This document shows, piece by piece, positions 1 to 64,000 of a DNA stretch of 64,000 bases. Under the pieces are notes generated by a model. That model ran no database searches. It was not told the origin of the DNA and saw only the letters and a list, made by a program, of their open reading frames with translations. The number at the start of each line of letters is the position of its first letter. Position 1 is the stretch's first letter. This DNA comes from Candidatus Altimarinota bacterium. GTDB lineage: Bacteria > Patescibacteriota > Gracilibacteria > BD1-5 > UBA6164. The stretch is taken from positions 1 to 64,000 of the forward strand of contig JAQTXG010000003.1 of assembly GCA_028688895.1 (NCBI GenBank), in the 5' to 3' direction. The translations under genes and the position numbers were made by a program.

Positions 1-1
1 T

Positions 2-592
2 GACAAAGCTGTTGATTTTGTAAGAAATATACTGCATAATCATGAACCTTTTCAATATGATTGAGTATATTTAAAAACTGATATAGAGAGAGAATTATCA
101 AAGGCTATGTCATCATTGTATGTCAGATGAAGGGAAGAGTGAACTAATACTACTATTGTACTTGATTGAGTAAATTCATTTAAAATAGCAGATGTCTTAT
201 TGGGGCAGATATGATATAATAAATTAAATATTGCAAAAATAATAATAGAACCCAAGCTTTGATTATCATTTCAGAGAATTATAAAGAGAGATTGAATTTG
301 AAATGGTAAGAAAAAAACTAAATCATTTGATCAAATCACTATGTTTAGACTAGAAGAATCTTATCATCTTTTTGAAAACTTTACTATACCAGCATTGTAT
401 GATGATAAAGCGTATATGATAGATTTTACTGATAAAACTGATCATGAATTGACGCTTCAGCAAAAAAAAGATGTCATAACAAGTTTGATAAAATCTAGTT
501 CTAAATTATTGGAACAAAATAGATGAGAACATTTCGATGATTATCTGATTTCTTATGTATGATTATTGATCGATTTTTTAAATCATTATTAG
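2..592 (+). CDS. Hypothetical protein, C-terminal part
   Basis: The reading frame is open from the window edge to a UAG at 590-592, about 196 residues, with several in-frame UGA codons read as Gly. The start lies outside the window. The protein is mixed and soluble in character, with no membrane segment and no motif I recognise. The downstream half is rich in charged and aromatic residues (MFRLEESYHLFENF). A strong terminator follows at once, so this is the last gene of its transcript. I assign no function. Confidence 0.75.
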
Positions 593-607
593 GATATGGA
601 ACTCTGT

Positions 608-643
608 AAAATATCTATTCATTTATTTGAATAGATATTTTTT
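608..643 (+). terminator. Rho-independent terminator
   Basis: A 13-base stem (AAATATCTATTC pairing with GAATAGATATTT) with an 8-base loop is followed by a T run. It sits 15 bp after the stop of the preceding gene. Confidence 0.85.
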
Positions 644-734
644 AACATAAAAATAAAAAAAATGTTGAGCTTTTTTGTATAAAAAATAAACTAAGAAATG
701 ATTTTTAAATTAATTTATTTTTTAATAAAAAATT

Positions 735-3700
735 ATGGTTTCTTATTTATTGAAAACTTTGGTTTTTGTAGTTTTTAGTTTGATTATAGCATATTTTTAT
801 TATTTTTGAAATAGCGCTCATATAGAAAATTTTGACTGATATTTGCCATATGTAATAATTATTTGAATTATTTACTCAGTATATAAATATATTCAATTAG
901 AATTTTCTGACAATAAAGCAAGTTTTTCTTTGTTTAAAATACTATGATTTTTTTTATTACACCTTTTGGTTTTGTGTATATTGTTTTTTTCATATAATAA
1001 ACTTTGATTAATAAATTGAATAAAATTGTTTTTTAGTATTATTTTTTATTCTATTTTACCTTTACTGATTGTACTTTCATCTGTTTCATTTTGACAAAAA
1101 GTGATTTCATATTTCAAATATGTAGAAAAGGAGAATAATATTTACAAATTTATCCTTTCTTTTTGAATATGATTTTTTTCTTTTGTTTATGTATTAGATA
1201 TTTTAGGTATTATTTGATTTTATAATGCATATGTATTTTTTATAATTTTATTTTGATTTATTGCTTTTTCTTATAAGCAATTTTTGAATATATTTACTTC
1301 TATTTATGAGTATAAATTTGAGTTTGATATAGATGAATGAAGTTATTTAAAACTTATTACTACTGAGTTTTTGTTTCTGATTTCTACCTTGTTGTTAAGT
1401 ATAAATTTGATATCTATTGTAAGACCTTTTCCTATTTGATGGGATGATTTGTGAGTGTATATGAATTTTCCTCATTTGATGGCTGAAGCTTGAAAGATTA
1501 TAGCTCTTTGATGAATGTATTCTTGGCAAACTTTGACAGGTATTGGTTATATGTTTTGATCTCCTACTCAAGCTTTTTTTCTAAATAATATAGGTGGTTT
1601 TATGAGTTTTATCTTGATTGTATTAATTACTAGTGATTTATTAAATATTACTGAACACAAACATAAAAAGTCTTTTATAAATATACCTTTGCTAGTTTGA
1701 ACATTATTTATTGCTATGCCTATGATAGTTTTTCAACAGGCAAAAGATATGAAACTAGATCCTGGATTATTTTTTGTAAGTATTACTGCAGTTTATTTGT
1801 TGTATAAATATTATATTAAATTGGATAATGAAAAATATTTAGACAAAGTGAAAGAATTTATAGATAATAAAATACTACATAGATGATTTCATATAGATAA
1901 TTTAGTTATTATTTTAGTAGTTTGAATATTAGTTTGATTCGCTTTTACTATTAAATTTACAACTTTATTATTGATTTCTGCTATTATAGGAGTGATGCTT
2001 TTTGTTAGATTGGGTATTTTTTGATTTTTGTGATATTTGGCTTTGTATTTTGCTATATTTACAAAATGAAATTTGTGGTGAATGATGAATGTAGTAGTAA
2101 ATCCTGATAAAATAATATGATTTGAAAATAAATTTTTTATTATATCTGGATTAATTTGATTAGTATTATTGATTTATTCAGTATGAAAAAATAAATGAGT
2201 TATCAAGAAATTTTTTATGGAATTTTTTGTATTTATTTTGTGAATTATATTGGCATTATTACCTTGGATTTGAAAAAATATTTATGAAGTCTATCCAAAT
2301 GTTACGTTTGCAGGTATATTGTGATGAACATGAGAATCATTTGATATAGATTATACAAAGATATACACTCAACAAGAATTAGATAAAATCAACTCATTAT
2401 TGAATCAACAAAGTATGTCTAATGAGTGAACAACTACAAATGAAGATTTATGAAGGTATTTTGGTTATGAAAAATGAGCAAATAATTACATAAAATTGCC
2501 TTGGAATTTGACTATGCAGCTTAATCAGTGAGGTGAATTTACAGATATTTGATTTTTGTTTTTGGCTTTGTTACCTGTTGTATTGTTGTTTTTGCCTTAC
2601 AAGAAAAAATATTATCCTGTTTTTATAGTATTGTTTTTGATTTTAGAACTGTTTGTATTTCTTAGAACTGATAATAAATTAATAGAAAATACTCAGCTAG
2701 CATCTTTTTCTCAGATGAGTGAAGAAGCAAAAAGTGCAGTATTTCAAAGAAATGAAGAAGTTTTTAGGAAATGATTTTTTAATGATGATATATATGATAT
2801 AAAAGTATGAAATTATGTAAGTAGAACTGATATACAAAGTCTGGTAAGTGCTGAAAATAGTTATGAATCTATCGAACAAAGAGCTATTGATGCTTTTTAC
2901 TCTGAATTGAAAACAAAAGTAATAAATCCTGATTTGTGAAAAGTTTTGGATTTGACTAAAAAAGAATTATCTGACAAGGATTATGCATTGATACAAGAAT
3001 TGAGAATATTGAATGTAAATTTTACTACTTTTAATCAGAGTATTACTTCTATAAATGATTTAAAAGATTTAATAAAAAAATATTCATTAAATGAATATAA
3101 TGACTCATTATTGGATTTATGGAAAAATAATAGAACTATTTATCAGTCTATTACAGATTTTTTGTCTACATATAATTTACCATCTGGTTATTTGATTGTA
3201 TTTTTAGTGTTTTTCTTACCGATGATATGATTGTTGTATCTTATAGATACTAAATCATCAGAAACTCATAAGTTGTATTTGTTCAATTTGAATTTGGTAT
3301 TTGCTACCTTTTATACTTTTCTTTGGAATATTTCTGCTTTTTGAATAGTTTGGTATTGAATAGTAATGTATTTTTCATTTTTACTAGCTATTGCTATTTG
3401 ATTATATTATATGAGTTCATATAAAGATGAATCAAATGAAAAAGAATTTTTTGTTAAGTTATTTTGAAGTTCAGTATTTATAATAGTTGTACTTATTTAT
3501 ATAGTAAATTCTATTTTACCTCATAGTTTTACAAATTTAAAATGAGCTTGATATGAATGATTTAAAACATGAGAAATTACAACAATATCAGCACCTTATT
3601 TATATCATCAAGAGTATTTAAAAATATTGTTTTATCTAAATGTTGATCAAAATAAAAAACAAGAATTTTTAACTGAATACATAAAACCAGAAATAAGACA

Positions 3701-4472
3701 AGCTATCAATTGAATAGAAAATATGGACATATATACTGTTAAAAGTATTTTAACTGAATTAATACAAAAACAACCTGTTTTAGCTAAATCTGCTCAATTT
3801 TCATTGAATAACATCTATAAAAATACATCTAATCCAGTTGAAAAATATAAAAATAAGTCATGAATATATAGAATTGGTACATTTTTAAAATATCATATAT
3901 CAGAAAATAATACTAGATTATTTGAAGATTCATTAATTTTTAGTTTCAATGATTACATATATAATCCTGATATAAATAAAACAATAGAAAATTTCAAAAA
4001 AATGTGAGTTGAGTATATATTAGCTGATTTGAATGCTGCCACTATAGATAAAGATGCAAGACATAATTTGACTACTAGATATGAAAAATTGTTAGATACT
4101 TTTAAAAGTGATAAATTGGAATTTATTGAATCTGATAGTACTTGTTTGAGACTAGCTATTTATGACTATAATAGATCACAAAAAACTGAACAAGATAGAT
4201 TAAACTATATGACTATTGCGTGAGTAAATTATGAAAGTTATACATCTGATTGAAAACAAATAAATAGAAATACAAAACTGCTTGAATGTTATAAAAGAGT
4301 TCAGTATTTGATAGATAATTGAAAAATAGATTCTGAAAATTATTGATTTTTATTAAATCTGGCTAATTATATGATAGAAAATAAAGCATCTTTTCAAACT
4401 GAAAAACAATATTTTGGTTTTTTACAACAACAATTACCAAGTTGATACAAAGTATTATTTAGAATAAAATAA
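735..4472 (+). CDS. Large polytopic membrane protein, GT-C glycosyltransferase-like
   Basis: This is a 1245-residue protein. The N-terminal two thirds are a long series of hydrophobic helices rich in F, I and L, interrupted by a soluble stretch at about residues 515-590. A motif near residue 230, PIGWDDLGVYMN, in the loop after a membrane helix resembles the acidic loop motif of GT-C enzymes such as PMT/STT3-type transferases. The final 350 residues are soluble and include GVEYILADLN, like the C-terminal domain of many large bacterial membrane glycosyltransferases. The inferred role is transfer of sugars from a lipid carrier onto envelope proteins or glycans. The family is inferred from architecture only and the catalytic residues are not proven. 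The start is the first ATG after the upstream terminator. It is flanked by terminators and appears monocistronic. Confidence 0.7.
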
Positions 4473-4496
4473 TTTTCATTTATTATACTATTTTAG

Positions 4497-4524
4497 AAAA
4501 CATATTATTTTTAATATGTTTTTT
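4497..4524 (+). terminator. Rho-independent terminator
   Basis: AAAACATATTA pairs with TAATATGTTTT across a 4-base loop, followed by T-rich sequence, just after the membrane protein gene. Confidence 0.75.
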
Positions 4525-4578
4525 ATTTATATATTTCCAATTTTTTAAAAAAATATAGGCAATTATTAACTTTTTTAA

Positions 4579-4607
4579 TTGACTTATTTAAATTAATAAT
4601 ATATAAT
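4579..4607 (+). promoter_or_regulatory. Sigma-70-type promoter
   Basis: A TTGACT -35 box at 4579-4584 and a consensus TATAAT -10 box at 4602-4607 are separated by exactly 17 bp. The expected transcription start is about 20 bp before the ATG at 4635, giving a very short leader. Confidence 0.75.
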
Positions 4608-4634
4608 TTATTAGTATATTAATATAATATCAGG

Positions 4635-6566
4635 ATGCACAATAATAATATTAATTTTCAAAACAACATAGATATCAATGCCGATAATGGTAATGGTATT
4701 TTTCTTGATGTGAAAAATAATATAATTAATTCAGTTGATAATATTTTTGAAAACAATTATTATAATATATCAAAATTTCAATGATATTCATATTTAGAAT
4801 TTGATAATTTATTTTTTGAAAATGTATTAGTAGAAGATTATAAAAACACAATTTTTAAAATTTTGTTATCATACCAAAAAAAGTGATATGTGATTGATTA
4901 TATTAAGTTACCAGATAGTTTATTAAAAGAAAATAAAAGATGAATATTTAATATTATTTATCAAAATTTTCCTATTTTATGAATAAGTAGATTGGAAAAA
5001 TGAAATGAATTGTTAAATGTAAATTTCTTTTGAATTAAAGAATTGAATGAAATTGTTTGAAAAGATACGGTTGATATTTTTGTTAATTGATTAAAGGATT
5101 ATTTAATTACTAATTTTGATAATTATTATCCAAATGGCAGATTGATTATGAATTCATATAAAAATCTTACATTTTCTTATGATTGAAATGATGAGATATT
5201 AAATGAAATATTTTGAAATATAGATAGTAATGAAAAATTAGTTGATCATATATTTGATAATTATTTAAATTGATTAAATCTTACTGAAGTACAATTTGAT
5301 AATAATAAAAAAATATTTCAAGATAAATTTAGTTTATGATTTTGAAATGCTATAATAAAAAAAGATACAAAATTTTATAAACTATATTCTTATTTTAAAT
5401 CATATATATGAAGTAAAAAGAAATTAGATAAAGATAAATTTGTTTTAAATAATATTGATTTATCAGAATTAACCGAAGTATCGCATAGAATTTTACATAT
5501 TGAAAATATTTTAGTAAGAGATTATAGTAATAAGTATATTAAAGTTAATTGAAATAATGTTGCTGTTATTGAATATAATTTGTGAAAAAATAAAATTAAT
5601 AATAAGTTAATTTGATTTATAAGAAAATGATGAAAAATAGATGATGATAAATTACAAGAATTATTGAATTTATATCTTAAATTAATTAATGAAAATTTTG
5701 ATTTCATATCGCCATTAAATTATTTTGAAGATACTTATTCTAGATTTGATGAAAAATTATTAAACAAATGAATAATTAATACTGTTTTTTTCACTAAAAA
5801 TAATAAATGATTTTATAATAAAGATTATTTTGAGTTAATAGTAAATTGAACTCAGTGATTTAACTGTTTTATAGATATAGTAGATATGTGAGTATCAAAT
5901 ATAAATGATTGATTAAAAGTGGCTTATCAAATAATAAATAATTATTCTCAAAAAGATGTAATATTGTCAAATATATTACAATGATGAAAAACTTGAAATG
6001 CTAAAATATCAAATTTAATAACTAGTATCAATAATGAGTTTAAATGAGCAAAAATATGTATTTGATGAGATGAGATTTTTTTACATTTTGATAGTTCTAT
6101 TGCATTAAAAGATGTGTTAATTAAATTGGGATTAATGTTTGATAAACAGTGACTTGAAACAAGATTATCTTATTGAATAAATAATGAGGTTTGATATAAT
6201 ATCTTGGATGAGTATACAAAAATAAATAAATTTGTAAAAACTATGATTGAAAAAAATCATATGAATTTAAATGTAAAAAATTTGGAAATATATATAGATC
6301 CAAAGCTAAATGAATTAATAATGAGTGATATGGATACTTTTTTACTTAATCTAGAAAATGATTTAATATTAAATAATTTTAAAGATGTATTAAAATGAAA
6401 TAATTCAAAAATGGTAATATCAAATTTTGAATTATTACAACACAAGGCTGATGATAAAGATATTTTTGATAAGAATCAATATATGAATTGTGTTGTTTCT
6501 TTATCTAAAACTAATATTTGATTTAAGATAATTATTTGATCTTACAAAAAAGAACTTACAAAATAA
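4635..6566 (+). CDS. Protein with degenerate GGDEF-like domain
   Basis: This is a 643-residue protein with an Asn-rich N-terminus (MHNNNINF). Residues about 410-520 look like a GGDEF-type palm domain: FIDIVD (D414, D417) stands where the metal-binding Asp of DIDxFK lies, NIND follows, and KICIGGDEIFLHF places GGDE at 477-480 like the RxGGDEF turn. LSYGIN follows at the position of the usual SIGIA strand. Both glycines of GGDE are UGA codons. The canonical helix between the metal Asp and GGDE is shorter than in diguanylate cyclases and no GHxxGD segment is visible, so cyclase activity is uncertain. The N-terminal 400 residues match nothing I know. The gene has its own good promoter, and its stop lies in a terminator shared with the convergent riboflavin operon. 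Confidence 0.65.
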
Positions 6567-6577
6567 GTTCTTTTTTT
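6546..6577. terminator. Bidirectional terminator between convergent genes
   Basis: AAGAACTTA pairs with TAAGTTCTT around a 5-base loop, with A and T runs on either side. It carries the UAA of the upstream plus-strand gene in its 3' arm and the UAA of the minus-strand gene in its 5' arm. Confidence 0.85.
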
Positions 6578-7305
6578 ATAATAGATGATTTATATTTTTT
6601 TTCTTTATATGGATTAATTCTGATTATTTTTGTATCTAGATTTTTATATTTTATATATTTTTTTAAATTATCTGAAAATCAAATCTGATCATATCATAAG
6701 CATATAATTTTTGGATTATATATATCTATCCATATTAAAGGATTAGTTTCATTTCATCATATTACTTCATCTGATATATTCAATTCTTTTATATGTTTAA
6801 TTCTTTCTATTAGTTTAAAATGTGGTTTTTTTCATTTAAATTTTTCTATATTTTTATCAGTAGCTATTATTGTAATTAGTTTGTCGCTGTATTTTTTAGC
6901 TTTATTTAAAAAATATTTGTGTCATTCATGTACGTAATCAAATGATCAGAATGTAAGAACATTGTATTTAATTTTTTTTATTTTTTTTATATCATTTTCA
7001 ATCAATAATTTTAACTCTTCTAGTGAGTCGATTTTTTTATTTTCTCTTATTTTTTCTAGTAGTATTATTTCTATTTTTTTACCGTATATATCATTATTAA
7101 AATTAAAAATATGAGATTCAAATAAATTTAGATTTTTTCTAAAACTTCAAGCTCAATGATATATTTTTTTTTCAATAATGATATTTATTTTGTAAACTCA
7201 ATCTATTATATCATTCTTTTTGTATTCAATATTTGCAGTATGAAATCAAATAGTTCTTCAAATTTGATTTCATTTAATTACTATTCATTTTATTTTTTTT
7301 ATCAT
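6556..7305 (-). CDS. Bifunctional riboflavin kinase / FAD synthase, swapped domain order
   Basis: This 249-residue protein makes FMN and then FAD. Residues 1-105 match the riboflavin kinase domain: GRTIGFHTANI at 16-26 (canonical GRxLGFPTANI, with His for Pro), FESHIFNF at 62-69 with the catalytic-type Glu63, IYGKKIEI and KIDSLEEL. Residues about 113-245 match a cytidylyltransferase-type FAD synthetase like archaeal RibL: LTFGSFDYVHEGH with HEGH at 126-129, ATDKNIEKFKGKKP, and ERIKHIKEL. In ordinary RibF the adenylyltransferase comes first and is a different subfamily. The gene is third in the ribE-ribH unit, 7 bp after ribH. Its last 11 bp overlap the convergent neighbour. Domain recognition is strong for both halves; the bifunctional activity is inferred. 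Confidence 0.85.
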
Positions 7306-7312
7306 AGCTTAA

Positions 7313-7771
7313 TTAATCAAATATTTTATCTATTTCTAGTACTAAATTTAGTCATGATAATGCATAAGTATTACTGATTCTAGCTTTTACTTGTTCTTCA
7401 TTTTCGCATGTAAGTATTCAATTTATTATAGCTGTGTTTCATCATTTAAGAGTTATATCCATTATTCATCTAGCTGATTCTCATGCTACCATTTCATAAT
7501 GAGTAGTTTCTCCTCTAATAATTACTCAAAAACATATAATCAAATCTGGTTTCAAATTTGACTTTACTTTTTTTAAAAATCATGGAATTTCAAATGCTCA
7601 TGGTACTAGGAATTTTTTAATATTTTTAAATCAATTATCAATTAAAAACTTTTCATTTGTATCTTCTAGTGCTTTAGTAAAATCTCTATTAAATTCTGAA
7701 GTAATAAAAACTATTTCTATATCTTTGTTTAATTCTTCATAATCATTTTTTTCTATTTTGTAGTTAGACAT
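7313..7771 (-). CDS. ribH: 6,7-dimethyl-8-ribityllumazine synthase
   Basis: This 152-residue protein has the usual family length. It condenses 5-amino-6-ribitylaminouracil with dihydroxybutanone phosphate. Visible family motifs are VPGAFEIP in the first third, FGVIIRGETTHYE (the usual GVIRGETxHF region with the catalytic His), NGILTCENEEQ near the end (family: GILT..T.EQA) and an Arg shortly after, in KARIS. The start lies 4 bp after the ribE stop, so the two genes are translated from one message. The dihydroxybutanone phosphate and pyrimidine branches (RibA, RibB, RibD) are not in this window. Confidence 0.93.
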
Positions 7772-7775
7772 AATT

Positions 7776-8354
7776 TTATTTGTTAAGATTTAATTTATTT
7801 ATATATTTTCAAAATATATCAAATTCTAGATTTACAGTATCTCATACTTTTAAATCTCAGATATTTGTTATTTTTTGTGTTAGAGGTATAACTGATACTG
7901 ATAAATAATCGTTTCAATCTTCAACAATTGTAAGACTTACTCAGTTTATTGTGATACTTCATTTTTCTATTATAAGATTTTTGTACTTATCATCAAATTT
8001 TATATAAATATATTTAGATAAATCGGAATTTTCCAAGATTTTTTCAACTATTCAAGTCGTATCTATATGTCATGAAACAAAGTGTCAATCCATAGTGTCA
8101 GATAATTTAAGACTAGATTCTACATTAAAAGTATCTCATATTTTTTTAGTTCAAAAATTGGTTTTTTTAAGACTTTCTTGCATTACAAAAAAACTATATT
8201 TATCTTTATCTGATTTTGTTATAGTCATACATGCTCAATCATGAGCTACACTTACTCAGACTTTTAATTCTTTTCCAAAAATATTTTCTACTGTAAAATT
8301 TCAGTTATTTATTTCCAATATTTTTGCTTTATTTTTAACTATTCATGAAAACAT
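7776..8354 (-). CDS. ribE: Riboflavin synthase alpha chain
   Basis: This 192-residue protein dismutates two lumazines into riboflavin and the pyrimidine precursor. It shows the internal duplication of the family. The first barrel starts with MFSGIV and contains DGACMTI. The second contains DGHFVSGHID and KGSITINGVSLTI, the two best-conserved stretches. The start is fixed by the diagnostic MFSGIV N-terminus. It is the first gene of the ribE-ribH-RFK/FADS operon. Only about 65 bp separate it from the upstream gene, and a terminator occupies most of that space, so there is no room for an FMN riboswitch. Confidence 0.94.
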
Positions 8355-8393
8355 AATTTTATATTAATAAGTAATTTTTAAAATTTTATATTA

Positions 8394-8425
8394 AAATAAG
8401 ACAAAAGCAATTTTTTGTCTTATTT
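8394..8425. terminator. Terminator of the HD-protein gene
   Basis: AAATAAGACAAAA pairs with TTTTGTCTTATTT around a short loop. The stop codon of the minus-strand HD gene lies inside the stem. Confidence 0.8.
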
Positions 8426-9520
8426 AATTATATTATTTACTTTATTTGATGTATACTTTTTATTTATTTCCAATCTAATTCTTTTTATCTCATTTGTTAT
8501 ATATATGAATATATCATTATCAAATTCTTTTGCAATAGGAAGTAAATATGTTTCTGTTTCTAATAATTTTTTTTCTATTCTTTCTGGTTTATCTGCCCAT
8601 GCGTATGCTATATCATTCAAATTATGTATCCTATCAGCTAGTTTTATTATTATCGTATTATATATGATTATTTTGAAGTCTTCTTTTGAAAAATGTAAAT
8701 TTTTGTCATTAAGTAATTTTTTTGCATGTTTCATTAGAGAATAAATTGATTTGTAGTGTGTGAAATAATTTTCATTTCTATTATTTTTATATTTATTTTC
8801 TAGTTTTCTATATTTTTCTAGTCAATTAATTTGTAATTCTGTTAAGTTATGATCATCTCAAACTGTGTATTTTACTAATTCTTCTTCTGATGCTTCATTT
8901 ACTTGAATTTTCTTTTTTATCAGATCTGAAATCAATCATTTTTCATTTAATATTCAAGTTTTTTTTACTTCATTAAATTCTTTTAAATCATCAGTATCAT
9001 TTATACATAACGAAAAAGGTTTTTTACTAAGTAAGTATGTAGTAAATCACACTAATTTATTACTTGTAAATCTTTCATTTAATCATTCCATAGTAGTATC
9101 TGTGTCTTCTATAGAATCGTGCTCTATTATTGTAGCAATTATGCTTATTTCATTTTTTACAAATTCTATTGCTTTTTTTCTATCAATTTCTTTTTTGTTA
9201 TCTAGATTTTTTAATTTATCATTTAGATTAAATAAGCTATTTATATATATATCTAATACTCAATTTATATGTGTTATATACATTTCTCAGCTATCTCTTC
9301 TTCTATATTTGAATTTTTTTTCTGTAATTGAGTAGGCGTCATATATTTCATCAAATCTATCATTTAGTTTTTCTAATATTCATTTTTTTGTTTTTTCATT
9401 TATAGTAGAATCTAAAAAATCTAATATTTGTCATAAAATATTAGTTTTAAAATCATCTAATTTTTTTAAATTAGTATTTTTTTCAATAGATTCATTTGAT
9501 ATTGAAGTTGTTTTATTCAT
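8420..9520 (-). CDS. HD-domain protein, (p)ppGpp hydrolase type
   Basis: This is a 366-residue protein with the RelA/SpoT-type HD fold: YRRRDSGEMYITHINGV (family R..G.PYi.H), IIEHDSIEDTD carrying the HDxxED motif, and IIIKLADRIHNLND, the classic LADRLHN motif. The synthetase and TGS/ACT regions of long RSH proteins are absent, and the central insert of about 120 residues is longer than in small alarmone hydrolases. The inferred role is hydrolysis of guanosine tetra/pentaphosphate. It ends within a terminator ahead of ribE. A protein at 58.1-59.5 kb could be the synthetase partner, but that link is speculative. The family call is strong; the substrate is inferred. Confidence 0.82.
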
Positions 9521-9570
9521 TTTGATTTATGAATTTAATTATATAATTTAAAAAATTATAAATAAAAAAT

Positions 9571-9591
9571 AAATAAAGTCAAACTTTATTT
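9571..9591. terminator. Terminator of tgt
   Basis: AAATAAAGT pairs with ACTTTATTT with a 3-base loop. On the minus strand it is followed by a long A/T tract. It overlaps the tgt stop codon. Confidence 0.6.
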
Positions 9592-10764
9592 ATTTAAGAC
9601 ATCTTTAGGATATTTTTCCCAAAAATCATTACGGAATTGTTCGTATTTATTTTCTAAAATAGCTTTTCTTGCTCTTTTTCCAAGATTTATTAAAAAATAT
9701 AGATTGTGATAACTTAGGAGTTGCATTCATAGCATTTCTCACTCTTGAGTAAGGTGTCTCAGATATCATTTTGTATAATTTTTACATACTTTACAATCAC
9801 AAGTTTCATCCAATGGTTCTTTACTAAGTTCCCATTGTTTATTTGTTATTCTGATATTTCAAGTACTAGAAAAAGCGACTCAATGTCTACCAAGTCTAGT
9901 AGGTAATACACAGTCAAACATATCTATTCATCTGTATATTCATTCTACTAGGTCTTCTGGAGTTCATACTCACATCAGGTATCTAGGTTTATTTTCAGGT
10001 AGATTATTTTTTAGTACATCTAGAATTCTATACATATCGACTTTTGGTTCTCATACTGATAGTCATCAAATAGCTATACCTGGAGTATCTAGTTTTCATA
10101 TAAATTCTGCTGATTGTTTTCTCAAATCATCAAAAGTTACTCATTGAATAATAGGGAATAGAGCTTGTGGATATGATCATTGTAATTCTCTTTTTTTGTT
10201 GTTTTCTTTCCATCTATTTACACATCTTTCAGCCCATCTATGAGTCCTTTCCATTGCAGCTCTTGCATATTCTTTTGTCGATTTTCATGGTGCACATTCA
10301 TCAAATGCCATTATAATATCTGCTCATATATTTGATTGTATATCCATAACATTTTCAGCATCAAAATAGTGCTTTGAACCATCTATAAAACTTCTAAAGT
10401 GTACTCATTCTTCTGTAATTTTTACTAGACTTTCATTATTTTTAAATCAATTCTCTCATGTTTGTCATAGTGAAAATACTTGAAATCAACCAGAATCAGT
10501 CAAAATCGGTCATTTGTAATTCATAAAATGGTGTGCTCATCAAAAATGTTTTACTATTTCGTCTCCAGGTCTCAAGTATAGATGATATGTATTATTTAAA
10601 ATTATTTCTGCTCACATTTCATCTAATTCTTCTGGATGTATTCATTTTACACTTGATTTTGTTCAAACAGGCATAAAAATAGGAGTTTTGAAACTACCAT
10701 GAGCTGTAAAAAATTCTCATGCTCTAGCATATCAATCTGTATTTTCTAATTTGAATTCAAACAT
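9586..10764 (-). CDS. tgt: tRNA-guanine transglycosylase
   Basis: This 392-residue enzyme exchanges guanine 34 for preQ1 in GUN-anticodon tRNAs. It contains ILNNTYHLYLRPG, DSGGFQVFSLG (Asp of the substrate pocket), GGLSVGEP, RYLMGVGTPED and DMFDCVLPTRLGRHG (the nucleophile Asp region). The zinc site is CDCKVC with a following His (YLRHL). Length and order fit bacterial Tgt. Several conserved glycines, such as those in GGLSVGEP, are UGA codons. It is preceded by an AT-rich spacer and looks monocistronic. Confidence 0.96.
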
Positions 10765-10929
10765 TTTATTATTAATTAATTAATATTTTATTTTAAAATA
10801 GCTAAAATTTGACTGATTATATATAAAAACCAAAAAATGCAAAAAATAAAAATAAGTCTCAAATATTAATGTTATATTAATATCTCATGAATATAATCAA
10901 AAATATTTTATATATTAATTTTTTGTTTT

Positions 10930-12171
10930 ATGAGAAAAATTTTGTTTATTGTGTTAATATTTACTATTTGATTTAATTATGTAAATGCAGATAGTAATTA
11001 TGAATCTGATTATACTTTGATTGATTGTATTAATTGAGAAAATAATAGTTGAGTTGCTTTTGACAGTACAAAACCATTTGCTACATTGAAAGTGTGAATA
11101 GAAAAAACCATTGCATATATTAATTCAAATGTAAATTTTGTATGAAATGAAAGCAATGCAAATTGAAAAATATTTAATGTAAAAGTTAATTGTAGTTTTA
11201 ATGATTTATTAAATCCAAGTATAAATTTAAATTTCTTATGAGAAAATTTTAAAAATGAATTGATAATCGAATGAATTTGAGAAAATTCACTTATATTTAA
11301 AGATGTTAGTTTTTATTTATCTACAAATGCTTGAAATATTACTTTTAAAAATGCTATTTTTTTGAATGAGAACAATCCTTATTTTAGTGATGATTTGTTT
11401 TTATCAAATAAAAAAAGTTATGCTACACCTTTTTCATTTTGAATTAAGATAATTGATTCTTATGTAAAATTGAAGAATTGAAATAATATTTGATTGTATT
11501 GAACTTATAGAATTCCTAGATATTTTAATAAAAATTGAAATATTGATTATAATTATTATAACAATTTTACAAATAAACAAATAATAGAAAATTCTATTAT
11601 AGATATTGAAGTTTCTGGTGATTACACTTTTAAAATGCCTGTTTTTCTAAAAAATTCTAAAATAAATTTTTCAAATTCTGGTAGTAATTCTGTCTATAAT
11701 ATTACATTTTTGGAAGATTGAAATACTAATGTCCAGAATGAATTAAATTATTCTGTTTTTGTTTCAAACGAGATTGATATGTGATGAAATAATCTTTCTG
11801 TAGAAAATACTACTAGTATATCTTTTTTGAATAATAAATTTGTCAATTTTTACAATTTTGTTTTATGAGAAAATACTATATATGTAAATAATTTTTTTGA
11901 TAATAATTTTAGTATAGATATTTCAAGTTTTAAAAATCTGTTTAACAATGTTTTTAAAACTTGATTTACAGATACTTATGATATAAATAATTATAGGAAA
12001 AATTATTTTGAAAATAATATATGAAATTTGTGATTGTGATGGGTTTATAAAAGAATTAGAACTAGTAAATATTTTAATATTGAATTAGATAGTTCTTCTT
12101 TGTATAAAGAAATAACTGGTAATGATTTAATTAAATGATTATGAGATATATATGTAATTTTTAACTATTAA
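10930..12171 (+). CDS. Exported protein, possible beta-helix
   Basis: This 413-residue protein has a signal peptide (MRKILFIVLIFTIGF, cleavage likely after VNA). The mature part begins with IDCINGENN and is very rich in Asn, Phe, Ile and Ser. It has recurring short hydrophobic strands (NITFKNAIFL, NSIIDIEVSG, SISFLNNKFVNF) like a right-handed parallel beta-helix of surface adhesins or lyases. No catalytic motif is visible. It is followed 3 bp later by another exported protein, so the two form an operon. The fold is inferred from the strand pattern only. Confidence 0.72.
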
Positions 12172-12174
12172 AAA

Positions 12175-13071
12175 ATGAGAAAAATAATTAATATATTTTT
12201 ATTTTTGATTTTTCTGATATTTTTTCAAAGCACATATACAGATTTTATTATTTGTGATTCTTGAAATATAGAATTGTCAGCAGATAATTTAAGTCAAATA
12301 TGTAACTCTGGATATGAAAGTACAGATGTATCAAAAATAGAATCATTTACTTGAAATTTTGTTAATTTTAATCCTTGATATTGGAATATAAATTATGATT
12401 TAAATAATACAATAAATTTCACACAATCTTTTCCTATATGATATTTTGATAATAATATTTCAACTGTTGTTAATATTATAAATCCTATTTATGATAGTCA
12501 AATATGATATTTGGAAAATACTTTTGATAATTCAATAAATATTTTGGATTTGGATAAACAATTTCCTGTATGATATTTTGATGATATAAAAAATACTGTT
12601 ACCAATATAATTAATCCAGAATACAATAATTTAGTTTGATATATATCAAAAAATACTGTTATTTATACTAATACTTGAAGTGTAAATATTTCTAATAATC
12701 AATGATTAGAAAATATATCAAATAATTTACCAAAAATAGTAGATAAAATCACAATTAAAGATTTTTATGAAAATATTTTTCGAAAATATTCTAATAATGA
12801 TTTTTTATATTATTGATATACAAAAAGTGAATATGATAATTTTATTAATAATATTGTTAATACATTGTTATCAAAAACTTATAAAAATTCATTGCCTTTT
12901 ATAAGTGATATAGAACAAAAAAGAATAGAATTAGATATTGAAAATAAGAATTTTCAGAAAAAAATTTCTAAAATGATGTCTAATATGAAAAAAATAAATA
13001 AATACTTTGAAAATATTGATAATGATAATTATTTATATTATATGATGGATTATTCTTCATTTAATAATTAA
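12175..13071 (+). CDS. Exported protein with internal repeats
   Basis: This 298-residue protein has an N-terminal signal or anchor helix (MRKIINIFLFLIFLIFF) and two Cys in the early mature part (FIICDS, QICNSG). The middle carries imperfect tandem units of roughly 40 residues. Each holds FPIGYFD or FPVGYFD, then VNIINP or TNIINP, then QIGYL or LVGYI. The last 80 residues form a Lys/Glu/Asn-rich helical tail likely to be coiled coil. It is the second gene of a two-gene operon with the exported protein upstream. The repeat pattern suggests a surface or structural role. The function is unknown. Confidence 0.7.
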
Positions 13072-13106
13072 AAAAAATGATAATTTTTAAAATTTATCAT
13101 TTTTTT
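13071..13106. terminator. Bidirectional terminator
   Basis: AAAAAAATGATAA pairs with TTATCATTTTTTT around a loop of about 10 bases between two convergent genes. The minus-strand stop lies in the stem. Confidence 0.75.
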
Positions 13107-13708
13107 ACTTTTTTTCCATTTTCTAATTCTGTCAACATTTTTTTTAAGTTTTCTTGTTTTGTTGCATCTCTTTCTATTATTTGTGTAAGAGTTTGATAGT
13201 GATGTTCTTTTAATAAATCTACTGATCAATGATTCCAATCAGGGTCTCTTATCTTTATGTTTTTGATTATTTCTATTTCTTTTTTTAGATTGTGTCATTT
13301 TTGAAAGAAATCTTTTCTTCCTAGATTATCTAAATCTGCATCCTTTATAATTCTTTCATAAATATCTTTTGGATTTGTATAACTAGGTTTTGTTGCTAGT
13401 ATTATTCTTTCAATTATATTTATTTTTTCTACTGGATACAATATACTTTTTAAGAAATTTTTTGCTATTTTTGCTCAAATTGGTTCGTTATCATCGTATT
13501 GTATTACAAATCATGTATCATGAAATAATCATGCTAAACCTAGCATTTCGATTTCACTTTCATTTAAACCTTCTTTTTCTCAAAGGTATATAGCTCTTTC
13601 CATTACTTCGATTGCATGTCTGTAGCTATGATAGTAATGTTTTTCTAGAGGAACTAGTAATTTATTTACATATTTTTTAGCTCTTTCTATTGTTTTATTA
13701 TTATTCAT
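13094..13708 (-). CDS. HD superfamily phosphohydrolase
   Basis: This 204-residue protein has a complete HD metal site: HYYHSYRHAIEV supplies the first His, GLFHDTGF is the HD pair, and IKDADLDNLG supplies the distal Asp. This is the layout of small HD hydrolases acting on nucleotides or phosphate esters. The substrate cannot be told from sequence. It follows the RseP-type gene by 6 bp on the same strand, so the two are co-transcribed. Its last codons lie in the terminator. Confidence 0.85.
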
Positions 13709-13714
13709 ATTTTA

Positions 13715-15070
13715 TTACTGAGAAATAATTTTATTAATATCATTATATGCTATTATTATACTTAATGCAATTAATAGCATAAAAAATCATACATGAATTA
13801 TTCATTCTGTTTTATCGCTTATTGCTTTTTTTCAAAAAATCCTTTTTATCAAGCCATTTATTGTGATAAATAGAAATCTTCATCAATCTAAAGCTGGAAT
13901 TGGTAATAAATTGAAAACTCATAAATTTATTGATATAACTGCTCATAAAATAAATAGGAAAGTTATTCAAGCAGATAGGGAATTACTTACAAAATCTACT
14001 ATTCAAATTGGTCCACTTACTTCAGATAATGCTTCTTCTCTTTCTTTTGGTGTTTCAGGATTAAATATTTTTTTTATTAATATTCATAATCATTTAAAAG
14101 TTAATAATGATTGATTATAAGTTTCATATACTCATGATTTTATTGAATCAGTTATTCAATATTTGTATTCAAAGTTTGTATTTAAAATAATGTTATCTCA
14201 AATGTATGCTCAAATTTTTCATTTATTTCAAGTTTCATTTTCTCATAAAATTGGAATTATCTCAATATTTTTTTCAGTTCAATTTCTATTAATTATTAAA
14301 TTTAGTTTTTTATTTCAACTTTTTCAAATTATTTCAATTAGTACATTTGTCTCATTTATTTTTAGTATTCATCAATCAGATTCTAAAATTCATTTAACTA
14401 TATCTCAATCTATTATTCATGCTTTTTCAGCTATGCTTCATTTTACTGGAGAAAGAATTAATCATTCATTTTTAATTAATAATCCTGATTCTATAGCTTG
14501 TTCATAAGTAGGAATTAGTTTTAAATCTAGTTCAGTTTCTATTTTTGTATTTATTCATATTGGTTTTATTCATATAAAAAATAAAACTGAAAAAATAAGT
14601 GATGCTAACAAAAAATTCATAAAAACTCATGCAAGTATAATAATTGCTTGTTGCCATGCAGGTTTATTCATCAAATTATAAGATGCTTTGTTTTCTTTTA
14701 GTTTGAATAAAATTATTTTTTTATCATCTTCACTTATTTTATTATTTTTTGAATCATATATATTTTTTCATGCTTCAATATCTAACTCTAAATCTTCGTT
14801 GTTATATAATTCTTTTTTTTCATTGTAGACAAGAAAAGTATTTGGCATTTCTCATGTCAATTTCACAAATCATCATATAGGAAGCCAATTTAATGAATAA
14901 AGTGTTCATTTTTTATCAGTAAATATTTTTCTTGCTCTTGGAGTAATTCATAGTCAAAATTCTTCTACTCTGACTCAAAAAAGTCTAGCAGTAGAAAAAT
15001 GTCACCATTCATGAACCAAAACAATTATAGAAAATAAAATTATTGAAACAATTATTCATACTATTATCAT
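13715..15070 (-). CDS. rseP: RseP-type site-2 metalloprotease
   Basis: This 451-residue intramembrane zinc protease of family M50 has the first helix with VHEWGHFSTAR (HExxH, zinc and catalytic Glu) and then GFVKLTGE, the usual re-entrant loop. A PDZ-like domain in the middle is recognisable from GSIAEKAGIIDGD. Near the C-terminus are a helix with NLLPIPALDGGR (the NxxPxxxLDGG motif carrying the third zinc ligand) and a last membrane segment. The family cleaves anti-sigma factors or signal-peptide remnants in the membrane. The first ATG giving a membrane helix before HEWGH was taken as start. Confidence 0.92.
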
Positions 15071-15155
15071 AAATATATTTTTTGTGTTATTTTATTAAAG
15101 TATTTTTTATTTTAATAAACATATTGATTTTGTCTAATCTTTTCTATAAAGTTTT

Positions 15156-15185
15156 TTTGCTTTTTTATCTGATTTGTAGTATAAT
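15156..15185 (+). promoter_or_regulatory. Probable sigma-70-type promoter
   Basis: TTTGCT at 15156-15161 and TATAAT at 15180-15185 are spaced by 18 bp, about 30 bp before the ATG of the 1364-residue gene. Confidence 0.55.
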
Positions 15186-15213
15186 ATATTAAATAATTTA
15201 TAATAATAAATAT

Positions 15214-18200
15214 ATGGCTATTAATTGAAATAATAATGTTAATCATAATAATAATGTCGGTGGATGAAATAATGTTGATGTAAAGAATAGATTTATCAAA
15301 GATTTTGTAGTTGAAAGTTTAAAACATGATCAAAGCAATGAATTTATTAATACTGTTATGAATACTACAGCTATTAGTCTAGATATTAAAAATCAGTTAA
15401 GTCTTTTTTCAAAGTGAACTGTAGCTGATAAAATGGCTTATTGAAATGATTTAAAATCTAAATATCAATGATTAGATATTGATTCTATTACTATTTTAGA
15501 TTTAAAGAAGGAATTTTCGTCTATTTATGCTTCCTTAAAAAATAAACAAGAAAATCTATATAATTTGATATTAAATTCGTATGATTTAGATAATAAGAAT
15601 AAAAATAAACTTTATAATGAAATAGAATTGCTTTCTGATATTAAATTAAAAGAATTTATAAATAGTGAAAAAGCTAGAAATAAATTTGCAAAAGATATTG
15701 TATGAGAAAATATTAATGAAAAATTAAAAGATATTTTTAAAGAATTTTTCCCTTTAAGTAAATTAAATATTGAAAAATTAAATTTACTTACTAAAGACGA
15801 ACAAAATCAAATAAAATCTACATTTTTAGAATTTGAAAATGGAAAATTGACAGATTCATGATTAAGAATTTTAACTCAGTTTGATTTTTTGAATGAATCT
15901 CAAATAAAAGAAATAGTAAAAAATTTAATTCCAACAATTTCGTTAAAACAGGCATTTGATAATTCTTTGTTAAATCAACAAGATTTAAAAAAAATTAAAA
16001 TAGAATTATTAAAAAAACATTTTGTTGATTTAGATTTAAATGATACTAATCTTTTGGATGATTTAGTTTCTAAAATGAAAGATGATGATTTATATATATC
16101 TACAGAATGATTTCTAAATAACAATGATAATATTTTAAAGTTATCTCAGTGAGTTTGATTTTACAATGTTGAAAATGAATTCAGAGAATATGTACAAGAT
16201 ATGGAAAAGTCTGAGGAAGAAAAATGACCTAAAGATTTTAAATCGTTTAAAAATAAATTAAAAGAGTATAAAAATGTTGAATGATTAGATGATTTAGATA
16301 AGTGAAGTATTCTTAAATTTGTAATTGTTTGAAAAAATGGCTCTTATGTAGAAGATTATTTGAGAATAGATGATTTTAATGATGATGAAAAAATCGTAAA
16401 TTGTTCACAAGTATGAAAAAAAAATTCAAAAGATGATAAAACAAATATAAATTTATCAGGAACTAATAAAATAGATAAAAAATATAGTGAATATTTGTCG
16501 CTTTTAAATAATAAAAATAGAAATGCTAATATTTCACTTTATATTTTATCAAAAAATACTTTTGATGATACTATTACAAATAAGGATGTATTTGAAATAG
16601 ACAAAGATAATTTAAATTTATTGAATCTTGATGATATTGGAAATGATATAGAACTTCAAAATAAAATCATAAATAATTTAAATATAAATTATGATGAACA
16701 AATAGAATTGTTGGAAAATGAAATTACTGATTTAAATATAGAAAAACAAAGTTTAAAAGATTCAGATGATGATGTTAAAAAAACTCGTTTGGATTTACTT
16801 AATATTCTCCTAAAACAAAAAGAGGAAAAACTTAATTCTATTAGATGATTTAAAGATAATTTATTGTCAGGTAATTTAAATGATGATGAAAAAATAAAAT
16901 TATTAAAAGAGCAAAATAATTTTAATGAATTGTTGGAACAAATTGATTCAATTAATCCTGAATGAGCTAAATTATGATTATCGAAATGAATAATTTTAGA
17001 AAGTAATGATTGAATTTATGAAATAGTATGAATTGATTTAGAAAATGAAACAATTGATATAAATAGTATCAAATGATTGGAACCGCATATTTCTTATGAA
17101 GCTTTTTTTCAATCATTTAAGTCTAAAAAAATTAAAAGATCAAAAAAAGTGAATAATTTTGATGAATTATTACAATTAAATAGTTGGGATAAAGATTTCA
17201 AAATCAATGATTGAATTTTAATTGAAAAGGATGTAGAATTAAATGGGAAAAAAGAAAATAGGGAAGTAGAATATTTTGTAAGTGAAGACTGAGAACTAAT
17301 AAAAATAGAATCTATTTGAAATAATGAAGTGGAGGTTATTTTTTGAGAATATAGTGAATGAAAAAAAGATAGAAGTACAGGTAGTGTTAAAAATAAAATT
17401 TCACTTGATAGCTCTAGTGTGAGATTGTCTTATAGTCATTTAAATAAATTAATAAAAGATAAAAAAATTACTCCTGATTCAAAAATATGAAAAAATTATA
17501 GTATAACTGGTAAAACAGATTGATATAATAATAATATAAAATGAGATTTTTTCACTAGGTATTTTAATAGACTATCTTTCAAAGAGGTATTTATGGCTTG
17601 AAAAATGACTGTTGATGGTATTTTAGAATACTTAAAAAAATGAAATGATTTAAAATCTGCAGAATTGGCAATGAAAATATGATGAATTATATGAGGCGAT
17701 TTTGCTGAAGATTTTATTGCTCAATTAGAGTTAAAACAATGAGAGGCAATGGATAAAGAATTAACTGCTTTATGAAAGATATCTTCTGGGAAAGCATTCG
17801 AAAGAGTAAAAAAATGGATTTTAAATAAAAATACGCCAGAATATAAAAAAGAAGCTTGATTAATGCTTGCCGCAAAATATGGTATGCTTTATCCTAAAAA
17901 CCTTTCAGAATTTAATTGAACTTTTTTGTGGTATGAAACACTTTGAGGTAAGATATGAGATACCTTATATGAAGAAGAAAAAGAAAGAGCAAAAAAATCA
18001 TGACAACCATTTGATGAAAAAGAATTAATTATATCTTTATTAACTCAGCAGTCTGCAAGACGTCTTAAACCTTATAGAAGATCAAAATTTAATAAAGAAT
18101 TCAAATGAAAAATAGCATGATGATATTGAGATGAGAGAGATACTTGATATAAAGATGCAACAGATAAGAGAAATATTGATGATATGATAACATGATGATT

Positions 18201-19308
18201 GGATGAAGTAAAAAATTGAGTTATACCAAATGCTTTATGATGGGCTGTAAGGGCAGTTGAAAAATGATGAGATTTAAAGCAAATGAATACAATATATTTT
18301 TCACTTATTCATTCAGGTGGTTTATATAATTGATCTACTAAGATATTAGAAGAATTAAAAGGTCATTGGTCTGGTGAATGAAATGGTATGATTTTACCGG
18401 TTTTTTGATCAAGTTTATCTTGACAAAAATTATTTAATAAAACAGTAAGAGACATATCAATAGATATAGAAAAAGCTGAACCAAATAAATATAAATGAAT
18501 AGCAAAAAAAGCAATTTCCTTATATGAAGATGCTGAAAATGGAAATAGAAATTATAAAGAAAGAGTTGAAAATTCTATTAATTTTTGGGAAAAATATTGA
18601 GATGTACTTTCTAGGACTTTGTTTATGGCAGATTGAAAAAAAGATGAAACAGATTGATATTTAAAAACTGATAAAATCATAGAATTATGATCTAATAGTA
18701 AATATAAAGATTATTTTGATTATGTTAAATGATGGACAGTTCAACCAACATCTTTTAAAAGGGATTTTATGGAAGATGAGGTATGACCTAGTTGAGTTAC
18801 ATGATTGGATACTTATGAGATTGTAAAGAAATTTTATAAATTGGATAATTCAAGAACTTTTAGACAAGAGATGAAAGCTACAATTGAATTAACTTGGCCA
18901 AAAATATGGTGAGATGTAAATATTACTAAATCTAGAATAGAATCTGATCCAGATAATAAAGAGTATTATAAGAAGTACTTAAATAAAAAACTAAGAGAAA
19001 TATCTGCATGATTATTATATTGAGCTTGAAAGGATATATATACTACATTGGATATAATAGATCCATGTTGATTAGATTTAAAAAGTATTTGAATTACTTT
19101 ATCTCATTTAAAAGATTTTAGAAATTCTGAAATATTGGATGGTAGCAAATGAAAGGAAATTTTTGATAAAGCAGTAGAAAATGTTCTATCTTGAACGAAA
19201 TTAGAATCAAACAAATTGTGAGATATAAGTATTTTTTTAGAAGCAGAAGATACAATTGATAATACAAAAGCTTCTACATATGGGATAATTGGTGATGATT
19301 TTGAATAA
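15214..19308 (+). CDS. Very large protein of unknown function (1364 aa)
   Basis: The start follows a good -10 box. The N-terminus is Asn/Gly-rich (MAINGNNNVNHNNN). Residues up to about 600 are helical and highly charged, with a coiled-coil stretch around 505-560 (EQIELLENEITDLNIEKQ). The second half has more hydrophobic and aromatic content, with conserved-looking blocks such as KMTVDGILEYL, GGIIGGDFAEDF, GWAVRAVEKGGD and TWPKIWGDVNI. No signal peptide or clear membrane helix is visible, so it is probably cytoplasmic. It is monocistronic between a promoter and a strong terminator. UGA glycines are frequent throughout, including several UGA-UGA pairs. I do not recognise a family. Confidence 0.75.
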
Positions 19309-19320
19309 AATCTTTTATAA

Positions 19321-19354
19321 AAATAAACCTTAGCAACGCTAAGGTTTATTTTTT
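19321..19354. terminator. Bidirectional Rho-independent terminator
   Basis: A perfect 14-bp stem, AAATAAACCTTAGC with GCTAAGGTTTATTT, has a 3-base loop and a following T run. It serves both convergent genes. Confidence 0.9.
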
Positions 19355-20017
19355 ACTTTTCCAATTACTCAATACTTGTTCTATAACTATTTTGTGAGCT
19401 TGGCTAGAAGTATTATCTATCCGTTGTACTATTGAACTTATTTTTATTTTTGGGTCACTTTCATTTCAATTTGTGATTCAATCTTCTTGTAAATAATTTA
19501 CTTTTATTTCTCTAGTATAAAAGGGTATTAATTCTTCTGTAATACCAGATTGAGTATAAATTCAATTATTTAATCAAACTTTGAAAAAATTTCTGTAATC
19601 AGAATTGCTAAAATTATTTGGTGTAAAATTTGAAGTATTTTCAAGAATCCATCTATTATCTTCATTTAAATATATTTTATAATTTTGATTTTCTTTTATA
19701 TCATATGTGGTAGCATTTCAATCAGTATCATTTATTCATCAGTCATCACCAATACATTGGGGATTATAATTTAATACATTCCAGCAATTTAAATAGTCAC
19801 TAGAAAAAAGTATCCAGTTTGTATCTCTGATATTTGTAAATGCTTCTATTCATTGTCTTGCTATTTGAATAGCTTGTATTTTATTTTTTACATTAGTTGT
19901 TAGTTGTGTGGACTTTGTAAGTATATTGTACATTCATACAACTCCTGTAACTACTATCAACATTACAACCATTGCTTCTACTATTGAAGTTGCATTTATT
20001 TTTAATATTTTTTTCAT
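19346..20017 (-). CDS. Type IV prepilin-like protein
   Basis: This 223-residue protein begins MKKILKINATSIVEAMVVML: a short basic leader, then a hydrophobic helix with Glu at the position equivalent to E5 of mature pilins (SIVEAMVV). The usual Gly before the cleavage site is not seen; the residue there is Ala or Thr. A globular Asn/Thr-rich domain follows, like PilV/GspI minor pseudopilins. The inferred role is a minor pilin of a type IV pilus or competence system. No other pilus gene lies nearby. It ends in the terminator shared with the 1364-residue gene. Confidence 0.72.
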
Positions 20018-20134
20018 ATTTTTTTGGTTATTTTATACATAATAATATTTTATTTTTATTTTTCAAGATTTTTGACTTTACAAAATAATAAAATAGGGTA
20101 GATTATATATATAATTTAATATTTAAATAAATTG

Positions 20135-21178
20135 ATGAACAAATTTTCGATTCATGATGAAAAAAAGGTAAAAGAATTATTGGAAGCAAATTGAGAAAAA
20201 GCTTTTAGATATTCACAAATAGAAAATGCAATATATAAAAATTTCATAAATGATTTTGATGAAATGAATACTTTATCAAAAAAAGTTAGGGATTTATTAA
20301 AAGAAAATTGTTTTTTTGATTCTTTAATAGTTGATTCTATAAAGACAAGTGAAAATTGACAAACTACGAAATTGCTTTTCAAAACTTCTACTTGAGAATT
20401 TATAGAGTCTGTTATAATGAGGCATCTAACTGGTAGAGTTACATTGTGTATTAGTTGTCAAGCAGGTTGTCCTATGGCTTGTTCTTTTTGTGCTACTTGA
20501 AAACTAGGTTTACTTAAAAATTTGGAGTTTCATGAAATAATAGAGCAAGTTTACTTTGCTGCTAAACTTTTGAATGATGAAGGTGATAAACTTAGAAATA
20601 TAGTGTATATGTGAATGTGAGAACCAATGCTTAATTATAATATAGTACGCGATACAATCAATTTTGTAACTGAGCAAAAAAAGTTTGATTTAGCAAATAG
20701 GAGAATAACTGTTTCTACTTGTTGAATTGTTCCAGGTATCAAAAAATTTACTCATGATTTTCCTCAAACTAGTTTGGCTATTTCACTGCATGCACCAAAT
20801 GATGAAATTAGAAAATCAATAATGCCTGTAGATCATACTTATCCTTTAGCAGATTTGATGAAGTCTTTGGATGATTATGTAAAAGTTACAAATAAAAGAA
20901 TTTTTTATGAATATATAATGATTAATGGTGTAAATGATAATATAAAATTGGCTCATGAATTGTGAAAATTACTTGAATGAAAATTGGCTCACGTCAATTT
21001 TATACCGTATAATGCTTGAGAATGAACAAGTTCAGATTGATTTACAACTACACCTAGATTTGTAATAGAAAAATTTCAAAAGATATTGCAACATTATTGA
21101 GTAGTGTCTACTATTAGAGCTACAATGGGGGATGATATAGATGCAGCTTGTTGACAATTAGCAAACAAAAAAACATAG
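20135..21178 (+). CDS. rlmN: 23S rRNA (adenine-2503-C2)-methyltransferase / tRNA A37
   Basis: This 347-residue radical SAM methyltransferase contains the cluster motif CPMACSFC (CxxxCxxC), VYMGMGEPMLNY (SAM-binding GGEP-type loop), [23 protein letters not shown] and, near the C-terminus, DIDAACGQL with the methyl-carrying Cys. Length and order are those of RlmN. Both glycines of MGMGEP are UGA, a clean illustration of the recoding. A repeat block follows the stop. Confidence 0.97.
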
Positions 21179-21179
21179 A

Positions 21180-21588
21180 AACTCTGAAAAACGTCGTATT
21201 TCTTCGTCATAAAAATTTATTGTTCAATCGCTTACTATTTGTAAGCTCATTTCACAAAAATTTTTCTTCCTCGAACTACTAGTTTTTGAGAGTTTCTATT
21301 TTAAAAACTGAAAAACATCGTATTTCTTCGTCACAAAAATTTATTGTTCAATCGCTTACTATTTGTAAGCTCATTTCACAAAAATTTTTTTTCCTCAAAC
21401 TACTAGTTTTTGAGAGTTTCTATTTTAAAAACTGAAAAACGTTGTATTTCTTCGTCATAAAAATTTATTGTTCAATCGCTTACTATTTGTAAGCTCATTT
21501 CACAAAAATTTTTTTTCCTCAAACTACTAGTTTTTGAGAGTTTCTATTTTAAAAACTGAAAAACGTTGTATTTCTTCGTCATAAAAAA
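21180..21588. repeat. Tandem repeat, 124-bp unit, 3.3 copies
   Basis: The marker GAAAAACGTCG (or ...CATCG, ...CGTTG) recurs at 21186, 21310, 21434 and 21558, exactly 124 bp apart, with only a few substitutions between copies. Each full unit carries the hairpin GCTTAC-TATTT-GTAAGC, an AAAAATTT/AAATTTTT pair, and ends with TTTTTGAGAGTTTCTATTTT. The first unit is bounded by GAAACTCT at 21178 and AGAGTTTC near 21298, which are inverted copies. The unit is not a multiple of three and holds no open frame. It fills the 480-bp gap between rlmN and secD. It could be an RNA-coding array or a folded 3' UTR; nothing more is visible. Confidence 0.9.
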
Positions 21589-21657
21589 ATTTTATTTTTC
21601 TTTACATTTTTAATAAAAATATATAATGTGAAGGATTTATTTTTGATATAAAAAATT

Positions 21658-23268
21658 ATGAGACATTTAGTATTTAGATTATTTTTGATAATAATATTTT
21701 GATTTTTTTTGTTAAGCTATGTAGTACCTTGGTCTAATTATTGAATTCAAGTACCATTTTCTGGCGGTGAATATAAATTGTGACTTGATTTACAATGATG
21801 AATAGAACTTGATTATAAAGTAGATTTGGAAGAAGCAAAAAAAGGTACAGATTATGATAAAGAAAAAGAAAGACAGATTATTGAATGATTGAAATCAATT
21901 ATTGATAAGAGAGTTGAAATTTTGAATATAAATGATTCCGTGATTACTTCTGCTGATTATGCATGAGAACAACATATAATTGTACAAATTCCTTTGAAAT
22001 GAAATAATTCACTAGAAAATAGTGAAAATATAAAAAAAGCAAAAGCTGCAATTTGAAAAGTAGTGAAAATAGAATTTAAAGAAAGAAGAACAGAGATGAC
22101 AGAACAAGATTTAAATGATAGGAAGATTTTGGCTGAAAATGCTGTTTTGGAAATAAATGAAACTAAAAATTTTTCTGTTGTTGCTGATAAGTATAAACTT
22201 ACTCATGAAAATGTAATAATTTGAGAATTAGTAGATCCTATTACAATGTTTGATATAAAAGCTAATGATATAGTTTCTAATAAAATTGTTGATACAAAAC
22301 AAATCTCAAATAATGAATTTTGATATTTGATACTTTCAGAGAAAGTAGAAAATATCTACAATTATATTTTTATATCTAAAACTCCTAGTGAATGGATGTC
22401 TGCTAAAGATTCTAAGTGAAGAATTCTTGATGATAAATATTTTGTAAAATCATCTGTTCAGTTTAATCAAGCATTTACACCTATGATTGAATTAACTTTC
22501 AATGATGAGTGAGCAAAAATATTTTGAGAATTATCTAGTAGATTAGTATGAAAAGAAATGGCAATATTTGTTTGATGAGAATTGCTTACTGCTCCTACGA
22601 TTAATGAAGCAATTTTGTGATGAAAAGCTGTCATAACTTGAAATTATACACCTGAAGAAGCTAAAGCATTATCACAAGATATAAATACTTGAGTTGTACC
22701 TGCTCCTATTTATTTGACATCAGAAAAAACAATAGATTCTAAATTGTGAGATTCTTCATTACAAAAAATGATTATTGCTTGATTTTCATGATTTATACTT
22801 ATTTTATTGTTTTTGGTAATTGTTTATAGATTTGCTTGATTTATTTCAGCTATAGCTTTACTAATGTATGTAATGTTGGTGTTAACAGTTGTTAAATGAT
22901 TATGAATAGTACTTACTTTGGCTTCGGTTGCCTGATTGATATTGTCTATAGGTATGGCAATAGATGCTAACATATTGGTATTTGAAAGAGTAAAAGATGA
23001 GTTAAGAGATTGAAAAAGTTTATCAGAAGCAACAAGTAGATGATTTACTAAATCTTGGTCTGCTATTTGGGATTCAAATGTAACATGATTAATTGTATCA
23101 TTGATATTATTTATATTTGGTATAAATATGATTAAATGATTTTGATTAATGTTGGCTATATGAATACTTGTATCATTATTTTCAGTTATGTGGATTAGTA
23201 GAGTAATGCTTATGCTTTTTGCTGATACTATGAAATCTAAAAAATTATTTATATGAATTAAAAAATAA
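21658..23268 (+). CDS. secD: Protein translocase subunit SecD
   Basis: This 536-residue protein has an N-terminal membrane helix, then the family motif KLGLDLQGGIEL and the large periplasmic P1 region. FVGGELLTAPTINEAI and GKAVITG follow, then five membrane helices with SVAGLILSIGMAIDANILVFERVKDEL, the signature of the SecD/RND family with the functional Asp in the helix. It uses proton motive force to complete Sec export. No secF follows: the gene ends at a terminator. It is preceded by the repeat block. Confidence 0.96.
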
Positions 23269-23287
23269 TTATAAATTCTGTCAATTC

Positions 23288-23317
23288 AAAAATACTCTTT
23301 TATAGGAGTATTTTTTT
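23288..23317 (+). terminator. Rho-independent terminator of secD
   Basis: AAAAATACTC pairs with GAGTATTTTT around an 8-base loop, followed by T residues, 20 bp after the secD stop. Confidence 0.85.
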
Positions 23318-23374
23318 GCATTTTATAATTTATCTATATAATTAAATTAATATTTTATATATTTTTATAAATCT

Positions 23375-24928
23375 ATGTATAAAAAAATTTTGTATCCTGT
23401 TATTATTATTTTTGTATGAATTTTGTTATTTTTTTACTTAAATATTAATAAATCTGATAATAAAACTATTATCGTAGATGAAAAAAGTCATAATTGAGTA
23501 TTGCTAAGTGATATTTTGAATCAAGAAAATTATGATAAAGTATGAATAGATCCAACTAAATATATAAATTTTTTAGATTTTTTGAATGATTTTAAATCAT
23601 ATTCATGAATAACTATTGATCCTGTAAAAGAAAAATTTGTTATTTCTACTACTTGATCTGGTTATACTACATTAACTTCATTTGATTTTAAATATGATAA
23701 ATATATATTTGAAGATGAGACAAATAAAAATTTGGCTATATTAGATATATATGGTGCATATAAAAATAATTCTATTTATTGATGAGCTGACTCTAATAGT
23801 GATAGAAAAGTGTCGTTTGATAATGATATGGATCATCCTATGACAAGTCAATTGACTTATTTATTAGATGTAAATTTAGATAAAGATAAAAATGTATTTA
23901 CAATGATTTCTTCTCTTGAATCATCTCAAGATTTATGAAGAGATAATATGGAGTTTTTGTCATATTTATATGAATTTTCTTGAGATTATGAAAAGGCTAA
24001 AATAGAAAGAGAAAAAATTTGTGAGGTATTTAATTGAGAGTGTTCTAAAAATATTAATATTACAATAAATTGACAAGTTCTTGATTCTGAATGAAAAGTA
24101 TTAGCTAATACAAAAGTAGAATTAATAAATGATAAAACAATAAATACAATAACTGATAATAATTGAAATTATACATTGAATTTTAATAATTCTGATTTTT
24201 CTCATCTCAGATTAAGAGCATTTCAAAATGGGTATTCTGATTGATATGATTCCTTGAGTGTAAATAATTTGTATGTAGATAAATTGAATTATGATATAAA
24301 TTTTAAATTAACTAAGTCAGATAGTATTATTTCAATAACTGATGATAATTATTTAGATTATAAGAAATGAAAATATTATGTTATAAATACAGATTATTCT
24401 AAATATTTTGTACCAGTTGATTGATTTTATTTTGAGGATTGATCTAATTATATTTGAAATAATTTCGATGTATATTTATATTTATTTAAAAAAGATTCAA
24501 ATATGACTTCTTTATTAGATAATGATACTTTTACTCCAGTTTATGGGTATGTATGAAATATAATGAAGACATTTTGAATGCCTTATATACAATTTATTGA
24601 TAAAAGCACTTGAAAAGAGTTATTTATAAAATCATCTAATCCTATGATTCTTCAAAACCAAATATATCATATGAAAGAATTATATGAAAATTATGATCAA
24701 ATATATGAAGCATTGACTGAAGAAGATATGAAATTTTTGGTAAGTAAATCAGAAGAATTGTGATGATATCCAATTGATTTTGATTTTTTGACTGAAAATA
24801 AAATGATGAGATGGCCTGTATGGTGGTCTTTGGATAGAAAGACTTGATTATGGGAAAGTGTTTGAAGTAGGGTATTAAATGTTGATTGACTAGTTGAATT
24901 GCCTTTTTTTCATATATTGGATAAATAA
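23375..24928 (+). CDS. Membrane-anchored exported protein with carboxypeptidase-regulatory-like domain
   Basis: This 517-residue protein has one N-terminal membrane helix (ILYPVIIIFVGILLFFYL), then a large extracytoplasmic part. Around residue 225 an immunoglobulin-like fold of the CarboxypepD_reg type is visible: NGQVLDSEGKVLANTKVELIND, then ITDNNGNYTLNF. Two Cys precede it (KICEVFNGECS). The rest has no motif I recognise. It is the first of three genes for exported proteins running in the same direction, 25 bp apart, probably one operon for a surface structure. Confidence 0.7.
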
Positions 24929-24953
24929 TTTTTTATTTTTTAATTATATTTTT

Positions 24954-25361
24954 ATGAATAACTCAAAAAAATGTCTTTCTGATAAAACTAAATGTTGATT
25001 ATTAGTTGTTTCTTTTCTTGTATTTTTGTCTGTAATATTTTATTATGGTAGATTTGATATAATGTGAGTGAGTGCTAATCCTGATTATATATGTACAAGA
25101 GTAATGACAGGACAATCGTGTAATTTTTCCGAAGCAAACTGTGGACCATGGTCTACAGATTGAAAAAGAGTGTGTAATTGAAAGAGAAATATAAAAACTT
25201 ATTATTATAATCGTCGTAGTTCTTGTGCAGCATGATATTCTTCTGTACATATATGAGATAGTGATTGAAATAGTTGAAGAACAACATGAGATTACTATGT
25301 TACAGAGAATTGTACAGTTATACAAGAAGATAATATAGCACCTGTTTGAGAAATACAATAA
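24954..25361 (+). CDS. Small Cys-rich exported protein
   Basis: This 135-residue protein has a membrane or signal helix (CGLLVVSFLVFLSVIFYYG) followed by a short mature domain with about six Cys (CTRV, SCNF, NCGPW, VCNG, SCAAG, NCTV), probably paired as disulfides. It uses two CGT arginine codons in a row (RRSS), rare in a window where AGA dominates. It lies between two larger exported proteins in the same operon. No family is recognised. Confidence 0.68.
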
Positions 25362-25382
25362 TATTTTATAATAATATAATTC

Positions 25383-28300
25383 ATGTTTAAAAAAATAATA
25401 TTTATTTTTTTAGTTTTTTTGTCATTTACAAGTAATACTGATGCAGCACAAAAGTATAAATATATATGTGATGATAATCAATGTTATAATACAATTAATG
25501 ACTATGTAAGTGATAATATATATTATATGACGAATGTTACTGAAATATCTACTGATAATTTCAGTGATTTTTTGAACTCTAAATTTTTATATTACATAAA
25601 TTATTATGATTGAATTAATTTTGAAGTACAATGATATTGTGATTGAACTTGTGATTCAATAGAAAATAAATATTTCACTTTGAAAGATTTATATGAATAC
25701 AATTCTGGTTTTAGTATTTGAAAATCTAGTTTTTTTTGATGAATTACAATACAAAAAACATATGATAATTGAAAGGATTATATATTTGATAATTTTACTA
25801 TTATTATTAATACTTTACATTCTTGATTTCCTATTTGATCTAAAAAAAATAAGTTAAGTGATTTATTTTCTAATATTTTATCTTATAATCAAACAACTAA
25901 TAATATATTGCTTAGAAATATATGTGAAACAAATACCTGTAAAAAATCAAAGAAAGCTTATATAAATTATAATAGTAATAGTACATTTGTTTTCTTAGAT
26001 TGAGATGTCAAGTATTATGATACTTTCAAAAAAGATACTTTTAAAGTTTCAAGTAATTATAGTTTATCTCCATATATGTTAAAAGCTTGATCATGAGTAG
26101 TTTTTAATTTTTGATTTGAAGATTATTTGGATCAATTGGTAAATCAAACAGAATATGAATATAGAATTTATTATAATTATGAATGAGAATGAATACCTGA
26201 TTATGATAAATATTTATTCAAAGAAACTATTAGAATTACTAATGATTATAAAGTAAGTTCAGAAACAATAGAGGATGATATTATATGAAATTATATAGAT
26301 TTAAATGTATTAAATAGTGATGATAAAAAGATTAGAGTATGAGTTAAAGAGTGAATTAGTTTAACTAAATCTTGAAAAGTAAATTTTTACTTAGCTGTTA
26401 AAAATATTACCTCTTGAGATAGTTTTGATATAAAATTGATAAATACTGTACCTTTGACTGTTTTACCATCTGATAAAATAAATGATTCAGAGTCATCTAT
26501 CACTTATCCTACATTTAATCCGAATATTAATTCAGATGCACAATGATATTCTTCAGCACAGCCTTTTGAAGTAAAGGTAAAACTATATGATGTATATAAA
26601 AATATACAAAAAGATACTATATCTGGATATGATATAAGTTTATCTGCATGATCTTCTTCTGAAATTATTTTATCAAATTCCAAGGATTGAGAATATTTTT
26701 GAAATTTAACATGAGTTAAATCAAATAATGATTTACTTATATTTTATTTTAAAATACCAAGTGCATGATATCATAAAATTACTTGATTTAATATTAAATC
26801 AAAGATTAAACAAGATTCATATACTTATAAAAATCCTATAGAATATACTACAATTAATAATGTTATTCCATCTAATTTGTATGATTGAAGCAATTTGATG
26901 AATATATATATAAAACCAAATATTGTTTCAGAATTGGTTGGTATAAAGTGTTGAAAAACTGTTACTATAAATTTTGTATGTAAAAGTGATAATTTAAGTT
27001 GATGTAATATATTGAAAAACACTAAAAAAATATATACAAGTGAATCTGAAAATTGATCTAGTTGATATCTTACTATTTCAGATAATGCATATAATGTAAG
27101 GCAATATGACTATGTAATGAACCATGTCGATAGGACTGCTCCATATATTACTATTAGAAAATGAGATTTTACAGAATTAAATTCTGGAACTACGTATAGT
27201 TATAAAGCAAATAGTGATAAATTGAACATATTTTTTGAAGAAAAAACTACAGAGAGTTGTTCTCCTGTAGTAAAATATACTGTAAAAGTAAATGATGTAG
27301 TTAAATATAATTGAACACTTAATTGAAAGGAAACTTCTTTTTATATAAATGATTTTTTTCATAAATCTGATTTAAATAAAAAGTTAGAAGTAATTAGTGA
27401 AGATGCCTATGGTAATAAATCTAATAAAATTTTATATTTTAATGTATATCCAGATAGTGTTGATGAATCAAAGTCTATAGTAACACTTAAAGATACTAAA
27501 GATACTAAATATTGAAATAACTATGATATATATAATTATGAATTGGCTTTGAAAGATAAATTTTCTAATCCTGTTTATAATAAAGATATATTATCTTTTG
27601 ATACTAATTGTACTTGAATAAATTGATGTATTAATTTAAAAACTCTATTATGAACAAGTTGAGTAGATTCTATTTTGGAAACTTTTGATAATAAAACTGA
27701 TACTAATTGAGTAATAAAATTTACATTAAAATCATTAGTTCCATGACTATTTAGAGAAATATTTAAAATACAGATTCGTGAGTGGAATCAAAATTATGTA
27801 GATACTACTACAATTAAGCAATATAGTATATGAAAATTTACAAATACAAATAAATTTTTGATTCCTATAAAGGCTGAATTATCTATTATTGAATGATGAA
27901 TAAAACCAGAGATTTGAATGAATCAAAAGTATAAAATAGGATTATCTGATTTGTCTACAAATTTGAATTGATTTACAAATTGAATATTAAATATTAGTAA
28001 ATTTTCAATTATAAATAAAGTAGAATGACATTTTTGGAATATGTTTAATGTTATTAATAAATCATTTAATAATAATTTAAATACTAATCTATGATTTTCA
28101 TGAAGTGTAGATGCTAATGATAATATTTTATCAGGTGTAGATTTGTTATCAGATAATTTTGATGTATCATATAATATATGATGAGAAGATGTAAAATATA
28201 TATTGGATGATTTTTGAATAAAATGATGTAATGTAGCTACTCTTTGATTAAAAGTTATTTGAAATCTACAATGAGATTGAAAATCATCTATTACATGACA

Positions 28301-28937
28301 AAGTGCAAATTTCTCAGATATCTCTAAATCTGAACTTAGATCACAAATCAGATTGAATTGATTTAAGTTAGTAAAATCTATGGATGATTGAGATATAATT
28401 GGAAAAGTCAAATATGTTGAATGAGATATAAGTATATCTTGAAATAATCTATGATATGAAACTCTAGTAGTTTATAATTGAAATGTAATAATAAATGGTG
28501 ATTTAAATCAAAATGCTGATAAACTATGAATAATAGTATTAAAAGATAATTATATTACAAATACTGATTATAATAAATCTTGAAATGTATATGTAAATAA
28601 TAATGTAGAAAATATAAATGCTATAATTTATGCTGATTGATGATTCTTTAGTGCTAGATCTAATTGAAGTAGATACTCAGATTTAGAGTTAAATAAAGTA
28701 TTAACACTTAATGGAAGTTTGTTTACTAGAAACACAATTTGATGAGCGGTTAGATGAAATACAAGCTATACTTTACCTGGTTGAAAAACTACAACTAATT
28801 TTAATTTAGCTGAAATATATGATTTAAATTATATCAGAAAAGTAGATAACCAATGTGATGCTACTAATAATTATTCGTTTTTGATTAAGTATGATTCTAA
28901 AATACAATCAAATCCTCCTATATGATTTAGTAATTAG
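25383..28937 (+). CDS. Giant exported surface protein (1184 aa)
   Basis: It begins with a clear signal peptide (MFKKIIFIFLVFLSF, cleavage near DAA). The mature chain starts with paired Cys (YICDDNQCY, CDGTCDS) and is built from beta-rich, Ig-like stretches, for example VKVKLYDVYKN, GLFREIFKIQIREW and RTAPYITIRKG. The last 250 residues change to a glycine- and asparagine-rich block with NGNVIINGDLNQN and LTLNGSLFTRN, like the C-terminal passenger of large bacterial envelope proteins. No transmembrane anchor is visible at the C-terminus. It is last in the three-gene operon. An adhesin or host-contact role is plausible for this lineage but is inference. Confidence 0.72.
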
Positions 28938-28947
28938 TATGAAACAT

Positions 28948-28987
28948 AAAATAAAGACAGTATATGTTAATATACTGTCTTTATTTT
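28948..28987. terminator. Bidirectional Rho-independent terminator
   Basis: A 17-bp stem (AAAATAAAGACAGTATA with its exact complement) and a 6-base loop lie between convergent genes. The murC stop codon lies in the loop. Confidence 0.92.
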
Positions 28988-30304
28988 GTATCTGAGATTA
29001 TCTATATCTCAAGCTCATAATAATAATATTATTGCTCATGAATTATTTTTATCAAATTCTTCTATTAATTTTAATGTATTATTTAATCATTTTCAATCTA
29101 TTTTATCTTTGTGATTTATTAATTCTACGAATTTTTGTGTATCTATTTTTTGTTTATCAGTTTCAGTATCTCTAGATTCATAAATATTAGGTATGATTAA
29201 TTTATCTGTATATTTAAAACAATTTTTAAAATCTTCTATTAGTTCAATTGTTCTAGAATATTGATGAGGTTGAAATATTGTCAATATTTTTTTGTCTAAA
29301 TTACTTTCCTTAATAGACTTCAATGTTAGACTTATTTCAGTAGGATGATGTCCATAATCACTTATTAAAATGTTATTATGGACAGTAGTTCATATGCGCT
29401 CCATTCTCCTCCAAACTCAAGAATATTTCTCTAGACTGTCTATTATTGTTTTGTCGTTTATTCATATCATATGTCATATTACATATGCAATTTTTGAGTC
29501 AAACTTTATATGTTCTCCAGGTACTTTTATGTCTATAATGGGGTATTGTAACAATTGTCCATTATAACTATAATGTTCTTTATATATCTCTATATAATTT
29601 ATATCAGTTCTCAATCAAATTAGTTTTTTACAATTTGTGTCTTCTCAATTTATGATTGCAAATCCTCCAGGTAAAATATTTTCTAAGTATTCTTTGAAAG
29701 CCTCAATATAGTTATCCAAGTTTTTATAATAGTCTATATGATCTAATTCTATGTTTGTAATTATTCAAACTGTAGGCTTATAATTTAAAAAACTTTTTTT
29801 GTATTCACATGCTTCTATTACAAAATATTCTTGTTCTTGGGTATCTCTTCTATGATAGAAATTTTTATTTCAAAACTCTTTTATTAGAGTTCATACAATA
29901 GATGTAAAATCTATATCTGAATTTTTTAATATAAGGCTAGTCATTGATGTAGTAGTAGATTTTCAATGAGTTCATGCTATAGTTATAAGTTTTTTTTGAT
30001 TTGCTATTTTTGCTAAAGCTTTCGGATAACTTATAGTCTCTATTCATATACTTAATGCTTTTTTTCTTTCGGAATTATTTTCAGGTATAGCTTCAGAGTA
30101 TATAACTAAATCAAAATCATTATTAATCAATTCTGGATTTTCTCATATAGTTATATTTATTCATTCATCTTTTAGTTTTTCTATTAATTCACTAGAACTT
30201 TTATCACTTCAATATACTGTAAAAGATTGAGTTAAATAATATCTAGCAAGTGCAGATATTCATATTCATCAGATTCATATTATATAGATTTTATCTTTTT
30301 GCAT
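28967..30304 (-). CDS. murC: UDP-N-acetylmuramate-L-alanine ligase
   Basis: This 445-residue cytoplasmic enzyme adds L-Ala to UDP-MurNAc in peptidoglycan synthesis. It has the N-terminal GIGGIGISALARY nucleotide-sugar loop, IAGTHGKSTTTSM (Mur ligase P-loop), TNIELDHIDYY, GVWRRME and DYGHHPTEI, all diagnostic for MurC. The start is fixed by the short lead-in to the glycine-rich loop. The last few codons lie in the terminator stem. It appears monocistronic, away from other mur genes. Confidence 0.96.
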
Positions 30305-30392
30305 TTTAATTTATTAATAATTTATTAAATTTACTTGTAAAAAAAATATTTATATGGTATTCTTTTATACGATTATATTATAATTTTTTTTA

Positions 30393-30686
30393 ATGAGAAC
30401 TATTTATTTTTTCTGATATAACTTAAACTGATTAGAATATGTTACTTATGTAATAATTCCATCATCAATTGTTTTAGTTATATTAGTATTTATCTATTTT
30501 AATTTGAGATTATTAAGAACTTCATTAAATGTATCTCAAGATGATAAAAATAAATTTTTAGATATTTTATTTGAAGATGATTTTTATATCAATTCTGTAA
30601 AAAAATCTAAAAATGTTAATAATGTTTCAATTGATATGGTTAATGAAGATAAATTTGAAGAAAAATCATCAGATGAATCTAATTAA
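30393..30686 (+). CDS. Small single-pass membrane protein
   Basis: This 97-residue protein has one strong membrane helix at about residues 20-40 (VIIPSSIVLVILVFIYF), a short basic flank (NLRLLRTS), then an acidic hydrophilic tail rich in Asp, Glu, Ser and Asn. The layout suggests a cytoplasmic tail. It is convergent with pth and overlaps its 3' end by 8 bp. No family is recognised. Confidence 0.65.
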
Positions 30687-31206
30687 TTTTTTCAATTAAT
30701 AATTTATATATATTTTTAAATACATCATCATCTAGATTTTGTAATTCCAACTCATTAAATTTGGATAATACCCAATCTGATATTTCATAATTATCATTAA
30801 ATCAAATTCAAACTTTTATTCTATTAAACTTTTCTCAGAAATGTTTAATAATATCTTTTACTCAATTGTGTCATCAGGCACTTCATTTGTCTCTATATCT
30901 GATTTTTCAGAAATCTAAACTAAAATCATCATATATTATTACTAAATCTTCTAAATTTATTTTGTAAAAATCTACAGTTTTTCTAATAGATTCTCAACTT
31001 AAATTCATAAAAGTTTGAGGTTTCAGTAATATAATTTTTTCTCCATTTATATCTCAGTTAGATATTTCTCATTTAAATTTGTTTTCTAATTTAAATTCTT
31101 CGAAATTATTGTTTGTTTTTATATAATCTAGGAAAAGAAAACCTAAATTATGTCTGGTGTTTTTATATTTATCTCAAGGATTTCATAGTCATACAATCAG
31201 TTTCAT
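30679..31206 (-). CDS. pth: Peptidyl-tRNA hydrolase
   Basis: This 175-residue enzyme releases tRNA from stalled peptidyl-tRNA. It starts [23 protein letters not shown], which holds the family's N-terminal GLGNPG and catalytic His. KPQTFMNLSGES, IYDDFSLDFGKIR (catalytic Asp) and GSAGGHNGVKDI follow. Length is slightly short but complete. The UAG stop is one of few UAG stops here. Confidence 0.96.
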
Positions 31207-31279
31207 TTTTTTTATTTAATTTTAAATGTTGTTATTATAGATAAAATATTTTTAAAATAAAATATTTTATTTTAAATAA

Positions 31280-32203
31280 TTATTTCATAAATTTACTATG
31301 TACTTCTTTTAACTTCTTGTTAGTTACATGAGTATATACTTGTGTAGTTGTAATGCTTGCATGACCAAGCATTTCTTGAATTGCTCTAAGATCTGCTCAG
31401 TTTGAAAGTAGGGTAGTAGCAAATGAGTGCCTAAGAGTATGAGCTGAAATATTTTTTAATATATATGCTTTTGTGGCATATTTTTTAACCATATTTGTAA
31501 TAAAAAATCTAGTTAATCTTACTTTTTCATCTTGTAATGCATCTATATTTTCTATTTTTATATTGTGTCTTATAAATAGGGGAGATAGATGATCATTTCT
31601 TTTTTCTAAGTAATTTCATATTAATATTGCTGCATTTTTTGTGAGATATACAACTCTTACTTTTCTTCATTTTCATCTGACTGCAAATTCTCTTCTGTTT
31701 AGATTTATATCGCTTTTATTTAATGCTGTTAATTCAGATATTCTGAGTCATGTTGAGTATATACATTCCATAATGGCTAAATCTCTGGCTCAAATAGTAG
31801 TTTCTTTGTTTGGAGTATTAAATAATCTCTCTAATTCCTCTTCGTTTAAAAATTCTACATGTCTTTCATCAGCTTTGATTAAATCAATAGCAGTTGCAGA
31901 TAAACTTTTATGTCATTTTTTTTCTAGATATTTCAAAAAACTTCTAAGAGTAATCATATATGCATTGGCAGTTTTTATTGAAATAGTTCTATTTTTTTCA
32001 TATAAATAACTTCTAAATTTTTCTGCTATATCTAGAATTATCTCATTTACTTTAAATTTATTTAAATCTTTTTCCAAAGTTTCTAAAATAAAATCCTGAA
32101 ATTTTCTTAAATGTCTATCATATTGTTCAACAGTTTTTGGTGATTTATTTTTTATCACTTCTAAATAATTCAAGAAATTTTTATGAGCTTCAGTAAATAG
32201 CAT
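31280..32203 (-). CDS. xer: Tyrosine recombinase, XerC/XerD type
   Basis: This 307-residue protein has an N-terminal SAM-like core-binding domain ([15 protein letters not shown]) and a C-terminal catalytic domain with all active residues visible: TGLRISEL (Arg), [10 protein letters not shown] (Lys hairpin), HTLRHSFAT (His-x-x-Arg), [13 protein letters not shown] (His and Tyr nucleophile). Typical length and the lack of flanking mobile-element features support chromosome dimer resolution rather than a phage integrase. Whether it is XerC, XerD or a single XerH-like enzyme is not decidable here. Confidence 0.92.
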
Positions 32204-32247
32204 ATTTTTTATTTAAATAATAATTATTATGTTATGTGTATTTTACT

Positions 32248-32284
32248 AAAAAAATAAACTATATCAAATATAGTTTATTTTTTT
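32248..32284 (-). terminator. Terminator of the map operon
   Basis: AAAATAAACTATAT pairs with ATATAGTTTATTTT around CAA, with A and T runs on both sides. It lies directly after the map stop. Confidence 0.85.
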
Positions 32285-33026
32285 ATACTATTATCTCTGC
32301 TTCTCAATCAGTTATAAGTATTGTGTGTTCGTATTGAGATCATAAGCTACCATCTTTGATATATATTTCCCAATCTCATTCATCGACTATTTCTCAACTC
32401 GTTTCTCATAAAATTGGCTCTATTGCTAAAGTCATTCATTTTTTAAGAACCATTCAATATCATGCTTTTCAGAAATTTGGAATATATGGTTTTTCATGTA
32501 ATTCTTTTCAAATAGCATGTCAAGTAAGTTGTTTCACTACTTTGAATCAAGCTCAAACTATTTCTTTTCATATTGCTGCTGATATATCTCAAACTTTGTT
32601 TCAGGCTCTAGCTTGAGCTATTCATGCATATAATGCTTTTTTATTTGCTTCAATGAGTTTGGCTCATTTTGGATTTTTATCATCTCATCATATGATTACT
32701 GAAAAAGCTGCGTCAGTATTTATTCAGTATTCTTTATCTTTTATTCAAAAATCAAATGTAGCTAGATCTCAGTTTTTGAATACAAGTCATTCTCTAGGTA
32801 ATCAATGTACAACTACATCATTAACGCTTATACATATATTTGCTGGAAAATCATAAACTCATCTGAATCAACATAATACTCAATGTTTTTTTGCTATTTC
32901 TCAGCATAGTTTATCTATTTCTGTTGCTTTTGTACCATCTTTGATTATTTTTTTTATTTCTTCAAATACTAGCTTGTGTACTTTTGCATTTTCTCTCATT
33001 ACTTCTATTTCTTTTTTTGATAACAT
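32283..33026 (-). CDS. map: Methionine aminopeptidase, type I
   Basis: This 247-residue protein removes initiator Met. Metal ligands are recognisable in order: DLATFDFGIKDKGYGINTDAA (two Asp), TGHAIGKELHEKP (His), AIEPIIGE (Glu) and YEHTILIT (Glu). VHGLP supplies the substrate His. No N-terminal zinc finger. It follows two exported-protein genes by 20 bp on the same strand and ends at a terminator, so all three may share a transcript. Confidence 0.96.
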
Positions 33027-33046
33027 TTTTATATATTATTTATAAA

Positions 33047-34354
33047 TTATTGACATATTCATCTTTTTTTATCTTGAGAATTACATACTTTTTGTGAATC
33101 TTTTATTGTGTTTTCTAATATATTTATGCTATCATCTAAACTCATATGTGTTTCTATTATTTTTGCTCTTAATTGTTCTGTATTTATATCTCAAATTGCA
33201 GCAAATGGTAATTCCTCATTATACATTATAGATATTTTTTCTTTTATGTCCATACTTATTTTAGAATTGTCAGTTGCTTCTTTTATTTCTGTATAATTAA
33301 TAACTTCTGTTTGTTTTTTTTCAAAAAAATCTCATACAATAGCGTCTTTCCAATCTTTTAATCAATTTCATATTTTAGAAAAAGTCGAACTTATAGTATT
33401 TGTAAAAAAATTATTATTTTCACTTAATCATCATTCATTGTATTTTTCTAAATTATCAGTCATTATTTCTTGATTTGATAGAGATACTCATTCATTTGAT
33501 AAATAACTTCTAAGTAATTCTTTTTCTGCTAATGCTTGTGTGTCTGGTTCTTTTCATAGCATTAAATCCCATGCATCTCTCCACATTTGTATTCAATCTT
33601 CTCATTGTTGATTAAGTAGACTAATATTTTGAATTGCAGTAGATATTGTTTCAAAAAATCATCATTCTATACTATTACAAGCACTTATAGCTTCTTTTCA
33701 ATAATATCTTCATATTTCTAGCTCAAAATTGTTATCAACAAGTATTAAATCTCAATTGAATTGGTCACTTTCTCACATAACAGTCAATCTATATAAATCT
33801 AGTACTTTATCATTGTTTTTTATAAGTTCAGTTATGATATCTTTTGCACTTTTATTATTTAAGTTACAGTTTGATTCTACTCAATTACAAGCATCTTTTA
33901 CTATAGTATCAGTAAATCAACTAGTATCCATACTTTTTACGTATTCAACCATTCATTTACTTTCTCTATCAAGTATTTTATAATCTCTTTTTACCTGAAA
34001 AGGTACTTCATTTGAAATAGGGAATACTGCGTAATATCTAAAATATGAATAAAATCATGTAAAATTGAATATTTGGCTAAATATTGATATAGTATCATTT
34101 TTTGCTTTTGATAAGTCTTTTCAAACTATTTGAGCGTTTTTTTCAAAAAATCAAGCATCATTTGATTGATTATTTGTATTAACTTTATCTTTTCATACTG
34201 CTTTATTTACATTTTTTACTATTAACTTATTATTTTTTATATACTTCAATAATACCTCAGCACTTTTGTCTTGTATAAGACATGCTCAGTCTGCAAATGT
34301 ATAAATTGGATTTATACATATAAATATAATTATTGTAAGTACTATTTTTTTCAT
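33047..34354 (-). CDS. Exported protein, unknown function (435 aa)
   Basis: It has a signal peptide (MKKIVLTIIIFICINPIYTFA, cut near ADG) followed directly by Cys (GACLIQD). The mature part is helical and rich in Asn, Asp, Ser and Lys, with three further Cys in DACNGVESNCN and AISACNSIE and a C-terminal pair (KVCNSQ, GICQ). No membrane helix follows. It starts 4 bp after the related-looking gene upstream, and the pair is probably expressed and exported together. The function is unknown. Confidence 0.7.
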
Positions 34355-34358
34355 ATTT

Positions 34359-35984
34359 TTATCCTTTATCAATAGGTATTTCTCTCATTTTACCAATAAT
34401 AGTATGTATATCTTCTACATAGTTATATATAGATAAAGTAAATTTATCTAACTCTGTGTATTGTTCTACAAAAGTATCTAAAACTCAATAAGAAACTTCT
34501 TTTTCTATTGCTTTTCTAATAGTTTTTATTCATTTTTTTTGATTTACTAAGTGTTGTTGGTATTCTTCGTTTTTTTCTACTGCATTAATATTTGTGTATT
34601 CTTGTGAATTTAAAACTGATTGTTTTGCTTGTTCATTTGATTTTAATAATACTAAATCATTTCTTCTTTTGTAATCTAATCAATTTAATTCATAATATTT
34701 TTCTAGTAAATTTTTAGAAGCAAATTGAGTTTCATCTTGTTTGTCTTGTTTTTCTAATCTAAGTAATGGTATTGGTTTTGTTGATACTTGCATTGCCATA
34801 TGAAATATATCAGGTAGATTTAGGTCTTTTAGTCATATTTCAAATAAATTTGTAGACATTTTAGCTGGTATCAATGATGAAGCTGCAAATTTACTAAGGT
34901 GTTCGTTTGATCTATTTAATAAATATTCTACTGTCATATTGTCACTTCATCAAAATAGATTGTGTTGGTACATAATGAAATCAATATTTATACAGAAAAA
35001 ACTCTCACATGGCCAGGTAGAATTGTCTCTGACTTTGCTATATCCTGCAATACTATTTGGATCAGATCTAGAACTTGTATCATTGTAAATACTGTCTGTA
35101 TCCAAAGTATAATCTGGATAATGGAATTCTAGTTTTTCATTATCAGTTATTGATTTTTTGTTTTTTATTTTATTTATATCTGTAAATATAGAATTTAGAT
35201 TTCATTTATTTAATCAACTTTGATCTATAGAACAAACATAATTGTTCTCAGTTTCATTTATGTATTCTTGATTTTCATTATTTAATATATTTGGTTTATA
35301 TATATATGGTTTGTATTTATTTAAATCTTTTTCTATAGGTGCTTCTGTTCATAAATTCATAATATTATGACCTGCTTCGCTTATAGAAGTTAATAATCAA
35401 TTTATAGATTGTCATAAATCTACATCAGGTTCTCAGTAATAGTCTGTTTTGCTAGCAAAAATGATTTTATCTATGTCTTCTATATCAGTAATTAAATCAA
35501 ATCATGAATTTTCTATTATACCATCACTAAAAAGTCATATTTTTGATATGTTATAAATTTTGTCTGATTTTGATTGTGCTGTATTTTTTGAATTGCTATA
35601 ATGTTTTTTAAATAAACTAATGTAGTTTTTAATATTTTCATTGCTCATATCTCAGTCTTTGCTACAATCTGAGCTCATGTAATTGGAAAGTGTACTTATG
35701 TTTCAATCAAGTGCTATTTTTTCGAAATCACTTTGAGATATATCTTTAGAATCATCTAAACATTTTTTTAAGTTATTTATTCCTCATAATTCATTTATTT
35801 CTTTACTTATTCATGTTTTTTTTAATCATCCATTTGCTTCATAAATCATCATTTTATTTTCTAGTTCATCTATTCATGAATCTATATTTTTAAACAAATC
35901 TAGTTCATTTCATCATCAAAAAAAAGCATTTCAGTTTGTAAAAATGCTGAAAAAACAGATTATAATTATAATGTATTTTCTCAT
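34359..35984 (-). CDS. Exported protein, unknown function (541 aa)
   Basis: It has a signal peptide (MRKYIIIIICFFSIFTNG, then AFFGGG). The mature protein is mostly helical and acidic, with four to five Cys (KKCLDD, SDCSKDG, VCSIDQ, WPCESFFC) and a long helical C-terminal third that reads as coiled coil (QEYTNINAVEKNEEYQQ). It is first of a probable three-gene unit with the 435-residue exported protein and map. Its Cys pattern and helical nature resemble its neighbour, so they may form a complex outside the membrane. No family is recognised. Confidence 0.7.
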
Positions 35985-36041
35985 TTTTTTTTAAGGTTTT
36001 AAATTGTACCTATTATATCTAAAAAACAATTTTTACAAAAT

Positions 36042-36065
36042 AAAAAAACCTAAAAAGGTTTTTTA
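36042..36065 (-). terminator. Terminator of the clp gene
   Basis: AAAAAAACC pairs with GGTTTTTT around a 6-base loop, at the 3' end of the minus-strand Clp gene and overlapping its stop. Confidence 0.7.
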
Positions 36066-38633
36066 TTTTATAATAATTTTTTCATTTTCCACATCTAGTT
36101 CAAATATTTTTTTTGTTCTATTGTTGATTATTTTTTCAGCAATTACATCTTCTATATTGTCTACAATATATCTTCTTACTTCTCTTGCTCAATATTCTGG
36201 ATTGTATACTACTTTTGTAATAAATCAAAGTAATTTTTGATTGTATTTTAGTTCTAGATTTTTAGATTCAAGTCTATTTTTTAGATTTGATAATCAAAGT
36301 TCAACTATTTTTTTGATTTGATTTTTATCTAGTGGATTAAATATAATTATTTTGTCTATTCTATTTATAAATTCTGGCGAAAAATAATTAGTTAGATTTT
36401 CTTTTATATTTTCTCATGCTTTTATATAATCATTTAAAATTTTATTTTCTTCATTTTCGTCTATATCAAATCATATTTTTCAAGCTTTATTTGTAAATTC
36501 TTCTTGTCATATGTTTGAAGTCATTACAATAATAGTATTTTTGAAATTTACTTTTTTTCACTTATTATCTGTAAGTACTCATTCTTCTAGTATTTGTAAT
36601 AATAGATTGTATACTTCAAAGTCTCATTTTTCTATTTCATCAAATAATACTACACTATATGGTTTTTTCCTTACTCTTTCAGTTAGTAATCCTCATTCTT
36701 CATATCATACATATCATGCACTTGATCATATAAGTTTGTTAACGGATGTTTTATCTGAGTATTCACTCATATCAATTTTTATAAGTGCGTCTTTGTCATT
36801 ATAAAAATTTTTAGTTAGTACTTTTACCAATTCAGTTTTTCATACTCAAGTTGGTCATAGAAATAAGAAACTTCAAAGTGGTCTATTTGGATCTCATATT
36901 CAAGCTTTGCTTCTAGTTATAGATTTTACTATAGAATTTATAGCTTCATCTTGTCATATAATATCTTTTTTTATAGCTTTTGGTAGATTTTTAATTCATT
37001 CTATTTCATTTTTACTTAGGTTTGAAACAGGAATTCATGTAGAAATACTTAATACTTTTTGTACATCTTCTATTCATACATTCATTCTTTCATTTTTTGG
37101 AATAGTGAATTTTTCTTTTAATTCTATTATATCTTGTTCGAGTTTTAGTTGATTTTCTTTTAATGCTGATGCTTTTTTGTATTCTTGAGCTATAACAGCT
37201 AACTCTATTTGTTTGTTTATTTTTGCGATTTTTTCTTTGATTTTTTTTGTTTCTGTTTCATCAAAGTTGTATTTCATAGATTTGATACTACATGCTTCAT
37301 CTATTAAATCAATTGCTTTATCAGGTAGATTTTGATCAGTTATGTATCTAATTGATAATTCAACTGCTGCTTCTACTGCTTCATCAGATATATTTAAATT
37401 GTGATAATTTTCAAATGAATCTTTTAATCATTTTATTATTTCAACAGATGTTTCTTTACTAGGTTCATCAACTAATATTTTTTGGAATCTTCTCTCTAAT
37501 GCAGAATCTTTTTCTATATATTTTTTATATTCATTTTGAGTTGTAGCTCATATTACTCTGATTTTTCATCTTCACATAGCTGGTTTAAGTATATTTGAAG
37601 CATCTAGTGTTCATTCTCAACCTCATGCTCAAATAATTGTATGAATTTCATCTATAAAAAGTATAATTTCATTTTCTACTTTTGATGCTTCTTCTATTAC
37701 TTGTTTGATTCTAGTTTCAAACTCTCATCTGTATTTAGTTCAAGCAACCAATGATGACATATCTAGCGAAAGAATTTTTTTGTCTTTCATCGAAAAGGGT
37801 ACTTTTCATTCTTTTATTTTAAGTGCTAGTCATTCTGCTATCGCTGTTTTACCTACTCAAGGTTCTCAAACTAGTACGGGATTATTTTTTGTTTTTCTAT
37901 TTAATATAGCTATAAGTCTTTCGATTTCATTATCTCTTCAGATGATATTATCTATTTTTCATTCTGCAGCTTCTTCTGATAAATTAATAGAGAAAAAATC
38001 TAGAGCAGGAGTGTTACTATCTCTTTTTTTTCATTTTTGTTCTTTGTTCATATCAAAAGGTGTTCATTGTTCTTCAGGATTTCATACTCAAAATAGATTT
38101 TGGCTAATAGCTCATAATAATTTATTTATTCAATCCTCTCATTCTATATCTATTTCATTTTCTATTCATCATTTTGATACACCATCTATGACTCACATAC
38201 TATTTAAGTCTATCAAATTTTTTTCTATATCACTTGGAGTTATTCATATATAATCAAAAAAGTTTCATATCCATGAATCATTTCTAATCATAGATAGTAA
38301 AAAATCTTCTATTGATGCTTTTTGTTTTGAAAAAGTTGCAGCGATTTTTACACTTCATAAAATAGTATTTTTTAGTCTAGTATTCATTCATGAATAGACT
38401 CAAACTCTTTTTTCATATGCTTCATTAAAAATGGCTTTATTTATTATTTCTAGAGTTAATTTTTCATTTATTCAGTATAAATTAAATATTTCTTTTATAC
38501 CTCAAGTAGAATTTTTAACTATTTCAATAAAAATATCTTCTATTCATAAATCTTTTAATCAAATTTGTTTTATATTATTTTCAGCATTTACCAATGCTTT
38601 TTTGTATCAGTCGGAAAAGTTGTTGTAAGACAT
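36063..38633 (-). CDS. clpC: ClpC/ClpA-type AAA+ unfoldase
   Basis: This 856-residue HSP100 ATPase has a Clp N-domain with the usual double repeat ([24 protein letters not shown]). AAA module 1 contains [15 protein letters not shown] and [14 protein letters not shown] linker follows with a UVR-like coiled coil ([17 protein letters not shown]), typical of ClpC. AAA module 2 has GPTGVGKTELVK and [11 protein letters not shown], then [12 protein letters not shown] and the C-terminal D2-small domain with GAREVRR. Every Walker-loop glycine can be seen as UGA or GGN. It presumably feeds ClpP or disaggregates proteins; no clpP is in the window. A -10 box on the minus strand lies about 45 bp upstream. 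Confidence 0.94.
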
Positions 38634-38674
38634 ATTAAAAATTATTTGTAAGAATTTAAAAACTGTATATAATC

Positions 38675-38702
38675 ATTATATCATAAAATTGTTTAATACA
38701 AA
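38675..38702 (-). promoter_or_regulatory. Probable promoter of the clp gene
   Basis: On the minus strand TTTGTA (38702-38697) and TATAAT (38680-38675) are 16 bp apart, about 42 bp before the ATG. No CIRCE-type inverted repeat is seen. Confidence 0.45.
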
Positions 38703-38784
38703 GTTTGATATATAAAATTATGTTAAAAAACGTATTGACTATTTTGTAATTTACTTGGCTATTTATTTTATAACATATATAATT

Positions 38785-39261
38785 ATGTCTAAAAAGAATA
38801 TGTTTTTACTAGCTGCTTGATATATAGCAGGTTGAATCATTGCTTCACTTTATTGAAAGAAAAATCCAGAAGATTTGAAAAAAGAAATAGAAAAATCTAA
38901 GGCAGAAGGTGATTGAGAATTTAAAGTACTTTTAAATAATTTTATTGATACTCAAGAAAATTTGTTTAATGATGTTAAAACTATTGTAATGAGCGATAAA
39001 AATAAAGAACTTTTTAAAGCAAAAAAAGAAGAGTTATTAAAAATAGTTGATTCATATAAAGTGCAATGAATAGAATTATTGGAAGAATTAAAAGTAAAAG
39101 GAAAATCATTTATTTCAGAAGCTACTGTTAAATTGGAAAAATTGTACAATGAAAAAATCATAGAAATAGAATCACTTAAGGATATAGCACCTGAAAAATT
39201 GCAAGAAATTAAAACAGTATTAAAAAATACTTTTGAAGAATTTAAAACTAAACTTAAATAA
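38785..39261 (+). CDS. YtxH-like membrane-anchored protein
   Basis: This 158-residue protein begins MSKKNMFLLAAGYIAGGIIASLYG: a short basic start and a glycine-rich helix as in YtxH-type stress proteins. A long, highly charged helical tail (KKEIEKSKAEG, KVKGKSFISEATVKLEKLYN) is predicted to be amphipathic or coiled coil. It lies 8 bp upstream of the sulfatase-fold gene, suggesting co-transcription. The family call rests on the N-terminal helix and the tail composition. Confidence 0.65.
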
Positions 39262-39269
39262 TTTAAAAT

Positions 39270-40751
39270 ATGGTTATATTGTCTATTATATTATTAGGAT
39301 TATCATTGATATATTTTAATAAAAGTAAAACAAGTATAAAAAAGAGTATTATTTTATACTTCTTTTTGGTTTTTTTGTATTTAATATTTTTAGATATTTT
39401 TTACATCTTTACTTATTTTACTTGAAAATGATTAGATAATTCAGTTTTGTATTATTTTAGATATGGTTGAGAATGAACCTGATGGTTGGAGTATAAGACT
39501 ATTACTTTTTTTTCTATTTTTTCTTTGATTTTTATTGTTTTTATAGTTGTATTTAATGTAAAGAAGTATTTAAAAAAACATTCAATTATTAGATTAAATA
39601 ATTTGTATTATAGAAAGTTATCTTTTTTTGTACTATTTTTAGCATTATTATCTAATCCATTAACTGATAATATATTGGAATTAAATTGATTATATGATAT
39701 AAATAGTTTTTCATATTCTGATACTTTAAACTTTGATGAATATTATGTAAAACCAAAATTTAATGATATAGATAAAAAGAAAAATATAGTATATATTTAT
39801 CTAGAAAGTTATGAAAAAATGTTTTTGGATGAAAATATATTTCCATGATTATCGCCTAATTTAAACAAATTAAAAGAAAATTCTATATATTTTGATAATG
39901 TAAATCAAGCTTATTGAACTTCTTGGACTATAGCTTGAATGGTTTGAAGTCAATGTTGAATACCACTTGAATTTCCATGAGATTTAGATATTTGAGAAAC
40001 TAGTAAATCATATTTATCTGGAGCTTTTTGTTTGTGAGATTACTTAAAAAAAGCTTGATATGATATGAATTATGTATGATGATCTTCAATGTGATTTGCT
40101 GGTAAATGAACATTTTATAAAACACATTGATTTAGTGATATTAGGTGAAAAGATGAATATATCACAGAATTAAAAGATTCAAATTATATATATAGTTGGT
40201 GAATGTATGATGATACTACTTTTTCTAATGCATTTGATAGATATCAAGAATTGTCTAAAAATGATAAACCATTTTGATTATTTATGATAAATATGGATAC
40301 TCATTGAGATTCTTGAGTGATTTCTGATAGTTGTAAAAATCTTAATTACAATGATGACCCAAAAAGTATTTTGAATTCTTACCATTGTACAGATTTTTTG
40401 GTTTCTGATTTTATTAATAAGATAAAAAATAGTCCTAATTTCAAAGATACAATTATTGTGATTTGATCAGATCATTTTGCAATGGATAATAATAATGTAT
40501 CTGATACATTAAAGGAAAATAAAGACGATAGAAGGCTTCTTTTTATGATTTATGATAATAATGATTCTAATGATAAAATAATTTCAAAGAAATGAGATAC
40601 TTTGGATATTTGAGCAACAGTATTATCATTTATGTGATTTAAAGTAGATAAATTGTGATTGTGAATCAGTTTGTTTGATGAAGTAAATATACGTAATCCA
40701 GATATAATTCTAACAAAGTGGAAAAAAGAATATCAAAATTTATGGAGATAA
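39270..40751 (+). CDS. OpgB/LtaS-type phosphoglycerol transferase
   Basis: This 493-residue protein has five or so N-terminal membrane helices, then an extracytoplasmic alkaline-phosphatase/sulfatase domain. IVYIYLESYEKMF supplies the metal-binding Glu. GTSWTIAGMVGSQCGIPL holds the Thr nucleophile and matches the MdoB/OpgB block closely. NMDTHGDSG and VIGSDHFAMD supply the distal metal ligands. The family moves phosphoglycerol from phosphatidylglycerol to glucans or teichoic acids. The acceptor here is unknown. It forms an operon with the YtxH-like gene and ends at a strong terminator. Confidence 0.85.
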
Positions 40752-40788
40752 AAAAATCTAGCAATTTTTATAATTGCTAGATTTTTTT
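40750..40788. terminator. Bidirectional Rho-independent terminator
   Basis: A 16-bp stem with TCTAGCAATT and its complement AATTGCTAGA has a 5-base loop and A/T runs. It lies between convergent genes. Confidence 0.9.
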
Positions 40789-40806
40789 AAATGTGGTTCA
40801 TTTATA

Positions 40807-41418
40807 TTAATCATTTAATGCTTCATATACTTCTCAAGCTATTTTTATATCTGGAGTAAGTGTTTTACTTCAAACTGCCCATTTAGCTGGACAAGCTTGT
40901 GTAGGATTTGCTCTCATGAATTGTAATGCTTCTAATTTTCTTATTAATTCATCACTATTTCTTCAAAGTGGTCATGAAGTAATTTCAATACTTCTAAGTA
41001 TACCATCAGGATCTATAACAAATGTACCTCTTCCTGCTATTCAGCTTTCTACATCTAGAATATTATATATATCTGCTACTTCTGTAGAATGGTCAGCAAG
41101 CATTTTATATGGGAAATTTTGCATCAATTTTTCGTGTTTTACCCATGCTCTATGAGAGAATACTGTATCAGTAGATGCAGCTAATATTTCTACTCATAAT
41201 TGATTAAATTTTTCTTCTTGTTCTGCCATATCTTTTAACTCAGTAGGACAAACAAATGTAAAATCTGCTGGGTAATAAAATAAAACTACCCATTTATCTT
41301 TTAAATCTGAAGATGATATTCTACCATCAGAATCACTTTTTGGATCATAAAATGGTAAATCGAAACTTGGTGCTTCAGTATCAATTTTTGCTATTGTTGG
41401 GAATTCGTAATTTTCCAT
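40807..41418 (-). CDS. ahpC: Peroxiredoxin (AhpC/2-Cys Prx)
   Basis: This 203-residue protein reduces hydroperoxides. It contains YYPADFTFVCPTE with the peroxidatic Cys and the PxxxT/SxxC setting, DTVFSHRAW, RGTFVIDPDGI, and QACPAKW with the resolving Cys near the C-terminus. It is a typical 2-Cys enzyme of normal length. It is monocistronic, with a palindromic terminator of the neighbouring operon upstream. No ahpF or thioredoxin gene is nearby. Confidence 0.95.
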
Positions 41419-41525
41419 TTATTTTAAATTAATTTATAAAATCAGAGAATAAATCTCTATTCTTAGAATATTCAATATATGTAAAAAGTCAAATTAAAAT
41501 GAGAATTATTCTTGTTTTGATTAAT

Positions 41526-41559
41526 AAAAAATAAGAGTAATGCATTACTCTTATTTTTT
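41526..41559 (-). terminator. Perfect-palindrome terminator of the PBP1A operon
   Basis: AAAAAATAAGAGTAAT meets its complement ATTACTCTTATTTTTT across TGCA. It lies 45 bp beyond the PBP1A stop on the minus strand. Confidence 0.8.
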
Positions 41560-41604
41560 GTTATTGTGATTTATGAATTTTTTACTTTTGAGTTAAGGCT
41601 TAAT

Positions 41605-44600
41605 TTATCTCTCAAGAACTTCTAATTGTATATCTTTTGTTGATTTATTTCAACTATTATCAATTGCTTGAATTGTGATTACGTGTTTTCAAGTAGTGAT
41701 ATTTCTTTCTGAATTAATAGGGTACACTAAGTTTCTATCAGTTATTCATGATTTAACTATATTTCAATCAATAAGTATATTTATATCTTTAATTCATGAA
41801 TTTTCTATAATATCTGCTTTTAAGTTGAAATAATCATTATTGAATAATTTTATACTTCAGTCAGTAGGATTTGTCAGATTTATAACAGGTGCTGATGTAT
41901 CGTTTTTTAATATAGATATTGTTTTACTAACAGTATTTGAATAAAATTGATTATCTACTGCTCTTAGTTTTAGTACTACATTATTTCATGATTTAGAAAC
42001 TGGTATAAATATAGTTCAAGCATAGGATCATTCTGTTAAATTATCAACTGTTACATTATCTACTTCTACATCATCTATCATTACATCTATTCTGATAATA
42101 GGATTTATACTTTTGTATGCGAATTGTATGTAGTTTTCTCATGCTGATAATGTGTCATTATCATTTATGGTTGTTTTTATCGATATGTCAGAATTTGATC
42201 AAGTTCTCTCACATTCTTTATTACTAATATCTGTAACTAAATCTGCTACATTTCAATATGTTGTTTTAAATGCATCTGTTTTCATCCATTGGTTAACTGG
42301 TCATTGCCAATTTGGATTTGAAGAATCTATATCATTTAATTCTAATACTGTTACTGTTTTTATAGCTGCTTCTGGTGTATTTTCACTTACTTTTCAGTTA
42401 CATAATGTATCTACTTTTACTTGATTATAACTATTGTCATATTCTTTTGGAGTATTTATGAATAGTGATCTAATAAGTAGTGAATCATTTGATGATTCTG
42501 GATTAGGTAATAATCATGATATTTCTGATATGTTAATATCTTTTACTCCTGAAGGCTTTACCCAATTTTCAACAGATTTTCATTTCAAGGCAAATTCCAT
42601 GAAGCTTTTCCAAACTGGTCAAGCTCATTCTAGACCATTTCAACTATAATTTAGTTGTTTTCAATCTGTATTTCATGCCCATACTACAGTAGTAATTTGA
42701 GGAGTATATCAAATAGTCCATAGGTTACTTGGGTATATGTCTTTTTTTCAATTTATTAGATACTGTTTTGTAGATGTACCTGTTTTAGCTGATACTGTTC
42801 TATTTTTAAGACTTATGTAATTATTCCATCAAGCAGGACGTGAGCTTGTATCACTAAGTATACTATTAATAATATATGCTTGTTCTTTTGGTATTACTTG
42901 TTCATCTTTCTTTTTTACTTTATTTTCATCTATTACATTTCCTTTTCAATCAACTATTTTTAGAATTGGTGTTATTTCTTTTTTTACTCACAAATTTGCA
43001 AATACAGTGTAGGCGCTAGCTAATTCTAAAGGAGTCATTTCTCAAGTTCATAATGCAAGAGGTGCTCAGTACATTCAATTTTCTTTTAACGATGTTACTC
43101 ATAGTTTTTTCATTAAATCGACTATGTTTTTTTCTCATCATGCCATAAAAAACATCTTTATAGCTGTAATATTTCTAGAATAATTTAGTGCAGTAGAAAT
43201 ATTCATTTTTCACATAAACCTTCAATCAAAATTTTTAGGTGTATATCAACTAGGAAAATTGGTTTCTAAGTCGTATATAGGAGTTTTTGATCAAATAGGG
43301 TGAAGTAACATTCATAATGAATATACAAATGGTTTGAATGAGCTTCATGGTTGAAGTTTAGAAGTAATTATATTAACATTTCATTTGTTTTCATTGTCAA
43401 AATAATCTTTTCATCACACCATTGACAATATTTCTCATGTTTTATTATCAATACTTATTAATGCAGCATTATTAGCATCAAAGTTTTTAGTATTTTTTTC
43501 TACTTGATTTTGTATTAATTCTTCTGCTTTTTCTTGCAGTTTTCAATCTAGAGTAGTATATATTTTTAATCATCAATTGCTTACTATTTCTTTTCAAAAT
43601 TTTTCTTCTAGATATTCTTTTACAAAGAATACAAAGTGAGGAGCTTTTATATTTTCTTTTGTTTGATTAAAAGTATATCAGATTGCAGTTATAATAGACT
43701 CTTTGTATTCATCAAAAGTTATGTATCAATCCTCTAACATTCTTCAAAGTACTCTATCTTTTCTTCATGTTTCGTATTCTATATAATTTTCATCGACTTT
43801 TATTCTAACACCATTCAGCATATCTATCAATTCTGAGTACGAAAATACACTACATCAGTCATTGTCTATTTTTATATTGATTTTAAAATTTTCTTTATCC
43901 AAATTACATACCAATGTTTTATCAGTTCATTCTAATTTACTTGCTTTTAGATTTGATATAAAATCTGTTAGATATTTTAGGATTTCACTATTTGTTTCTT
44001 TATCTTTTTGATTAATAACTTTTATAGTATTATCTTTGTCATCTCAAGTATAGATGTATGGAAATCATATCAATCTATCTGGATGGTTATAAGGTGAATA
44101 ATATGTTGGTCATTTAGGTAGGGAAGCTAATATAGAAGATTCTAAAATTCATATATCATTTGCACTTTTATTGAAATATGTTTTCGATGCTTCTTCTATA
44201 CCAAATGCATTATTTCCGTATGAAATCTTGTTTAAATATAATTCAATTATTTTTTCTTTTGAAACACTAGAAGTTAATTTGTAAGCTAAGTATATTTCTT
44301 TTACTTTTCTTTCTACACTTTTTTCATTTGTAATAATAGTGTTTCTAATAAGTTGTTGAGTCAAAGTAGATGTTCATTTAACTCAGTCAGCTTTTCATAC
44401 TATATAATTAACTCAAGCTCTTATTAATCATTGAATATCTACTCAAGGATTTGTCCAATATCTCTTGTCTTCTATTGCAACTAGAGCATTTATCATGTTT
44501 TTGTTTATTTTTTCAAAAGGAACATATGTTCTTTTTTCTTTGAAAATTTTGTATAGCTCACTTCAATCTCTATCATATATTACAGATGATTCAGCTATTT

Positions 44601-44829
44601 CTATGTCTTCTAATTCTTTAATTGATGGTAATCAAACTATATATTTACTATATATTATTATTCACATTACTACTATAGATACTATAAAAAATAATAATGA
44701 ATACAATAAAATTTTAACAAATTTATTTTTTCAATCTTTTCATAATAGTTTTCTAGTTTTATTTCCTATTCTTTTTGTATATGTTGTCTTAAACCTTCTT
44801 TGTTTAAGAGGTCAGTTGTTATTGGTCAT
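41605..44829 (-). CDS. pbpA: Class A penicillin-binding protein (PBP1A) with C-terminal Ig-like domain
   Basis: This 1074-residue protein has a basic cytoplasmic tail, one membrane helix, and a GT51 glycosyltransferase domain with AIEDKRYWTNPGVD and GTSTLTQQLIRN. The transpeptidase domain has PGSSFKPFVY (SxxK serine), NYSRNITA (SxN) and AKTGTSTK (KTG). After about residue 790 come PEAAIKTVTVLEL and then beta-rich modules ending with APVINLTNPTDGS and KHVITIQAIDNSGN, Big_9/Ig-like repeats that may hold the cell surface. It polymerises and crosslinks peptidoglycan. It lies 16 bp downstream of the LCP gene on the same strand. Confidence 0.95.
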
Positions 44830-44845
44830 AAATATTATATTTAAA

Positions 44846-46243
44846 TTAAAATTTAAATGGATTTACATTTGTGTTGTAATCTTCTCAGATTACTATTTCT
44901 ATTTTTGCATCAGTTTCTGAAAACATAGGAGTTTCAGTTTTTATAATTTTTCAGTCGAAGAATTTATTAAGTATTTTTAGAGTATCAGAATTTTCATCTA
45001 TGTTATTATAATAAATAATTGATTTTTCGTATATTTTATCTGCATTTCAGATTGAATCTTTTTCTGGAATATTAAATCAATATTTAATTATGTCATTACT
45101 TAATTGTGATGCTAAATTTCTGACTTTTACTCAATTAAAAATATTTATTTGATAATTTTCATCATATACTTTAGGATAATTTAACACTATATCAGTATAT
45201 TTTTTTAATTTTTCAAAATTATTTAAATCACTTACATCAGTTCATTCAACTAACAATACTGACATTCATCAAAACATATCTCTACTAGGAGAATATAGAA
45301 AACCTCATTTTGTACATGTTGCGCTTCAGTAAAAACAAGTATCATTTAAATTTGAAGATATTATTTTGTAATCTCATTTTCAATTTAAATTGTATGCTAA
45401 TTTAAGTATATTAGGTAAAGTTAAATTTGTTTCAACATGATTTATAAATACATCATATAATTCTTTTACTTTTCATGGTGAAGTTAAAAAATAACTTCAA
45501 TTTAATTTTTCTTTTATTGCTTTTATTACTTGTTGTTGTCTAATTGATCTATCAAAATCACTAGTAGAATGTCTACTTCTAGCATATTTTAAAGCATTTT
45601 CTCAGTCAAAAATCCAAGTTCATTCTTTGAATACTAGGGTTTTGTATCACCAATTTCAGTCAGGGTATCTATAGTCTACAAAATTTTCAGGGATAGTAAT
45701 TTCTACTCATCATATAGTATCAATTATTTTTTTAAATCAATCAAAATCTACATTTATATAATAATCAATTTCTTCTCAAGTCATTAAAGTAATTTTTTCT
45801 TGAATTGCTTTTATTCATTCTTTTTTTGAATCATATTTATGAGTTACACTTGCATATAATCAATTTATTTTTCAGTCTCTTAATCATTCTGGATACTCGG
45901 TATAAATATCTCTAGGTATAGAAAGCATACTTACTATTCTAGTTTTTAAATTTATGCTTGCTAAAATAATGGTATCAGTTAGATTTGGTGCTTCATGACT
46001 ACCTCATCATCTTCATAATACCAATATATTAATTTCACTATTTGTGTTGTTATCAGGAATATTTTGTTTTTTATCTATAACTCCAGACTTTGTTAGTGTG
46101 TTATTTTTATCTATATTAAAATTAAAAATACTTGTATCTTTAATAAAATAATATCATATAAATATTACTATACATAACGCTGTTACTCATATCAAATTTG
46201 GTATAAGTGCGGATTTTTTTAGGTTATTTTTTTTAAATGCCAT
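44846..46243 (-). CDS. LytR-CpsA-Psr (LCP) family protein with LytR C-terminal domain
   Basis: This 465-residue protein has one N-terminal membrane helix, then the LCP domain: ILVLGRGGG, DTIILASI, VSMLSIPRDIY (family SIPRD), KINGLYA, YYINVDFDGF, IDTIGGVEI, ENALKYARSRH and DFDRSIRQQQV, which supply the Arg and Asp residues that bind pyrophosphate lipids. The last 100 residues match the LytR_C type (INIFNGVKVRNLA). LCP enzymes attach wall polymers to peptidoglycan. It pairs with PBP1A in one operon. With the OpgB/LtaS-type enzyme 5 kb away this suggests a wall-linked polymer. Confidence 0.92.
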
Positions 46244-46437
46244 GTATAAATTAATTATTACAAAAAAGTTTTAAATATTTTAACTAAAAAAAACTTTTTT
46301 ACAATTATTTTTTTTATTTTTAAAATTTGTATATTAATATTAATTTAATCAATATTGTCAATCAAAAATATAAATTTAATTTTATTTTTATTGGATAGCG
46401 AGTATTATAAAAATAATTACATTTATTAATAAATATT

Positions 46438-47367
46438 ATGGAAAGAATATCTAAAGTTACAAGTGAAATTTCTAAAAAAGTAATAGGGCAAGATGGTCTT
46501 ATAAGAGATATACTTATATGCTTATTATGTAAATGACATATATTATTGGAGTGAGCACCTTGATTAGCTAAAACTTTGTCAGTTGCAACATTGTCTGAGG
46601 TTGTTTCATTAAATTTTAGTAGGATACAATTTACTCCAGATTTGTTGCCAAGTGATTTAGTAGGTAATAGGATATATAATCCTGAAACTAGAGAATTTTT
46701 AACAAAAAAATGACCAATTTTTTCAAATTTAGTTTTGGCTGATGAGATTAATAGAGCTCCATCAAAAGTTCAGTCTGCTTTATTGGAAGCAATGGCTGAG
46801 AGGCAGGTAACTATATGAGATGATACATTTAAATTGGATAGACAATTTATGGTACTAGCAACTCAAAATCCTATAGAACAGGATTGAACATATACTTTAC
46901 CAGAAGCACAGTTAGATAGATTTTTATTAAAATCAATAATTGATTATCCTAGTGAAGTTGAAGAAATAGAAATAATGAAGAAATATGCAAGTGATGAAAC
47001 AATAAAAGTAAATAAAATACTTAAAAAAATTGATTTAGATATTTTACAAAAAGATATTTCTAATATATATGTAGATGACAATATATATCTATATGTAAAA
47101 GATTTGATTTTTTGTAGTAGGGATGATTTAGAAATCAAAGAATATTTAATGTATTGAGCATCTCCAAGAGCCTCAATAGCACTAATAAAAGTGGCTAAAG
47201 CTAATGCATTTTTGGAGTGAAGAGATTTTGTTATACCAGAAGATGTTATATGTATGCTTAAATGAGTCTTAAGACATAGATTGATATTGAATTATGAATC
47301 TATAGCTGATTGAATTACAACAGATATGATTATAGATAAAATTTTAGATAAAGTACAAATTAAATAA
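46438..47367 (+). CDS. moxR: MoxR-family AAA+ ATPase
   Basis: This 309-residue ATPase contains [23 protein letters not shown] (Walker A), [35 protein letters not shown] (Walker B), [22 protein letters not shown] (sensor and Arg finger) and the C-terminal ASPRASIAL. It is first in a six-gene operon with DUF58 and VWA proteins. MoxR proteins act as chaperones loading metals or partners onto VWA proteins. The gene order is the classic Bat arrangement. Confidence 0.95.
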
Positions 47368-47369
47368 AT

Positions 47370-48266
47370 ATGTTAAACAAAAAACATAAATTACTTGAAA
47401 TAAAAACCTCTGCTATAGTTGATAGTCTTTTTGTTTGAAATTACAAAACTAATCATAAATGAAGATGAATTGAATTTGCAACTTTTAAAGAATATGATAT
47501 TTCCGATAATGTAAAAAATATTGATTTTGTTAGGTCTGAAAAGGAATGAAAGATTTTGGTAAAATTGTACGAAGAAGAAAAGGAGCTAAGTGTATATTTT
47601 GTAATAGATTTAAATAATACATTTTTTGATTCATGATTTTGATTTAACAAAATAGATATAGTTTATGAATTATTATATTTAGTATGATTATCTGCTTTAA
47701 AAAATGGAGATAAGGTTTGAATGTATATAAATAACTCGGATAATTATAATATTAATTTAGCAAAAAAGTGAAAAAATAATTTTGTAAATATTATAAATAT
47801 TTTAGATAAATATAGTCAAAAAAAATTGGAAAAAATAAATTTTCTAGGATTTTTTAAGCAAAAACTATCTAACAATAATCATAATATAAATGTAGAATAT
47901 AATTTTTGATTAAAGTACTTCAATTCACTTAGTATAAAGAATTCTTTAGTTTTTTATTTAACAGATAGTTTGGAAATAGATAAAAAACAATTAAAAGTGT
48001 TATGAGTTAAAAATGATTTAGTATTATGTAATATATTTAATTCAATAGAAAATGACTTACATTGAATTTGAATATGATGATTTAAAGATAAAAATAATAG
48101 TATTATTTTGGATTTTGATAATAAGTCAAAAATAAATGAATATATCGAATTACGTATAAGTAAAATAAACGAATTAAGAAAATTTATATTAAAAAATGGT
48201 TGAAAATATTTACTATTAGATGAAAATAAAAATATATACAAGGAATTTTATAATTTGTTTAAATAA
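47370..48266 (+). CDS. DUF58 protein
   Basis: This 298-residue protein fits the DUF58 family: KGRGIEFATFKEYDISDNVKNIDF (family GxGxEFxxxReYxxGDDxRxIDW), KLYEEEKELSVYFVIDLN and a VWA-like remainder. It is separated from moxR by 2 bp and precedes a membrane protein. DUF58 proteins sit between MoxR and the VWA pair in Bat operons and are thought to bridge them. The biochemical role is unknown. Confidence 0.88.
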
Positions 48267-48287
48267 TATTAATTAATAATAAAAAAT

Positions 48288-48818
48288 ATGTTAAAAAAAA
48301 TACTTTACTCTATTGTTTTTTTATTTTCTTTTTCTTTTTTTTCATTAAGTAATTTATTTGCTAGTTGAAATGAAGATATTAGATGAATAAAATGACCTAG
48401 AATTTCTACTTCTGATTTTATTAAATATCAATTAATTGTAATATTATTATTAATAGGTTTATATATTTATTACAATTTTTATTTAAATAAAAAAACTAAT
48501 AAAATACTAAAAAAAGATGAATTAACAGAAAATAAAAAAAATATAATAATTCAATTAAAAAAATTGAAAAAAAATAGTGAAAATTATTCTAAATCAAATT
48601 ATTATTCTGAAATAAATAAATATTTTAGAGAATATTTATGATTATTAAATATTAATAATGCAGATAAATTGACTTTAAGTGATATAAAAAATTTAAATTT
48701 AGATAATGAACTAGTAGATTTATATGAAAAAAGTTATTTAAATGAATTTAATGATAAAAATGATATTAAAATAACTAGATTAGAAATAATAGATAATTTG
48801 ATTAAACTGATAAAATAA
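48288..48818 (+). CDS. Membrane protein in DUF4381-like operon position
   Basis: This 176-residue protein has a signal-like N-terminus (MLKKILYSIVFLFSFSFF), a second membrane helix (LIVILLLIGLYIYYNFY) and a Lys/Asn-rich cytoplasmic tail of helical character ending in DNLIKLIK. Its place between DUF58 and the first VWA gene matches the DUF4381 gene of many Bat operons, but sequence similarity cannot be judged by eye. Its stop is separated from the next ATG by one base. Confidence 0.65.
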
Positions 48819-48819
48819 T

Positions 48820-49806
48820 ATGTTGAAATTATTATACATAAATTATTTTTTACTATTAATACCAATAATACTTTTTTTATTATTGTTATATTTTAAGTGA
48901 TGAAATAAAAAGTTTTTTTCAGCAATAGGTGATTTAAAAAATGTATTTAAATCAAATTCAAATTATTATAGGTTTTATTATTTGTTAATTTTTGTAATAT
49001 TTGTTTTATTTACAGTTGTATTTTCAAAGCCGGTTATTGGAAATACTTATCAAAATGTAATAAAAAATGGAATAGATATTCAAATAGTTTTGGATGTATC
49101 ATATTCTATGACTGCAACTGATCTGGATCCAAATAGATTGGAAGTAGCTAAAGATGTTATATATGATTTTGTAGATAGTATAGTTAGTGATAGATTATGA
49201 CTTATTATATATTCATGAAAAGTTTTTACATCTTTACCTCTCAATTTTGATTATAACATAATCAAGAAAACAATAAAAAAGATAGATATAAATACTATAA
49301 ATCAACAGTATATGTTTCTTCAATGAACTGCCACTTGAGATGCATTAATATTAGCTGGAAAATCATTTTCAAGTGATAATAGGGAAAAAGTAATTATTTT
49401 GCTTACTGATTGAGAGGCTAATAAATGAATGCATCCTTATGTGGCTGTAAAATACTTAAATGAAAAATATAACTGAAAAATAAGGATTTATACTGTAGGT
49501 ATTTGATGAGATGAAAAAACTACTGTTTCTGTTACAAGTCCTGATTGACAGATTCAAGAATTGGAAATATGATGAGTTAATGAAGAAGTTTTGAAAAATA
49601 TATCTACTAAAACAGACTGATTATATTTCAGAGCTACAGATAGAAATACTTTGGAGCAAATTTTTGATAAAATTTCTAAATTAGAAAAAAAAGAAATTAT
49701 AACAGAAACAGTTACTGTTAATATAGAAAAATATAGATTGTTTATTAATTTAGTAATAATTTTTTTCTTTATTTTTTTATTTTTAAAATATAAAAAAAAT
49801 ATATAA
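48820..49806 (+). CDS. batA: VWA-domain membrane protein (BatA-like)
   Basis: This 328-residue protein has two N-terminal membrane helices, a von Willebrand A domain and a C-terminal helix (FINLVIIFFFIFLFL). The metal-ion site is intact: DVSYSMTATD (DxSxS), GTATGDAL (Thr) and LLTDGEANKG (Asp). This is the BatA layout, with the VWA domain facing outside. It is encoded between the DUF4381-like gene and the second VWA gene in the moxR operon. It probably forms a membrane complex with BatB and the TPR protein. Confidence 0.92.
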
Positions 49807-49831
49807 ATTTTATTTTTTCTAATTAATTTTT

Positions 49832-50791
49832 ATGGTGTTTTCTAATTTAAATATACAAACAATCACACTATTTACAATTTTATTTTTATTATGAATTGTA
49901 TTGTTATTTTTGATTTGAAAAAAAAATAAAAATATCAGTTCTATAATTTTTTTATTTTTATCTTTTTTGTTTATTTTGATTAATATTTTTGAAATTAAAT
50001 GATGATATAATTCTGAAATTGTTAAATTTGAATCATGAAGAATTTTATTTGTAGTAGATGTAAGTAAAAGTATGGATGCTAATGATGTTTTAGAATATAG
50101 TAATAATATTTCTAGAATGAATTTATCTAAATATATGATAAATACTTATATATGAAAAAATCTAAGTAATTTGTATTGATTGATAATATTTGCTTGAGAA
50201 GCTATTGAAACATTGCCTTTTACAAATGAAATTACTTTGTTTAAAAATGTAATAAATTCTCTTGATAGTAATAAAATATCATTAGTTTGAACAAATTTAA
50301 ATAGTGTTTTTGAAAGTATTAATGATTATTTTTTCCTTGAAAATTATTGATGATTGGTAGTTGTTTTTACAGATTGATGAGATGAAAATATTGAAATTTC
50401 TGATAATTTAATGAAACTAATTAAGAACAATTGAGTTAAAATATTGTTAGTATGAGTGTGAACCAGTAGTTGATGACGTATACCTTTGTGAACAGATAAT
50501 ATGTGAAAAATAATTTATAAAAAGTATAATTGAAATGAATTATTGACTAGATTAAATAAAGATCAATTAATAAGATTGTCTAATACTTACAATTTTAGTT
50601 ATATGAGTATTGATAACATAGATAGTTACAATGAATTAGAAAAATCTATAGATGAAAATATTAAAAAAATAAGTATGGAGAAAAATATTAGTTATAGGAT
50701 AGACTATACTCGTTTTTTTATATTAATTTCATTTGTTTTTTTCGTGTTATTTTTAATTTTTGATAATTTTGTATGAATAAAAAAATCATAG
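49832..50791 (+). CDS. batB: VWA-domain membrane protein (BatB-like)
   Basis: This 319-residue protein has two membrane helices, then a VWA domain with VVDVSKSMDAND (DxSxS), GTNLNSVF (Thr) and VFTDGGDEN (Asp), and a last membrane helix. It is the usual second VWA partner in Bat operons, sharing topology with the preceding gene. Its last 19 bases overlap the start of the TPR gene in another frame, which suggests coupled translation. Confidence 0.92.
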
Positions 50792-51480
50792 TTATATTTA
50801 TTTTTATTTTATTTTTAATTATAATATTTAATTATAAGAATTTTTTTTCAACTTATTATTTTATAGAGGCAAATAAAAATTATGAGATTAATAATTTTTC
50901 TTGAGCTTTAGAAAATTACAATAAATCATATAAATATCTATCTTGATATGAATTGGAATACAATTTATGAAATACTAATTTTAAATTGTGATTAGAAAAT
51001 GAAAATACTGATACAAAATTTGAGTATTTTAAAAAATCAATTGAAAACTATTCTAAAGTAATTAAAAATGTAGATAAAGAAAATATATTGTATAATGATT
51101 CTGTCTATAATTTAGATATAGTAGCAAGAAACATCGTTGATTTGAGTCAAAAAATAGAAGAAGAAAAAAATGAAGAATCAAAATATAATGAAGAAAAACA
51201 AGAAAAAGATGAAAAACACGAAAATAATGATGAAAGCAAAGAAGAAATAGTAGATAATAATAAAAAAATAGATAAATCTGATGATAAATCAAATAATAAA
51301 TCAGATGAAGAAGTTAAATTGGATGAATTTTTAAGTCAATTATTCACTTCTCAGGAAATTCAAGATTTGGAAAATTATATAAATAATTTATCTAATGAGG
51401 ATGAATATAATAGACAATTTTATAATAATTTTAGTAATATTTGAAATCAAAAATTTGATTCTAATGAAAAAGATTGGTAA
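50773..51480 (+). CDS. batC: TPR-containing membrane protein (BatC-like)
   Basis: This 235-residue protein has one N-terminal helix (IIVIFIFILFLIIIFN). A short TPR-type helical pair follows (NNFSGALENYNKSYKYL, LEYNLGNTNFKLG). Then comes a very acidic Lys/Glu/Asp stretch with repeated EEKN, KEEI and DKSDD blocks, and a short C-terminal helix. BatC proteins have the same pattern of TPR plus acidic tail. It is the last gene of the operon and ends at a terminator. The ATG lies within the preceding gene, and this frame continues through the overlap. Confidence 0.82.
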
Positions 51481-51517
51481 AAAAATCCTAAAACTTTTAC
51501 AGTTTTAGGATTTTTTT
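51479..51517. terminator. Bidirectional Rho-independent terminator
   Basis: AAAAATCCTAAAACT pairs perfectly with AGTTTTAGGATTTTT around a 5-base loop, at the end of the Bat operon and the minus-strand ybaB gene. Confidence 0.92.
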
Positions 51518-51842
51518 AGTTTAAACCAGGCATTCACATATTTCACATTCACATTTGTTGCATAACTCATTGCATTTTTTCTGCTGCAACTTCTTGAGAT
51601 TTTTTAACTCATTTATTTATAGATTCTTTTATAGCACTTTCTAATGCTGTTTTTTGTGCATCGCTTAATCCAGGAATCAGTGAAGCAGTTTCAAAATCTA
51701 CTTTTTCTACTTTCATTTCTCAGTTAACTGTAATAACTAATCAGTTAACTTCAGCTTCTATAAATGTATTTTCTAATTCTTTTTTTACTTTCATTGCTTC
51801 TTGTTGCAATTTCATCATTTCTCATGCTTTTGAAAAATCCAT
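51516..51842 (-). CDS. ybaB: YbaB/EbfC nucleoid-associated protein
   Basis: This 108-residue protein fits the YbaB family: an N-terminal amphipathic helix (KAGEMMKLQQEAMKVKKEL), a beta hairpin with EVNGLVITVNGEMKV (family GlVkVtvnG), and DAQKTALESAIKESI. The C-terminus is Met/Gly-rich (GMGNMGMPG). The protein binds DNA as a dimer. It usually sits beside dnaX or recR, but neither is near here. Confidence 0.92.
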
Positions 51843-51966
51843 ATTTATTGTTTATATATTAAAATTGTGGTGATATTATATTAATTATTTAAAATATTTC
51901 AAATTTTTGCAATTAAAAAGTTTTTATGTTAATATTATTGTGTATATTAAAATTTAATTTAAAAAT

Positions 51967-52671
51967 ATGGCTCAAATAACAGATAATGATAATTCTGATT
52001 TATTAATTTTATCAGATGAGGATTCTACTAATATGGATACATTTATGTTGGATGATAATACAAAATTGGAAGATTCTACTGATAATGATGTAATATCTTT
52101 TGATGAAACTATTGATAATAATACTATTTTAGATAATTCTGATTCTAATAGTTCAATATCTTTTGAAAATAGTGATTTACTAGGTTCTGGTTTTGATGAT
52201 ATTAAAATTGATGAAGAATCTAATAATAGTTTAGATAATTCTTTTAGTTTTGATACGTCTCCATCTTCAGACCTGGATAATTCTTATAATAATAGTGAAT
52301 TGACATGATTGACTGAATTAAAATCTGAAAATGTTAGTTTAAATGAAATAGATGATAGTTCTAATAATTCAATTGATTTTAATGTGTCTGATAGTACAAG
52401 TGTTTGAACTATGGTAGATATATTGGATAGAGCAATGCATGAAATGACATCTAGATCAGAAGTTATAGAATCTGAAATAAATGTTGAAGAATCAAATATC
52501 ACTGATTTAAATAATCAAATTAAAGATTTAGAATCAAAAGTTGCTGTATGAGAACAAAAAGTATCTGATTTAAATAATGAAAAAACACTTATTTCTAAAA
52601 ATATTAAATCGTTAGAAAGAATGAAAACACAAGAAAATACAAATTCTGCTACAACTACAAAGAAAAAATAA
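51967..52671 (+). CDS. Acidic low-complexity protein with C-terminal coiled coil
   Basis: This 234-residue protein has a first 150 residues made almost entirely of Asp, Ser, Asn, Glu and Thr with scattered hydrophobic residues (SDLLILSDEDS, ISFDETIDNN), likely disordered. Residues about 155-215 form a heptad-type coiled coil (NIDSLESKV-like NQIKDLESKVAVGEQKV), and the tail is basic (TTTKKK). The unusual charge pattern suggests a scaffold or DNA- or partner-binding tether. It is monocistronic, with a terminator after the stop. Confidence 0.65.
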
Positions 52672-52677
52672 AAATAA

Positions 52678-52714
52678 AAAAATTGAAGATTAATTTTAAT
52701 CTTCAATTTTTTTT
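52678..52714. terminator. Bidirectional Rho-independent terminator
   Basis: GAAGATTAA pairs with TTAATCTTC across two bases, extended by A/T pairing, between convergent genes. The HAD stop is in the stem. Confidence 0.85.
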
Positions 52715-53262
52715 ATTTTTGGGATATAGTTGTTTCATTCCATCTCAACTAGCATAATATCTATATCTATTTCGAAAAAATCTTCTAGAAAATTTTTGTA
52801 ATCTATGAAATATTTTGGTCTATCTTCATATACTGTTATCTTATTTGGTATAAATTTCAGATGTTCTACTATGTATTTGATAGTTTCTAAAATTTTTTCT
52901 TCTGGATTTGATACTATACGATAATTGATATGGTTTAATTTACATGATTTGATTTTTTCTTCTTGTATATCTTCATATCAAGCAGTTAGTATTAAGTCGT
53001 GATTTTCTCTTAATTTTGAAGTTATTGTAGTTGGAAAATCTTTATCTACATAAAACATATCGATAAAATTTTTTATTCATATTGTGTCAACAATATATTG
53101 ATTTCATTCATTTCACCTTCTTCATTTTCTAACATCACTTTCAATTGCTTCTCTGGTACAAAATATAGTATCGTCAAAATCACTAATTATTAAATCTATA
53201 TCTCTTTTTTCTAACTTGTTTTTTTTCATTTCAAGTTCATTTATATCTGTTTCAGTAAACAT
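52696..53262 (-). CDS. HAD-superfamily hydrolase-like protein
   Basis: This 188-residue protein has the HAD nucleophile motif LIISDFDDTIFCT (DxDxT) after a charged N-terminal helix. ILTAGYED stands near motif II, and KITVYEDRPKYF (an ED pair in the motif IV position) follows. The substrate is unknown. The gene is last in the T-box-controlled ileS unit; the ileS stop is only 2 bp before its ATG, so it is co-expressed with IleRS. It may repair or recycle a metabolite linked to charging, but that is speculation. Confidence 0.75.
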
Positions 53263-53264
53263 AC

Positions 53265-56200
53265 TTATTTTTTAAGTTTTATAATAATATTTAGTCATTC
53301 GATATCAATATTTTTTTCTAAATCAAACTCTTTTATATCATTTACTATACTAGATAATGTTTCAGTTTCTATATATTTTTGAAATATATTTAATACATTT
53401 CCAGCTCATAAAATAGATACTTGTATTCTATCATCTACTTGGTAATCTGCTTCTTTTCTAGATTCTTGAATTTGTCTAACAATATCTCTTGCTAATCATT
53501 CTAATCTTAGTTCTTCAGTAATATCACCAGATATAGCTACAACAGTTCAGTTACCACTTTCAATAAATTCATTTGTATGATAAATTTCTTTTATATTTGT
53601 TTCAAATACTAATTCAAAATCTCATTCTTCAAGAATAAAATCTCAAACTTTTAAATTTCAGTCAGGTTGAATTTCAAAATTACCTGACTTTGCTTCTGTA
53701 AGAATAAATTTTACATTTGCTCCAAATTTTGGTCAAATTGTTCTACCATTTGGTTTACACACTTTTAATGGCATTTCATCTGTTTCAAATACTTTGATTT
53801 CTTTTATATTTAATTCTTCTTTAATTATTTCTTTATAATATTCATTAAAATTTTCTAAAACTTTAATGTATTGTAATGGTTGTCTAACTCTTATTTTTGC
53901 ATTTGCTCTTGCCGATAATCAAAGTGTAATTATTTTTTGAACTTTATCTGTATCTGAATTTAATTTTTCATCAATAAGGTTAGAATCATAAGTAGGAAAA
54001 TTAGTTAAATGGACAGATTTTTCTCATGTTAATTCTTTGTAAATATGTTCAGAAATAAAAGGCATAAATGGAGCAATAATCTTTGTTAATTCAACAAGTG
54101 TATAATATAGAGTTTCATAAGCTTCTAATTTATCTGTGTCATTTTCAGATTTCCAAAATCTTTTTCTAGATCTTCTGATATACCAATTAGTTAGATTATC
54201 CATGAATTTTACTATTGGTTTTGCTGCTTCATTTAATTTGTAAGAATCAAATCAATAAGTTACTTCTTTTGTTAATTCATTTAATTCTGATATTAACCAT
54301 TTATCTAGATTGTTATTTCTAGTTTTTGATCAAGTTGGTTTGAAATTATCTATATTTGCATATGTAGTGAAAAAATAATATGTATTCCATAGTGGTAATA
54401 GTACTTTTTTGACAATTTCTTCTACTCATATTTCAGCAAATCTAAAATCTTGTGCTTCTACTACAGGACTATTCATTAGATAAAATCTCATGGCATCAGC
54501 TCAGTATTTTTCAAAAATCAGATGTGGATCGGGGTAGTTTTGTTTGCTTTTTGACATTTTTTGTCAGTCTTCAGCTAATACTATACCATTAACTATTACA
54601 TTTAAAAATGGTGTATTATCAAATAGCGCTGTTCAAAGAATAAGTAGTGTATAAAACCATCATCTAGTTTGATCAATACCTTCTGCGATGAAATCAGCTG
54701 GAAATTTAAAATTATCTGAATTTTCAAAAGGGAAGTGTTTACTTGCATAAGGCATAGCTCATGATTCAAACCAACAGTCTAATACTTCAGGTATTCTAGT
54801 TAATTTAGAACCTGTTTTTGGATGAGTTAAATATATTTCATCTACAAAATGTTTATGAATATCTACCTCCTCTCATGTATTTGTATAATAATATTTATCG
54901 TTTTCTTCTTTTATTTGTCAAAACTCTTTATTTAGTTCATACATTTCCTTTACTGAACCTATACATACTTCATCTTTTTTATCTTCAGATTGCCAAACAG
55001 GTATAGCAGATCACCAGTATCTATTTCTAGATATATTCCAATCGCGAGCATTTTCAACCCATTTCCCAAATCTACCATTTTTGATAATATCTGGTATCCA
55101 ATTTATTTTTTGATTGTTAATAACCATTTTTTCTCTGATTTTTTCTACTGCTACATACCAAGCTGATATTCATCTATAAATCAGTGGAGTATCACACCTC
55201 CAACAATGTGGATATGAGTGATCAATGGTAGATATTTTCATTACATCTCATCTATCTTTTAGTATTTGTATTACTTCTTCATTGTAATCAAATACATATT
55301 TTCAATTATCAGACAAAGTATTTGTAGTTTTTCAGCTATCATCTATGTGAGATACAAAACCTAAATCATGTTCTTTTCAGATAATGAAATCGTCTTCTCA
55401 ATACGCAGGAGCAATATGTACAATTCAAGTACCAGATTCAGTAGTTACATGATGACCTATTACTACATGATATACATTTTTTCATAAATATACATCTGTT
55501 CATAAATCAACTCACATATCTGTAATTTGAGTTTTGAAATCATTAAATATTGGTTCGTATTTAATTCATTGTAGACAAGCTCATTTATATTGTCTAACTT
55601 GTCTATAATCGTCTTCGTTTTTGTAATAATCTTTTAATCTATCACTAGCTAATACATATGTTTCTCAAGATTTATTATCAATTATTTCCGAGTACATAAT
55701 ATCAGCTCATACTGCTAATCATAGATTTGCCATAAGAGTCCATGGAGTAGTTGTCCAAGCTAATATGTATTTGTTTTCATTTCATACTACTTTGAATTTA
55801 ACTGTAAGTGTTTTATCTTGTTTGTCTTTGTATCATTGGTTCACTTCGAAGTTTGATAGTGGGGTAGTACATCTAGGACAGTATGGTACAACTCTGTGTC
55901 ATTCATATATCAATCATTTATCATATAGTGATTTGTATACCCACCAAACTGATTCCATGAAGTTTGTATCCATAGTTTTATATCAGTTTTTCATATCTAC
56001 CCATCTCCCCATTCTATTTACAGTTTTTTCCCATTCTTCTACATATCAAAATACATTTGATCTACAAGTTTCATTGAAAGTATGTATTCAGATTTTTTCT
56101 ATATCATCTCTACCTGAAATTTCTAGTTTTTTTTCAACTATATTTTCAATAGGTAATCAGTGACAATCCCAGCCAAATACTCTCTCAACTCTTTTACCTT

Positions 56201-56429
56201 TCATAGTTTGATATCTAGGTATCACATCTTTTAGTGTACCTGCTAATATATGTCCATAATGGGGTGTCCCAGTAGCAAACGGAGGACCGTCATAGAAATT
56301 GAACTCTTCTGCATCTTTTCTATTATTTACAGATGCTTCAAATATTTTATTTTCTTGCCAAAATTTTAGCATTTTTTCTTCCAGTTTAGGGAAAGATTGT
56401 TTTGGGTTTACTTTTTCGAAATTTTTCAT
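53265..56429 (-). CDS. ileS: Isoleucyl-tRNA synthetase, IleS2-like
   Basis: This 1054-residue class I synthetase has [16 protein letters not shown] (HIGH motif as HYGH), VFGWDCHGLP, the editing domain ([15 protein letters not shown]), [12 protein letters not shown] zinc knuckle, GWFYTLLIL and [10 protein letters not shown] (KMSKS). The GWDCHG form and the long C-terminal region mark the IleS2 group, often less sensitive to mupirocin. The start is set at the ATG of [11 protein letters not shown], as in relatives. An in-frame GTG 27 bp upstream is not needed. It is the middle gene of the T-box unit (76-aa gene, ileS, HAD), so isoleucyl-tRNA supply probably controls all three. Confidence 0.95.
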
Positions 56430-56442
56430 TTTTTTTATTTTA

Positions 56443-56673
56443 TTATTTAAACTCACTAATTAATCTCAATGCTTCTTCTTTGTATTCTAGCTCTCATAAC
56501 TCTGAATAAAGAGTTGCTTCTTGTAGTATATCATCTATTGCTTCCATATCATCTTCTGGAAGTTGATTTGTATATAGGTATTCTAGTATATAATTTATTG
56601 AATCCATATCATCAGCAATTATCGCAGTTTCTAGTTTTGATAAATAATCATTATATAATTTAGTTTTGTTCAT
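56443..56673 (-). CDS. Small acidic protein of unknown function (76 aa)
   Basis: This 76-residue protein is helical and acidic ([26 protein letters not shown]) with no Cys and no membrane segment. It is first in the ileS transcript, 19 bp after the T-box terminator and 13 bp before the ileS ATG. Its acidic helices resemble small accessory or partner proteins, but I recognise no family. The start is the first ATG after the terminator. Confidence 0.7.
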
Positions 56674-56691
56674 TTTTCAATATTTAAATAA

Positions 56692-56750
56692 TAAAAAAAG
56701 TATAAAATAAATGATTTGATATTTTCAAATCTATATTTATTTTATACTTT
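56692..56750 (-). terminator. T-box terminator hairpin
   Basis: On the minus strand AAAGTATAAAATAAAT pairs with ATTTATTTTATACTTT, extended by GATTTG/CAAATC around a short loop, and is followed by seven T. It competes with the T-box antiterminator. Confidence 0.85.
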
Positions 56751-56900
56751 CGGTCCTTCGTAGCTTTAGCGAAGAAGGAAGTTACCACCTAAAGTTTTAC
56801 TTGATTTTATTTTTATGACGGAGATTTTCGACTTCGTGAGGTTCTACTAAGTAATTATACTTTTCTTCCTCCAGCTTGTGGTTGATAGCCACTCAAATGC
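56692..56900 (-). promoter_or_regulatory. T-box riboswitch, isoleucine-type, with very short specifier hairpin
   Basis: It is read on the minus strand, from 56900 down to 56692. A hairpin GTGG-CTATCAA-CCAC (56892-56878) carries ATC, an Ile codon, in its loop (56886-56884). About 85 bases later comes the T-box stretch AGGTGGTAAC (56789-56780), close to the consensus AGGGTGGNACC. Its TGGT would pair with ACCA of a tRNA with discriminator A, as tRNA-Ile has. ACTTTAGG and CCGAAAGT, and TCCTTC and GAAGGA, pair to give a two-helix antiterminator with an 8-base TGGT bulge (56795-56746). The CCGAAAGT arm overlaps the 5' arm of the terminator at 56750-56692, so the two are mutually exclusive. The regulated unit starts at 56673 and includes ileS. 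Confidence 0.8.
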
Positions 56901-57016
56901 TTTTTTTTATTTTATATAAAATATTTTATTTTACAAATTTTATTTTATTTATTTTTTACTTTTTTATTACTATATGTTATTATTATATAAATTATAATTT
57001 ATAAATATAAAAAAAT

Positions 57017-57358
57017 ATGGTAGTTAATAAATATTTTTCTGATTTACCAGTAAAATCACAATCTAACATTGTAGATGCTTTTGATAAAATTGATTTATGT
57101 AAAACACCTAATATGGTTGAAAGAATATGTGAAATAAGAACTAAAAAAGCTGATGATTTTAAATATAGATTATCAGTTGTTAAGAAACAATTAAAAATAG
57201 AAGAAAATTTTTTAGATGATTATAAATGATTACTAGATATGTGATTATGAAATGATATGGAAAATAGAATTTTAGAACAGGAGAGAATTATTTCAGAATT
57301 GTCAGATAGAATTATTTTTTTGGAGTGAGAAATTAAAAAAGAATTATTAGATGATTAA
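57017..57358 (+). CDS. Small coiled-coil protein
   Basis: This 113-residue protein is helical and charged. The first half has FSDLPVKSQSNIVDAF and CKTPNMVERICEIR, the second RILEQERIISELSDRIIFLEGEIKKELL, a clear coiled coil. It is monocistronic, between the T-box promoter region and a palindromic terminator. No family is recognised; it looks like a small scaffolding or dimerising protein. Confidence 0.62.
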
Positions 57359-57388
57359 AAAATACATTTCATATGAAATGTATTTTTT
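57357..57388. terminator. Bidirectional Rho-independent terminator
   Basis: AAAAAATACATTTCAT is followed directly by its perfect complement, ending in T residues. It lies between convergent genes. Confidence 0.88.
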
Positions 57389-57390
57389 AA

Positions 57391-58032
57391 TTATCAATTA
57401 TCTTTAATTTTTTTTAAAATTTTATCAATATTTTTTACTGAGTCTAATACTTCATTTCAATCTTCTTCAAAATCTCATATTCTTACAAATTTAATATTTG
57501 CTTCATTTGCAAATAATTTATCCATATCTCAATCTCAAAAATATATGCTATTTTTGTAAAAATTTTCATCTTCTGAATAATTTTTAAAAATATTAATATG
57601 TTGAAATCATTTTTTTATTTCATCACTTCAGTAAATTAGTTCAAAACACTCTTTTATTCATCATATTTCAAGTACATCTTTTGCGAACTTTGTAGAATTT
57701 CATGTAGTTAAAAATAGTTTATAATTTTTTGAAAATTCTTTTATTTTTTCTGGTACTCATTTGAAAAATTCTATTTCATTTTCTTTTTTTCTGATACTTT
57801 TATATATTTTTTCTCATATTTGATGTATTTCTTTTTCTGTAAAATTTTTATCAATAAAAATCATTTTTAGTTGATCAAATACATTCATTCAAGCTGTAGT
57901 TCAAAATATATATTTAGCTTTTTCTAAATAATTTTCATCTACTTTTTTTACACAATGTAGAGCTTGTAGTGTATTTATTTTATTTGATTTAATAAGTGTT
58001 CAATCTAAATCAAATATTAAGTATTTTATCAT
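57391..58032 (-). CDS. HAD-superfamily phosphatase (PGP-like)
   Basis: This 213-residue protein has all HAD motifs: LIFDLDGTLIK (DxDGT), FLTTGNST (motif II Thr), KKGFQHINIF (Lys), IYFGDGDMDKLFA (motif IV) and a final FVRIGDFEED. The cap is helical and C1-type, as in beta-phosphoglucomutase/phosphoglycolate phosphatase relatives. The substrate is not predictable. It is monocistronic, next to the 31-bp repeat block. Confidence 0.86.
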
Positions 58033-58057
58033 TTTTTTATTTTTAATTTATATTTTG

Positions 58058-58139
58058 CTAGATTTTACTGTGAAAATCTAACATGTTACTAGATTTTACT
58101 GTAAATATCCAACATGTTTCTAGATTTTACAGTGTATAA
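58058..58139. repeat. Tandem repeat, 31-bp unit
   Basis: The unit CTAGATTTTACTGT....ATC.AACATGTT starts at 58058, 58089 and 58120, spaced 31 bp; the third copy is partial. The first copy contains the hairpin AGATTTT-ACTGTG-AAAATCT. The block covers the end of the neighbouring minus-strand gene: its stop lies at the edge of copy two. Confidence 0.8.
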
Positions 58140-59465
58140 TTTTGCATTTCATTTTTTTTCTACTGGTATTAGTTTTGATTTAAAGTAGTTTAAAATTTCT
58201 TCTTTTTTAAATTTTTCATCTAAATCTTTGTATTCATTTAATAGTTCATTAATCAATTTTTTTATAAATGGTTCAGAGATATATCATTTTAATCTAATCC
58301 AAGTCAATATAATTTTTCATACTTCAAGTATTCTGTGGTCTGATAATCCTTCTTCATTTTTGTTTCATACTAATATCATTCTCAATTCTACAGAGTGTCA
58401 TTTTTTTTGAGATTTTGAATCATTTAGATTAATTGGTAAATCAACTTCTCATATTATTTTTACATCTTTATAATCTTGGTTTTGCATAGGATTAGGATTG
58501 AAATGTAGATTTTTTATTAGATTTAAAAAATCTCAAGTTATTAATCATTCTTTTTCCATTTTTTCAACTAATTCTTTATCTATAATTCATTTATTTTTAA
58601 AACTATTTACTGTGTTTATTAGTTCTCATTCTTCAATCCTATTATGAAATAATGACAAATAAAAATAAGATAATAATAATAATGCATCTTCCTTGTTTTT
58701 TACTTCAAACTCTATTCAAATAGAATCGTTTAAACTTTTTCAATTTATGTATTTTTCATCCTTTAATATTTTAAAAGTTCATGAGTTATGTTCTTTTCAT
58801 CTAATTCTTAATTTGAATTCTATTATTTTACCTCAAATTATAGTTCTTCATTTACTACATCCCAAATTCATTAGCATTTCATAATCATCTATCATTGTTG
58901 AAGGTATTATTTTTTCTCTTGCTAGATATATGCTTTTTTTATCTAATTCTACTAATTCTGGTGTATCAATTATTTCATTGATTGCATAAGAAATTTTTGC
59001 AATACTACAATTGAATTGTGAAGATATTACTCATTTTGTAGTATCTTTTAGGAAATTAATTATATCTTCTTTTTTGTTAAAATATTTTTTTCTGTTTTTA
59101 TATTTTTTCGGTATATTTCATTTTAATTCTTCTTCATAAAAATCTAAAGATTGTTTAAATATATAGTTGAAGTAATCAATTGCTTCTGGATTATCAATTG
59201 TTACTTGACTCGTTCATATATTACTTTCTGATTCTATTTCTTTAGTTTTATTTATTAAAAATTTATTTAATAATTTTTCTATTTCTTTATCACTTAGTCA
59301 TTTTAAATTAAATAAATCCAATTTATTTATAAGCTTTCAATTTACTTCTTTTCAATAATCCAAAAATAACATTTCTAACATTATTTCTGAAAATCAGTTT
59401 TTATTAAATATCATAGATTCTTTATCTATGTCTGATTTACTATCTATTCTATATCTACTTGTCAT
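58089..59465 (-). CDS. Unknown protein, possible degenerate RelA/SpoT-synthetase-like
   Basis: This 458-residue soluble protein has an N-terminal half that is helical and charged with no motif. From about residue 215 the order of short elements (IIEFKLRIRGKEHNSGTFKI, LNDSIGIEFEVKNKEDA, then KKGHSVELRMILVG) is reminiscent of a RelA/SpoT synthetase core: R.K..S...K, D..G...V, EIQIRT. The key residues are too weak to be sure, and an unrelated nucleotidyltransferase is just as possible. Its last dozen residues and UAG stop are encoded within the 31-bp repeat, so the C-terminus may be a recent extension. It is monocistronic on the minus strand. Confidence 0.6.
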
Positions 59466-59540
59466 TTTTAATTGTTAATTGTATTTTATTTATTATATCA
59501 TAAATTTTGTCTTATAACAAAATAAATTTTTATTTAATTT

Positions 59541-59573
59541 AAAAAAAACATAAATCATTTGATTTATGTTTTA
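59541..59573 (-). terminator. Terminator of the ITPase-like gene
   Basis: AAAACATAAATC pairs with GATTTATGTTTT around a 4-base loop, overlapping the gene's stop. A-rich sequence on the plus strand gives the U run on the minus strand. Confidence 0.75.
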
Positions 59574-60113
59574 CATTTTGTAATAGTCATTGAAAAATGG
59601 ACTAATCGCAGCTTTGAATGCTGTTGAGAATTCATCTATTCTTGTAAGCATATCATGTGACCATGCTCACATACTACCATTTTCACTTCTGATATCAGTT
59701 TTTCATGATAATTCTCACATAATTGGTCCTAATTCTAGTAATTGTTCATATAGCATTTTTTCTATTTTTTCTGGTACTTCCATCATTACAGAAAATCAAT
59801 AATGTCATTCTCATAAGTTATTTTCTACATATACTACTCATCATATGTATTTTTTATTTCATATATCTGTTGTTCATCACTCTATTCATATATAAAAATC
59901 AGCGTCAATTCATAATTTTTTGATATTTTGTGCTCTATTTTTTGCTCATAGCATTATTTCTGCTTTTGATAAGGGCATATCTGATATATCACTTTCTACT
60001 TTTTCTAAAATATATTCTATATTTTCTTTATCTTTAAAATATGGACAATTTTTGATTCAATCTTTTATTCATTCTACTTTTGGTAACCTAGTAGTTCATA
60101 TAGCTATTTTCAT
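59571..60113 (-). CDS. Inosine/xanthosine triphosphatase-like protein (YjjX/DUF84)
   Basis: This 180-residue protein begins MKIAIGTTRLPKVEGIKEG, typical of the YjjX/DUF84 NTPase family, with the family's MPLSKAEIMLGAKNRAQN, FYIGIEGGT and GELSGKTDIRSENGSMGAWS. It is thought to clear non-canonical purine nucleotides. It lies 12 bp downstream of the CAP-domain gene on the same strand. The start is fixed by the family N-terminus. Confidence 0.85.
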
Positions 60114-60125
60114 AATATAAATTTA

Positions 60126-60965
60126 TTATTTAAGATTTGAACAGTAGTGAGTAGTTACATAAAAATCATAATAATTTTTCTCAGAAGTTTTTTTTATTGA
60201 AATACCTAATCATATTTTAGTATAATAAGGATTTACAATTGCTAGATAGTGTGCATTTTCTGGATAATTTAATCATTTTTCATTTTCATATATTTTATAG
60301 ATTTGTTTTAATCAATCTATTAATTCATCACTACAATCATCATCATAACAATAATATCAAAATTTTCAAATACTTTCACTAAATGTCACTCATCAACTTA
60401 GTATACAGTTTACATTATTATTTGTTAACCAGTTTTTTATTTTACTATAATCATAGTATGAATCATTTAATTCTCTTTTGTGTGACATATCTCATCTTTG
60501 ATTTTGAGTTTCTGACCATTTAAAGCTTGAATAGTTTAATTTTTCATTATAACTATACGAGTTTAATCATAGATTATTTCTGGTTTCGTTATGTAAACTT
60601 AGCCATATATTTTTTACTTTATTGTAATCAATATTGTTACTTTTCAGTTTTTCTATATAATTATCGATTGAATTTATAGCTTCAATAACATCTTTATTTT
60701 CTTTTTTTTCTGGATATAGGATTTTAATTACTTCTTGAAATATGTTGTATATTTTTTGGTTTTGTTTGTAATCATTTTGATATTCTAATATTTGATATTC
60801 TAAATCTTTTTTAGTATTATTATTTCATTTTTTAATTATTTCTTGAAATTTTGAAGTGATTTTGTTTATTAGTAATTGATCTTTCGAATCTATTTGGTAT
60901 TCTTGAGCATATGAATTATTTGTTACGAAAAATAAAATACAAATAATTATAAATATTTTTTTCAT
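60126..60965 (-). CDS. Exported CAP/SCP-domain protein
   Basis: This 279-residue protein has a signal peptide (MKKIFIIICILFFVTNNSYA, cut before QEY). A helical linker precedes the CAP domain: WLSLHNETRNNLGL (family HN..R...G), NEKLNYSSFKWSETQ (helix with the usual Ala/Ser core), then SHKREL, SESIWKFWYYC and the last strands with FYVTTHYCS. The family (PR-1/CRISP) covers secreted binding or lytic proteins. A tiny peptide gene may lie just upstream. It is likely co-transcribed with the ITPase-like gene. Confidence 0.8.
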
Positions 60966-60973
60966 AATCTATA

Positions 60974-61063
60974 TTATTTTATAAAGTTTATATTACTAAG
61001 TAATACAATGTAAAATGATATAGTGCATAATGTTGTCAAAGACATAATAATAATTTTTTTCAT
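60974..61063 (-). CDS. Possible 29-residue hydrophobic peptide
   Basis: The open frame starts with MKKIIIMSLTTLCTISFY and ends nine bases before the CAP-protein ATG. The character, a basic start followed by one hydrophobic helix, is that of a membrane peptide or a degraded signal sequence. It could be a real leader peptide or chance, since the region is AT-rich. Confidence 0.3.
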   Translation of the reverse strand: MKKIIIMSLTTLCTISFYIVLLSNINFIK

Positions 61064-61132
61064 ATTTATGTAATTAATATATAATGATTATATTATTTAT
61101 AAAATATGTGATTTATCAAGTCTATATAGCCA

Positions 61133-61165
61133 AAAACAGGTGACAATTATTTGTCACCTGTTTTA
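61133..61165. terminator. Strong hairpin terminator
   Basis: AAAACAGGTGACAA pairs perfectly with TTGTCACCTGTTTT around TTAT. It lies between the ridA and CAP genes on the minus strand. Confidence 0.88.
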
Positions 61166-61208
61166 AAATATATGTTTATTTTTTTGTAAAAGTAATATTT
61201 TAATATGT

Positions 61209-61640
61209 TTATCTTTTTGCTATTACCTCTATTTCAATTAATGCATCTTTAGGTAATCTACTTACTTCAACAGTGCTTCTAGCTGGTTTCAGTATAAAAT
61301 AATTTTTATATATATTATTTACTATTTCAAAATCATTTAAGTCTTTTAAAAAAATTGTAGTTTTTACTACATCTTTTAGGCTTAATCAATTTTCTTCTAA
61401 TAAATATGATATATTTCTGCATACTTGTTTTGTTTGATTTTCTATTCATCATTCTACTAACTCCATTGTGCTTGAGTCAAATGCTAACTGTCATGAACAA
61501 AATAATAAATCTCACGCAAAATATGCTTTTGAATATGGTCATATAGCTATAGGTGCTTTATGAGTTTTAAATAAATCATTTACTGTTTCATTGTTACTAA
61601 TTTCAACAGCTTCTTTTTTATTTGAGAATAATAATCACAT
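61209..61640 (-). CDS. ridA: RidA-family enamine/imine deaminase
   Basis: This 143-residue protein has KAPIAIGPYSKAY (substrate loop), [38 protein letters not shown] and [22 protein letters not shown], the full RidA order with the Arg that binds the carboxylate. It hydrolyses reactive 2-aminoacrylate/enamine intermediates made by PLP enzymes. The N-terminal 25 residues ([15 protein letters not shown]...) are longer than usual and could be an upstream extension; a shorter start is possible. It stands directly downstream of ilvA, whose product generates just those enamines, and would be expressed with it. Confidence 0.93.
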
Positions 61641-61651
61641 AGTATAATTGT

Positions 61652-61690
61652 TAATGAATAATGAATAATGAATAATGAATAATGAATAAT
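61652..61690. repeat. Heptamer microsatellite (TAATGAA)5
   Basis: Five perfect TAATGAA copies plus a partial one lie in the 58-bp gap between ilvA and ridA. Slippage here would change the spacing only; no frame runs through it. Confidence 0.85.
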
Positions 61691-61698
61691 TAAATGAT

Positions 61699-62940
61699 TT
61701 AAACTAGTAAATCAAAGTATAATTCATCATTTGTTACGTCATGATATTTAAATCATAGTTTTTCCATATCAGATGTAATTTTTGACCAATTTTCTTTTGA
61801 ATCTGTTTCTATTCATATAAATACTGGTGCTGTGTTTTTATTTGATTTTTTTAGGTATTCAAATCTGGCAATATCATCATTTGGTCATAAGCATCATAGA
61901 AAATCTTTTAATGCTCATGGCCTTTGGGGGAAGCTTACTATAAAATATCTCTTTAATCATTCATATTTCATAGATCTTTCTTTTACTTCTTGCAATCTTT
62001 CAAAATCAAAGTTACCTCCTGATATTATTAAAACTACATTTTTTCATTTTATTTCTTTTTTTAGGTCTTTTAATGCGTCAGTTGATAATGCTCATGCAGG
62101 TTCTACTACTATTCAGTCTTCTTTTAAATATTCTAAAATAGTTGAACAAACTCTATTTTCTGGACATGAAATAACTTTTAAATCATAATCTTTTGCAATT
62201 TGAAATGTTTTATCTCATACTCTTGCTACACTTGCTCAATCTATAAAAATATTTATTTTTTCTAGTTGTGTATTTTTTCATTTTTCAAGAGATTTTTTCA
62301 TAGATAATGCTCATTCTGGTTCAACTCATATTACTTTTGTTTTTTTGTCTAAATCTTTAGTTATGCTAATAATTCATGATACTACTCATCATCATCAAAT
62401 AGGGCATATTATATAGTCTGGATCTATTTCCATTTCATCATATATCTCTAGTCAAATTGTAGCTTGTCATGTAATTATTCTTTCATCATCAAATGGATGT
62501 ACAAAAGTTGAATTGTTTTTTTCTTCAAATTCTTTACTTGCTTTAAATGCTTCATCAAAAGTATCTCATATTAAAATTACTTCTATGTATTTTCATCAAA
62601 ATTGTTTTGTTTTATATACTTTTTGTTCAGGAGTAGTAACTGGCATAAAAATAGTTCATTTTATCTTTAGATGATTACATGTAATAGCTACTCATTGAGC
62701 ATGATTTCAAGCTGATGCACATACTACTCATGCATTTTTTTCTTTTTCATTTAATGAATTAATCAGGTTAAATGCTCATCTGATTTTGTAGGATCTTACA
62801 GGTTGTAAATCTTCTCTTTTTAAGTATATGTTTGCTTCATATTTTTTACTTAATCTTTCTGAATATACTAATGGTGTAGTATTAATAAAATGTCCAAAAT
62901 CATGTTTTGCTTTTATTATATTTTTTAGTTTTATTTTCAT
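61699..62940 (-). CDS. ilvA: Threonine dehydratase
   Basis: This 413-residue PLP enzyme deaminates Thr/Ser to the 2-oxo acid. It contains LKREDLQPVRSYKIRGAF (Lys Schiff base), ASAGNHAQGVA, TTPEQK, CPIGGGGVVSG (phosphate-binding glycine loop), EPAGALS and ISGGNFD. The C-terminal 90 residues form a short ACT-like regulatory region (FIVSFPQRPGALKDFL). It has the common biosynthetic length. Together with ileS control by Ile-tRNA this hints at isoleucine metabolism. ridA follows. Confidence 0.95.
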
Positions 62941-63170
62941 TGTTTTATGTTTTTATATATTTTTTTTATTATAGATATTCTTTTTATATTTCAAAATATT
63001 TTTTAAATTTACTAAATTTTAAATATTTTAGTTTATTTATTATATGTATATTTATAGTAGTATTTAATACTGGTAAATTATTTATTTTTTGTATTTTATT
63101 TTTATATCTATTGTTTTGATAATCAATAAATGTTTCTATAAAAATTAATTGGAAAAATTTATTATGTATA

Positions 63171-63201
63171 AAAAAATAGCATTATTTATGCTATTTTTTT
63201 A
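63171..63201 (-). terminator. Terminator of the Elp3-like gene
   Basis: AAAAAATAGCAT pairs with ATGCTATTTTTT around a short loop. The gene's stop codon falls in the 3' arm on the plus-strand map. Confidence 0.8.
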
Positions 63202-64000
63202 ATCATATATTCTCAAATCAATTCATATCATCTTTTTTTGTAATATTCTCTTACTCCTACTCAAGCTATTACAGCCATTTTATTGTATCAATTTTCTTTT
63301 GCTATTTTTTCTGATTCTAAAATTAATTTTTTTCAAAAACCTATATGTTGTCAAAATGTACTACCTTTTTCATTTATATTTAGTTGGTCTCAAAATGTAT
63401 GTATTTCTCTAATTATTGCACATCATTCTAGTTCTGGAATTACATTTAATATTTCCTTGTCTATTCATGGTAATCTAAGTCTGAGTAGTGAAAAAATTGT
63501 TCTATCATCTGGATCTTCAAAAGTGAGAAAATATTCTTTTCATTTTGATGCATCATATTCATAGTTATGTAAAACTGCTTTATTTGGGTCATTTTTTCAG
63601 TCTTTTATTTCTCTATATCTAGTGTCAAGTAATTTTACTCATTTTTCTTTTATTCTTTTTTCTACTATTTGTCTGAGATTTGCAATAATAGATCATTCTA
63701 AAATTTCACTAGATGGTATATCTCTGTATGTTCTATTTAGTCTGATATATTCAGGAATCATCATTTGAAGAGTTGCTGTTAACTCGATTAATGTTTCGTC
63801 GTCATATGCTTTGAATCAACCATTTTTCCACACTTCAGTTAATTCACTTTTATCAGTAACCATCATAGGATATATTTTTAACTCATCTGGTCTAAAATCT
63901 GGATTATCAAATACTTCCTTGAGTGATAATATATCTAATTCTGGAGTAGATCCAAGTAGATTTGGCATCATATGTGCTACTACTTTGAATCATGCATCTT
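63186..64000 (-). CDS. elp3: Elp3-like tRNA uridine-34 modification enzyme, C-terminal part
   Basis: About 270 residues of the C-terminal part are present; the radical SAM cluster would be outside the window. Visible blocks are GFKVVAHMMPNLLGSTPELD, LKIYPMMVT (SAM domain end), IPEYIRLNRTYRDIPSSEI, ANLRQIV and, at the end, a GNAT acetyltransferase domain with GGCAIIREIHTFG-like, MAVIAGVGVREYYKKRGY (acetyl-CoA pyrophosphate loop with its conserved Tyr pair). This combination is the Elp3 architecture, found in archaea, eukaryotes and some bacteria. It makes cm5U-type modifications. The gene runs off the window at its 5' end. Confidence 0.9.

Follow-up and report, generated by a model that had tools for sequence, protein, structure and literature searches.

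A T-box riboswitch with a minimal Stem I probably controls transcription of ileS in a Gracilibacteria genome

The ileS leader and its neighborhood

The leader upstream of ileS in the window (the whole 64,000-nucleotide stretch of DNA that we analyzed) is, on the comparative evidence set out below, very probably a T-box riboswitch whose Stem I is minimal and which governs the transcription of ileS together with a small ORF (orf76) that precedes it. The leader spans positions 56693–56901 of the minus strand. An earlier note on this DNA had proposed a T-box at 56692–56900; the location was right, and the element starts at about 56901, with a basal AGC/GCU helix lying below the specifier hairpin. 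The parts that the note listed (specifier hairpin, UGGN, two-helix antiterminator, 8-nt bulge, and terminator) were all found on the minus strand where it had placed them, and they recur, far beyond chance and with many compensatory changes, in an alignment of 130 leaders, which bears out the T-box identification. Its list left out Stem II with the S-turn, the Stem IIA hairpin, and the F-box-like CCGUCA.

The leader is followed, after a gap of 20 bases, by the first of two genes:

56443–56673, minus strand: 76-amino-acid ORF in the interval between leader and ileS, with no Pfam match
53265–56456, minus strand: ileS, encoding isoleucyl-tRNA synthetase, read in code 25 with 44 UGA codons as Gly

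The earlier assignment of ileS as the target held, with the amendment that in the window the 76-amino-acid ORF intervenes. Similar ORFs of 76–77 amino acids lie after the leader in several relatives. In five other ileS T-box operons (L062, L112, L129, L047, and L115) the first ORF resembles threonine dehydratase or RidA, sequence motifs being the sole basis for this assignment. A promoter search of the window locus found nothing above the AT-rich background (6 sites, versus 3.3 ± 2.0 in shuffles).

The ileS frame is open only if UGA is read as glycine, and most of the long genes in the window likewise need UGA to encode Gly. The named relatives of the source genome are Candidatus Gracilibacteria, including the complete chromosome CP042461.1; this code-25 genome therefore belongs, as the earlier note had supposed, to a different phylum from the actinobacterial T-boxes with which it was compared. 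In one relative, ARAGORN called a tRNA-SeC with anticodon UCA (L099:1498–1576, minus strand) whose 3′ end, GCUCCA, is the same as that of tRNA-Gly(UCC); given code 25, this tRNA is more likely a tRNA-Gly(UCA) that reads UGA.

Anatomy of the leader

From its 5′ end to its 3′ end, the window leader contains the following elements:

56899–56901, minus strand: 5′ strand (AGC) of the Stem I basal helix, pairing with GCU at 56873–56875; columns 4–117 and 5–103 covary in relatives
56893–56898, minus strand: kink-turn-like internal loop AUUUGA, with GA opposite AA, recognized from its position and from GA/(G,A)A conservation
56878–56892, minus strand: Stem I distal hairpin GUGG-CUAUCAA-CCAC; among relatives, each of the 4 pairs has changed at both positions, and 98.2% of cells are paired
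56884–56886, minus strand: specifier AUC (Ile), which ileS leaders share, whereas aspS leaders have AAC
56873–56875, minus strand: 3′ strand (GCU) of the Stem I basal helix, from the covariation screen
56838–56872, minus strand: Stem II with S-turn-like AAGAA / AGUAGAA; the flanking helices covary and are 96.8% and 93.5% paired
56816–56836, minus strand: Stem IIA hairpin CGAAG/CUCCG with F-box-like CCGUCA; helix 96.4% paired, and relatives show compensatory changes
56798–56805, minus strand: conserved AUCAAGUA, equivalent to the Stem III purine string, near-invariant in relatives
56746–56795, minus strand: antiterminator, with helices A1 (ACUUU/AAAGU plus GG/CC) and A2 (UCCUUC/GAAGGA), both of which covary; −10.4 kcal/mol
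56780–56787, minus strand: T-box bulge UGGUAACU, 8 nt, between the antiterminator helices; its N covaries with the specifier
56784–56787, minus strand: UGGU, complementary to the ACCA of tRNA-Ile, which ends ACCCACCA
56693–56750, minus strand: intrinsic terminator hairpin (56750–56697) and U-tract, with AAAGU in common with A1; −18.0 kcal/mol

The internal loop of Stem I would form a K-turn of the kind found at the base of Stem I in other T-boxes. The window copy of Stem IIA carries one A·C mismatch, and Stem III is absent from the window copy, which retains the purine string AAGUA; Stem III is present in two relatives (G056 and G072). In the T-box region, UGGU lies within AGGTGGTAAC (56787–56784), and the window bulge reads UGGUAAC rather than UGGUACC.

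Conservation and covariation in relatives

We located ileS in 79 relatives. Our first inspection covered 41 sequences, the window plus 40 loci upstream of ileS, of which 9 had a T-box motif near ileS. A covariance model built from an alignment of six full ileS leaders then matched 93 of 353 genomes from the class and, in a phylum-wide sample of 380 genomes, 74.

Across 100 aligned leaders, 94.2% of cells at paired positions held standard pairs, compared with 70.1% in shuffles, and 30 of the 33 pairs had changed on both sides; such changes numbered 826 versus 229 in shuffles, with a covariation score of 0.691 versus 0.225, although the alignment was fitted to the model and the pair counts are thus biased towards it. 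None of 500 shuffles reached any of the observed covariation values, and sliding the structure by one base dropped pairing to 51–57%. A structure-free mutual-information screen of the same alignment placed the identical helices at the top of its ranking and added the basal AGC/GCU helix, which is set off from the specifier hairpin by the GA/(G/A)A loop. The covariation that the earlier note had called for is therefore present in both the stem and the antiterminator. The same screen gave no covariation signal for the Stem IIB half of the pseudoknot, while the Stem IIA helix covaries. The anatomy of the leader, its conservation and covariation, and the matching of its specificity elements described below are all computational results on these sequences.

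Two other candidate helices were discarded. A closing helix, UUUGA/UCAAG, which came from minimum-free-energy folds and had been included in the model, paired no better than shuffled columns; its UUUGA is accounted for better by the GA internal loop of Stem I. A putative anti-antiterminator between a 5′ AAAGC and the antiterminator GCUUU paired at chance level.

The specifier agrees with both the downstream gene and the bulge

The strongest signal in the screen outside the paired positions linked the second base of the specifier to the N of UGGN (columns 29–380), with agreement in 94 of 94 rows: the combination was U-U in 55 rows and A-C in 39, and no other occurred. These combinations tracked the gene downstream. 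Of the leaders with AUC and UGGU, 53 are on the same contig and strand as ileS, and every one of these is upstream of it, at distances of 47–7304 bases. Leaders with AAC and UGGC precede aspS, and one exceptional aspS leader (L059) has AAC and UGGU. Leaders of glyS have GGN in a hairpin loop and UGGA. In the source genome, the discriminator bases are A73 in tRNA-Ile(GAU), G73 in tRNA-Asn(GUU), and U73 in tRNA-Gly(UCC), the exact complements of the U, C, and A in UGGU, UGGC, and UGGA. Two proposals of the earlier note thereby gained support, namely that the loop holds an Ile specifier, which is kept as AUC in the ileS-operon leaders of relatives, and that the TGGT matches discriminator A of tRNA-Ile.

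Because the specifier agrees with the gene and with the bulge, and because the helices covary, we see no explanation for this leader that lacks a tRNA ligand. Chance hairpins in an AT-rich leader, or an ordinary attenuator that does not sense tRNA, would be the simplest alternative; sequence of low G+C content folds readily, and the antiterminator-only fold of the window copy was no more stable than its shuffles (z −0.18). This alternative is nonetheless refuted for practical purposes by the covariation and by the codon–gene and codon–bulge agreement, and we consider its probability negligible. An equally slight probability attaches to attenuation through a leader peptide, in which ribosomes would stall at Ile codons. 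Such a mechanism would suit a leader that ends in a terminator upstream of the gene for an aminoacyl-tRNA synthetase, yet we saw neither a conserved leader ORF nor a run of Ile codons, and the single AUC is part of a hairpin loop that is conserved and covaries, and it is linked to base N of UGGN.

Leaders of aspS, glyS, and valS

Leaders with the Asn specifier AAC and UGGC were found before aspS at L058, L065, L102, L116, and about 40 other loci. A match to the AsnRS family above cut-off occurred in 1 of 79 relatives (a few others show weaker matches), and GatB scored above cut-off in 45 of 46. In these genomes Asn-tRNA is thus probably made by way of AspRS plus GatCAB, a route that would make uncharged tRNA-Asn a sensible signal for aspS. 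In one aspS leader (L153, G005:C1:6196–6348, minus strand) the specifier is apparently GAC (Asp), and the congener G024 retains AAC, which appears to represent a natural specifier switch.

The source genome also has a second T-box outside the window, before glyS (G000:C26:19085; locus L231, position 1500, plus strand), with a UGGAACC bulge, GGA in a hairpin loop, and a terminator. Canonical UGGAACC T-boxes with Gly-codon loops and terminators precede glyS in most of the relatives examined (L201–L230). In another class of Patescibacteria, a leader with GUC and UGGU lies directly before valS (L311, G637:C22:48273–48404, minus strand), and a further leader from another class has the GUC (Val) specifier with UGGU (L305, G634:C89:6885–7033, plus strand).

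A terminator that shares a strand with the antiterminator

A hairpin and U-tract that share the 3′ strand of A1, at −6 kcal/mol or better, followed 120 of 129 leaders; in mononucleotide shuffles that retained the T-tract, about 45 scored. In the window, the terminator (−18.0 kcal/mol) is predicted to be more stable than the antiterminator (−10.4 kcal/mol), and the predicted fold is the antiterminator when the terminator arm is left out and the terminator when the arm is included. The prevalence of the A1-sharing terminator and this swap of folds make transcription control the natural reading, in line with the terminator output put forward in the earlier note.

By analogy with known T-boxes, we infer that the leader binds tRNA, senses its charge, and switches accordingly. 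tRNA-Ile would pair through its GAU anticodon with the AUC of the Stem I loop, in a duplex that the Stem II S-turn would brace. If the tRNA-Ile is uncharged, its 3′ ACCA would pair with the UGGU of the antiterminator bulge, holding AAAGU in A1 and blocking the terminator, such that ileS would be transcribed. If it is charged, the antiterminator would not be stabilized, AAAGU would move into the stronger terminator hairpin, and transcription would stop.

The nearest known kin of this leader by Stem I and Stem II are the translational ileS T-boxes (PMC7583486), which raises the possibility that regulation here is chiefly translational, as in Actinobacteria, and that the downstream hairpin is incidental. 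About nine leaders of the class lacked a good terminator in our scan, so some of them may differ in their output. On the other hand, the excess of A1-sharing hairpins with U-tracts over shuffled sequences argues against this idea, as does the window itself, in which the hairpin ends before the ORF start at 56673 and no sequestered ribosome-binding site is evident. We regard a chiefly translational output as improbable for the window leader and favor transcriptional control, while allowing that the few leaders of the class that lack a terminator may work otherwise.

Comparison with known T-boxes

Most known T-boxes are found in Firmicutes, and the short-stem ones, which are mostly actinobacterial, are translational (PMC7583486, PMC2494555); the translational group is likewise described as mostly actinobacterial (PMC7583486). 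An older survey found T-boxes in Firmicutes, Actinobacteria, Chloroflexi, Deinococcus, and two Proteobacteria (PMC2494555), and TBDB applied its class II model to Actinobacteria and to those class I hits whose Stem I was truncated (PMC7778990).

The Rfam check suggested in the earlier note, run on the window, the source genome, and the leader loci, returned nothing informative at gathering level. RF00230, which has a gathering cut-off of 93 bits, had no match in the source genome at E≤0.001, and at E≤1 it matched neither the window leader nor any of the ileS and aspS leaders tried. With 48.8 bits, an ileS leader from Actinobacteria likewise fell under the cut-off, and the model of Gracilibacteria leaders matched several actinobacterial ileS leaders that came from the same IleRS search (E 0.0006–0.006).

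The kinship with actinobacterial ultrashort-Stem I T-boxes, first suggested in the earlier note, extends to the Stem I loop, S-turn, F-box, and T-box. Like the window leader, the ileS T-boxes of Nocardia farcinica, Mycobacterium tuberculosis, and M. smegmatis have a short Stem I whose terminal loop presents AUC, and actinobacterial ileS T-boxes share the GA-containing internal loop and basal helix of Stem I (PMC7583486). Also shared with actinobacterial ileS leaders are the CUAUCAC loop, GAGC, the GGAAGAA...AGUAGAACC S-turn of Stem II, the CCGUCA F-box of Stem IIA, the purine string AAG, the UGGUACC bulge, and GGUGGUACC. The two groups differ in their output, which is a terminator here and a sequestrator of the ribosome-binding site there; in the bulge, which here is mostly 8 nt (UGGUACCU); in Stem III, which here is often missing; and in the start of A2, which here is usually U-A and not G·U. 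Moreover, in Patescibacteria the architecture also serves aspS (Asn) and valS.

With canonical transcriptional T-boxes (RF00230; Bacillus glyQS, tyrS, and ileS), the leader has in common the specifier, the UGGN bulge, and the competition of A1/A2 with a terminator, but it lacks the long Stem I and the apical module that binds the tRNA elbow. Deinococcus radiodurans (ileS, glyS) and Chloroflexi likewise have a few non-Firmicutes T-boxes on genes for Ile- or Gly-tRNA ligases, a likeness of targets (PMC2494555).

The bulge has 8 nt, versus the usual 7 nt, both in the window and in the majority of leaders of ileS and aspS, and ACCG forms are a minority. Among 97 leaders, the A2 end pair was UA in 64, CG in 18, GC in 10, and GU in 2; the window has U-A. 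In the published account, a G·U wobble that ends A2 is the chief steric means of sensing the 3′-aminoacyl group (PMC7583486). Bulge length and this end pair are fine details of the canonical discriminator and do not define T-boxes at large. The points that count against a T-box reading of the window copy are its 8-nt bulge and U-A end pair, the absent Stem III, the A·C mismatch in Stem IIA, the UGGUAAC sequence, the miss by RF00230, and the lack of a promoter above background; in each defining sequence feature that could be checked, the leader conforms to a T-box.

Implications

In the open-access literature, to which our search was confined, we found no T-box paper for Gracilibacteria, Patescibacteria, or the Candidate Phyla Radiation, and Saccharibacteria returned only unrelated work. 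What is new here, as far as sequence can tell, is an actinobacterial-type ultrashort Stem I and Stem II joined to a predicted terminator in a phylum not known for T-boxes. A broader proposal, for which we judge the case evenly balanced, is that Patescibacteria have a phylum-wide subclass of terminating T-boxes with an ultrashort Stem I and an altered discriminator (the 8-nt bulge without the G·U sensor pair) for Ile, Val, and Asn, in addition to a separate compact glyS form, and that their charge-reading geometry is unlike that of solved T-boxes. If such a subclass exists, stem length and output mode would not be linked.

The predicted Asn switch before aspS, in genomes that have GatB and mostly lack a clear AsnRS, provides sequence evidence for charging of tRNA-Asn by AspRS/GatCAB. 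The finding also explains why standard annotation overlooks T-boxes in Patescibacteria. The T-boxes of this phylum, including those in genomes in which UGA encodes Gly, suggest that control of transcription needs no more than a minimal Stem I, and they would extend direct tRNA sensing to reduced, uncultured genomes.
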